44,339 nt of DNA, taken from Candidatus Poribacteria bacterium. Lineage in GTDB: Bacteria > Poribacteria > WGA-4E > WGA-3G. The position numbers were made by a program, and so were the translations under genes. Below are positions 1-44,339 of the stretch, piece by piece. Position 1 is the first letter of the stretch; each line of letters opens with the position of its first letter. The notes beneath the pieces were generated by a model. That model made no database searches. It was not told the origin of the DNA and was given only the letters and a program-made list of their open reading frames with translations. The stretch is from the NCBI GenBank assembly GCA_028821605.1, contig JAPPFM010000016.1:69785-114123 (forward strand), given 5' to 3'.

Positions 1-2628
1 GAAGTCGTCAAGAAGTTGCTTGCGAAGTTACAGGAGAGTGAGCGGACTGTCATGATACTCCACTACTTTGGGGAAATGACGTGTGAGGAGATAAGCAGGT
101 TTCTGGGTGTATCGGTGGGTGCGGTTAAAAGCCGTCTCAGCCGTGCGCGCGACCGCTTAAAGAAGGAGGAACCCATGATTCGAGAAGCTTTAGGCAATTT
201 TCAGATTACGCCGAATCTGACAGAGAATATTATGCGAGAGATTTCACGCATGAAGCCAGTTGCGCCATCTAATAGTAAACCGTTTGTGCCATGGGCGATC
301 GCCACTTCTACGTTGGCAGTGATATTTTTAATGTTAGGTATAGGGAGTCAATATTTAGTGCATTTTCAGAAACCGTATAGTTTCAATGCGGCATCTGAGA
401 TGACAGTGGAACTCATTGAGGCACCGATCGTGCTAAATCTTGAATCCAAACCGGATGTTCGGACACAATTCGGAAGTACCACTGCGCTCAGTAAAAATGA
501 AGGTATCGGGCAGCAATCTAACAATCCCCCAGTGCGATTTGCAGCTGCACAGGTAGTTGAAACAGAAGATTCCGTTCCGACGCAGCAGTGGATACAGGCT
601 GAACCTGCCAGAGGCACCTCAGCACATACTATATTTGCGACACCTGAAGGCGAACTTTACGTCATTAATGGAGCCGGGAGTATTTACAAATTATCGGTCG
701 AGGGGAAGATATGGCAGTACATCCTCAACATGACTTCACTGAATACCGCTTTCGGAGGTCAATCACCTATCGCGAAGTGGAACGATACGCTTTATCTTGT
801 ACCGTCCAATGAATTCTTCGTTTCAACGAATGACGGTGAGACTTGGGATGTAGTCTACTCATGGCCCATAGAGTATGGGTATCCCATTGGATTGGTGCTG
901 ACGGATCAGGTTTTTTATCTTGCGTTTGACAATGGTATTTTTCGTTCTGAGGATGCTGGTAAGACATGGAAGATGATAGCCGATGAAGCGATGGGGTATA
1001 TCAGCTCTCTGGTGACGATCCAAAACACGCTTTTTGCTGGAACAGACACCGGGCTTTACCGTTTTGATGCCAACGACTGGGAACGCTTGAAATTCCCAGT
1101 GCCCGATATAAAGGAGATTATTTCGATCGCTGGCACTAAGGATCGCCTATATGTCGTTGTCGAATTAGATAGGAACATGCAAGATCCTCGGCAAGTTTCC
1201 CGCGGGCAGCAGCGTACGTGGTGGATGTTTCGCTCAATGGACTTGGGAGATTCATGGGAAGATATAACGCCGACAAACGCTTGGCCCGTAAAAGGTTTTC
1301 CACCGCATATCAAACTTATTGCTGACGGTGAGACACTTTTAGCAATGGAGAAGGGAATGGTACGTTCACTTGATGGTGGAAATACTTGGATGGATCCACA
1401 AGAACCTGGAACTTCACCTTCATTGGTTAACATCTCCCCCGCTGTCGTGGCAAATAGGGGTACCATCTATGTCGGTGGAAATAGTGGTGTCTATCGTAGT
1501 ACTGATGGTGGTAGGTCATGGAATCTGGTAAGTATAGGTCGTGATAGCCGAGTGGATAACTTGGTCACCTTTAGAGAGATTAATAAAGGACGAAATATCC
1601 CTGCCATTCTCTATACGAGAATCGGAGCGGAGATCGCGAAAACCATTGATGGCGGGCACTCTTGGAAAGGGGTTCAAATGGAAGTACCAATGACAGCGGC
1701 TTATAGAGATGAACCGCCTCGGATTTCCAAGGTAGTTGCATCTGATGGTGTAATTTATGCTAAAGGTAGGGCTTCAGCCGAAGAAACACGTCTGTATCGT
1801 ATATCTGTGGATGACGATACGCTGATGCCGATTCAAGAGATGCCGATCTTTAACTCACGCGCATTAAGTACACTCTCTTTTGAGTGGCAGGATATGCCAG
1901 ATGAGGAGCTTGGCTTGCATGCTAAGTCGTTCATTGAACAGTTGCAAAAAGATTCTTCGGGCGCGACACAGTTTTTCAAACAGGTGGTACAGGACCGCCG
2001 CTTGTGGCCAGGCATATTCATTGAGGGAGGTTTGCGTGGCGCGTTTGCTGTCAGTGACGATACCTTCTATATGGAATACAATTTTAAACTCTTCCGATGG
2101 AGGCACGGTGAGTCGGAATGGTTTGACACCGGTATTGAAGAAACTGCTGAACTCTCCGAAACGACGTTAATGGAGGGATTCAAACTCGCCGTTTCAGGGG
2201 ATACCGTCTATGTCGGAAAACGGGATGGAGATCTGGTCGTGTCGTTTGATAGAGGTAATGATTGGATTGAGCTAACACCAATCTTACCGTTTTCTGTCAA
2301 AGTTTTCAAAGAGATAATGTTTGTTGGTTCCACGGTATACGTGGCAACGGACAAGAGTGTTATTATGTCAAGTAAGGGAAACAACTGGCGTGTTTTAACT
2401 GATGCAGCCGGAACACCTCTGATCATGGAGCAATTAGCAGTCGATGGTACAGATATTTATGGCGTTTCTAAATCAGGGGTCTATCGGTTGGCAAGTGATA
2501 GTGCCTCGTGGAATCAAGTCGCACCAGAGATACAAGGTGATGTGACTTCCCTCGCTGTTGATGGGAACGTGTTGTACGTCGGCACAGAGAGTCGCGGACT
2601 GTTGTACTTCAACCTCAGCGAAAAGTAA
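1..2628 (+). CDS. ECF sigma factor-TM-Asp-box (BNR) propeller fusion, 5' end cut by window
   Basis: The reading frame is open from base 1, inside sigma region 4. The first codons (EVVKKLLAKL) match residues ~126-135 of the complete paralogue at 13651, so about 125 N-terminal residues lie outside the window. The helix-turn-helix (EEISRFLGVSVGAVKSRL) is followed by a conserved linker and one transmembrane segment (VPWAIATSTLAVIFLMLGIG). Beyond it are ~750 residues of beta-propeller with Asp-box repeats of the S-x-D-x-G-x-x-W type (for example STNDGETW, SEDAGKTW, SLDGGNTW, STDGGRSW). It aligns over its whole length with the gene at 13651. By the positive-inside rule the sigma part should be cytoplasmic and the propeller outside. 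Inference: a membrane-held sigma factor that senses through its propeller. No anti-sigma gene is seen next to it. Confidence 0.85.
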   Translation, partial: EVVKKLLAKLQESERTVMILHYFGEMTCEEISRFLGVSVGAVKSRLSRARDRLKKEEPMIREALGNFQITPNLTENIMREISRMKPVAPSNSKPFVPWAIATSTLAVIFLMLGIGSQYLVHFQKPYSFNAASEMTVELIEAPIVLNLESKPDVRTQFGSTTALSKNEGIGQQSNNPPVRFAAAQVVETEDSVPTQQWIQAEPARGTSAHTIFATPEGELYVINGAGSIYKLSVEGKIWQYILNMTSLNTAFGGQSPIAKWNDTLYLVPSNEFFVSTNDGETWDVVYSWPIEYGYPIGLVLTDQVFYLAFDNGIFRSEDAGKTWKMIADEAMGYISSLVTIQNTLFAGTDTGLYRFDANDWERLKFPVPDIKEIISIAGTKDRLYVVVELDRNMQDPRQVSRGQQRTWWMFRSMDLGDSWEDITPTNAWPVKGFPPHIKLIADGETLLAMEKGMVRSLDGGNTWMDPQEPGTSPSLVNISPAVVANRGTIYVGGNSGVYRSTDGGRSWNLVSIGRDSRVDNLVTFREINKGRNIPAILYTRIGAEIAKTIDGGHSWKGVQMEVPMTAAYRDEPPRISKVVASDGVIYAKGRASAEETRLYRISVDDDTLMPIQEMPIFNSRALSTLSFEWQDMPDEELGLHAKSFIEQLQKDSSGATQFFKQVVQDRRLWPGIFIEGGLRGAFAVSDDTFYMEYNFKLFRWRHGESEWFDTGIEETAELSETTLMEGFKLAVSGDTVYVGKRDGDLVVSFDRGNDWIELTPILPFSVKVFKEIMFVGSTVYVATDKSVIMSSKGNNWRVLTDAAGTPLIMEQLAVDGTDIYGVSKSGVYRLASDSASWNQVAPEIQGDVTSLAVDGNVLYVGTESRGLLYFNLSEK

Positions 2629-2639
2629 GACAGATTTCA

Positions 2640-2678
2640 GGGAGGTAATCGGCTGACGCTACCAATGCGATGCCTCCC
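2640..2678 (+). terminator. hairpin after the first BNR-sigma gene, possible terminator
   Basis: GGGAGGTA (2640-2647) can pair with TGCCTCCC (2671-2678) with one G-U pair and a 23-nt loop, 11 nt after the stop codon. The following bases are only moderately T-rich, so this is a weak intrinsic terminator at best. A related 3' flank (the string CCAATGCGATGCCTCCCTAT) follows the paralogue at 16623, so the duplication that made the two genes included the downstream flank. Confidence 0.35.
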
Positions 2679-2756
2679 TATTTCCATCTATCCAACCCTC
2701 CAATTTCTTATCCAACTCCCTTCTTTCCAGATCATATACACCTGTCGATAGATTCG

Positions 2757-2765
2757 TGGTACAAT
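2757..2765 (+). promoter_or_regulatory. extended -10 promoter of sigma-hydrolase gene (TGGTACAAT)
   Basis: TGnTAyAAT motif 196 nt before the ATG at 2961. The same motif sits at a similar distance upstream of the three other complete sigma-fusion genes (7026, 13423, 16856). The -35 region is not recognisable, as expected for an extended -10 promoter. The rest of 2629-2960 holds the hairpin at 2640 and the shared leader (2766-2960), which ends in the ribosome binding site AGAGGTG five bases before the ATG. Confidence 0.6.
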
Positions 2766-2960
2766 TCTACTTGGGAAAAAAGTGGAAACAGGTCTGGCAA
2801 CTACAATCACTTCTTGCCCTCGTTACCAAGAAAATAAAATCTTAACCCTCTCTACATGAATTGGTTCCGATTTTTTCAGAATTATGAGACTTTTTTATCT
2901 CAAGTAGCGTCACTATGTGTTGATGTGAAATGATGAACATTCCCTTTTCAGAGGTGTCCG

Positions 2961-5873
2961 ATGAAAAATGACGATACGCAACTCATCCAGCGCGTCCTTG
3001 ATGGCGATGATACGGCGTTCTCTGCACTCGTGAGAAAATATCAGAGATCCGTTCATGCACTGGCGTGGCGGAAGATTGGAGATTTCCATATCGCCGAGGA
3101 CATCACACAAGATACATTTCTGAAGGCGTATCAGAGACTCTCTACACTGAAGAAACCGCAGCGTTTCGCAAGTTGGCTCTATGTGATAGCAGCGAACCAT
3201 TGCAGCACATGGCTGCGTAAGAAACGTCTGTGGACACAGTCGTTAGAAGAGACAAACAGCGCGCAGTTAGAAAAAGCGACGTATTCCGGGTATGTCATTG
3301 AGGAGAACGAGCGGACAACGGCAGAAGCGCAGCGCGAAGTCGTCAAGAAGTTGCTTGCGAAGCTAAAGGAAAGCGATCGGACAGTCATCACGCTCTACTA
3401 CCTCGGGGGAATGACTTATGAAGAGATAAGCGAGTTTTTAGGAGTCTCGGTAGCTGCGATTAAGAACCGTCTCTACCGAGCACGTCGCCGCTTAAAGGAG
3501 GAGGAACCCATGATAAGAGAGGCTTTAGGCAACTTCCAAATCACACCACACCTCACTGAGAACATTATGCAAAAAATCTCCCGTCTGAAACCCGTTACCC
3601 CGTCAGGCAGTAAGCCGTTAATTCCATGGGCAATAGGTGGTTCGGTGTTAGTCGTCGCGTTTTTGATGTTAGGTGTTGGCAATCAATACTTGTCGCGTTT
3701 CCAAAAGCCATATAGTTTTAACGCGACTTCAGAAATGACAGTGGAATTGATTGAGGCACCTATTGTGCTGAACCTTGACTTCAAACCTGATGTTCGGACG
3801 CAACTTGGAAACGCCAATGCACCGAATAATAGCGATGGGTTAAATCAGCAACCCGATCCACCTACATATATGGCGAGGTTTGCTGCTGCACCGGTAGATG
3901 AAACAGAGGAAGTAACTGTTGCCGATGAAGCCGAGAGCGATATTATCTTGATTGTCAATACTACCGCGGAAGGTGGAGGGCATTTGGCAGAAGGCACTTT
4001 CAATCTTAGGAACACCGATGAGGCTTTGACATCCACAACTTATTCTACCAGTGGAGGGAGTGGTGGAGTTGATCCGTCGCCGCGGTATATGTTGTTCTCT
4101 TATGTTAACCACAAGGGGATAGAACTTTTCAGATTTCCCTTAAGTATAGGAAATACTTGGACGCAAATAGGTCGCTTAGGTCGATGGTACATAAGAGCGG
4201 AAACAAGTTTGGAAAACTATGAGCAAGTAGAAGTTTCCGCAGGGACCTTCCGTGAGTGTCTTAGGCATAAAACTATTTTCACAGATGTTGAAGCCGACTC
4301 CGAACTGGAGAGTGCCTTGGCAAATGGCACGCGCTATTTGTGGTTCGCCAAAGGCGTTGGAATCGTAAAAATGCGTTATGAGCATACCAATGGCATTGTA
4401 ACGGAAGCCGAATTGCTGGAATACAAGGTCCCAGCCAACACCACGGAGTACTTTCCTTTGCAAATTGACAACACATGGAGCTACAAATGGCAAAACAACT
4501 ATCGGGACAAAGCGGCCATTGAAACATGTTATGTTGTCAATTCAAGCGCCGTTTCAAGGCAGCAAGATACAACACCTCCAAAAGTGGAGAAGACTATTCC
4601 CAACTTATCTGAGAAAATTTCAACGGATCTGAAGGAGATTCGGATTGTCTTTGATGAAAGAATGAGAGGTATAGATGTAGCGTTTGCTGGGGTTCCGGTT
4701 GGTGATATCTGGTGGGAGGATGGCAACACAACTCTCGTTATTTCATTTAAACAACACCTCGCGTCTTCAAAAATTTATCGGCTCATATTAGGTGTTGATG
4801 GAAATATCAAAGATATAGCAGGCAATCCATTAGATGAACACACTCTTATCTTCACAACTGAAGGGTCAGAGCCGGTTACACCTACTTTTGTGAATATGAC
4901 ACCCGTCCCTGTAACAGATATTGAAGAACTTAATCTCTCAAATGAGCTGCTTTGCCGCGTCTCAACGGACCTTACAGATGGTTTTGCTTTTCCATATTAT
5001 CTGTTTATTCCGCAGGGGATAGATTCTAACAAACCGATCCATCTCCTGGTAGAGCCGTGCAATACAGGATCTGGAAACAATTTTAAAAAACTCGATAGGA
5101 AAGTGAAGGCATTCACAGAGGCATCTCATGCGACTGTGATCGCAAGAAAATTGAAAATCCCACTGCTCGTACCTGTTTTTCCTCGGCCCGGCGGGGACCA
5201 ATGGCAACTCTACACACATGCCTTGGATAGGGATACACTCCTGCTAACAGAGGGCGGACTCAGGAGGATCGACCTGCAGCTCATCAAAATGATAGATCAT
5301 GCACAGCGACTGCTAAGGCACAACAACGTGAAAATAAATAAAAAAGTTTTCATGAACGGGTTTTCGGCTTCTGGAACGTTTACGAATCGGTTCGCGATTT
5401 TGCATCCAACGGTTGTCCGCGCTGTCGCAACTGGTGGAGTCAACGGTATTCCAACCTTCCCAACGGATCGCTGGAATGAGGTCACGATTCGTTACCCAAT
5501 TGGAATTGCTGATGTGAAAGAAATTGCTGGTATTGAATTTGATGAAGCGGCATATAAGAAGGTTTCCCAGTACATTTATATGGGTGCCTTGGATGACAAT
5601 GACACCATTCCATATCGAGATGCCTTTGATGAAGTAGATGCCGAGTTAGTCAAAAGCCTCATTGGGGCTGAAATGATGCCAGATCGATGGGAGGTCAGTC
5701 AATCAATATATAAGGCACTTGAGATTCCTGCGCAGTTCGTTACCTATGAAAATACTGGGCATCAAATCAAGAGTGAGATGATTGATGATATTGTCGCTTT
5801 TTTCAAGGCGAATTCTGGCGACGAAATTGTTAAGATTGTTTCTTATCAATATCCGTCCTCGTCTGGAGAGTGA
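2961..5873 (+). CDS. ECF sigma factor-TM-Ig-like-alpha/beta hydrolase-like fusion
   Basis: 970 residues. Sigma region 2 spans about residues 12-90 (AEDITQDTFLKAYQ), region 4 about 128-180 (MTYEEISEFLGVS), and a transmembrane segment 221-240. After residue ~283 the protein no longer resembles its four paralogues. Residues ~300-560 hold two FPL-x-x-(G/D)-NTW type units (FPLSIGNTW, FPLQIDNTW). Residues ~565-680 form an Ig-like (Big_5 type) domain starting DTTPPKVEKTIP. Residues ~690-955 resemble an alpha/beta hydrolase: a nucleophile-elbow-like GFSASG (800-805), an acidic GALDDND near 878, and a candidate catalytic His in NTGHQ (934). The fifth elbow position is Ser rather than Gly, so activity is uncertain. 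ATG chosen for AGAGGTG five bases upstream. The downstream LamG gene starts 2 nt after the stop. Confidence 0.85.
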   Translation: MKNDDTQLIQRVLDGDDTAFSALVRKYQRSVHALAWRKIGDFHIAEDITQDTFLKAYQRLSTLKKPQRFASWLYVIAANHCSTWLRKKRLWTQSLEETNSAQLEKATYSGYVIEENERTTAEAQREVVKKLLAKLKESDRTVITLYYLGGMTYEEISEFLGVSVAAIKNRLYRARRRLKEEEPMIREALGNFQITPHLTENIMQKISRLKPVTPSGSKPLIPWAIGGSVLVVAFLMLGVGNQYLSRFQKPYSFNATSEMTVELIEAPIVLNLDFKPDVRTQLGNANAPNNSDGLNQQPDPPTYMARFAAAPVDETEEVTVADEAESDIILIVNTTAEGGGHLAEGTFNLRNTDEALTSTTYSTSGGSGGVDPSPRYMLFSYVNHKGIELFRFPLSIGNTWTQIGRLGRWYIRAETSLENYEQVEVSAGTFRECLRHKTIFTDVEADSELESALANGTRYLWFAKGVGIVKMRYEHTNGIVTEAELLEYKVPANTTEYFPLQIDNTWSYKWQNNYRDKAAIETCYVVNSSAVSRQQDTTPPKVEKTIPNLSEKISTDLKEIRIVFDERMRGIDVAFAGVPVGDIWWEDGNTTLVISFKQHLASSKIYRLILGVDGNIKDIAGNPLDEHTLIFTTEGSEPVTPTFVNMTPVPVTDIEELNLSNELLCRVSTDLTDGFAFPYYLFIPQGIDSNKPIHLLVEPCNTGSGNNFKKLDRKVKAFTEASHATVIARKLKIPLLVPVFPRPGGDQWQLYTHALDRDTLLLTEGGLRRIDLQLIKMIDHAQRLLRHNNVKINKKVFMNGFSASGTFTNRFAILHPTVVRAVATGGVNGIPTFPTDRWNEVTIRYPIGIADVKEIAGIEFDEAAYKKVSQYIYMGALDDNDTIPYRDAFDEVDAELVKSLIGAEMMPDRWEVSQSIYKALEIPAQFVTYENTGHQIKSEMIDDIVAFFKANSGDEIVKIVSYQYPSSSGE

Positions 5874-5875
5874 AG

Positions 5876-6685
5876 ATGAAACAGGTACTATTTTCTTTAG
5901 TTCTTGTGCTATTTACAGTGAGCCCAGTTTCTGCTGGGCTGGATGAGGGACTCGTTGTCTATCTTACTTTTGACAACGTGAGAGACAAGAAGATTCTTGA
6001 TGCTTCCGGCAATAATCTCAATGCCAATGTCATCGCAAATGCAGATTTTATCAAAGGCAAATATGGGAACGCAATTCATATTGATGCCAAAGCTCGAGGC
6101 GATGATTGCGTCAGCATTCCCGCTGACGACACTCTAAAAATCGAAGGTGAGATAACAATGATGGCTTGGGTGTATAACGAGGATTGGGATAAAAACTCAG
6201 GACAGTGGTTCGATAAAGGCTGCCAAATCCTGGGTGAGATGAGTGAGTGCTACGGCATGGGGCTCTTCAATGATAATCCTGCGGGATTCTTCAAGGGACC
6301 AAATATCAGAATGATTTTGGGGAAAACCGTCGGTGTATCATTTTTCACCACCACGGGTCCAATGGTGGATAAAAGGTGGCATCACATCACTGGCACCTAT
6401 GATGGCAGAAACGCGAAAATCTATCTGGATGGCAAAATATGTTCTGATCCCGAATCGGAGTTTAGATTCTCTGGTACTAATAATGTGGATCTGCACATTG
6501 GATGTGCGGCAGCCCATCCACAGTTTACTTTCAAAAACGGTTCGATTGATGAAATCGGTCTCTGGCGGCGTGCCCTTACCGAAGCCGAAATCAAGGAAGC
6601 AATGAAAGATATCTTTGCTGTTTCACCCAAAGATAAGATAGCCACCACTTGGGGCGATATTAAGCAAAGAAAAGTTACTCACTAA
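5876..6685 (+). CDS. secreted LamG-like (concanavalin A fold) protein
   Basis: 269 residues. A signal peptide (KQVLFSLVLVLFTVSPVSAG, cleavage after VSA) is followed by a single laminin-G/pentraxin-like domain: YLTFDN start, DDCVSIP, MMAWVYNEDW, RWHHITGTYDG, KIYLDGK, SIDEIGLWRRALTEAEI. The C-terminal tail AVSPKDKIATTWG is shared with the protein at 20232. LamG domains bind carbohydrates or proteins; no catalytic residues are evident. ATG 5876 is preferred over an overlapping GTG at 5870 because GGAGAG lies five bases upstream of the ATG. It is probably cotranscribed with the sigma-hydrolase gene. Confidence 0.85.
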   Translation: MKQVLFSLVLVLFTVSPVSAGLDEGLVVYLTFDNVRDKKILDASGNNLNANVIANADFIKGKYGNAIHIDAKARGDDCVSIPADDTLKIEGEITMMAWVYNEDWDKNSGQWFDKGCQILGEMSECYGMGLFNDNPAGFFKGPNIRMILGKTVGVSFFTTTGPMVDKRWHHITGTYDGRNAKIYLDGKICSDPESEFRFSGTNNVDLHIGCAAAHPQFTFKNGSIDEIGLWRRALTEAEIKEAMKDIFAVSPKDKIATTWGDIKQRKVTH

Positions 6686-6697
6686 GTGTAAATTGAT

Positions 6698-6818
6698 TAG
6701 GACTTGCGCAGACAGGCGATAAATCGCCGAGCTACAAACATACCTTGGAAAGACGGATGTTTCTCAAAATCTGTCCAGTTCGTAGTCGCGCAATTCATTG
6801 CGTGTTGCGTAGGTCCTA
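6698..6818. repeat. MITE-like element, TAGGACTTGCGCA termini
   Basis: Terminal inverted repeats TAGGACTTGCGCA (6698-6710) and TGCGTAGGTCCTA (6806-6818) match at 11 of 13 positions. Inside are the hairpin GGCGAT-AA-ATCGCC (6715-6728) and a palindromic CGCGCAATTCATTGCGTG. It is 121 bp long and encodes nothing credible. A separate perfect hairpin TGGGCGGTA/TACCGCCCA lies just after it (6833-6856). The remainder of the 6686-7252 gap is the promoter and leader of the next gene. Confidence 0.6.
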
Positions 6819-7025
6819 TTGATTTTGTTGTCTGGGCGGTACTGCAATACCGCCCATTCTCGCTCCTATCCAAACGCTCCAATATCATTCTGAAGCTACG
6901 CGCTTACTGTCATCTTCCAGACGGTATGCAAGTTTCTGCGCGGACGGAGTCTACTGAACTTACCTCCAACCACATCTCTCCTGAAAATCTGCTTTTCCGA
7001 ATCTATATCCTTTCAGACAGATTTA

Positions 7026-7034
7026 TGCTATAAT
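7026..7034 (+). promoter_or_regulatory. extended -10 promoter of first WD40-sigma gene (TGCTATAAT)
   Basis: TGnTATAAT, 218 nt before the ATG at 7253. The leader shares long blocks with the leader at 13432 (AAGCAAATCGAATGCCTACA, ACCTCTCGTTATCACC). Conservation with that copy extends upstream of the -10 as well (around 6980-7010 and 13373-13409). Confidence 0.65.
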
Positions 7035-7252
7035 TCTGCAACGAATAGAAGCGGAAGCAAATCGAATGCCTACAAGTTCTTCTTACCTCTCGTTATCACC
7101 GGAACAGAATCTCAAGTTCCTTTTCATGAACCCGCGTTCTCCTGCGAAGTCTGGAAAATAAAAGTTTGCAGAATTGTGAAACTTTTTAACTGCTCATCGC
7201 GTCACTAAGTGTTGATCTAAGACAATGAACATTCTCTATCCAGAGGTGCCCG

Positions 7253-10174
7253 ATGAAAAATGACGATACTCAGCTCATCCAACGTGTCCTTGAAGGCGAT
7301 GATACCGCGTTCTCTGCGCTTGTAAGAAAATATCAGAGATCCGTTCACGCGTTGGCGTGGCGAAAGGTCGGAGATTTCCATATCGCCGAGGACATCACAC
7401 AGGATGCGTTCCTAAAAGCGTATCAGAGACTCTCTACGCTGAAGGAACCGCAGTCTTTTGCGAGTTGGCTCTATGTTATAACTGCCAATCAGTGTAAGGC
7501 ATGGCTCCGGAAAAAGCGGACGTGGATACAGTCGTTGGAAGACACAAGCACCGCGCAGGTGGAAAAGGCGACCTACTCTGGACATATCATTGAGGAGAAC
7601 GAGCGGATGATAGAGGAAACACAACGCGAACTCGTCAAGAAACTACTGGCAAAATTACAAGAGAGTGACAGGACAGTCATCACGCTCTACTACCTCGGAG
7701 GAATGACGTACGAGGAGATTAGCAATTTTTTAGGGGTATCGGTAGGTGCAGTTAAGAGTCGACTCCACCGGGCAAGGCAGCGCTTAAAGAAGGAGGAGCC
7801 AATGATACGGGAGGCTTTAGGCAACTTCCAAATTACACCGAATCTGACAGAAAATATCATGCAAGAAATCTCGCGTCTGAAACCTATTACTCCGTCAGGG
7901 AGTAAACCGTTTGTGCCATGGGCAATCGGCATCTCCACGTTAGTCGTTGTGCTTTTAATGTTGGGTGTCGGGACGCAATATTTAGCGAGTTTCCAAAAAC
8001 CCTACAGTTTCGATGCGACTTCGGAGATGACAGTTGAACTCATCGAAGCACCCATCGTGCTAAACCTTGAATCCAAACCTGATGTTCGGACACAGCTCGG
8101 GAATGTCAATACGCCAAGCAAGGGCAATGCCTCTCATCGACAGCCTCATGAGGTTTCAGCGTCGGTTGCAGAGGCAGAACCAGAGGAAACAGATACAGAC
8201 TATTCACAATCGGAACTGCCTAAAGCGGCGAAAGCGCGTTTCGGTAAGGGCGGCATTAATGCAATGCAGTTTTCGCCGGACGGGACGCAACTCGCTGTCG
8301 GAACGGATATCGGTGTGTGGCTGTACGATATGGAAACCGGTGAAGAGAAGTTTCTCTTTCGGGGGATGTGCCAATCCCTTGCATTTTCGCCGGATGGCCG
8401 CTTTTTGGCGAATGGCGGCGGCAAGTTTCTCGGACAGCAACTCCAGTTGTGGGAGATAGCCGCGGAGCGTCCGGTACCCCTCATTGGTGGACCTTTTGTC
8501 GGATCGGCATTGCAGTTTTCTAAAGATAGCAAAACACTTGTTAGTGTAAGTAACTGGGGCGACACAATTGGTTGGTTAGATGTTGAGACTGGACAGGGAT
8601 ATGTGAAGAAGATCGAAGTACGATCTGGTTTGGGAAGACCTTATCCTAAGGTCTTCGCGCTCACAGAGAATAAAATTGCGATTGGATGGAGTGATGGGAA
8701 AATACAGGTGTGGGACCCAAAAACGGGTAAAAAGTTATCGACGCTCGACGAAAATGCGGGGTCAGCGAATATGTGGGAGGGTCTCTTAGCATTGGCGTTT
8801 TCACCCGATGGTACCCGACTCACCAGTGCAAGCAAGGATGGTACAATCCGATTGTGGTATAGCAGCAATGACGAATGGATGACCCTTCAAAAACATACCG
8901 GTTATGGGATGGCAACGTGGACAAATGTGTTAGCGTTTTCACCGAATGGCAAAATGCTCGCAAGTGGGGGGACCGATAAAACAGTGCAGTTGTGGGATAC
9001 GACCACGGGTGAGCCACTCACGACACTCACTGGGCATATCAACGGTATGACTGCGTTAGCGTTTTCCAATGATGGCACCACGCTTGCAAGTGCCAGTGCC
9101 GACGGCACCATCCGGTTCTGGAATACAGAAACTGGTGCGCCGCTACCATCCCATATCACAGGACATACGGCATCGGTAAGAGCAGCGACTTTCCTTCAAG
9201 AGAGTTCCACGCTTGTCAGTGTCGCCTTTAATGGTGAAATTGCATTTTGGAATCTGGAAACACCACAAAAGCCCACTGTTCATACGGCAGGCAATCAAGA
9301 TTGGTTAGCAACTTTAGCATTTTCGCCGGATGGAACGAAACTCGCCAGTGTTCGTGCCTTCGGTAACGTAATCTTCAAGCCAGGTTTCAACGACGTGCTT
9401 TGGAGCGCAGGTTCTTCGATTCGTTTGACAGATGTCAGCACGGGGATCGAATTGGCGACCCTTACAGATATTAAAGCCCCCTCACGTTTGACTTTTTCGC
9501 CTGATGGGAAAACAGTAGCCTTCGATTCTGAAGCTAAAAAAATTCATTTGTGGCATACAGAAACCGGTGATGAATTGAATATCCCTCTCGTTGATAGGGA
9601 AGCCGATCTTCCCGATATGCCATGCGTTACCGCTTTGGCGTTTTCACCCGATGGCACGACACTTGCCAGTGGGACCAATCAAGGCAGCATCCAGACGTGG
9701 AATGTTGCAACCGGTAAAGCATTAGCTGTCTTTGCGAAACCGACAGACCAAGGGAACCTTGAGTATAATTTAGAGCGTATTTTAACACTGTGTTTTTCAT
9801 CAGATGGCACCTTGCTTGCTGCCGGTTCATACAAACTGATCCGTATATGGGAAGTGACTACGGGTAATATACTTCTATCAGTCAACCCTGATGCGCATAA
9901 GCGAGATAGTCCATGGACGTACAACATCTATCCTGAATCGTTGGTATTTTCACCAGATGGTGCAATTCTTGTGAGCGGACTTGTCGGCGGAGCAATCCAA
10001 TTATGGGAAGTTACCACAGGAAACAAGATCGCTGCGCTTGATGGGCATACACAAAGGGTAGAGACCTTAGCATTTTCATTTGATGGTAAAGTGCTTGTCA
10101 GTACAGGGACAGATGGCACGATTCTCTTATGGGATTGGAATGAAGTCCTCACGGGTTCATCCGAAAGCGAATAA
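7253..10174 (+). CDS. ECF sigma factor-TM-14-repeat WD40 fusion
   Basis: 973 residues. Sigma region 2 (~12-90) and region 4 (~128-180; YEEISNFLGVSVGAVKSRL) are followed by the conserved linker and a transmembrane segment (PWAIGISTLVVVLLMLGVG, ~222-240). From residue ~330 I count about 14 WD40-type units of the form LAFSPDGxxLASG...IxLWDxxTG, enough for two seven-bladed propellers. Its closest relative is the gene at 17084. The ABC permease gene begins 2 nt after its stop codon, so they are probably cotranscribed. Start: ATG with AGAGGTG five bases upstream. Orientation is predicted as sigma inside, propeller outside. WD40 propellers are normally scaffolds or ligand-binding domains; the ligand is unknown. 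Confidence 0.88.
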   Translation: MKNDDTQLIQRVLEGDDTAFSALVRKYQRSVHALAWRKVGDFHIAEDITQDAFLKAYQRLSTLKEPQSFASWLYVITANQCKAWLRKKRTWIQSLEDTSTAQVEKATYSGHIIEENERMIEETQRELVKKLLAKLQESDRTVITLYYLGGMTYEEISNFLGVSVGAVKSRLHRARQRLKKEEPMIREALGNFQITPNLTENIMQEISRLKPITPSGSKPFVPWAIGISTLVVVLLMLGVGTQYLASFQKPYSFDATSEMTVELIEAPIVLNLESKPDVRTQLGNVNTPSKGNASHRQPHEVSASVAEAEPEETDTDYSQSELPKAAKARFGKGGINAMQFSPDGTQLAVGTDIGVWLYDMETGEEKFLFRGMCQSLAFSPDGRFLANGGGKFLGQQLQLWEIAAERPVPLIGGPFVGSALQFSKDSKTLVSVSNWGDTIGWLDVETGQGYVKKIEVRSGLGRPYPKVFALTENKIAIGWSDGKIQVWDPKTGKKLSTLDENAGSANMWEGLLALAFSPDGTRLTSASKDGTIRLWYSSNDEWMTLQKHTGYGMATWTNVLAFSPNGKMLASGGTDKTVQLWDTTTGEPLTTLTGHINGMTALAFSNDGTTLASASADGTIRFWNTETGAPLPSHITGHTASVRAATFLQESSTLVSVAFNGEIAFWNLETPQKPTVHTAGNQDWLATLAFSPDGTKLASVRAFGNVIFKPGFNDVLWSAGSSIRLTDVSTGIELATLTDIKAPSRLTFSPDGKTVAFDSEAKKIHLWHTETGDELNIPLVDREADLPDMPCVTALAFSPDGTTLASGTNQGSIQTWNVATGKALAVFAKPTDQGNLEYNLERILTLCFSSDGTLLAAGSYKLIRIWEVTTGNILLSVNPDAHKRDSPWTYNIYPESLVFSPDGAILVSGLVGGAIQLWEVTTGNKIAALDGHTQRVETLAFSFDGKVLVSTGTDGTILLWDWNEVLTGSSESE

Positions 10175-10176
10175 TT

Positions 10177-11688
10177 ATGCTAACAACACTTATCCGCCGA
10201 GAACTCCTCGACAACCTCATGACGTTCCGATTTGCTGTAGCTGTTTTTATTATGCTACTGCTTGTGGTTGCCAATACTGTCGTACTTATCAAGGATTACG
10301 AGCAACGCTTGGCAAGCCATAACGCTGCGGTGAAAATGCATCAGCGGCAGCTTCAGGAGAAAAAAACGTATTCCGCAGGGACAGAGAAATTATTTGTCAA
10401 CCGTCCCCCGAATCCATTAAGCATTTTCAATGTCGGGTTCGATAAGCAACTCGGAAACGAGGTTCGAGTATCCCATACGTATGTTCCGTCGCTCTGGGAT
10501 GCCGGAATGCATGGATCAGATAATCCGTTTATGGATATGTTCGCCTCAATAGATATCGCCTTTATCTTTGAAGTTATCCTTAGTTTGTTGGCACTGATTT
10601 TCGCCTACGATACCCTCGCTGGCGAACATGAGCGTGGCACATTACGTCTGGTCTTGACATCGCACGTCCGCCGTGGGCATATTCTGCTCGCAAAGTACAT
10701 CTCTGCGATGCTCTGCTTACTCATGCCATTGCTAATGAGCCTGATTCTCTCAGTCATCTTGCTGACGACGACCGCCACCATTTCTCTGAATGCCGATGAT
10801 TTTTTGCGGATTGGCGGGATCATTTTAACAACCGTCGTGTATCTTTCCATATTCTATCTCATCGGCATGCTGATCTCGGCGGTGACGCGTCGAACACGTA
10901 CCGCATTGATGCTCTCCATGTTCGTGTGGGGATTTTTAGTGCTCGTCTATCCGAATATGATTCTTGCCGTAGTCCCGCAACCAGAGGCACCGCAGGCGCG
11001 CCGTTCATCCGCCTTTAATCAAATTGAACAAATGTGGGAGGAATTTGACAGAGAGCGGGAACGGTTCCTCGCCACTGACGATTTCCCTGGTGAAGATTGG
11101 CATTTTAAAATTATGGGGTCTGGGTGGTACGGAGCATATCTCTGGGGCAGCCCCAGCCGCCTATTCTATAGCTACGAAAGTAGAATGGAGGCTGATACGC
11201 TTGGCAAGGAATCTGAACCCAAAGTTCCACACGCCCAGAATTACTTCGGTTTCCTCGGTCCCCAGGTTATCGGGACAGCCGACCAAACGTGGCTCATCCG
11301 AAAATCTGCGCTCGAAGACATCTTCATTCAACCCGCAAATGTAGAGCGACTCTATCTGAAACTTTCGCCCGTGGGACTGTATGATGCCGCAACACAAGCC
11401 TGGGCTGGCACCAATCTGCTCGGTGTTAGAGATTTTTTCGACGCTGCGAGACGACACAGACAGCGCGTAATTGACTATTTCTATGATGAAGAGGTGTTCA
11501 AGTCTCGAGAGTGGTTTTCTTCGGACAAGGGTGCCGCAGATTGGAGCAATTTGCCACAGTTCTCTTTTCAAAGGGTCGATGTGAACACAAATGCAAAGCG
11601 AGCCTTGCCGGATTTAAGCATACTACTCATGCTTAATGTCATTATTTTCATCGTGATATTTCTAATTTTCATCAAAAGTGAAGTGTAG
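10177..11688 (+). CDS. ABC-2 type transporter permease
   Basis: 503 residues. One N-terminal membrane segment (FAVAVFIMLLLVVANTVVL) is followed by a ~100-residue exterior region. A membrane cluster from ~125 contains the ABC-2 signature region ALIFAYDTLAGEHERGTLRL and several further spans. A second large soluble insert and a final C-terminal span (LLMLNVIIFIVIFLIFI) follow. Parallel architecture and N terminus (RRELLDNLMTFRFA) to the next gene show they are a paralogous pair, probably a heterodimer. Such permeases need an ATPase subunit; none is encoded anywhere in the window. It is translationally close (2 nt) to the WD40-sigma gene. Confidence 0.8.
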   Translation: MLTTLIRRELLDNLMTFRFAVAVFIMLLLVVANTVVLIKDYEQRLASHNAAVKMHQRQLQEKKTYSAGTEKLFVNRPPNPLSIFNVGFDKQLGNEVRVSHTYVPSLWDAGMHGSDNPFMDMFASIDIAFIFEVILSLLALIFAYDTLAGEHERGTLRLVLTSHVRRGHILLAKYISAMLCLLMPLLMSLILSVILLTTTATISLNADDFLRIGGIILTTVVYLSIFYLIGMLISAVTRRTRTALMLSMFVWGFLVLVYPNMILAVVPQPEAPQARRSSAFNQIEQMWEEFDRERERFLATDDFPGEDWHFKIMGSGWYGAYLWGSPSRLFYSYESRMEADTLGKESEPKVPHAQNYFGFLGPQVIGTADQTWLIRKSALEDIFIQPANVERLYLKLSPVGLYDAATQAWAGTNLLGVRDFFDAARRHRQRVIDYFYDEEVFKSREWFSSDKGAADWSNLPQFSFQRVDVNTNAKRALPDLSILLMLNVIIFIVIFLIFIKSEV

Positions 11689-11693
11689 AATAG

Positions 11694-11712
11694 TTATCAG
11701 TTGTCAGTTTGC
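11694..11712 (+). repeat. single arm of the AGTTATCAGTTGTCAG palindromic repeat family
   Basis: AGTTATCAGTTGTCAGTT begins a few bases after the stop codon of the permease. It matches the arms of the inverted-repeat elements at 26207, 29093, 39631 and 44206. A clear partner arm is not seen before the next gene, so this copy is partial. The 214-bp gap otherwise only holds the translation start region of the second permease. Confidence 0.4.
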
Positions 11713-11902
11713 CTGGCAGTGAGAGTTAATTCTTATGGCAGTTGCGAACTATCTGCCTGCCACAAGCCGTTTTCATCCGACAATCCTTCTGCAAATAATC
11801 GTATCTAAAAGATGTAATCCCACCCAACGGGTAGGATGGATATACGCAAGGCTTCGTTTTTTCCAGAGATGCCCTGAACGAACCGCAAGGAAAATTAAAA
11901 AT

Positions 11903-13327
11903 ATGTGGCATATTGCGAAACGCGAACTCTACGATAACCTCAATAGTCTCCGATTTGCACTGGCAACGGTGTTGTTACTCGGCTTGATGTTGACCAACGC
12001 GATTGTACATCTCCGAGAACACCCGAAACGCATCCAGAACTATCACAATGCCGTCGCTGGGTATCAGAATCGCTTAGCATCTTACGCTGAGGACAGTTTG
12101 TATAAACTCGCGGAGCAGGGACCCGGATATCTTCATAAGAAGCCATCCGACCTCCGTTTCTGCGTGGAGGGCGGTGAAACCTTTTTGCCAAGTAATGCGC
12201 TGGGAGGTTTCAGTCGTTGGGGGAAGGGAGGTGAACCGCGCTTAGAAAGTTTCTGGATTCTGGTATATCCATCGGCTACTCCCGATCTGCGTAACGTTCG
12301 CCCAAACGTCACCAAAGTGGATTGGAGTTTTATCATCGGTTACGTCTTAAGTCTCATCGCCCTCCTATTCACCTTCGATGCGATTTCCCACGAGCGTGAG
12401 CAAGGTACGCTGCGATTAATGTTAGCGAATTCGATTCCGCGTCATACCGTTCTGATTGGTAAGTTTTTAGGGGCATTAATCAGTATAAATATTCCTTTCA
12501 CACTTGCGGTCTTAGTGAACCTCTTAGTAATTTCCACGTCGAGCGATGTACACCTCAGTGCGGAGGCGTGGGGACGTTTAGGGCTCATTTTTTTTATTAC
12601 GCTCCTATACATAAGTCTGTTTCTGGCGTTGGGGCTGCTTGTGTCGGCACGTGTGCAACGGAGCGCGGTGAGTCTGGTGATACTCCTTCTGGTTTGGGCC
12701 ATCTTTGTCGTTTTTATGCCCAGTACACTCGTTTCGATTGCAGGGCGTTCCGCACCGTCAACGTCTACGCTCGGATTTTCTGAACGCAGTGCTCAACTTG
12801 AGGAGGAACTTGAGCGCGAATACCACACGCTTCGGTATGGTTCAAATAAGAGTTTAACCCAAATCCAAATATTGCAAGTGGCAGGCGATTACGTCACCAA
12901 AGACGCAGCACAGCAGGAACGCCTGCGCGAGGAACGCCTAAAACAGCGGATTTCTCAGGTCCGCCGGGCGCGTGCGATCACCCAAATTTCACCCGTCACC
13001 ATTTTCCAGCACCTCCTTGAAGCCTTTGCTGGAACGGGGTTTGAGCGACATTTGCAATTTTTAGAGAACGTTAAATCTTATACCCAACAATTTCGGGTTT
13101 TCATTGCTGACACCGATCAAGCCGATCCGGAGAGTCTTCATATCTTTGGGGTTCGTGAAGGGATGTCACAGAAGCCTGTCAGTCCAGAAGCGATTCCGAA
13201 ATTTGAGGATAAACTGAGCCTAAGCAAGGACTTCAACACAGCAGCAATAGAGCTGCTGCTGTTGGTACTGTTTGTAGTGGTGCTTTTGTCAGGTGCGTAT
13301 CTTGCCTTTGTCCGTGTTGAGGTTTAG
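11903..13327 (+). CDS. ABC-2 type transporter permease (second of pair)
   Basis: 474 residues from ATG 11903. This start is chosen because MWHIAKRELYDNLNSLRFAL aligns with the N terminus of the preceding permease and AAGGAAA lies just upstream. The frame is open back to an ATG at 11735, but that 56-residue extension has no match in the paralogue. The ABC-2 core is ALLFTFDAISHEREQGTLRL followed by four or five membrane spans. A central soluble region rich in charged residues and a last C-terminal span (ELLLLVLFVVVLLSGAYLAF) complete it. Inferred role: partner subunit of an exporter with the gene at 10177. Confidence 0.8.
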   Translation: MWHIAKRELYDNLNSLRFALATVLLLGLMLTNAIVHLREHPKRIQNYHNAVAGYQNRLASYAEDSLYKLAEQGPGYLHKKPSDLRFCVEGGETFLPSNALGGFSRWGKGGEPRLESFWILVYPSATPDLRNVRPNVTKVDWSFIIGYVLSLIALLFTFDAISHEREQGTLRLMLANSIPRHTVLIGKFLGALISINIPFTLAVLVNLLVISTSSDVHLSAEAWGRLGLIFFITLLYISLFLALGLLVSARVQRSAVSLVILLLVWAIFVVFMPSTLVSIAGRSAPSTSTLGFSERSAQLEEELEREYHTLRYGSNKSLTQIQILQVAGDYVTKDAAQQERLREERLKQRISQVRRARAITQISPVTIFQHLLEAFAGTGFERHLQFLENVKSYTQQFRVFIADTDQADPESLHIFGVREGMSQKPVSPEAIPKFEDKLSLSKDFNTAAIELLLLVLFVVVLLSGAYLAFVRVEV

Positions 13328-13422
13328 TGTGGGTAAATTTTTCTTGTTGAAATACTATTCACCAAAAGCAAATCTCTCCTGAAATCCACCTTTCCCAATC
13401 TATATCCTTGTAGCCGGATTTA

Positions 13423-13431
13423 TGCTATAAT
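13423..13431 (+). promoter_or_regulatory. extended -10 promoter of second BNR-sigma gene (TGCTATAAT)
   Basis: TGnTATAAT, 219 nt upstream of the ATG at 13651. The 13328-13650 gap holds only this promoter and the shared leader, which contains TTGCAGAATTGTGAGACTTT and ends CAGAGGTGTCCG before the ATG. Confidence 0.65.
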
Positions 13432-13650
13432 GCTGCTAACAGATAGCAACAGAAGCAAATCGAATGCCTACAAGTTTTCTTTACCTCTCGTTATCACCAG
13501 AATGGAATCTCAATCCTCTTTTCATGAACCCGCATCTTTCTGCAGGGCTTGCGAAATAAAAATTTGCAGAATTGTGAGACTTTTTTATCTCAAGTTGCAT
13601 CATTAAAGATTGATATGAATTGATGACGATTTCCCATTCAGAGGTGTCCG

Positions 13651-16623
13651 ATGAAAAACAACGATGCTCAACTCATCCAACGCGTCCTTGAAGGCGACGA
13701 TACTGCGTTCTCCGCACTCGTGAGAAAATATCAGAGATCCGTTCATGCGCTTGCGTGGCGTAAGATTGGCGATTTCCATATCGCAGAAGACATCACACAG
13801 GATACATTCCTGCAAGCATACCAGAGATTATCGACGCTGAAGGAACCGCAGCGTTTTGCGAGTTGGCTCTATGTGATAGCGGCAAACTACTGCAAGATGT
13901 GGCTGCGTAAGAAACGTTTATCAACGCAGCCGTTGGAAGAGACAAGCAGCGCACAGTTAGAAAAAGCGACGTATTCTGGATATGTTATTGCGGAAAACGA
14001 GCAGACAACAGCCGAAACGCAGCGCGAAGTCGTCAAGAAGCTGCTTGCAAAACTTCAGGAGAGTGAGCGGACAGTCATCACCCTCTACTACCTCGGAGAA
14101 ATGACGTACGAAGAGATAAGCGAGTTCTTAGGGGTCTCGGTAGCTGCGATTAAGAACCGGCTCTATCGAGCACGTCGCCGCTTAAAGGAGGAGGAACCCA
14201 TGATAAGAGAGGCTTTAGGCAACTTCCAAATCACACCGAATCTCACAGAAAATATTATGCGAGAAATCTCGCGTCTGAAACCCGTTACCCCGTCAGGCAG
14301 TAAGCCGTTAGTTCCATGGGCAATAGGTATTTCGGCGTTAGTCGTCGCGTTTTTGATGTTAGGTGTTGGCAATCAATACTTGTCGCGATTCCAAAAGCCG
14401 TATAGTTTCGATGCTGCATCAGAGATGAAGGTTGAACTCATTGAGGCACCCGTTGTGCTGAATCTTGAATCCGAACCTGGTGTTCGGACGCAGCTCGGAA
14501 GTTCTAAAGTGCCAGGTAGAGACATTACCTCCAACCAGCAGCCTGATGACTCTCCAGTATGGTTGGCGGCTGCACAAGGGGATAAGGCAGAGGTCCCTGT
14601 CTCAAAACAACAGTGGGTACAGGCAAGCGAACCCGGAGGCATGGTTGTAATGGCTTTAGCTGCTATACCTGAAGGGAATCTCTACACTATTGATGGTTGG
14701 GGGGATGTCTACAAATTATCAAATGATAAAATGGGATGGCAACGCATCTTCAACATTGGCTCGCTGAATACCCCTTGGGGAGGCAACCCACCTATTGCGA
14801 AGTGGAACAATACACTTTATCTTCTACCGTCTAACGAACTTTTTGCTTCAACGGATGATGGTAAGACATGGAATTTACGCTACTCTTGGCACGAAGGATA
14901 TAGATATCCAGTCGAATTGGTGCCGACAGAGCAAGCGTTTTATCTTGCCTTTGATAATGGTATTTTCCGTTCTGAGGATACCGGTAAGACATGGCAGGCG
15001 ATGGACGAAGGGTTGACAGGAAGAATTGAATCCTTAGTCAAGATCCAAAACACACTGTTTGCTGGAACAAGAACCGGACTATACCGCTTAAACGCTGATA
15101 GTTGGCAACGCTTACAGCTTCCGGTGTCTGAAGCCGAAACTATTCAATCGGTAACGGCAACTCAAGATAAGCTCTATGTTGCGGCACAGTTAGACTGGAG
15201 AAAACTTAGCAGAGGTGATAGACAGCAAATATCCGAGGGACAGAGGCGATCCTGGTGGATGTTCCGTTCAACTGACAAGGGACATTCGTGGACAGATATA
15301 ACCCCCACAAATGCTTGGCCTCTCCTTGGGTATCCACCCCATATCAGACTTGTCGCTATAGAAAAAACACTCTTAGTGATAGGTATGAATGATGGTGTAG
15401 TGGTTCGCTCAATTGATGGTGGGAACATATGGGCATACGAGGAAGTTACCGGTATTTCTCCCACAAATTTCAGTGTAACCGAGACTGTCGCATTGAACGA
15501 AAACACCTTTTATGCAAAAGGAAACCAGGGTATTTTTCGCTCTACCGATGGTGGTGTATCGTGGCATCGGTTTAACAGGAAGATGAGGAGTCGGGTGGAT
15601 AACCTAATCATATTTAGTGGAGTTAATAAAGGACAGCATACAGTTTCGACTCTTTGCGCAAGGGTTGATGGAGAGTTAGTTAAAACCACCAATAAAGGTA
15701 GGTCATGGAAAACCGTTCAGGTGGAAATACCAGTGAAAGCACCTTATAGAGAAGACCCACCACATATTGACAAAATAGTAGCCGCTGATGGCATGCTTTA
15801 TGCAAAGGGTAGAGTTCCTTTTGAAGAAGTACGCCTATATCGCGTCTCTGCAGATAGCAATACGCTAATACCGATTCAAGGAGTACCGGTCTTTTACCCG
15901 CTGGCGTTAATGAATGAGGCGTTCATTTTTGAGCAGTTACAAGATAACGTTTCTGGTGCAGCCCAGTTTTTCAAGCAGTTGGCAGAACCGGATCCCCAGT
16001 GGTCGGATGAACTTGTTCGAGGCGGTTTGCGTGGTGCGTTTGCCGTCAGCGGCAACACGTTCTATATGGAATACAATTATAAACTCTTCCGATGGAAGCC
16101 GGGTGAAGCGGCGTGGTTTGATACCGGTGTTGAAGAAATTGCTGAATTCTCTAAAGAAACAATAAAGCAAGGATTCAAACTTGCTGCTTCGGGAAACACT
16201 GTCTATGTCGGAAAACGGGATGGACACCTTGTCGTTTCGTTTGATGAGGGTAATAATTGGATTGATCTCACTCCGATCTTGCCGTTTTCTGTTAAAGTTT
16301 TCAAAGAGATAGTGTTTGCGGGTTCCACAGTATATGTGGCAACAGACGCAGGTGTTACTGCGTCAAGTAATGGAAAAAACTGGCGCGCTATCACTGACGC
16401 AGCGGGAACGCCTCTCGTTATGGAACGGTTGACTATTGATGACACAAATGTTTATGGTATTTCCAAGACGGGTGTTCATCGGTTGAAGAGTAATGCTGGC
16501 GTATGGAAACAGATTGCGCCGGAGATACCTGACAGCGTGACTTCTCTGGCTGTTGATGGTGATGTGCTATACATCGGCACACAAAGTAAGGGTATGCTTC
16601 ATTGCACCCTTGACAAAGAGTAA
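13651..16623 (+). CDS. ECF sigma factor-TM-Asp-box (BNR) propeller fusion
   Basis: 990 residues and the complete relative of the truncated gene at the left edge. Sigma region 2 (AEDITQDTFLQAYQ), region 4 (YEEISEFLGVSVAAIKNRL), linker, transmembrane segment (PWAIGISALVVAFLMLGVG, ~222-240), then an Asp-box propeller. Examples are STDDGKTW, SEDTGKTW, STDKGHSW, SIDGGNIW, STDGGVSW, TTNKGRSW and SFDEGNNW. These repeats are typical of sortilin/YCF48/sialidase-like propellers but the enzymatic residues of sialidases are not apparent. The ATG is preceded by AGAGGTG. It stands alone between its own promoter and the leader of the next sigma gene. Confidence 0.87.
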   Translation: MKNNDAQLIQRVLEGDDTAFSALVRKYQRSVHALAWRKIGDFHIAEDITQDTFLQAYQRLSTLKEPQRFASWLYVIAANYCKMWLRKKRLSTQPLEETSSAQLEKATYSGYVIAENEQTTAETQREVVKKLLAKLQESERTVITLYYLGEMTYEEISEFLGVSVAAIKNRLYRARRRLKEEEPMIREALGNFQITPNLTENIMREISRLKPVTPSGSKPLVPWAIGISALVVAFLMLGVGNQYLSRFQKPYSFDAASEMKVELIEAPVVLNLESEPGVRTQLGSSKVPGRDITSNQQPDDSPVWLAAAQGDKAEVPVSKQQWVQASEPGGMVVMALAAIPEGNLYTIDGWGDVYKLSNDKMGWQRIFNIGSLNTPWGGNPPIAKWNNTLYLLPSNELFASTDDGKTWNLRYSWHEGYRYPVELVPTEQAFYLAFDNGIFRSEDTGKTWQAMDEGLTGRIESLVKIQNTLFAGTRTGLYRLNADSWQRLQLPVSEAETIQSVTATQDKLYVAAQLDWRKLSRGDRQQISEGQRRSWWMFRSTDKGHSWTDITPTNAWPLLGYPPHIRLVAIEKTLLVIGMNDGVVVRSIDGGNIWAYEEVTGISPTNFSVTETVALNENTFYAKGNQGIFRSTDGGVSWHRFNRKMRSRVDNLIIFSGVNKGQHTVSTLCARVDGELVKTTNKGRSWKTVQVEIPVKAPYREDPPHIDKIVAADGMLYAKGRVPFEEVRLYRVSADSNTLIPIQGVPVFYPLALMNEAFIFEQLQDNVSGAAQFFKQLAEPDPQWSDELVRGGLRGAFAVSGNTFYMEYNYKLFRWKPGEAAWFDTGVEEIAEFSKETIKQGFKLAASGNTVYVGKRDGHLVVSFDEGNNWIDLTPILPFSVKVFKEIVFAGSTVYVATDAGVTASSNGKNWRAITDAAGTPLVMERLTIDDTNVYGISKTGVHRLKSNAGVWKQIAPEIPDSVTSLAVDGDVLYIGTQSKGMLHCTLDKE

Positions 16624-16649
16624 GACAAATTTCTGGAAGGTATCACCTA

Positions 16650-16664
16650 CGCATTGCCAATGCG
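16650..16664 (+). other. hairpin in the conserved 3' flank of the BNR-sigma gene
   Basis: CGCATT-GCC-AATGCG lies 27 nt after the stop codon and is followed by GATGCCTCCCTATCTTA. The flank is related to 2640-2680. No strong T tract, so terminator function is uncertain. Confidence 0.3.
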
Positions 16665-16716
16665 ATGCCTCCCTATCTTAGGATCATTTGTGGTGAATCA
16701 TCAAATATATAGACAT

Positions 16717-16801
16717 CTTGTAGGGACACTCCTTATGGGTGTCCGTAAACTATAGTTTTCAGTTTCATTTTGTGTCAGGATTCGGAGATCCCTCCTACAA
16801 G
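16717..16801. repeat. short inverted-repeat element with CTTGTAGG ends
   Basis: CTTGTAGG (16717-16724) and CCTACAAG (16794-16801) form the ends. Inside is GGACACTCC-TTAT-GGGTGTCC, a short hairpin. It is 85 bp with no coding potential. The rest of the 16624-17083 gap is the promoter and leader of the next gene. Confidence 0.45.
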
Positions 16802-16855
16802 AGCACTAAATACCCCTAACTTTACATGCCCCGTATGCACTTGTAGATAGATTTG

Positions 16856-16864
16856 TGATATAAT
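16856..16864 (+). promoter_or_regulatory. extended -10 promoter of second WD40-sigma gene (TGATATAAT)
   Basis: TGnTATAAT, 219 nt before the ATG at 17084. The leader repeats the blocks seen in the other copies: TACCTCTCGTTATCA, TTTGCAGAATTGTGAGA and TTAGAGGTGTCCG before ATG. Confidence 0.65.
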
Positions 16865-17083
16865 TCTACTAATAAAAAGAAGTAGAAGCAAGTCTGGTAA
16901 CTACAACCATTCCTTACCTCTCGTTATCAAGAGAATAGCACTTCAACCCTTTTTTGATGAACCTGCATCCTCCTACGAAGTCTTGAAAATAAAAGTTTGC
17001 AGAATTGTGAGATTATTTTTCCTCTTATCGCGTCACTATATGTTGATATGAAACAATGAACATTCCCTTTTTAGAGGTGTCCG

Positions 17084-20062
17084 ATGAAAAATGACGATGT
17101 TCAACTTATCCAACGCGTCCTTGAGGGTGATGATACTGCGTTCTCCACACTCGTGAAAAAATATCAGAGATCCGTTCACGCCCTGGCGTGGCGGAAGATT
17201 GGAGATTTCCACATCGCCGAGGATATTACACAAGATACGTTCCTGAAGGCGTATCAGAAGCTGTCTACGCTAAAGGAGCCACAGTCTTTTGCGAGTTGGT
17301 TGTATGTCATAACCACAAACCAGTGCAAGGCATGGCTCCGTAAGAAACAGTCGTGGGTGCAATCGCTGGAAAACACAAGCAGTGCCCAAGTAGAAAAAGC
17401 GACGTATTCCGGATATATCATTGAGGAGAACGAGCGAATGACAGAGGAAACACAACGCGAAGTCGTCAAGAAATTGCTTGCGAAGCTACAAGAGAGTGAC
17501 CGAACAGTCATAACGCTCTATTACCTCGGGGGAATGACTTACGAGGAGATTAGCAATTTTTTAGGCGTATCGGAAGCGACGATTCGGAATCGTCTTTACC
17601 GAGCGCGTCGCCGTTTAAAGAAGGAGGAACCCATGATAAGAGAGGCTTTAGGCAACTTCCAAATTACACCGAACCTCACGGAGAATATCATGCGAGAGAT
17701 TTCACGGCTGAAACCGGTTGCGCCGTCTGGCGGTAGACCGCTCGTGCCGTGGGCGATCGCTGCGTCTACGTTGGCAGTGGTACTTTTGATGTTAGGTGTA
17801 GGCAATCGATACTTATCGCGATTCCAAAAGCCTTACAGTTTCGATGCTGCCTCGGAAATGACTGTGGAACTGATTGAGGCACCCGTTGTGCTAAATCTTG
17901 AATCTAAACCGGATGTTCGGACGCAACTTGGAAGTTCCGTCCCAACATCGAATAAGAACAGTGTCTCCGAAAAGCAACCTGATGAAGTACCTGTGCGATT
18001 CGGAGCAGCTGAATCGGATGAAATCTTCAAAGATTGGACGCAGTGGGAGCTGCCTGAAAAGGCGAAAGCGCGTTTAGGAAAAGGCGGCACTAACGTAATT
18101 CAATTTTCACCCGATGGCGCGCAACTCGCAGTCGGTAGTAATATCGGTGTGTGGCTGTACGATGTAGAAACGGGGAAAGAAAGGACTCTGTTTGCTAATA
18201 AATCTCTATGCCTCGCGTTTTCGCCAGATGGTCGTTTCCTTGCCAGTAGCGGTGGATCTTCTGGAAGGACGGAAATTCAAGCGTGGGAGGTAGCGACGGG
18301 ACGTGAAATGTCGCTCATTGATCGCTATGCTTCTGCCTCGGCATTACAGTTCTCTTCAGATGGAAAAACGCTCGTCAGTTTGAGTAGTTCAGGAAGTTCA
18401 ATTACCAGATTGAATGTTGAGAACGGGAGGGGGAAAACAAAGCATCTCAAAACTGGGCTGTTCGGCATCGGTCTGTTTAGTTCAGAGGATTTTAATGGGG
18501 TTTACGCGCTCACACACGATAAAATTGCGATTGGAAAGGCGGACGGGAAAATTCAATTGTGGGACATAGCAACCCGCAAGAAGTTATCCACCCTCAGAGG
18601 CCATGCAAATTTATCACTTAAACCGCTTGATTTGTCACTTAAAGCCCTTGATAAAGCCCGGCGGCGCAAATCATGGTTTCTACCGAAGGTTTCAGCAGTG
18701 GCGTTTTCGCCTGATGGCACGCGCCTCGCCAGTGGAAGCACAGATAAAACGGTGCGATTATGGGATCTCACCAGCAAGGACGAATGGGTTACGCTTCGGG
18801 GACATACAGGTTGGACAAACGTATTAGCGTTTTCTCCAAACGGAGAGATGCTTGCCAGCGGGAGTACCGATAAAACAGTCCAATTGTGGGATGCTACCAC
18901 GGGTGAACTGCTCGCGATGCTCACTGGGCATATCAACGGTATTACTGCATTAGCGTTTTCACCCGATGGAAAAACGCTTGTCAGTAGCAGTACGGACGGC
19001 ACGGTCCGTTTCTGGCAGACGGAGACTGGAGCTCCGGTAGATAACCTTATCACCGGACACACACAGTCGATGAAGGCAGCGACTTTCTTTCAGGGGGGTT
19101 CCACACTTGCGAGTGTGGCATTTAATGGCGTAATTACCTTTTGGGATGTAGAAACATCACAGAAGTCCGCTATTGAAGATGCAGGGTATCGGGATTGGTT
19201 CCCAACCTTGGCGTTTTCACCGAATGGTACGAAGCTCGCCAGCGTTGGTACAGACAGCACTATAATTTTTCACGGAGGTCACGGTATCTCTCTTTTCAGC
19301 AGCGGGCGGTCAGATTATCTAATTCGTTTGACTGATGTCGGTACCGGACGTGAATTAGCAACGCTGCCACACAATAAAGACACCGATAAACTCACCTTTT
19401 CTCCTGACGGCAAGACGGTGGCGTTTAGTGGCAATGGTGAAATTCGCTTGTGGAATACGGAAACCGGTGTTGAACAAGAGATCCCTCTCGCTGATGCGAA
19501 AACTGATGTTTTCAGTAATATACCGAGGGTTGGTGCGTTGGCATTTTCTCCGAATGGCGCGAGGCTCGTCAGTGGAACGCACCAAGGAAAAATCCAGATG
19601 TGGGACGTTGTGACTGGCGGAGCCTTAGCTGCTTTTGAAGAACCGACGGCGCAAAAGAATCTGGGGCAGATTGTTGCGTTGGCATTTTCTCCCGATGGCA
19701 CCTTACTTGCTGTCGGGGCACATAGTCAAATCCATTTATGGGATGTGAATACTGGTTATAAACTTTTCTCGGTTAGTGCTGTGTATAAACGAGGTAGAGT
19801 GACATTTCGTAATTACCCTAAACCGTTGGTGTTTTCTCCTGATGGTGCGATTCTCGTCAATGGAACGAGCAGCGGAATGATCCTGGTAAGGGATGTTGAA
19901 ACCGGAGAGCAAATCGCTGCGCTTGATGGGCATACGCTGGAAGTGGAGACGTTGAAGTTTTCTCCTGAGGGGAAAACACTCGTCAGCACTGCCATGGATG
20001 GTACAATCTTCTTGTGGGATTGGGATGAAGTCTTCAAAGATGTATCCACAGTCAACAAGTAG
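17084..20062 (+). CDS. ECF sigma factor-TM-14-repeat WD40 fusion
   Basis: 992 residues and paralogue of the gene at 7253. Sigma region 2 (~12-90), region 4 (YEEISNFLGVSEATIRNRL), linker, transmembrane segment (PWAIAASTLAVVLLMLGVG). From residue ~335 there are about 14 WD40 units such as VIQFSPDGAQLAVG, AVAFSPDGTRLASGSTDKTV and VLAFSPNGEMLASGSTDKTV. Between the fourth and fifth units there is a ~25-residue lysine-rich insertion with a near-repeat (LSLKPLD/LSLKALD) not present in the other copy. The helix-turn-helix recognition residues (SEATIRNRL against SVGAVKSRL) differ between the two WD40 proteins, which suggests different promoter targets. ATG with AGAGGTG five bases upstream. Confidence 0.88.
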   Translation: MKNDDVQLIQRVLEGDDTAFSTLVKKYQRSVHALAWRKIGDFHIAEDITQDTFLKAYQKLSTLKEPQSFASWLYVITTNQCKAWLRKKQSWVQSLENTSSAQVEKATYSGYIIEENERMTEETQREVVKKLLAKLQESDRTVITLYYLGGMTYEEISNFLGVSEATIRNRLYRARRRLKKEEPMIREALGNFQITPNLTENIMREISRLKPVAPSGGRPLVPWAIAASTLAVVLLMLGVGNRYLSRFQKPYSFDAASEMTVELIEAPVVLNLESKPDVRTQLGSSVPTSNKNSVSEKQPDEVPVRFGAAESDEIFKDWTQWELPEKAKARLGKGGTNVIQFSPDGAQLAVGSNIGVWLYDVETGKERTLFANKSLCLAFSPDGRFLASSGGSSGRTEIQAWEVATGREMSLIDRYASASALQFSSDGKTLVSLSSSGSSITRLNVENGRGKTKHLKTGLFGIGLFSSEDFNGVYALTHDKIAIGKADGKIQLWDIATRKKLSTLRGHANLSLKPLDLSLKALDKARRRKSWFLPKVSAVAFSPDGTRLASGSTDKTVRLWDLTSKDEWVTLRGHTGWTNVLAFSPNGEMLASGSTDKTVQLWDATTGELLAMLTGHINGITALAFSPDGKTLVSSSTDGTVRFWQTETGAPVDNLITGHTQSMKAATFFQGGSTLASVAFNGVITFWDVETSQKSAIEDAGYRDWFPTLAFSPNGTKLASVGTDSTIIFHGGHGISLFSSGRSDYLIRLTDVGTGRELATLPHNKDTDKLTFSPDGKTVAFSGNGEIRLWNTETGVEQEIPLADAKTDVFSNIPRVGALAFSPNGARLVSGTHQGKIQMWDVVTGGALAAFEEPTAQKNLGQIVALAFSPDGTLLAVGAHSQIHLWDVNTGYKLFSVSAVYKRGRVTFRNYPKPLVFSPDGAILVNGTSSGMILVRDVETGEQIAALDGHTLEVETLKFSPEGKTLVSTAMDGTIFLWDWDEVFKDVSTVNK

Positions 20063-20095
20063 CACCCAATCCAATAAGGGCGAGGGAACCTTGAA

Positions 20096-20179
20096 GAAAT
20101 ACCCAAGCAAAAATTCCCTGCGGGGAGGCGAGGATACAATCCTCGCCAGCAGCCGTGGCGTGTTTTGCTTGGGTGTTTC
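20096..20179. repeat. inverted-repeat element with ACCCAAGCAAAA arms
   Basis: Arms GAAATACCCAAGCAAAA (20096-20112) and TTTTGCTTGGGTGTTTC (20163-20179) pair over 17 bases with one G-U. An inner perfect hairpin GGCGAGGAT-ACA-ATCCTCGCC lies at 20127-20147. An orphan arm GAAACACCCAAGCAAAAC occurs again at 22299-22316. The element fills most of the 20063-20231 gap. Confidence 0.6.
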
Positions 20180-20231
20180 CCTGGCTCACTCTCCTAATTC
20201 CGCATGACTATAAGAGGTTAAACAAAACAGA

Positions 20232-21053
20232 ATGAAACGATCAGTTCTCTACGCCTCACTCATCGCTCTGACGCTTATCACAAGCGGATATGCAATCGCA
20301 GATTTTGATAAAGGTCTTGTCGTTTACTTTACGTTCGACAACATCAAGGGTAAACGGATTCTCGATGAATCTGGCAATGGGCTTGATGCTGAAGTTGTCA
20401 AAGACACCAAATTTGTTAAGGGTAAATATGGGAACGGCATTCATATTACTAATGATACCGAAGATTGTGTGAATGTCCCTACCGCTGATGAACTGGAAAT
20501 CAGTGAAGAAATCACGATGATGGCATGGGTATATCACGAAAATTGGAAGGGGAGCTCTTCTCAGTGGTTTGATAAAGGGTGCCACTCTAAGAGGATAGAA
20601 TCTTACGGTATGGCAGTTCTTGATAAAAAGGATTTTCCAGAATTCAAGGACCATAAAAATGGATCAGGTCTCTCAATGATTGTGGGGGGCGCAAATTGGC
20701 GGGAAATCACTTCTATTGATAACAAAATGAAGAATAAAACATGGCATCACGTCGTCGGCACTTATGCGAATAAAGTCTTGAAAATTTATCTTGATGGAGA
20801 AATGATTGTTGATTCAACTTCACTACCTGACTTTTCCGGCATCAACGACGAGGATCTGCGGATCGGATGTGCCAAAGGTAAGCCGGAGTATGCGCTTGAG
20901 GGAGGTTCTATTGACGAAGTCGCGATATGGAGTCGTGCGCTCAGTGAAACCGAAATCAGAGCTGTGATGCGGGGAGCCTTGTTCGCGGTTTCACCGAAGG
21001 ATAAAGTCGCTACGACGTGGGGAAATATTAAACGGAAAGTGCTTCAACCGTAG
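20232..21053 (+). CDS. secreted LamG-like (concanavalin A fold) protein
   Basis: 273 residues. The signal peptide (SVLYASLIALTLITSGYAIA, cleavage before DFD) is followed by one LamG-like domain with the same landmarks as the protein at 5876: YFTFDN, EDCVNVP, MMAWVYHENW, TWHHVVGTYA, KIYLDGEM, SIDEVAIWSRALSETEI. The tail AVSPKDKVATTWGNIKRK is also shared. It lies downstream of a sigma-fusion gene as its relative does, but here 169 nt and a repeat element separate them. Function beyond likely glycan or protein binding outside the cytoplasm cannot be told. Confidence 0.83.
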   Translation: MKRSVLYASLIALTLITSGYAIADFDKGLVVYFTFDNIKGKRILDESGNGLDAEVVKDTKFVKGKYGNGIHITNDTEDCVNVPTADELEISEEITMMAWVYHENWKGSSSQWFDKGCHSKRIESYGMAVLDKKDFPEFKDHKNGSGLSMIVGGANWREITSIDNKMKNKTWHHVVGTYANKVLKIYLDGEMIVDSTSLPDFSGINDEDLRIGCAKGKPEYALEGGSIDEVAIWSRALSETEIRAVMRGALFAVSPKDKVATTWGNIKRKVLQP

Positions 21054-21060
21054 CGGAAAC

Positions 21061-21066
21061 TATAAT
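21061..21066 (+). promoter_or_regulatory. possible -10 box for the unknown gene at 21104
   Basis: TATAAT in the context ACTATAATATAATCC, 38 nt before the ATG. No convincing -35. A GGAG lies ten bases before the ATG. Confidence 0.3.
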
Positions 21067-21103
21067 ATAATCCAAGCAGCACCCAATTTGGAGTAGCCCC
21101 ATT

Positions 21104-21934
21104 ATGAGAAGTATATCCACATTTTTGAAGGCATTTTATAGACTTTTCACTGTTTTATGCATTTGTTCCATTTTCCTCTTTCTGGATTATTCTATCGAAC
21201 CGGATCGAACCTTAGAACCGAAGGAGGCAGTAGCAGAGGAAACAACAGGTGGAAATGTTGAAGTTACGAAAAAAGAATTGTACGAGCAGACGTTCAAAGC
21301 GTTGCAGCGACAGTTTCAATCCCCAATTTTAGATGAAGAGTTTGAGATCCTTCACCAGATTATTAGGACGAGTCCTATCTATCTGGATTTTCTCAGAAAT
21401 GTTTATCCGAACGTGCCACATCAAAACTTTAAAACATTCGTTAAAGCATCTGTTGAGAATAGCCCACCAAACGCCGAATTGTATAGGGGTGTGTTGAAGA
21501 AACACTTTGGGGAGGCTATGAAGGAAGAACTTATTATCATGCACCGTATGCACCAAGCCTTCCAGAGTGCGCGGATTCTAATCTATCATGGAGCAGATAA
21601 AACCACAGCGGAGGAAAAAATCCTTCTACCCGTTTTTCAGGAAGGGCCAATTTTTGAATGGGGTATCAAACGTCTACAAGGAAATGATAAAATAATTGAG
21701 TCATTTGGTGAAGATTTTGATCAATTGAGTTTAGATATCGAGCAGGCGAACATCGAAAAAATAAAGAAAGTCCTTAAGAATCGGCGTACTGAGCAACGTC
21801 CTGATGATGGGTTCATTTGGCTTATGCTAACGGAACCGGTTTTGATGGGAGAGGTCCTTGAAAGCTTTACCAACACCGAAATATTTCTGAAATGGCTTAA
21901 AGGGGAATTTAAGGAACCAGAAATAAGGTTCTAA
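21104..21934 (+). CDS. membrane-anchored protein of unknown function
   Basis: 276 residues, family not recognised. An N-terminal hydrophobic stretch (about residues 12-28, LFTVLCICSIFLFLDY) acts as signal anchor or signal peptide. The rest is soluble, charged and mostly helical by composition, with no cysteine pairs, metal motifs or repeats seen. It follows the LamG gene by 50 nt but has a plausible promoter of its own. Its base composition resembles its neighbours. Confidence 0.6.
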   Translation: MRSISTFLKAFYRLFTVLCICSIFLFLDYSIEPDRTLEPKEAVAEETTGGNVEVTKKELYEQTFKALQRQFQSPILDEEFEILHQIIRTSPIYLDFLRNVYPNVPHQNFKTFVKASVENSPPNAELYRGVLKKHFGEAMKEELIIMHRMHQAFQSARILIYHGADKTTAEEKILLPVFQEGPIFEWGIKRLQGNDKIIESFGEDFDQLSLDIEQANIEKIKKVLKNRRTEQRPDDGFIWLMLTEPVLMGEVLESFTNTEIFLKWLKGEFKEPEIRF

Positions 21935-21953
21935 ACCAACTGACGGTAGGAGG

Positions 21954-22306
21954 GGGGAATCTACAGAAACACCATAACTGTCAATTTTAGAAAAAACGCA
22001 CCATAGCATTGTAGGTTGGGTTGAGCGGAGCCGAGAAAAATGGTATGGACACCCCAAGCACATTTTACCACTCCATACGGTTCTATCAATCAAGGAGATA
22101 GCGAAACCCAACGCAAACTTACTGCCCTGTTTCCAGCACTTGACGCAAAGAATGTTGGGTTTCGCTGGGTTTCTCTATGCATACGCGGGTCTATCAGGTT
22201 TGATGTATTTTGAAACATCTACCTTTGATTTTTAACACCGCTCAACCCAACCTACAGGACTCCGGACACACTAAATTGACACCTATGGGGAATCTACAGA
22301 AACACC
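21954..22306. repeat. 20-bp direct repeats flanking the MITE-like element
   Basis: GGGGAATCTACAGAAACACC occurs at 21954-21973 and again, identical, at 22287-22306. The two copies bracket the palindromic element at 22010-22256 at distances of 36 and 30 bp. They are too far out for a simple target-site duplication, so a composite or nested insertion is likely. Confidence 0.6.
22010..22256. mobile_element. 247-bp MITE-like element with perfect 19-bp terminal inverted repeats
   Basis: Ends TGTAGGTTGGGTTGAGCGG (22010-22028) and CCGCTCAACCCAACCTACA (22238-22256) are exact inverted repeats. Inside, AGCGAAACCCAAC (22100-22112) and GTTGGGTTTCGCT (22154-22166) form a second perfect 13-bp inverted repeat. 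There is no transposase, so it would be non-autonomous. It separates the convergent + and - strand gene blocks. The remaining bases of 21935-22330 hold the flanking direct repeats and the orphan arm at 22299. Confidence 0.7.
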
Positions 22307-22330
22307 CAAGCAAAACACTCCGATTCGCGA

Positions 22331-25300
22331 TTAGAGCTCTGCACTGACTGTCATTTCTAAACGGTGTTCAGGTTTCCGCTGTTTTGTGGAGAGCAAGCGG
22401 TAATTGAGCCGAAACAGGAGATCGGTGAATTTTCGTAATCTGTAATCTGCTGTCGTACGGACTTCGTGGCTGATACCTTCATAGAAGGTGTATTGCGCAA
22501 ACGGGATACCACCACGGCTCTCGCCATAGCCGAGTTTGTAGTTGACATCAACACGTCCCTTGCCGATAAGACTATAGGTGATACGGTTTTCAAACGAGAA
22601 AGTACGCGTTCTCGCTTCAGGTTCCTCGTCGAGCTGCTCCTCATCGATGGTGCGTTTATATCCGCCAGTCCCACTCCATCTTATTGAATTGCTCAATTCA
22701 TACCGGAGGCTCAATTCAGTCGTCTGCTCAAATTGGCGTAAGTCTGAGATGGGCATTGACGGCAATTCTGACACGTTCTCCATAGATTCAGTTTCCCCCG
22801 CGAGTTCTTCAAATTGGAATTGACTATATTTCTCGGTTTCTCGGCGTTGTTCCCAGTTCGCACCGACAGATAAGCGTTGCGTTGGGTTCACGGAGAAACC
22901 AACATCCCACGTGTTGTGCAGTCTGTGGCGTTCTTGGTTGTTAATTCGTCGGTTGAGGGTCTCACCCGCTCGAAGGTTGATCTCGAAATTGAACGCCGGT
23001 GAGGGCGAAAATTCGAGCCGATGGTGCTGATTCAACCGCCCGAAAAGCGTTTCTGAGCCTTGTAGACTTTGGAGCAGATAGAGAGACACCGCATCCTCTA
23101 CTTCCTGTTCTTCGGTCAGCCACAACCGCGTTTGACCCCTGAGAGCCTTCAGAAACCACTCTACGCGAGATGGTCGTGGGCTTCGTTGGCTGGGGGTGGA
23201 AGATTGGAAGCCTGGAAGGGTAGAGCCACCATTCTTCCCTCCTTCCAGCCTTCCATTTTGAGAATGCACACTACCGATTGCCGAGTGGTTTCCGGTGTGT
23301 GATGGGGTTGGACGTAAACTATCACGCCTCATCATCAGATCCCGTTGCTGCTGTTGTCTTGCTCGGTCGCGTCGTGCGAAAAACTGACGCGGTTGAAAAC
23401 GCATTCGGAATTCTGCATCCACCGCTGTTGTCGGTTTATCCCCCACATTTTGATAGATTTTGATGTAGGTGCCTTCTTCGGGATCCTCTACATAGTGCAG
23501 GTCGTCCAATTTTACGTAATATCCTTCACCGGGTTGGAGCAGCACACCAGTGTGTGGATGGATGTCGGTGTAGACTTCGCGGCGTTGGCTTGTCAGTTTT
23601 TTGTCTAATTCATAGCTGATTTCGATATCAATTGCTCGGCTGAGTGGTGTGAGTTGGAGATTGACATCCGCGAGTTGGGTCGTCGTATTCGCACCGAGAT
23701 CGGTGTGCGCCTTCAACATCCGGCGTGCAAGGTTTGCAGTCAGATTCACTCCCCCGCCGAGCAAGGATTCTTGTTGCGATAAGACACCGATTTTCCATGT
23801 CCGTGCGGTCGTACTCCGCTGCCAATCCGATAAGCCGATAGGCGCGTCATCCACGGTGAGTAACGGTTCTTTCGCGAAAGCCTCCTCAAGTTCATAACTG
23901 GTGTTGAGAGATGCCCACTTGAACTCAGCAAGGTCAATGCGTCCGCTTGCCCGGTTCCGCTTTCGGTTGAGTGTGGCGTTACGCGCCTCGTTCGATTCCA
24001 CTCGCCCCAATGTTCCTAAGATTCTGAACGGACCGAGAGGGTACGACAGATTGCCTTCCTGTCGTGACTTCTGTAGGGACTGTGCCCTTGTTGAATCTGC
24101 ACCTTCCGTCCGGGAATTACTCCGGTAGTCGTCCCAGCGGAGATTCGGTAACTTCTTCAGTAACTCTGTTCCTGCAGATGTGCGCTGTTCCGATGCGACG
24201 GTATTCGTCTCTTGACTGTCTCTGCGTGTGTTTGCCCGAACACCGGTGAGGGGTGCGATTCCACCGCCTGAACGCCGGTTGAAGTTGACACCCCAGTTGA
24301 AATTGTTGCGGATGGTTGCGTTTGCAACAGGGAAAGGTACTGTCTCGTCTGTGGGTTCTGTCACCTCCTGAACGGTCTTTTCACGTTCCGGTTCTCTTTC
24401 TTCACTCCTACCGACACCAGCGTCAACCTCCAGCCAATCTATCGGAATCATCTGGATGTCAAAGTTCAGTGTTCTCTCGTCTTGAGGTGTTCGCGAAGGA
24501 CCTTCGAGATTGAGCAGAAATGCGTCATCGAAACCCTCTTTGGCGTATTGTGTTTCGTAACGGGAACGGGTGCGGTTGCTGCTTGAGGCACCGACAGGCA
24601 CGAAGCCAGCATCCATTGACCGTATATCGAGATTTGTGTGTAGGAGGGGTTTGTAACCCCGATTCCCTTTATCCGACCCTATTGGGAATTCCCAATCGGC
24701 ATAACCGCTCAGTTTCCATGCCCGACTCACCTCTTTCCGATCGACAGTAGAGTAGGTGTTTTTATCAAGATTACTGTAAGCGAGTTCGCCTTGGATCCAC
24801 GCTTGCTCGGTAACGTTCAGACGACTTTCCAATCCCCATACAGTATGTTTCTGTGGTGCTATGAGGAGGGATCCCTCTCCCTCTAAATCAAGGATATTTT
24901 GGCGAAGTGCTTCCAACTCCTCATCGTTAAAATCGATTAAAGCCTGTTCTGGTTGATTTAGATCTGCTTCAACAGCATAGGATGCCCCGAAGGTTAAACG
25001 TTCACCGGGCAGTGTGAACACGCTGCTAAGTCCGTAAAGATTCTGTTGATACGCACGCTCTTCGGGGATGTATTCAAAATCGATCCGAATTACGTCGTTG
25101 CTTGTTATCAGATGTTTGCTGTTAAACTCGACAATCGGGTCCCCGTATTCACGGATGATGTAATCGTTGTTTTCGCCGCGCCGCATCCTCTCGCCGTTCA
25201 GCCAGACGATTTCACTCCCTGCTTTCACGATGACGTATTGCCCATCGACGGTGAGTCGATATTCACTCCGTCCTTCCTCACCCTGAAGGACTAAACTTGT

Positions 25301-26005
25301 GGATTGCCCCTTCGGAATGGCACTTGGAATGAGGTGAAAGTCTACCGACTTAAAATCGCCTTCAACCTGCACACCTTCTAAGGCGCGTGGAAAAAAGATG
25401 AACTCCGATGGACCGAGAGATCCTTCAAAGTCGCCTAAGGTGCCCGTCATGTTGGGATGTGTGATACGAATCAGTTTCTGATCGATGTCTTGGATATTTT
25501 CGGTTGTTCCTTCGGGTTGGATCGGCAAATCTTGGTCGGAGAGAAGTGCAAGAACACTGATATTTTCAGAGACTTTACCCTCTACGTTGACGCGGAGTTC
25601 CTGGTTTTGCGTCACACCGCGGTTACTGCCGACTGAGATACCAAACGTTTGGCTTCCAGACACTTCTAATTGGCTGTCGGTTGCCGGAAGCCGTCGGTTG
25701 TCAGCAAGAACATCTGTTTGCTGTGGAGAACCGTCGGTTGTCAACTGACTGCTATCTTGTTGACTACCGCCTGCTGTCCCGTAGAGATCGCGTTTATAAA
25801 CCTGTTTGATTGCGAAGGGCAGTGTTCGGTAAGTTATCTCTAATCTGTAGGGACGATCTGTGGACGGTTCAGTCGCAGAATGATGCTCTTCTAAAGTGAT
25901 TTTTCCCAAATAGAAATCAATCTGGTAATCGACACCCCGCACGAGCATTTTTCCACCGGCTTCCGTTATCCGTTCACTGTTTGGAAGAATCGGTGGATAC
26001 TTCAC
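22331..26005 (-). CDS. large predicted outer-membrane beta-barrel protein
   Basis: 1224 residues from the first canonical start, GTG 26005. The N-terminal half has paired-strand modules (EFTVKYPPILPNSE; GSQTFGISVGSNRG; RVNVEGKVSENISVLALLSD; MTGTLGDFEGSLG). The C-terminal two thirds is an amphipathic beta pattern rich in alternating aromatic/charged residues, as in large outer-membrane barrels. It also has a Gln/Arg-rich linker (ARRDRARQQQQRD). I cannot assign a named family. The frame is open upstream to 26332 and encodes a convincing signal peptide (WLLIALFLLAFCLCIPPSLG, about 26179-26120) with no ATG, GTG or TTG before it. The true start is therefore upstream of 26005, non-canonical, or lost. 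It lies downstream of the NHL lipoprotein gene, probably in one operon. Confidence 0.7.
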   Translation of the reverse strand: MKYPPILPNSERITEAGGKMLVRGVDYQIDFYLGKITLEEHHSATEPSTDRPYRLEITYRTLPFAIKQVYKRDLYGTAGGSQQDSSQLTTDGSPQQTDVLADNRRLPATDSQLEVSGSQTFGISVGSNRGVTQNQELRVNVEGKVSENISVLALLSDQDLPIQPEGTTENIQDIDQKLIRITHPNMTGTLGDFEGSLGPSEFIFFPRALEGVQVEGDFKSVDFHLIPSAIPKGQSTSLVLQGEEGRSEYRLTVDGQYVIVKAGSEIVWLNGERMRRGENNDYIIREYGDPIVEFNSKHLITSNDVIRIDFEYIPEERAYQQNLYGLSSVFTLPGERLTFGASYAVEADLNQPEQALIDFNDEELEALRQNILDLEGEGSLLIAPQKHTVWGLESRLNVTEQAWIQGELAYSNLDKNTYSTVDRKEVSRAWKLSGYADWEFPIGSDKGNRGYKPLLHTNLDIRSMDAGFVPVGASSSNRTRSRYETQYAKEGFDDAFLLNLEGPSRTPQDERTLNFDIQMIPIDWLEVDAGVGRSEEREPEREKTVQEVTEPTDETVPFPVANATIRNNFNWGVNFNRRSGGGIAPLTGVRANTRRDSQETNTVASEQRTSAGTELLKKLPNLRWDDYRSNSRTEGADSTRAQSLQKSRQEGNLSYPLGPFRILGTLGRVESNEARNATLNRKRNRASGRIDLAEFKWASLNTSYELEEAFAKEPLLTVDDAPIGLSDWQRSTTARTWKIGVLSQQESLLGGGVNLTANLARRMLKAHTDLGANTTTQLADVNLQLTPLSRAIDIEISYELDKKLTSQRREVYTDIHPHTGVLLQPGEGYYVKLDDLHYVEDPEEGTYIKIYQNVGDKPTTAVDAEFRMRFQPRQFFARRDRARQQQQRDLMMRRDSLRPTPSHTGNHSAIGSVHSQNGRLEGGKNGGSTLPGFQSSTPSQRSPRPSRVEWFLKALRGQTRLWLTEEQEVEDAVSLYLLQSLQGSETLFGRLNQHHRLEFSPSPAFNFEINLRAGETLNRRINNQERHRLHNTWDVGFSVNPTQRLSVGANWEQRRETEKYSQFQFEELAGETESMENVSELPSMPISDLRQFEQTTELSLRYELSNSIRWSGTGGYKRTIDEEQLDEEPEARTRTFSFENRITYSLIGKGRVDVNYKLGYGESRGGIPFAQYTFYEGISHEVRTTADYRLRKFTDLLFRLNYRLLSTKQRKPEHRLEMTVSAEL

Positions 26006-26206
26006 CGTAAATTCTTGTGTTTCTGCTTTCAGTTCAAAGCGTTCGGCTTTCTGGAGGACCGAAAAGGTAGGAAGTTCAAGGACTTTTTCTGCATCGTCGG
26101 GAGGGTTTTGCGCTGCCCTTCCGAGACTGGGGGGTATACATAAACAGAACGCAAGGAGAAAAAGAGCAATCAGTAACCAGTAACGAGTTAAGAGTTCCGA
26201 GTTAAA

Positions 26207-26317
26207 GGAATAGTTATCGGTTTTAGGTCTTCGGTTCTCGGTTAAAAGAGGGGGATGTAGCTGCCACAGAAACCTCTTGCCACTGAAAACTGATAACTGA
26301 AAACTGATAACTATTCC
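26207..26317. repeat. inverted-repeat element, GGAATAGTTATC ends
   Basis: GGAATAGTTATCGGTTTT (26207-26224) and AAAACTGATAACTATTCC (26300-26317) are inverted copies matching at 17 of 18 positions. The core has GGTTAAAAGAGG and CCTCTTGCCACTG, as in the related elements. It lies exactly between the NHL gene and the signal-peptide region of the barrel gene. Confidence 0.65.
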
Positions 26318-26325
26318 TCCGATAA

Positions 26326-27339
26326 CTATTCCTTACGAAAAACTTGGAATACCTTTATATCATTCGCTTCGGCATCGCTCACGAAGACACGTCCCGTTTT
26401 TGAGACAGCGATGCCTGCGGGGTCTAAGAGCGCAGCGGCCCTGAATTCGGTAATGATTTTACCATCAGGCGCAAAGACTTGAATACGTCGATTGCCGCTG
26501 TCTGTTACATAAAGATAATTCCATTCGTCCAAGGTGATGCACTTCGGTTCGCGTAGTTGTCCAAGCGCGTCGCCTTCGCCGCCCCATGTATTGATAGGGT
26601 TGCCACTGAAGTCGTATTTTTTAATGAGATGGTTACCTGTATCAACGACATAAACGTTTCCGTGAGCATCAACGTCCAAGTCTGTTGGATTCCAGAGTTG
26701 TTCCTTACCACTCCCGAAGCTTCCGCGTGCGACAACGGGTACCCCTGCGACATTAAATTCAATCCAGCGATGATTACCTGTATCAACGACGTAAACCTCG
26801 CCGTTTCGTCCGATACCGATGCCTTCAGGTCGGTCTAATAGAATATCATCTACGCTGTCACTGAGTGGATAGAAAATACGGTCAACGAAATTGCAGTATT
26901 GTACTCGATTGTTACCTGTATCTGCTACATAGAGGCGGTAACTGCGTTGGAAACTCAGAGCGATGTCTGTCGGATGGTCAAATTCGCCTGTTTGCCACCC
27001 GCGACTTCCGAATTCCGTCATGAAATTCCCAGCATCGTCGATCACTTGCACCCGATTGTTACCAGCGTCGGCGATGTAAATCCTGTCCGCTTCGTCTATG
27101 GTAAGTCCCAATGGGGTCCGAAATTCACCGGCTCCTTGTCCAGTTCTACCGAGTGTTTCAATATAACGGACACCCAATATAGGTGGTGCATTCCGTTCGC
27201 GGTTTGAGGGTAGAATTTCAACCGGCTGTGCAACTTCACCTTCGGGCAGGCTGCAGCTCACACAGAGCACAAGGAGAAAACAACCGAAACTTCTAATCGC
27301 ACTTTGGGCGGACTTCAGGAGTGATGTTTGAGATTTCAC
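26326..27339 (-). CDS. NHL-repeat six-bladed propeller lipoprotein
   Basis: 337 residues from GTG 27339. A lipoprotein-type signal (AIRSFGCFLLVLCVSC) is followed by about six NHL repeats. Characteristic cores are IYIADAGNNRVQV, LYVADTGNNRVQY, VYVVDTGNHRWIEF, VYVVDTGNHLIKKY, LYVTDSGNRRIQV and VFVSDAEANDIKVF. The frame is open to a start at 27432 with an ATG at 27405, but these overlap the upstream gene. GTG 27339 leaves a 16-nt gap and puts the hydrophobic core at a normal distance. The stop codon TAG lies within repeat-like sequence (GGAATAGTTATCGG). NHL propellers bind proteins or ligands; here probably in the periplasm, with the barrel protein encoded next. Confidence 0.8.
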   Translation of the reverse strand: MKSQTSLLKSAQSAIRSFGCFLLVLCVSCSLPEGEVAQPVEILPSNRERNAPPILGVRYIETLGRTGQGAGEFRTPLGLTIDEADRIYIADAGNNRVQVIDDAGNFMTEFGSRGWQTGEFDHPTDIALSFQRSYRLYVADTGNNRVQYCNFVDRIFYPLSDSVDDILLDRPEGIGIGRNGEVYVVDTGNHRWIEFNVAGVPVVARGSFGSGKEQLWNPTDLDVDAHGNVYVVDTGNHLIKKYDFSGNPINTWGGEGDALGQLREPKCITLDEWNYLYVTDSGNRRIQVFAPDGKIITEFRAAALLDPAGIAVSKTGRVFVSDAEANDIKVFQVFRKE

Positions 27340-27355
27340 TTCATTGGGTATGTAT

Positions 27356-27991
27356 TTAGCCGCGTTGCACCCTGAATTTGAAGACGAATGTTGTTTGCTG
27401 TTCATTAAAATCACTTGTGACTCTGGGAACAATGATTCGCAAGTTGCTGTAATTAATGCTTCGTTTACGGAAATAGAGGAAGAATCTCGTATGTTGGCCC
27501 GGCATCACTGTCGTTCGCTCAAGGTCTTGTCTCGGAAGAACTGCCGGGGCACCTTGTACCCGAAGAGTTTTGTCCCATCTAAACACTTCTGCCCCAAACT
27601 CAGGCGGCAGCTTCGGCCTGAAATTCTTTTTTAAGTAAAAGGATTCCTGTGACTTATCAATAGGCTTCGTAACGTTTCCTGTTCCATCCAACATCTGACA
27701 ATCCTCCTTTTTGAAGGAGATCCAGTGGTTAGTCCGGTTATAAATGATAACACCGAACGCGTCAACTGCCTTCACATCGTTGAGTGGAACAGCCATTGCT
27801 GTGATGCCGTTTTTGACATAGCCGACAGTACCTGTCTGTGGCATGATATGAGCATCTGGGTCGAACACGGGGACGATCATCTCTGGTTGGAAGGTGTCTT
27901 TGATAAAGTCAGGAACCTTTGAACAACTCAGCGAAACTAACGACAGACAAAGGACTGTTAAAATTTGTAACGGATCTATTTTATGTTTCAT
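27356..27991 (-). CDS. putative lipoprotein of unknown function
   Basis: 211 residues from ATG 27991, chosen over an in-frame start at 28030 because GGAGAAAAGAA lies just before it. The signal is ILTVLCLSLVSLSC, with a lipobox-like SLSC. The mature part is a beta-rich domain with no family I recognise (MPQTGTVGYVKNGITAMAVP; TVMPGQHTRFFLYFRKRS). It may resemble Ig-like accessory domains. It is the first of three envelope genes in a row (lipoprotein, NHL lipoprotein, barrel). Confidence 0.65.
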   Translation of the reverse strand: MKHKIDPLQILTVLCLSLVSLSCSKVPDFIKDTFQPEMIVPVFDPDAHIMPQTGTVGYVKNGITAMAVPLNDVKAVDAFGVIIYNRTNHWISFKKEDCQMLDGTGNVTKPIDKSQESFYLKKNFRPKLPPEFGAEVFRWDKTLRVQGAPAVLPRQDLERTTVMPGQHTRFFLYFRKRSINYSNLRIIVPRVTSDFNEQQTTFVFKFRVQRG

Positions 27992-28036
27992 TTCTTTTCT
28001 CCATAATAGGTTTATGGGAAACCTGTGCATTACGTC

Positions 28037-29086
28037 TTACAATGCCGGTCTCTCACTTTCAAAGGCGAGCATTGCGGCACCTACAATGCCGGCATCATTT
28101 CCGAGGTGTGCCTTTACGATTTTCATTCGTGCTGGAATGTCCATGGCACGTTTGGCGAGTTCAGCCCGGATCGGTTCAAAAAGGAGTTTTTCACCAGCTT
28201 CCGCGATGCCACCTCCAATGATTGCGATTTGTGGATTGAGAATATGTGCTATTGAGGTGAGCGCGATGCCAATATACCGTCCTGTTTCAGCAAAAATTTC
28301 CATTGCGAGTTGGTCCCCTGCTTGGGCTGCCTCCGCTATTTGCCGTGGTGTTAGTGATGTTCCATCGCTGACGAGGTTTGTAACTTCGCCGAGTAAAATC
28401 GTTTCTCGTCCTGTTTTGATCTTCGCTTGGGTGCGTTCAACGATATTTTTCGCACCAGCATACGCCTCGAGACACCCCTGATTGCCGCAGCCACAGTAAC
28501 GCCCATTGGGGTCAACGATGGTATGTCCCAGTTCTCCTGCAGTATTTTGACTGCCGTGGTAGAGTTGCCCATCAATGACAACGCCTCCACCGACCCCTGT
28601 ACCGAGCGTTAGTGCGACAATGCTTTTGTATCCGACACCAGCACCGTGACGAAATTCCCCCAATGTCATCACGTTCACGTCGTTATCCATACCCTTTAAT
28701 ATGAGTTTATAGTTCTCGATTTGTGAGTTACGCTTTACAGCACCCTTCGGGATGCTCAACTTCGCCAATTCAGCATTCACATAGTCGACAAGTGGTATGT
28801 CACTCCAGCCGGGGAAGTTGGGTGAAAAGTGGACAACGCCCGTTTCAGCGATGATAAGTCCGGGTGCTCCTAATCCGATCCAAATTTCACTTGTGTCCCG
28901 GTGATTTTCAGGTGCCTTCACAAGTACTTGACGAACGGCTTCCGCGATTCGAGCCGCTACGAATTTAGGACCGCCTACTTCAACATCTGTCGGAAGTACA
29001 ACGCGACAAGAAATATCGCCTACCGATGAGACAAATCCCGCCTTGATGTCTGTTCCGCCGAGGTCAACGCCGATGCTGTATTTCAT
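28037..29086 (-). CDS. ROK-family sugar kinase (glucokinase-like)
   Basis: 349 residues. The N-terminal phosphate loop is IGVDLGGTDIKAG (residues 5-17). The ROK zinc motif is GH(188)...YCGCGNQGCLEAY (His188, Cys198, Cys200, Cys205), and the second ATP motif is GTGVGGG. The catalytic region DNDVN (134-138) keeps the Asp. Just before it lies an unusual stretch of ~18 residues (KGAVKRNSQIENYKLILKG) where family members go directly from the IP-x-x strand into the catalytic Asp loop. It looks like an in-frame insertion. Start ATG 29086. It would phosphorylate glucose or an N-acyl hexosamine in the cytoplasm. It lies downstream of galK, separated by a palindromic repeat. Confidence 0.88.
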   Translation of the reverse strand: MKYSIGVDLGGTDIKAGFVSSVGDISCRVVLPTDVEVGGPKFVAARIAEAVRQVLVKAPENHRDTSEIWIGLGAPGLIIAETGVVHFSPNFPGWSDIPLVDYVNAELAKLSIPKGAVKRNSQIENYKLILKGMDNDVNVMTLGEFRHGAGVGYKSIVALTLGTGVGGGVVIDGQLYHGSQNTAGELGHTIVDPNGRYCGCGNQGCLEAYAGAKNIVERTQAKIKTGRETILLGEVTNLVSDGTSLTPRQIAEAAQAGDQLAMEIFAETGRYIGIALTSIAHILNPQIAIIGGGIAEAGEKLLFEPIRAELAKRAMDIPARMKIVKAHLGNDAGIVGAAMLAFESERPAL

Positions 29087-29092
29087 TTTTTT

Positions 29093-29216
29093 AATAGTTA
29101 TCAGTTATCAGTTTTAATCATCAACTCGCGCCTTAGCAAAAGTATCTGTAGACGAGTTGATGATTAAAGTTAAGAAATGGCTTAGATAAGTCAGATACCT
29201 CTTTAACTGATAACCA
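29093..29216. repeat. inverted-repeat element between galK and ROK gene, with perfect 16-bp hairpin
   Basis: Outer arms are GTTATCAGTT (from 29097) and AACTGATAAC (29205-29214). The inner hairpin has perfect 16-bp arms, TTTAATCATCAACTCG (29113-29128) and CGAGTTGATGATTAAA (29153-29168), around a 24-nt loop (29129-29152). The same loop occurs at 31685-31708. Confidence 0.7.
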
Positions 29217-29218
29217 CA

Positions 29219-30469
29219 TTATTCCCAAAAAACTTGTGCACCGCCACTGACATTGCAGAGATAAATTTCGGGTTCAATGCCGGTCTGTTTGTAGTATTCC
29301 GTGGTCACGAGCGTTTGGAACGTTTCTAAAGCGTCTTCGTGAACGATGCTGACTGTACATCCGCCGAAACCAGCCCCTGTCATTCGGCTTCCGATCACGC
29401 CTTCCATGCTGCGTGCGAGGTCAGTAAGCAGGTCTAACTCTGTGCAACTAACTTTGTAATCGTCCCGCAATCCGTTGTGTGATGCGTTCATGAGTCTACC
29501 GAATTGTCCAAGAGATTCGTCTGTTCGCGTCTTAAGCGCGGAAACAGCATCGAGTACGCGCGTGTTTTCCTCAATCACATACCGACACCTCTTTTGTGTT
29601 AACGCGGGAAGTTCATCTTCATATTTTTTGAAATCTACTAACGAGATATCGCGAAGCGAAGAGATACCGGGTAACCATTGTTTCAGGATATCGACACCTC
29701 TTTCGCATTCTGCGCGCCGTTTATTATATTCAGAAGCAGCGAGTTCGCGTTTTATTTTCGTATTGCAAATGGCAATGTAATGTGCTTCCAAATTGAGAGG
29801 AACGTATTCGTATTCAAGCGAGCGACAGTCAAGAAACAATGCTTGGTCTTCACGTCCCAACAATGAGATGGTCTGATCCATAATACCGCAGTTGACACCA
29901 GCAAATTTGTGTTCTACTTGTTGGCATAACGCGGCGAGTTCTTTGTTATCAATTTTTGGTTTTGACGGATTTTCCGGTGATGAAGTCTCAGAACTGGCGG
30001 TTAAAAAAGTGAGCGCAGCTGAGACTGAAAGTGCTGCCGAAGAACTCAAGCCTGCACCAATCGGCACATCGCCTGTAATGACGGCATCTATCCCGGATAC
30101 TTTTCTACCGGATGCTTGTAAGAGGGATGCGACCCCGATGGGGTAATGGCTCCATGCGGGTGCTTGTTCAGTAGACGGAGGTCTGTCAAGGGTGAATTCG
30201 TAAGAATCGTTGGTATCTAAAGCGTGTAGCGTAACACATCTATCAGATCGCTGACGCGCGGCAATGTTGAGATACTTATCAATCGCGACCGGAAATACAT
30301 AACCGTCGTTGTAATCTGTGTGTTCACCGATGAGGTTTACTCTGCCAGGGGCTGATGTGGTGAATACAGGTGGGCTTCCGAAGATTTCTTCAAATTTCTG
30401 TGTAGTGAAGGGAGCACGCTTAGATCTGTTTTCAAGGATGCCCACATTGTGCAAAGCGTCTATTTTCAT
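29219..30469 (-). CDS. galK: galactokinase
   Basis: 416 residues, slightly longer than usual. It has the galactokinase signature GRVNLIGEHTDYNDGYVFP (42-60), the GHMP ATP-binding loop PIGAGLSSSAAL (136-147) and the C-terminal GSRMTGAGFGGC motif. It phosphorylates galactose to galactose-1-phosphate at the entry to the Leloir pathway. ATG with GGAG six bases upstream. An insertion of Ser/Pro-rich residues (SSETSSPENPSKP) after the ATP loop is compatible with activity. No galT or galE is in the window; the neighbouring ROK kinase suggests a sugar-uptake role. Confidence 0.95.
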   Translation of the reverse strand: MKIDALHNVGILENRSKRAPFTTQKFEEIFGSPPVFTTSAPGRVNLIGEHTDYNDGYVFPVAIDKYLNIAARQRSDRCVTLHALDTNDSYEFTLDRPPSTEQAPAWSHYPIGVASLLQASGRKVSGIDAVITGDVPIGAGLSSSAALSVSAALTFLTASSETSSPENPSKPKIDNKELAALCQQVEHKFAGVNCGIMDQTISLLGREDQALFLDCRSLEYEYVPLNLEAHYIAICNTKIKRELAASEYNKRRAECERGVDILKQWLPGISSLRDISLVDFKKYEDELPALTQKRCRYVIEENTRVLDAVSALKTRTDESLGQFGRLMNASHNGLRDDYKVSCTELDLLTDLARSMEGVIGSRMTGAGFGGCTVSIVHEDALETFQTLVTTEYYKQTGIEPEIYLCNVSGGAQVFWE

Positions 30470-30536
30470 AATATCTCCAACAACTACAGATGCCTACCAA
30501 TGCTCGCGTCTAAACCAAAGACGCGGTTCCCGCGAG

Positions 30537-31259
30537 TTATGCTGAAAAGAATTTCAGAAATAATCCAAGCGTACTCGGCAGCTCTTCGCGAGGGACATAG
30601 CAATCAACACTTATATTAGGTTCCACGTCTATTTCTGATGCCGGTGTCTGCGTCAAAAGTTGTTCTTCCGGTGCGTGCAGTGCTGGTTGTAAATTTGGGG
30701 GTGCTATTTTTTTACTGGATGCTGTGCCTTCTGCAATAACTAACTCACCGATGGGGAGATGCGTGGCGAGTGGGTACACCTCTGTTTCAGTTAAAACAGT
30801 GATGTGAGGAAGTGAGGCATCGCCTAACCGCTCCATTTGCATCGTCAAGTAAGTAATTTCTGTTAGAGCGGGTCGCGACCCGTTTGGTTGGCACGCGATG
30901 ATTGTAATTAACGGAATCTGTTTTTGCAAGGCACTTTCGAGTGCTGTTAAAAAAAAGGACGCATCAATCTCTGTAGGGAGGACATCTATATCTGCAATAA
31001 ATAGACAGGCCGGATGCTCTGAAATTATTCCCTCAGCGATGAGACCGGTGTTCTCGGTAGATCTGATCTCTGCTGTTGATAGATCGTCTAACAGGAACTC
31101 AAGCCGTTTTTCAGCAAGTAGCGGGAACAAGGCACCGCAGTATGAGCAGACATAGAGATTACGTTCGAGTTCACTTCTAAAAGCGAACTCTTGGCACTGC
31201 GTACATTTATACCATAGGCTGACACTCTGTTCAGTATCCCTATAAATAGGCGTTTCCAT
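30537..31259 (-). CDS. degenerate AccD-like (carboxyltransferase beta) protein
   Basis: 240 residues against ~300 for acetyl-CoA carboxylase beta. The N terminus matches the AccD zinc ribbon closely: WYKC-TQ-C...RSELERNLYVC-SY-C...KRLEFLLD (Cys19, 22, 38, 41). Later parts keep the AccD order: PLITIIACQ, YLTMQMERLGDASL, ITVLTETEVYP, LPIGELVIAEGTAS and a helical end ELPSTLGLFLKFF. The segments that form the oxyanion pockets (GGSMG, SGGARM in AccD) are missing or replaced. It is thus probably not a carboxyltransferase. It follows the STAS gene by 23 nt, so a signalling or structural role is possible. ATG with AGGAAAAAA upstream. Confidence 0.7.
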   Translation of the reverse strand: METPIYRDTEQSVSLWYKCTQCQEFAFRSELERNLYVCSYCGALFPLLAEKRLEFLLDDLSTAEIRSTENTGLIAEGIISEHPACLFIADIDVLPTEIDASFFLTALESALQKQIPLITIIACQPNGSRPALTEITYLTMQMERLGDASLPHITVLTETEVYPLATHLPIGELVIAEGTASSKKIAPPNLQPALHAPEEQLLTQTPASEIDVEPNISVDCYVPREELPSTLGLFLKFFSA

Positions 31260-31282
31260 ATTTTTTTCCTAATGGCAGGCAC

Positions 31283-31648
31283 TTAAGTCCTTACAATTCC
31301 GGCTATCGCTTCCGCTTCCGTATCATAACAGTCAAAAATGGTCATTAGTTTTGCCATGACAATGAGACTTCTCACGTTGCCACCAAGATTCAAGAGTACG
31401 ACGTTCCCACCATCCCGTCGGATGGTGGTGTACGAAGCGACAAGCGCCCCTAAACCGGAACTGTCCATCATCTGGACCCGTTCCATGTTTAGAATCAAAT
31501 TGAGTTTCCCCCCTTGTTCCGCTTCGCTATCTGTGGCTTGAATTTGCTGATCAATAATGGTTTTGAGAGCTAAGGCATCTGCCCCAATAATTCTTCCCTC
31601 AATATCTAAAATTGTAATACTGCCTTTGTGTCGAAGGTTGACTTGCAT
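31283..31648 (-). CDS. STAS-domain anti-sigma factor antagonist
   Basis: 121 residues, a single STAS domain of the SpoIIAA/RsbV type. The phosphorylation motif MMDSSGLGALVASY places the regulatory Ser at 63 or 64. In this family the unphosphorylated form binds the RsbW-like kinase and frees its target. ATG with AAGGAA upstream. It lies between the RsbW-like gene and the AccD-like gene; a second STAS protein is at 36535. Confidence 0.92.
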   Translation of the reverse strand: MQVNLRHKGSITILDIEGRIIGADALALKTIIDQQIQATDSEAEQGGKLNLILNMERVQMMDSSGLGALVASYTTIRRDGGNVVLLNLGGNVRSLIVMAKLMTIFDCYDTEAEAIAGIVRT

Positions 31649-31668
31649 AGAAATTCCTTTTTTGGTGT

Positions 31669-31724
31669 TTTAACCATCAACTCGCGCCTTAGCAAAAGTA
31701 TCTGTAGACGAGTTGATGGTTAAA
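31669..31724. repeat. perfect 16-bp hairpin, twin of 29113-29168
   Basis: TTTAACCATCAACTCG (31669-31684) and CGAGTTGATGGTTAAA (31709-31724) flank a 24-nt loop identical to that at 29129-29152. One stem pair differs from the twin by a double (compensatory) change, T-A to C-G. It lies 21 nt upstream of the STAS gene. Confidence 0.75.
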
Positions 31725-31793
31725 GTTTTCGGTTCTCGGTTAAAGAGGTTTTGTGGCAGCCACAGACCCCTCTTGTAACTGACGACTGAAAAC
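31725..31793. repeat. inverted-repeat element with GTTTTC ends and TGTGGC palindrome
   Basis: Left arm GTTTTCGGTTCTCGGTTA (then AAGAGG, to 31748) and right arm CCTCTTG-TAACTGACGACTGAAAAC (31769-31793) are imperfect inverted copies. The apex is the palindrome TGTGGC-A-GCCACA (31752-31764). It abuts the hairpin at 31669. The remaining 31794-31932 sequence shows nothing I can name. Confidence 0.55.
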
Positions 31794-31932
31794 TATTCCT
31801 CATTTGTCTTTGCTGAGCGCTTTGAACCTTACACAGAAAGAGGCTTGGGTGTATTGCGTGTGAGGTTTTTTAGAACCTTTTACTGGTTCACTTAAGGTTG
31901 CTAAATCCACAAAAATCCGAGAGTGGATATAA

Positions 31933-32637
31933 CTACGGTTCTGCAGGGTTCTTATATTTAACCATTTTGATGATGGTCCCGTTGGCCTCGTAAGTTACAG
32001 AGTCCATATAGGCTTCTATCAAAAATAATCCTCTACCACTGCTTTTGAGCAAGTTTTCTGGATCAAGTGGGTCGGCTACCTCTTTACGTGTGAACCCTGT
32101 ACCTTCGTCTTTAATGGCAATTGCGAGTTTATCCTCAGCAAGCGTCAACTCAATGGTTGCCTTTTTGTTTGGGTCCTCTTTATTGCCGTGCTTGATCGCA
32201 TTTGTACCCGCTTCAATAACAGCAAGGTTAATCTGTTCTTGCATATCCTCGGTAAAATCAGTCTCTTTCAAAATCTCGCTGACGACAACGTCAAGTAGGT
32301 AAACATGTTGCATTGAACTTGGGAGAGAAAGCGTAATCACCTGTTCAGTTTCAGCCTCTTTGGGTATAAATCCCTCACCTTCGTCCTCGGTGACAATGGT
32401 TAGTTTATCCTCAGCAAAAATCAATTGAAAAACTGTTTTTTTGCCTGGCTCCTCTTCGTTGCCGTGCTTAGTCGCGTTTGTACCCGCTTCAATGACAGCA
32501 AGGTTCATCTGCTCTTGTGTGTCCTCGGTAAAATTGGTCTCCTTCAAAATCTCCGCGACGATAACCTTGAGCAGATCCTCATGTTGCATTGAACTTGGGA
32601 GAGAAAGTGTAATCACCTGTTCAGTTCTCTCACCCAC
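31933..32637 (-). CDS. RsbW-like anti-sigma kinase with tandemly duplicated HATPase domain
   Basis: 234 residues from GTG 32637, chosen because AAGGAG lies eight bases upstream; the frame opens further to a TTG at 32676. The protein is an internal duplication with a 92-residue period. The first unit starts at residue ~6 (EQVITLSLPSSMQH), has the N box (AVIEAGTNATKHGN) and the G1 box (DEGEGF), then stops. The second starts at ~98 with the same segments (AVIEAGTNAIKHGN, DEGTGF) and adds the missing G2 part SSGRGLFLI. In the family this GHKL ATPase phosphorylates STAS partners and sequesters a sigma factor or other target. A single complete ATP site is expected, in the second unit. Confidence 0.88.
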   Translation of the reverse strand: MGERTEQVITLSLPSSMQHEDLLKVIVAEILKETNFTEDTQEQMNLAVIEAGTNATKHGNEEEPGKKTVFQLIFAEDKLTIVTEDEGEGFIPKEAETEQVITLSLPSSMQHVYLLDVVVSEILKETDFTEDMQEQINLAVIEAGTNAIKHGNKEDPNKKATIELTLAEDKLAIAIKDEGTGFTRKEVADPLDPENLLKSSGRGLFLIEAYMDSVTYEANGTIIKMVKYKNPAEP

Positions 32638-32807
32638 GTTTGAAGCTCCTTCTCTGCACACTTGGATATTTTCCAAGGGCAGTTACAAAGTGGAATTTGG
32701 AAATGATCCCACCTTTTATTATTTTTTGCCAAGTTTTGACATTGTTAAGATTCATTATGCCAAAAATACGTTGTATGGGCAATGCCAAACTGCATGCCCT
32801 TTCTGAT

Positions 32808-34052
32808 TTAAGGGTCTCGCTTGATAATGATTAATGCTCTGTCGTCGTAAGGTGTTGTGCTTCCACTAAAGACTGCTAAATCGTCAACAATCGCTTCGCA
32901 TAACACTGATGCTGGCAATGCGGCGTTTTTGGAAAGACAAGCGGCGAGCCTGTCTCCACCGTAAAACATATCCATCAGTATTGCATCTTCGGGCGCGTCA
33001 TCTTGTGCTGAATTTGTAGACGCTCTCTGATTTTCACCGGAAACTGTGCTGTTTCTGGCAGCTGTTTCAGTGATACCGTCCGTATAAAAAAGGAGTGTAT
33101 CACCAGGAGATAGCGAACAGGTCTCGCTTGCAAATGTTGCTTCTTCAAACGCACCTATTAACATGCCTCCTATTTTTAGAGTTGCCATCTCTTGCGTATT
33201 CTTCCGATGGAATGGATAGCAGTGTCCTCCATTTGAATATGTAAAAGTTGATGTCGTTGTGTCCAGTATACCGTAAATCATTGTTGCAAACAGATCTGCC
33301 TCGGTGTCCCGTACCACTAAGTCATTAATTCTTTTGAGGATCGATGCGGGGGTCTCTTCCTCATGACAGAGTAAACGGAGTGCTGTCCGAATCATCACCA
33401 TTAACAGTGCTGCCGGGATGCCGTTACCCTTTACATCACCGAGAACGATCCCGATCTGTGTTTCGCTTAACGGAATGAAATCGTAGAAGTCGCCGGAAAC
33501 AGACGTTGAACTTTGAAGTAGAGTTGCGATGTCGAATCCTTTGAGGGTTGGTGCCTGTTCCGGTAATAATTTTTTTTGAATGGCAGCGGCGGCTTGAAGG
33601 TGCCCCGCGAGTCGTTGTACCCCTTCTTCACTGAACCCGTCCCCCATTGCATGCATTAACGGGTTGATGTATTTAATGGGTCGAGTTCTACCCAAAACTG
33701 CTTCGACCCGCGCGGTCACCTCGCGGAGATCGAAAGGCTTCGTGATATAATCGTCTGCACCGGTATCCAAACCGCGGACTTTATCCTCTGTCTGTCCACG
33801 TGCGGTGAGTAAAATAACTGGGACGTTTTTTGTATGTTCTATGTCCTTAAGTTCCTCAATGACTTGAAGACCATCCTTATGTGGCATCATTACATCAAGA
33901 AGGATAAGATCCGGCGGATCCATACATGCGCTTTGTACTGCACTCTCACCATCATTTGCAGTCCGTACGTTGTAGCCCTCCGGTTCCAGATTCATCTTTA
34001 GCAATTCAAGAATATCCAGATCGTCATCAACAACCAAAATTGTTTCAGCCAT
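32808..34052 (-). CDS. response regulator with SpoIIE/RsbU-type PP2C phosphatase domain
   Basis: 414 residues from ATG 34052, which is preceded by AGAGG and overlaps the stop codon of the histidine kinase gene by 8 nt (translational coupling). A receiver domain covers ~1-120: acidic pocket VVDDD (7-11), phospho-acceptor Asp53 (DLILLDVMMP), Lys106 (ITKPFD). A linker (~125-190) leads to a PP2C-like domain with SGDFYDF, LGDVKGNGIPAALL, FYTDGITE and a final DDRALIIIK. Such proteins dephosphorylate STAS antagonists when their receiver is phosphorylated. Partners are probably the STAS proteins at 31283 and 36535. Confidence 0.93.
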   Translation of the reverse strand: MAETILVVDDDLDILELLKMNLEPEGYNVRTANDGESAVQSACMDPPDLILLDVMMPHKDGLQVIEELKDIEHTKNVPVILLTARGQTEDKVRGLDTGADDYITKPFDLREVTARVEAVLGRTRPIKYINPLMHAMGDGFSEEGVQRLAGHLQAAAAIQKKLLPEQAPTLKGFDIATLLQSSTSVSGDFYDFIPLSETQIGIVLGDVKGNGIPAALLMVMIRTALRLLCHEEETPASILKRINDLVVRDTEADLFATMIYGILDTTTSTFTYSNGGHCYPFHRKNTQEMATLKIGGMLIGAFEEATFASETCSLSPGDTLLFYTDGITETAARNSTVSGENQRASTNSAQDDAPEDAILMDMFYGGDRLAACLSKNAALPASVLCEAIVDDLAVFSGSTTPYDDRALIIIKRDP

Positions 34053-36432
34053 TTTTCCTCTTTTCCAACGGGATGAAAAATTGGAAGTTGGACCCCAGTC
34101 CATTATCGCCAACATCCACCCATAAGTGTCCACCGTGTGCTTCAACGATTCCGGCGGCAATTGAGAGTCCTAAACCAGTGCCCCCGTGTGGTTGCCGAGT
34201 CTGAACGCTTCCAAGTTGTCGGAATTTGTCAAAAACCTTTTCCCTCTCTTCGGTTGGGATTCCCGGTCCTGTGTCAACGACTTCAACGTGAACCCCCTCG
34301 GTTGCACTCCCGTTCTGCAGAGATTTTGATATTCGGACCGTCACCTTTCCATTGTTTGGTGTAAATTTGATGGCATTTCCAATGAGGTTAACAAGAATTT
34401 GCCCGATCCGATCTCCATCCCCAATCATCGACGGTAGATGAGATTGCGCCTCCAAGAGTAGGGAGATGGCTTTCTCGTCCGCCTGTGGACGGAGCTCTTC
34501 GATTCTCCGTTCGGCTATCCAGTCTATTTTTACTTGCTCCTGCTTCATCTCAATGCGTCCCGCTTCAATTCGGGAGACATCAAGCAGGTCGTTAATAAGG
34601 GCAGCGAGTCGTTTCGATTGACGATGCGCGCGACTCAGGCTCTCGTGCTGTTTCTGATTAATTTTGCCGGTTTTTCCATCAAGTATTAACGAGATGAATC
34701 CAATGATAGATGTCAGCGGCGTTCGCAATTCATGCGACACAAGAGAAACAAACTCCGACTTCATTTGTTCTATTTCGTGTTCATTTGTGATATCATCGAA
34801 GACATAAACAGTACCGGCGACATTATTGTGCTCATCCGAAAAATGACTTGATATAATGCGAAGAACTCGGGAGCTATCACCGTTTGATTGATTCCCGTTG
34901 ACGTTCACCTCAGCAATCATCGTTTGATGTTGTGACACCTCACGTTGAGAGGAAGACAAAATTTTCGTATCAACCGTTCTTGTCTCTGTTTTTGTGCCCT
35001 CGACACCTTCTGATGTTTTCCTCCAGCTGATTGTCCCGATCCCTGTGTCAATAGCGATAAAGTTTTCGTAATCAGCAGTATTTCCTAAATTCAGAAGGCG
35101 TTCAGCTACAGGGTTGACATACAGGACTCGTCCAATAGGTTCAACAACAATCAGACCTTCACCGAGATTGTCCACGATAGCCGTAAGTTTTCTTTCCTCC
35201 TGTGTGAGTTGATCGACAGCGGTTTTCAGGTTTCGACGCATCTCATTGAATTCTTCAGCGAGGACACCGACTTCGTCATCGCTGTCAACGGTAATTTCAC
35301 TGTCGAATTTACCTTCCCCAACGCTACGTGCTGCTTGTGCAACTTTCAGTATCGGTGTCGCTATCCGCTGTGCCGCCCACCACGCAATTAGTATAACGAT
35401 ACAACTTGACGCAATGGTAACATAAAAAATATATCTGTTTAATTCAACAACACCAGCGTAAGCGGAGGAAATGGGACGCGAAGTAAAGACGATCCAGTTA
35501 CTAAAGTTCTGTTGAACCTTCCAAGGTTCCATATTTGAGCGTTGCGTCCGAGCCCAGCCGTAAATGCGGGGTTCAGCGAATGCATCGGTCTCACCTTCCG
35601 GTTCGTAACCATAATACTTCCCATCACCCCCTCTTTTCCCTTCAATAATTGCTTCCTCTGCAGCGTTGCTCATCTCTATATAACTATCTACTTGATACCC
35701 ACTTTGAGGTGAGGCGGCAACAATCTTACCAGATTCATTCGTTAAAATCGCGTATGTTTCTGCCAATTCTGGTCGTGATTCAACTAAACTGGTGAGTTCA
35801 GGTAGAAATAGAAACGTTCTCAGCACTCCCACCGTCCTATTTTTTTTTTCATCAACAATTGGCAGCGCAATTGGAAGAAGATGCACACCTCGCGTTTTAT
35901 CATAGATGACATCTTCCACAAATAGATAACCTATACCATTGTTATAGGCTCTTTGCCACCATTGCCTGTCCTGCACTTGGTGAGGGAGCATTTTTCTTGT
36001 ATCGTAATCCAGTTGTTTATTTGAGCGAAGGACATACCCGGAGGCATTCGTAATGGTTACTTCAGTTTTATAGCCTGCATAAGTCTCAAGTAAGCGGATA
36101 CTATCTTCCAGTCGTGACCATACACTGAAAAATACGCTCTCGTTGTCATTAGCAGTATTTGAATAGACAACTGCTGCTTGAATATTTGGAAGTTCTGCCT
36201 GTATCTTTGTAATTTTTTCCGAGATAGCGTTGTCCGCGCGCGCGAGTTTCTCTTGTGCAAGAAGAACGAGGTTCTCGCCAACAGTCTCTTTTAAGGCATT
36301 TTCACCGAGAAACTTGATAGTTAATGAAACAACGAACAATGGCATCAACGCGACTAACAGAAACAGAACTACCTGTTGACCGCGTAAACCTACCTTAAAC
36401 CGAGAGAGCTTCGTACGATTTTTATCTTTCAT
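34045..36432 (-). CDS. membrane histidine kinase, Cache-HAMP-PAS-HisKA-HATPase
   Basis: 795 residues from ATG 36432 (a GTG three codons upstream is also possible). Membrane span ~20-42 (VVLFLLVALMPLFVVSL), a ~290-residue extracytoplasmic Cache-type sensor (WWQRAYNNGIGYLFVEDVIY), then a second span (IFYVTIASSCIVILIAWWA). Next come HAMP (ATPILKVAQAARSVGEGKFD), PAS (IVDNLGEGLIVVEPIGRVLY), HisKA with SHELRTPLT (His ~567), and HATPase with NLIGNAIKFTP, DTGPGIP and GTGLGLSIA. Cache domains bind small metabolites outside the cell. Its natural target is the receiver-phosphatase encoded by the overlapping next gene. A 12-bp hairpin lies in its leader. Confidence 0.93.
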   Translation of the reverse strand: MKDKNRTKLSRFKVGLRGQQVVLFLLVALMPLFVVSLTIKFLGENALKETVGENLVLLAQEKLARADNAISEKITKIQAELPNIQAAVVYSNTANDNESVFFSVWSRLEDSIRLLETYAGYKTEVTITNASGYVLRSNKQLDYDTRKMLPHQVQDRQWWQRAYNNGIGYLFVEDVIYDKTRGVHLLPIALPIVDEKKNRTVGVLRTFLFLPELTSLVESRPELAETYAILTNESGKIVAASPQSGYQVDSYIEMSNAAEEAIIEGKRGGDGKYYGYEPEGETDAFAEPRIYGWARTQRSNMEPWKVQQNFSNWIVFTSRPISSAYAGVVELNRYIFYVTIASSCIVILIAWWAAQRIATPILKVAQAARSVGEGKFDSEITVDSDDEVGVLAEEFNEMRRNLKTAVDQLTQEERKLTAIVDNLGEGLIVVEPIGRVLYVNPVAERLLNLGNTADYENFIAIDTGIGTISWRKTSEGVEGTKTETRTVDTKILSSSQREVSQHQTMIAEVNVNGNQSNGDSSRVLRIISSHFSDEHNNVAGTVYVFDDITNEHEIEQMKSEFVSLVSHELRTPLTSIIGFISLILDGKTGKINQKQHESLSRAHRQSKRLAALINDLLDVSRIEAGRIEMKQEQVKIDWIAERRIEELRPQADEKAISLLLEAQSHLPSMIGDGDRIGQILVNLIGNAIKFTPNNGKVTVRISKSLQNGSATEGVHVEVVDTGPGIPTEEREKVFDKFRQLGSVQTRQPHGGTGLGLSIAAGIVEAHGGHLWVDVGDNGLGSNFQFFIPLEKRKNG

Positions 36433-36442
36433 GTTTGCCACG

Positions 36443-36469
36443 GTAGGGGCGAGGGAACCTCGCCCCTAC
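36443..36469. repeat. GTAGGGGCGAGG hairpin
   Basis: GTAGGGGCGAGG-GAA-CCTCGCCCCTAC, perfect 12-bp stem with a 3-nt loop, 10 nt upstream of the kinase start codon. GC-rich compared with its surroundings. It has no T tract; it could affect translation of the kinase or be a dispersed repeat. Confidence 0.6.
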
Positions 36470-36534
36470 GCGTTTTCTGTTTAATACTAAGAATCTTCAA
36501 GCGATACGCTACGTGTTATCTTGGATCAAGTTCT

Positions 36535-36873
36535 CTATGTGAAAGCGGCGCACGCCCCTTCCTCCGTATCATAAATCTCGATGACGGTGTTGAGCTGCGT
36601 TACCTCCAAAACTTCCCTGACGGCTTTCTGTGGGTTGAGTAGAACTAACTTTCCACCTGATTGCTGACAGGACTTCAAAGTGACCACGATTGCCCCTAAC
36701 GCGCTGCTATCGATTAACGGAACCTTCATTAGATCAACCACTAACTTGGCACGTCCAGTTTGAAGTTGCTCGTTCATTTCTTTGCGAAATGTGTCTGCCG
36801 CATTTCCAAGAATCTTCCCTTCTACGTGAAGAATGGAAATATTTTGTTCCCCAATCGTTGTCTCGAAATTCAT
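36535..36873 (-). CDS. STAS-domain anti-sigma factor antagonist
   Basis: 112 residues. A single STAS domain with PLIDSSALGAIV (Asp55, Ser56/Ser57) as the phosphorylation site. ATG with AAGGAAAA upstream. It precedes the histidine kinase by 102 nt and is the first gene of the partner-switching set, following ~160 nt of AT-rich DNA that may hold its promoter. It differs clearly from the STAS protein at 31283, so the set has two antagonists. Confidence 0.92.
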   Translation of the reverse strand: MNFETTIGEQNISILHVEGKILGNAADTFRKEMNEQLQTGRAKLVVDLMKVPLIDSSALGAIVVTLKSCQQSGGKLVLLNPQKAVREVLEVTQLNTVIEIYDTEEGACAAFT

Positions 36874-37033
36874 AATATTTTCCTTAGTATTCTTATTTAG
36901 TATTTTGTATTTTTTATGATTTCGCCTTGATCTACTGTAGTGTAAGTAAGATACTATATTCTGTAATTCGTTTGAAACGTGCGAAGCATAGAAAAAGATT
37001 ACGGTGAATAATGGTTCACTATAGTTTTCCCAT

Positions 37034-37705
37034 CTATGGTTTGACGTGATGCATCACAATATAACTCCGATTGAACTGTGGATTTTGGAAGACAGTTTCA
37101 ACTGTTCCACCGAGTGTTCTAAGATACGAAATGCTTTCGTCAATTTCAGTTTTGATTGTCTCCTCACCAGACTTGTAAGCTACCCATTTTCCAGTCGATT
37201 TTAGCAAAGGTAGGCAGTACACCGCCGAGTCCCGAATAGTTGCGACGTAACGGGTGAACACCCAATCGTATGCCCCAATGTGTTCCTGTTGTTGCGAACA
37301 GGTTTCTGCACGTTCCGCGAGAATTTCAACTGTTGTCCTTCGGTGCAGGTCCAATTGTGGAACTAAAAATTTTAGAAAACTCACCTTCTTTTTCGACGAT
37401 TCAACCAGTGTTAACCTTATGTCTGGGACGTAAATTTTCAACACAATTCCTGGGAATCCAGCACCTGTCCCGATATCAATCACAGAATTATTCTTTTTTA
37501 GCGAAATGTGTTCCAAAATGCTCAACGAATCAAGAAAATGTTTATGAATAATTTCGTTATCATCTGTAATCGCTGTCAGGTTAATGCGTTCGTTCCACCG
37601 CAGCAACTCAGCACGATACCGATCAAATTGTGCTACCTGATGCGCGGTTAATGGAAATCCGTAATGATTGAACGTCTCTCTTAAATGTTGCTCGTACTTC
37701 ACCAC
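37034..37705 (-). CDS. rsmG: 16S rRNA (guanine-527-N7)-methyltransferase RsmG
   Basis: 223 residues. Characteristic N terminus (ELLRWNERINLTAITD), SAM-binding VIDIGTGAGFPGIVLKIY and the LVESSKKKVSFLKFL strand; all typical of RsmG/GidB. It methylates N7 of G527 in 16S rRNA. Start is GTG 37705 (a stop codon lies in frame three codons upstream). It follows mnmG by 16 nt, the usual mnmG-rsmG pairing of bacteria. Confidence 0.95.
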   Translation of the reverse strand: MVKYEQHLRETFNHYGFPLTAHQVAQFDRYRAELLRWNERINLTAITDDNEIIHKHFLDSLSILEHISLKKNNSVIDIGTGAGFPGIVLKIYVPDIRLTLVESSKKKVSFLKFLVPQLDLHRRTTVEILAERAETCSQQQEHIGAYDWVFTRYVATIRDSAVYCLPLLKSTGKWVAYKSGEETIKTEIDESISYLRTLGGTVETVFQNPQFNRSYIVMHHVKP

Positions 37706-37721
37706 TTGCTATGCACCCAGA

Positions 37722-39599
37722 TTATTGCGCGTTGTGTTGATGAAGGATAACTGTCAAGATTGAGATGTCTGCTGGCGAAACACCAGGCAAGCGTGATGCT
37801 TGCCCAATAGAAGCCGGCCGAATCTTCGCAAGTTTCTCTCGCGCTTCTGTTTTCAATCCGTGAACATCGGTGTAATCAAACGTGTCCGGAATTCGGAAAT
37901 TTTCCAATTTTTTGAATTGGTGTATTTGTCGTTGTTGTCGTTGGATGTATCCGTCATATTTAATCTGAATTTCCACCTGTTCTGCCACAGCTGGTGACAG
38001 GTTTTCAGGGGGTGGAGCGATTTGGTTTATCTGCTCGTAGCGAAGTTCCGGACGCTTTAGAAGTTCCGCCAACGATGTAGGTTGCTTTAGTTCACCTGTC
38101 TCGCGGATGTCCGCCAAGTTATTCAAGGTCGTCGTATTTGGCTTGAGACGTGTCTTCTGCAACCGTTTCAATTCTGTCTGGATGTCCTCCACTTTCTTTT
38201 GAAACCGATGATATATATTATCATTGACGAGTCCGAGTTGTCTCCCGATTTTCGTGAGTCGCAGATCCGCGTTATCTTCTCGTAGTGTTAACCTGTATTC
38301 AGCGCGCGATGTGAACATGCGGTAAGGTTCACGAATGTCCAAGTTGACCAGATCGTCAATAAGGACTGCTATGTAAGCTTGCGATCTGTCAAGGATAAGC
38401 GGTTCCTCACCTTTGACCTTTAAGGCGGCATTGATTCCCGCCATGAGTCCTTGGGCAGCAGCTTCCTCGTAACCCGTGGTGCCGTTGAGTTGTCCCGCGA
38501 AATAGAGTCCCGGTACCAGCTTTGTCTCAAGTGTCGGTTGTAATTGTGTCGCCGGCGCGAAATCGTATTCTACCGCATATCCGAAACGCATGATCTCGGC
38601 TTTTTCTAATCCTTTGATGCTATGAACCATCTCTACCTGCACGTCTTCGGGTAAACTCGCGGAGATGCCGTTGAGGTAAATCTCATCGGTATCTCGTCCC
38701 TCCGGTTCCACGAAAACCTGATGTTCTGTCTTCTCTTCAAAGCGGACGACCTTATCCTCGATTGAAGGGCAGTAGCGGGGACCGATGCCGACGATACGAC
38801 CGCTGTACATCGCAGATCGGTGAAGATTCTCGCGAATGACATCGTGTGTCTTTTCATTTGTGTAAGTTAGGTAACATGGGAGTTGCGGCTGCGTAATTTG
38901 CTCGGTTGAGAATGAGAAAGGGAGAGGGTTTTCATCGCCCGGTTGGATTTCCATCTGGTTGAAGTCAACTGTCTGGGCATTGACACGCGGTGGTGTGCCG
39001 GTTTTAAGTCTGCCGATTTCAAACCCAAGGCTCAAGAAACTTTCTGAGAGTTTCTCTGCGGAAGATTCGCCTGCCCTACCAGCACTATATGATACATCAC
39101 CGATGTGAATTATACCTTTTAGGAAGGTACCGGTGGTCAGAATTACAGTCTCTGCAAAATAGGCGGTTTGCGTCTGACTGAGAATGCCGATACATCGACC
39201 GTTTTCCACAAGTAGTTCTTCAACCAATACCTGTTTTATGTCGAGCTGTTCTTGCGCTTCGAGGACCCGTTTCATCTCGTCTTGATACGCCTTTTTGTCG
39301 GCTTGCGCTCGACTTGAACGAACTGCTGGTCCTTTTTTGGTATTCAAACGTCGGAATTGGATCCCGGTCTTATCAATGTTTTTTGCCATCTCACCGCCAA
39401 GCGCGTCTATCTCTTTAACGAGGTGTCCCTTGGCAAGTCCCCCAATCGCAGGGTTGCAGGACATCTTTGCGATGGTATCCAGGTTGATAGTAACGATGAG
39501 CGTTTCGCAGCCCATTCGCGCAGCGGCAAGTGCAGCTTCACAACCTGCATGTCCCGCACCCACTACAATAACGTCATAATGTTTGTTATAGATGTTCAT
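37722..39599 (-). CDS. mnmG: tRNA uridine-5-carboxymethylaminomethyl modification enzyme MnmG
   Basis: 625 residues, normal length. FAD-binding VVGAGHAGCEAALAAARMG (14-32), the family motifs SCNPAIGGLAKGHLVKEID and GTPPRVN, and a C-terminal helical tRNA/MnmE-binding region (YDGYIQRQQRQ). With MnmE it modifies U34 of tRNAs reading split codon boxes. ATG 39599. Probably cotranscribed with rsmG. The short gap upstream holds a palindromic repeat. Confidence 0.97.
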   Translation of the reverse strand: MNIYNKHYDVIVVGAGHAGCEAALAAARMGCETLIVTINLDTIAKMSCNPAIGGLAKGHLVKEIDALGGEMAKNIDKTGIQFRRLNTKKGPAVRSSRAQADKKAYQDEMKRVLEAQEQLDIKQVLVEELLVENGRCIGILSQTQTAYFAETVILTTGTFLKGIIHIGDVSYSAGRAGESSAEKLSESFLSLGFEIGRLKTGTPPRVNAQTVDFNQMEIQPGDENPLPFSFSTEQITQPQLPCYLTYTNEKTHDVIRENLHRSAMYSGRIVGIGPRYCPSIEDKVVRFEEKTEHQVFVEPEGRDTDEIYLNGISASLPEDVQVEMVHSIKGLEKAEIMRFGYAVEYDFAPATQLQPTLETKLVPGLYFAGQLNGTTGYEEAAAQGLMAGINAALKVKGEEPLILDRSQAYIAVLIDDLVNLDIREPYRMFTSRAEYRLTLREDNADLRLTKIGRQLGLVNDNIYHRFQKKVEDIQTELKRLQKTRLKPNTTTLNNLADIRETGELKQPTSLAELLKRPELRYEQINQIAPPPENLSPAVAEQVEIQIKYDGYIQRQQRQIHQFKKLENFRIPDTFDYTDVHGLKTEAREKLAKIRPASIGQASRLPGVSPADISILTVILHQHNAQ

Positions 39600-39630
39600 T
39601 TTTTTAGAGTTATCGGTTTTAATAGTTTTC

Positions 39631-39711
39631 AGTTGTCAGTCGTCAGTTAAGAAGGGTTGTGGCGTGAAAGCAAAATGGAGCTGCCACAACAAGTTACTGA
39701 AAACTGACAAC
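39631..39711. repeat. inverted-repeat element upstream of mnmG
   Basis: AGTTGTCAGTCGTCAGTTAA...GTTGTGGC (39631-39663) pairs with GCCACAAC...TTACTGAAAACTGACAAC (39683-39711). The inner 8-bp stem GTTGTGGC/GCCACAAC is perfect; the outer arms are imperfect. It belongs to the family at 26207, 29093, 31725 and 44206. Confidence 0.6.
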
Positions 39712-39739
39712 CGTTCTCACTGCGAAGCATGATAACTAA

Positions 39740-40708
39740 TTAGAGTCCATCATAAATGATGCTAATAACAAGCATGGCGGCGACTTCTAAACTTTTCGGA
39801 CTACATTTGTCGACTGTATCTTCGACTGTGTGCCAATACGGATAAGTGAAGTCGATAATATTAACCATTGGGATGCCTACCTCGATTAAGGGAACGTGAT
39901 CGTCCATGATTGCATCCCCTAAGCGGTATTGAAACGGTGTTAAACCGAGTGTTGCCGCGCGTCGCCAAATTGCCTCCGTGAACCCCTGATTTGCGTTCCA
40001 AGAGTAGCGTTCTATCGGAAATGCCAAATCCTTGTCTCCGACCATATCCAGCAGAATCCCATAGTCCGGTTTCCATTTTCCCATGTTTCGTGCGAAGAAT
40101 CGGGAGCCGATAAACATGTGCTCAATGGATCTGCCGTAGTCCTCGCCATCGAAAAGAACAATAACGACCCGACGTGGCGGTGGGTGCGTTTTTAAGACGC
40201 TCGCAATTTCAAGTAGAACAGCGACACCAGAGGCACCATCGTTAGCACCAAGAATTGGTTTGTCCCGATTTTCTGGCTTTGGGTCCCTATCGGCGAAGGG
40301 ACGCGTGTCCCAATGTGCTGCGAGTAAAAGTGTCTCCGCACTGGTCGGTGGTCCGAATTCTGCCAAGATATTGTTCAGGTGAAGCGTTACCGTTCCGGCT
40401 TTATACTGATGCGGTTGAAAGGCTACACTGTTCGCATATTTCTGGAGTTCCGCGAATAGGTAATCCCGTGTTTCATTATGCGCTGCGGAACCCGGTGGTC
40501 GTGGCCCAAATTCGCACTGCTTCTTCAATATAGTGAAGGCACGCTGGGCATCGAAAGCAGCACTCGCTGCGCGTGACGTACTTGCCCGAACGCGAGTGGT
40601 GTTTCTTGATTCTGCGTTTGGACCTTTTGAGTCTGATTCCGCGCATGCGATACTCAATACACTGTAACACACACCGACTAAAAGTGCTGTAAGCCACTGC
40701 TTTCTCAT
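39740..40708 (-). CDS. M28-family metallopeptidase (or glutaminyl cyclase-like), exported
   Basis: 322 residues. The signal (LTALLVGVCYSVLSIAC) resembles a lipoprotein signal with Cys22. M28 metal-binding motifs are in order: AAHWDTRPF, LGANDGASGVAVLLE, VLFDGEDYG, GILLDMVGD and a late PYWHTVEDT. The DGED and AxWDTRP forms are those of the glutaminyl-cyclase-like M28 branch, so it could be an aminopeptidase or a cyclase. Its ATG overlaps the recR stop (TAATG), so translation is probably coupled. Confidence 0.9.
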   Translation of the reverse strand: MRKQWLTALLVGVCYSVLSIACAESDSKGPNAESRNTTRVRASTSRAASAAFDAQRAFTILKKQCEFGPRPPGSAAHNETRDYLFAELQKYANSVAFQPHQYKAGTVTLHLNNILAEFGPPTSAETLLLAAHWDTRPFADRDPKPENRDKPILGANDGASGVAVLLEIASVLKTHPPPRRVVIVLFDGEDYGRSIEHMFIGSRFFARNMGKWKPDYGILLDMVGDKDLAFPIERYSWNANQGFTEAIWRRAATLGLTPFQYRLGDAIMDDHVPLIEVGIPMVNIIDFTYPYWHTVEDTVDKCSPKSLEVAAMLVISIIYDGL

Positions 40709-41322
40709 TAAGCTTTCCGTCTGCCTTCCAATGCTTTTGCGAGAGTTACCTCATCGATGTACTCCAAATCGCCACCAACAGGAATGCCGTAAGCGATTCG
40801 AGTTACAGCGACTTCAAACGCTTCTAAGTGTTGTGTAAGATAGAGGGCAGTCGCTTGTCCTTCTGTTGTCCAATTTGTCGCGAGGATGACTTCTCGCACC
40901 GGTTCTCTGTTTCCAGCCGCCGTCCGAATTCGTTGAAACAGCGTATTAATTCCGAGTTCATCGGGTCCAGTTCCATCTAACGGTGAAAGAACACCACCAA
41001 GCACATGATAAAGCCCTTTATAACCGTTCGTCCGTTCAATTGCCCAAAGATCATCAGACTCTTCAACGACACAAATTACCTGTTGATCGCGACGTGGATT
41101 TGTACAGATGTAACACGGGTTTGTGTCCGTAATAGTGCCGCATACGTCACAATAACATAGCTGCTGTTTAACCTGCGCGATGGCTTCTGCAATTTGAGCA
41201 GTCTCGGTGTCAGGTAACTTTAGCATAAAAAACGCTAAGCGTTGTGCTGTCTTCTGACCGATCGTTGGCAGTTTTTGGAGCTCTGTTATGAGTTTCTCCA
41301 GCGGTTTCGGGTATTCTTGCAT
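40708..41322 (-). CDS. recR: recombination protein RecR
   Basis: 204 residues. Helix-hairpin-helix LPTIGQKTAQRLA (18-30), C4 zinc finger (Cys58, 61, 70, 73) and a Toprim domain (ICVVEESDDLWAIE; GTGPDELGINTL). It acts with RecF/RecO in loading RecA at gaps. ATG 41322. It lies in the conserved dnaX-ybaB-recR order. Confidence 0.97.
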   Translation of the reverse strand: MQEYPKPLEKLITELQKLPTIGQKTAQRLAFFMLKLPDTETAQIAEAIAQVKQQLCYCDVCGTITDTNPCYICTNPRRDQQVICVVEESDDLWAIERTNGYKGLYHVLGGVLSPLDGTGPDELGINTLFQRIRTAAGNREPVREVILATNWTTEGQATALYLTQHLEAFEVAVTRIAYGIPVGGDLEYIDEVTLAKALEGRRKA

Positions 41323-41353
41323 AGGTTTTTTGTGCTAATTCCTACAGCGGGCG

Positions 41354-41467
41354 TGAAGATTAAAAGGAAACGGGGTGATTTCGTAACGATGCCCTCTTCA
41401 GTTTCGTGAAAGATCTTATCGTTGTTAGGGAATCGACGAAATTACCCATCTAAATTCTTAATCTTCA
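41354..41467. repeat. inverted-repeat element between recR and ybaB
   Basis: TGAAGATTAA (41354-41363) and TTAATCTTCA (41458-41467) are exact inverted ends. GGGTGATTTCGT (41373-41384) and ACGAAATTACCC (41436-41447) match at 11 of 12 positions at equal offsets. The 114-bp element occupies most of the 184-bp gap and has no coding capacity. Confidence 0.55.
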
Positions 41468-41506
41468 TGATAAGGTAGAGACACTTGGGTCTTCACTTAT
41501 TACTCG

Positions 41507-41815
41507 TTACGGGAGTCCTGGAATTTTAATGCCACCGGTTAATTTGCTCATTTCTGCTGACATCATTTCTTGCGATTGTTGCAAGGCTTCGTTGACTGCC
41601 GCGACGATTAGATCTTCAAGCATTTCTGTATCTTCTGGATCAACGACTTCCGGTGTAATGCGAAGTGAAACAACTTCCTGTTGTCCATTAACGACAGCGG
41701 TTACCATTCCACCGCCGACGGTTGCTTCAACGGTACGATTTGCAAGTTCCTCTCGAATTTCAAGCATCCGCTTTTGCATTTGTTGTGCCTGTTTCATCAG
41801 GTCGTTCATTTTCAT
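41507..41815 (-). CDS. ybaB: YbaB/EbfC-family nucleoid-associated protein
   Basis: 102 residues, normal for the family. MNDLMKQAQQMQKRM start, VEATVGGGMVTAVVNGQQEV core and LEDLIVAAVNEALQQSQEMM helix are all diagnostic. It binds DNA as a dimer. It lies between dnaX and recR as in many bacteria. Confidence 0.95.
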   Translation of the reverse strand: MKMNDLMKQAQQMQKRMLEIREELANRTVEATVGGGMVTAVVNGQQEVVSLRITPEVVDPEDTEMLEDLIVAAVNEALQQSQEMMSAEMSKLTGGIKIPGLP

Positions 41816-41940
41816 AATTCTGGTCCTGTCCCCAAGCGGCTTTGTATCATATCTGTGTAGATTTTCGTCTTGTTACAAAAATGCTTGGAACGTTAGAAAT
41901 TTCCTTATAGTATCCGCTTTTCCAATTTGGAAAGAAGCGA

Positions 41941-43743
41941 TTATTGGGTTTCAACAACTGTTGCCTCAAAAAGTTCGAGTGCTGTTTTAAGTTGTGGATC
42001 ATCTTGGGCTTCAAGTCTACGCATGAGCGGTGTCTTTCGTGTTGATTCTTTCGTTGTGTCCTCGGATGTTGGTGATTGTTGGACAGTATCTAAGGCAACT
42101 AATTCGATTTTCACGGATTTACCGACTTCCTGCGTTAGTGTTTCGGCTATGATTTTCTTATCTTTGTCTGATATCATGGAAAGGTACGAAGGTGAACAGG
42201 CAATTTCGACTATGTTTGTCCCATTCACAGTCGGAACAGATCCCTCTAACAGACCGTGTCTGAGTTTTCCTTCTGGGAGTTTTGATTTTACCTCCCCCCA
42301 AAATGAGGGCAGATCCGCTAAATCTCGGTGTTCATGTGAAGCAGATGAAGGGCGTGGCTCGTTCAAATCCGATGAAGGAGTTCTTGAGGTTTGTTTTTTG
42401 TGATATGTATTTGGTGTTTCGGTTGCCGAATTGAGTTTGGCGGCGATAGAGGTGTCTTGGCTTGTAAGAAGAGGTGTCTGCGATGATGTATTTTGTGGAT
42501 TTGGCAGATTCGGAGACGACGCAAATGTGTCCTGATGTGGCGCGGATTGCCCTGTTGCGGAAAGTCCTGCTGAATCGAATTTCTGCTCCAACGCAGACAA
42601 TTTGCTGATAATCTCTTCAAGACGGATGCCTTCCTGAAGCGAGTTTAGTTGAATGAGTGCTGTTTCCAATTGAAGTTGAGGATAACCATACTGTTTAATG
42701 TCGCGGCTGGTGTGCATCAAAATCTTGATAATCCGTGAAAGCCTGCTGACCGACATCTGTTCTGCCGCTTGCTTGAGTTTAGGCAGATCTGACTTAGGAC
42801 TCTGAATCTGTTCACTGAGAGCGTTATCAATTGCTAAGAGCCGTAGGTCTCGGAAATAGCCGATCAGTTGATCTAAACATTGCGACAAATCAGTGCCTTG
42901 TTTCATCAGGTTGTTTAGTGTTTTTAACCCTTTCGCAAGATCCCTTTCCGTAATTGCACCCGTGAGTTCTCCAAGAAGAGCACTTGAACTGAGCCCGATA
43001 GTCTGTTCAACGGCTTCGACTGTTAAATTTTTGCTGGTGGAGGAGACCAGTTCCAATAAGTTTTCTGCGTCTCGTAGACATCCTTCAGATTGACGGGTGA
43101 TCAGCGTGAGGACATCTGGATCCGCTGAAATATTTTCCGCTTTGATGAGTAACTGCAAGCGTTCAATTATTTTTTCATCTTCTAAGTATCGGAAATCGAA
43201 GTCTTGACAACGAGAGCTGATTGTCTTAGGGATTTGGGCGTGTTCGGTTGTTGCCATAATGAATATGACATGCGGCGGTGGCTCCTCAAGCGTTTTTAGC
43301 AAGGCGTTGAATGCCTCCGGTGAGAGCATGTGTGCTTCATCTATGATATAGATTTTGTAGGTACAGGTGGCTGGGGAAAGTTTGACGTTTTCACGGAGGT
43401 CTCGGATGGTATCAATACCGCGGTTGGAGGCGGCATCCATCTCAATCACATCGAAGGATCTGTCCTGGGAGATGTCATTGCAAAAATCGCATTGATTGCA
43501 GGGTTCCGCTGTCTTGATAGAGTCAAATTCGGTTTCTTGAAGACGGTTGGGACAGTTGACGGCTTTGGCGAGAATGCGAGCGACTGTGGTTTTACCGGTG
43601 CCACGTGGTCCCCAAAAAAGGTAGGCATGCCCGATACGTCCAGATAGAATCTGATTCTTTAGGGTTGTCGTAACGTGTGCCTGTCCGACAACGTCACTGA
43701 AGTTTTGCGGACGCCATTTTTGGGCGAGAACCTCGTAAGACAT
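41941..43743 (-). CDS. dnaX: DNA polymerase III subunit gamma/tau
   Basis: 600 residues from ATG 43743 (MSYEVLAQKWRPQNFSDVVG), which has AAAGGAT upstream; the frame opens further to 43824 but that part is not family-like. Walker A GPRGTGKTT (45-53), zinc module Cys64, 82, 85, 88, DEAH box (135-138), sensor region TISSRCQDF. A variable Ser/Pro/Thr-rich linker (~400-500) and a C-terminal tau domain follow. It is the clamp-loader subunit that bridges polymerases. The linker contains an A6 run at 42394-42399 that may allow slippage. Confidence 0.96.
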   Translation of the reverse strand: MSYEVLAQKWRPQNFSDVVGQAHVTTTLKNQILSGRIGHAYLFWGPRGTGKTTVARILAKAVNCPNRLQETEFDSIKTAEPCNQCDFCNDISQDRSFDVIEMDAASNRGIDTIRDLRENVKLSPATCTYKIYIIDEAHMLSPEAFNALLKTLEEPPPHVIFIMATTEHAQIPKTISSRCQDFDFRYLEDEKIIERLQLLIKAENISADPDVLTLITRQSEGCLRDAENLLELVSSTSKNLTVEAVEQTIGLSSSALLGELTGAITERDLAKGLKTLNNLMKQGTDLSQCLDQLIGYFRDLRLLAIDNALSEQIQSPKSDLPKLKQAAEQMSVSRLSRIIKILMHTSRDIKQYGYPQLQLETALIQLNSLQEGIRLEEIISKLSALEQKFDSAGLSATGQSAPHQDTFASSPNLPNPQNTSSQTPLLTSQDTSIAAKLNSATETPNTYHKKQTSRTPSSDLNEPRPSSASHEHRDLADLPSFWGEVKSKLPEGKLRHGLLEGSVPTVNGTNIVEIACSPSYLSMISDKDKKIIAETLTQEVGKSVKIELVALDTVQQSPTSEDTTKESTRKTPLMRRLEAQDDPQLKTALELFEATVVETQ

Positions 43744-43835
43744 CGGGCAATCCTTTCTCGTTTGACTTGAATTTGGGAATGGTGTGACCAGTCCGACGAA
43801 AACGCCCAAAAGATGACTATGCACCCAGTTTTGAC

Positions 43836-44083
43836 AAGCTCCTCCAGGCGTTGCCCATGTCGTTAGCTCAGGTCAGGCACCCTTGCGTCACACGAGCAAC
43901 TTATCTACCGCTGCTTCCTTCCGGACCTGACGGGGTTCAACAAGCGCCCGTTGCTCAAGACCCAACCATCAACACCACGTGCGCGGGACAGGCCCCACAG
44001 AAACAGGCCGCATACTGGGGATTCAGTTCTGCTTTAGCGGATTGCAGATACAGGGCACCGCTACCTCCCCACCTAGCATAGCC
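43836..44083 (-). ncRNA. ffs: signal recognition particle RNA, large bacterial type
   Basis: On the minus strand the apical domain is unmistakable: GTCAGGTCCGGAAGGAAGC (near 43910-43931) with the GGAA tetraloop and asymmetric loop. The 5' part (near 44083-44030) starts GGCTATGCTAGG and carries GGAGGTAGCGGTGCCCTGTA and CAATCCGCTAAAGC, typical of the Alu domain of long (~270 nt) bacterial SRP RNA. The two halves of the long stem pair across (GGGTTCTTG/TTGAGCAACGG region against GTTGCTCGTGTGACG). Ends are approximate. It lies immediately upstream of dnaX. Confidence 0.9.
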
Positions 44084-44105
44084 AAGGCGTTAATTGTTTA
44101 AAAAC

Positions 44106-44197
44106 TGGCGGAGAGAGTGGGATTCGAACCCACGGTACTGCAAAACAGCACACATGATTTCCAGTCATGCCAGTTCAGCCAACTCCTGCATCTCTCC
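44106..44197 (-). tRNA. tRNA-Ser(GGA)
   Basis: Class II tRNA of 92 nt including an encoded CCA. Acceptor stem GGAGAGA/TCTCTCC, discriminator G, anticodon stem CATGA/TCATG with loop CTGGAAA (anticodon GGA), long variable arm, T arm GTGGGTTCGAATCCCAC. Confidence 0.95.
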
Positions 44198-44205
44198 GTT
44201 TTATA

Positions 44206-44272
44206 GTTGTCAGTTAAGAGCGAGTTTAGTTCGACAAGCTTCCTCTTTAACCGATAACTGACGACTGACAAC
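44206..44272. repeat. inverted-repeat element between tRNA genes
   Basis: GTTGTCAGT (44206-44214) and ACTGACAAC (44264-44272) are exact inverted ends. The core has TTAAGAGCGAG...CTCTTTAACCGATAACTG as in the related elements. Confidence 0.5.
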
Positions 44273-44287
44273 CATTAAGATTAAGTA

Positions 44288-44339
44288 TGGAGCAGACGGG
44301 ATTTGAACCCGTGACCTCATCCGTGCGAGGGATGCACTC
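44288..44339 (-). tRNA. tRNA-Ala(CGC), 5' part outside window
   Basis: The 3' part is visible: anticodon stem CATCC/GGATG with loop CTCGCAC (anticodon CGC), T arm ACGGGTTCAAATCCCGT, acceptor half CTGCTCC and discriminator A at 44288. CCA is not encoded. The D arm and 5' acceptor strand lie beyond the right edge. Confidence 0.85.

Follow-up and report, generated by a model that had tools for sequence, protein, structure and literature searches.

The RsbW-like gene of a Candidatus Poribacteria bacterium contains an internal tandem duplication that is old, arose once and is fixed in one clade of sponge-associated bacteria. The two units have since decayed asymmetrically: unit 1 lost residues of the enzyme that unit 2 kept. 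The synonymous sites of unit 1, and not those of unit 2, are frozen. We lean, by a little, towards the reading that one duplication split a stretch with two roles, leaving an RNA element with the front copy and the enzyme with the back copy. The window analysed was a stretch of 44,339 nucleotides, and all positions are given in its numbering.

The gene (31933..32637, minus strand) encodes 234 amino acids from a GTG start at 32637. This start is backed by a shared N-terminal sequence, VGER/VGEK..., and by a Shine–Dalgarno-like AAGGAG (32646..32651, minus strand), which lies at the same distance and is invariant in 46 aligned first copies. There is no conserved coding sequence upstream, and an alternative TTG start at 32676 was rejected on these grounds. 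Unit 1 (32347..32622, minus strand) is an N-terminal half domain of 92 codons that stops after G1, without the lid and without the G2 box. Unit 2 (31936..32346, minus strand) is a complete HATPase_c_2 domain with N, G1 and G2 boxes, the first 276 nt of which (32071–32346) form the repeated part. The direct repeat has a period of exactly 276 bp, with 272-nt copies at 32079 and 32355 (79%), which bears out the description in the earlier note of an RsbW-like kinase with an exact tandem duplication of this length. On recomputation, unit 1 and the repeated part of unit 2 proved identical at 212/276 nt (76.8%) and 64/92 residues. The 19-mer TTGAACTTGGGAGAGAAAG, which falls within a stretch conserved family-wide at the nucleotide level, starts at 32313 and 32589; the spacing previously quoted for it was right, and the starts (32314 and 32590) were one base off. 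HATPase_c_2 was matched by Pfam in two stretches of the protein, and GRGLF occurs in it once only, in unit 2. An internal restart at unit 2 was also considered and rejected, the candidate GTG of the window's species being GTT in most species.

The genus was sampled with 38 genomes, that of the window included, of which 36 have the gene and two have no orthologue. A two-unit gene was found in 28 of the 36, complete in 24 and truncated by contig ends or Ns in four (G005, G006, G011 and G013), whose copies are consistent with two units. Single-unit relatives, the existence of which the earlier note had raised, are present as well: the remaining eight genomes of the genus have one unit, as does every orthologue found outside it, in all other genera of the family and elsewhere in the phylum. 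The recurrence of the same complete two-unit ORF in 24 species places the repeat beyond chance. An assembly error, the worry voiced when the repeat was first noticed, is ruled out by these 24 complete copies in different species, single-contig chromosomes included; two-unit genes lie on the single-contig assemblies G035 and G036 and the 3-contig assembly G034, and single-unit genes likewise on the single-contig assemblies G033 and G037. Contigs of G005, G006, G009, G011, G013 and G022 end in or beside the gene or have Ns there; such breaks are expected of assemblers at a tandem repeat, yet two of those genomes are single-unit.

In a tree of seven neighbouring genes the two-unit species group in a single clade, whose sister group comprises the eight single-unit species, and one state change suffices for the distribution. 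In the unit tree, calculated from protein and from DNA, all copies of unit 1 and all copies of unit 2 form two sister clades nested in the genus. Taken together, the two trees thus point to a single duplication at the root of the two-unit clade, and no later loss was detected. On the unit tree, recent duplication and continuing gene conversion were both rejected as the principal process; local gene conversion in G015 is possible. A literature search returned no report of this duplication or of the RNA element.

As judged from its sequence, unit 2 is an intact RsbW-like enzyme and a predicted serine kinase, with complete N, G1 and G2 boxes, the catalytic Glu and the Mg-binding Asn. The match to PF13581 (133 bits against a cut-off of 27.4) assigns the HATPase_c_2 fold, and in Foldseek unit 2 matches SpoIIAB and RsbW with TM-scores by target length of about 0.8–0.92; the equivalog cut-offs for RsbW and SpoIIAB were missed (NF003144, 127.5 of 145; TIGR01924, 119.5 of 155; TIGR01925, 95.9 of 135). 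Unit 1 was correctly described in the earlier note as incomplete for an ATP site: the lid and the G2 box are absent and G1 is mostly lost, with both G1 glycines present in 3/24 species, compared with 24/24 for unit 2. The catalytic Glu (24/24) and the Mg-binding Asn (23/24) are kept in unit 1. The partner-contact site holds Asp in every unit 2 (24/24) and in the single-unit genes, and in 1/24 copies of unit 1, the other 23 having Lys, Arg, Thr, Asn or Glu, mostly Lys or Arg. SpoIIAB Arg20 and RsbW Arg23, which align with this site, contact the partner (PMC10345196; PMC7340262). A charge swap between the Asp of the RsbW-like protein and an Arg or Lys of the STAS protein was considered and dropped, as genus g4 has Asn there.

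The gene belongs to a strand-uniform cluster of histidine kinase (HK), response regulator (RR)–PP2C, RsbW-like kinase and STAS genes that is kept across the family. The order common in the genus is MnmG-RsmG-STAS_A-HK-RR/PP2C-RsbW-STAS_B-Zn ribbon-GalK-ROK. In the window, on the minus strand, STAS_B (31283..31648) is an antagonist-like partner with a DSSG phospho-serine motif; the RR–SpoIIE/PP2C phosphatase (32808..34052) starts at MAETILVV and overlaps the end of the gene for a dCache/HAMP HK (34045..36441; dCache under the Pfam cut-off); and STAS_A lies at 36535..36873. The equivalent of Ser56 is present in STAS_B in 52/52 cases and is predicted to be phosphorylatable. The RsbW-like protein would act as the kinase, or anti-regulator, of a partner switch in which the HK signals to the RR–PP2C phosphatase, which in turn acts on phosphorylated STAS, itself in exchange with the kinase. 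The cluster contains no recognisable sigma factor gene. Genome-wide, only three sigma70 proteins with region 3 were found, in open frames of 441–547 codons; no match scored above the SigBFG cut-off, and no dedicated target sigma was identified. The name 'anti-sigma factor' is therefore not established; better supported is the prediction that the protein acts on STAS proteins in the manner of an RsbW kinase.

The earlier note had also put forward a decoy, or second docking surface, for two STAS proteins, and the locus does hold two STAS genes. Both, however, also occur in genera g2 and g3 and in those single-unit sister genomes whose contigs extend far enough. In genus g4 STAS_A was not found beside the locus (e.g. 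L050–L065) and STAS_B is retained. The number of STAS genes thus does not track the duplication and, with the partner-contact Asp replaced in nearly all copies of unit 1, a decoy role is very improbable.

Other genes were also noted. A second, single-unit partner-switching set at L067:4046–7112 (G000 contig C53) comprises a HATPase_c_2 protein 34% identical to unit 2, an adjoining STAS-like ORF and a GAF-SpoIIE phosphatase. The SigBFG model has 68 matches genome-wide, many in frames of ~1000 codons. On the plus strand of the window, frames of ~970–990 amino acids at 2961–5873 and 13651–16623 combine an N-terminal ECF-like sigma (regions 2 and 4) with Ig-like/BNR domains, and the ORFs at 7253 and 17084 have similar sigma-like matches fused to WD40 propellers. 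An ORF of 1224 amino acids at 22331–26005 (minus strand) has no Pfam match.

Selection on the two units was compared by segment. Between species, dN/dS for units 1 and 2, respectively, was 0.16 and 0.135 in the β1–α1 segment, 0.54 and 0.075 in the N-box segment, and 0.29 and 0.097 in the β2–β3 segment. The low dN of unit 1 near β1 is confounded with the nucleotide constraint described below and so cannot prove a protein role; likewise, the enzyme is encoded downstream of unit 1, so that an open frame in unit 1 is by itself no proof of function. The β2–β3 segment is free of nucleotide constraint, and its value in unit 1 is therefore a clean sign that this unit still folds. AlphaFold models were made of the window protein and of the protein of one species with a strongly decayed unit 1. 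Their whole-chain pTM values were 0.73 and 0.78; unit 2 was confident, and unit 1 was predicted as β-α-α-β-β (β1-α1-α2-β2-β3) with pLDDT of about 50–86, lowest at α2.

Both the selection on β2–β3 and the predicted fold are consistent with an intramolecular pseudo-dimer, possible as the earlier note proposed, in which unit 1 would offer its β1/α1 surface to unit 2 and the kinase would be asymmetric, with one active site per chain. The RsbW dimer interface consists of β1 plus α1 (PMC7340262), and unit 1 retains both. A half GHKL domain without β4–β5 would nevertheless be an odd dimer partner, and such an arrangement leaves unexplained both the synonymous freezing of unit 1 and a covariation that is absent from unit 2; as the account of the duplication we consider it unlikely. 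Similar doubt attaches to a constructive neutral ratchet, in which unit 1 would confer no benefit and would persist, decaying slowly in frame, because it cannot be removed: the start and the 5′ sequences belong to it, and the enzyme would not survive a frameshift there. The relaxed dN/dS of unit 1 in the N-box and β2–β3 segments, the downstream position of unit 2, by which an intact frame is expected anyway, and the 0 losses in 28 genomes all agree with such a ratchet. Recombination between the repeats would restore a single unit, but no reversal is seen on the tree, and the β2–β3 value is well under neutral.

The frozen synonymous sites of unit 1 lie in two islands on the minus strand. Island 1 is CTTTCTCTCCCAAGYTCAATG (32587..32607; codons 5–8 and 10) and island 2 covers the N-box codons 36–48 (32476..32514). 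Third-position changes counted by parsimony in island 1 were 0 for unit 1 versus 17 for unit 2 (p = 1.6e-5), and in island 2 (codons 36, 37, 40, 41 and 43–48) 2 versus 37 (p = 7e-9); these p-values are normalised by the rate outside the islands and are optimistic, the islands having been picked after inspection of the data. Between the islands, codons 14–35 had 77 changes in unit 1 and 78 in unit 2. This normal rate, and the position of island 2 at codons 36–48, led us to reject a codon ramp at the gene start. In three genera the single-unit genes show freezing at the codons that are frozen in unit 1. The constraint is thus older than the duplication; the 5′ copy has retained it and the 3′ copy has not. 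In neighbouring genes 15-codon windows are rarely as low, the exceptions being the overlapping HK/PP2C frame and one HK window; the RR–PP2C gene is low in synonymous divergence at its annotated start because it overlaps the HK reading frame there. In the HK window, at about codons 335–350 of that gene (34045–36441), synonymous divergence is 0.10, compared with a median of 0.43.

Sequence freezing by itself cannot tell DNA from RNA, and the frozen nucleotides could in principle be a DNA-level site or part of an overlapping gene. An overlapping or antisense gene was rejected, as none of the other reading frames stays open across unit 1 in every species. Against a DNA site, the motif takes in the start-codon region and the invariant Shine–Dalgarno sequence, and one candidate hairpin (H5, below) covaries in two separate data sets; we regard a DNA-level or overlapping-gene origin as improbable. 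The 21-mer of island 1 has no other copy with ≤3 mismatches in the 6-Mb genome, and a trans copy of the motif was thereby rejected.

An RNA structure that overlaps the 5′ coding region is supported. RNAalifold z-scores, calculated against column-shuffled alignments that do not preserve codon or dinucleotide content, were −3.4 for unit 1, −5.2 for the single-unit genes, −4.4 for the family and −0.5 for unit 2; genus g4 alone gave −1.0, and nine other stretches of the operon, used as controls, gave +0.7 to −2.2. Covariance models from Rfam 15 produced chance-level matches only, all under their gathering scores. The start-codon hairpin H1 (32592..32640, minus strand; arms 32626–32640 and 32592–32606) pairs bases around the GUG start with island 1, GUGGG-Y-GAGA with UCUC-U-CCCA, and is kept across the family: 91% of cells are paired over 45 distinct rows, with three pairs invariant. 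H1 was recovered by RNAalifold from the unit 1 copies as well as from the single-unit genes, and pairing probabilities also back it. Its substitutions are one-sided only, with no compensatory double change.

Compensatory changes were found for H5, a candidate coding-region hairpin at codons 19–33 (32520..32563, minus strand; arms 32547–32563 and 32520–32536). Comparison of these changes with shuffles gave 0/100 for unit 1, 1/100 for the single-unit genes, 91/100 for unit 2 and 48/100 for genus g4. In a scan of 21,390 stems H5 alone reached its joint level of pairing and covariation in unit 1, and did so again in the single-unit genes; by covariation in unit 2 it ranked 9617th. In the species of the window, and in its subclade, H5 has mismatches at several positions, and a difference between two subclades accounts for some of its signal. 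Two further candidates on the minus strand have no covariation. H4 (32459..32501), over the N box, comes from the consensus fold of the single-unit genes and competes with H2, a pairing of 32587–32599 with 32483–32494 (CCC/UCAAUG with CAUUGA/GGG), which, CCC:GGG excepted, is almost as well preserved in unit 2 as in unit 1.

In the explanation that we favour, the stretch would have had two jobs before the duplication: it would have encoded the first two thirds of the ATPase domain and carried an RNA element from the start codon, with GUG inside a hairpin, to about codon 56. The first 92 codons were then duplicated in tandem, once, in an ancestor that gave rise to one clade within the genus. Unit 1 would have retained, along with the RNA element, a folded half domain that includes the β1/α1 dimer elements, and it lost ATP-site and partner-contact residues; unit 2 kept the enzyme and lost the nucleotide constraint. 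Most probably the RNA element would dampen or control translation of the kinase: in a partner switch, the ratio of kinase to STAS proteins and target would be important. Unit 1 may also act as a partial dimerisation module. More tentatively, and at somewhat less than an even chance, the intragenic duplication may have resolved a conflict between two overlapping functions by subfunctionalisation of RNA against protein within one reading frame, with a cis-acting RNA element and a pseudo-enzyme half domain in the front copy and the enzyme in the back copy.

Unit 2 provides a built-in control for unit 1, from the same genomes, on the same tree and with nearly the same protein segment, and exposes the nucleotide constraint of the 5′ copy as ordinary genes rarely permit. 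The gene is thus a natural experiment on the separation of overlapping RNA and protein constraints. Its product is, moreover, an RsbW-like kinase with natural asymmetry, from a phylum in which the circuits for stress and signalling are largely uncharacterised.

The kinase is of a known kind and its duplication is new as a variant; the division between RNA constraint and enzyme is the more interesting feature. Unit 2 aligns end to end with B. subtilis RsbW and with SpoIIAB, keeping the catalytic Glu, Mg-binding Asn, G1 and G2, and as in those systems the gene is encoded with STAS and PP2C proteins. The differences are the extra N-terminal half domain, the Asp in place of the partner-contact Arg and the lack of a cognate sigma gene in the locus. 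RR-SpoIIE/STAS/HATPase_c_2 modules outside the Firmicutes similarly bring together an HK, an RR–PP2C, an RsbW-like kinase and STAS proteins, whereas the two-unit kinase is found here, in one clade only. In B. subtilis sigG, a GUG start, a hairpin at the ribosome-binding site and structure in the 5′ coding sequence lower translation (PMC5942855). The present gene shares with sigG the GUG start, the translation-start hairpin, the structured 5′ coding sequence and a place in sigma regulation, but the pairing predicted here is in a gene for an anti-sigma-like kinase, inside the coding sequence and immediately ahead of it. As in subfunctionalisation after gene duplication, two copies would have lost ancestral roles in a complementary manner; here, however, both copies belong in frame to a single protein, and the roles shared out between them would be those of RNA and enzyme.
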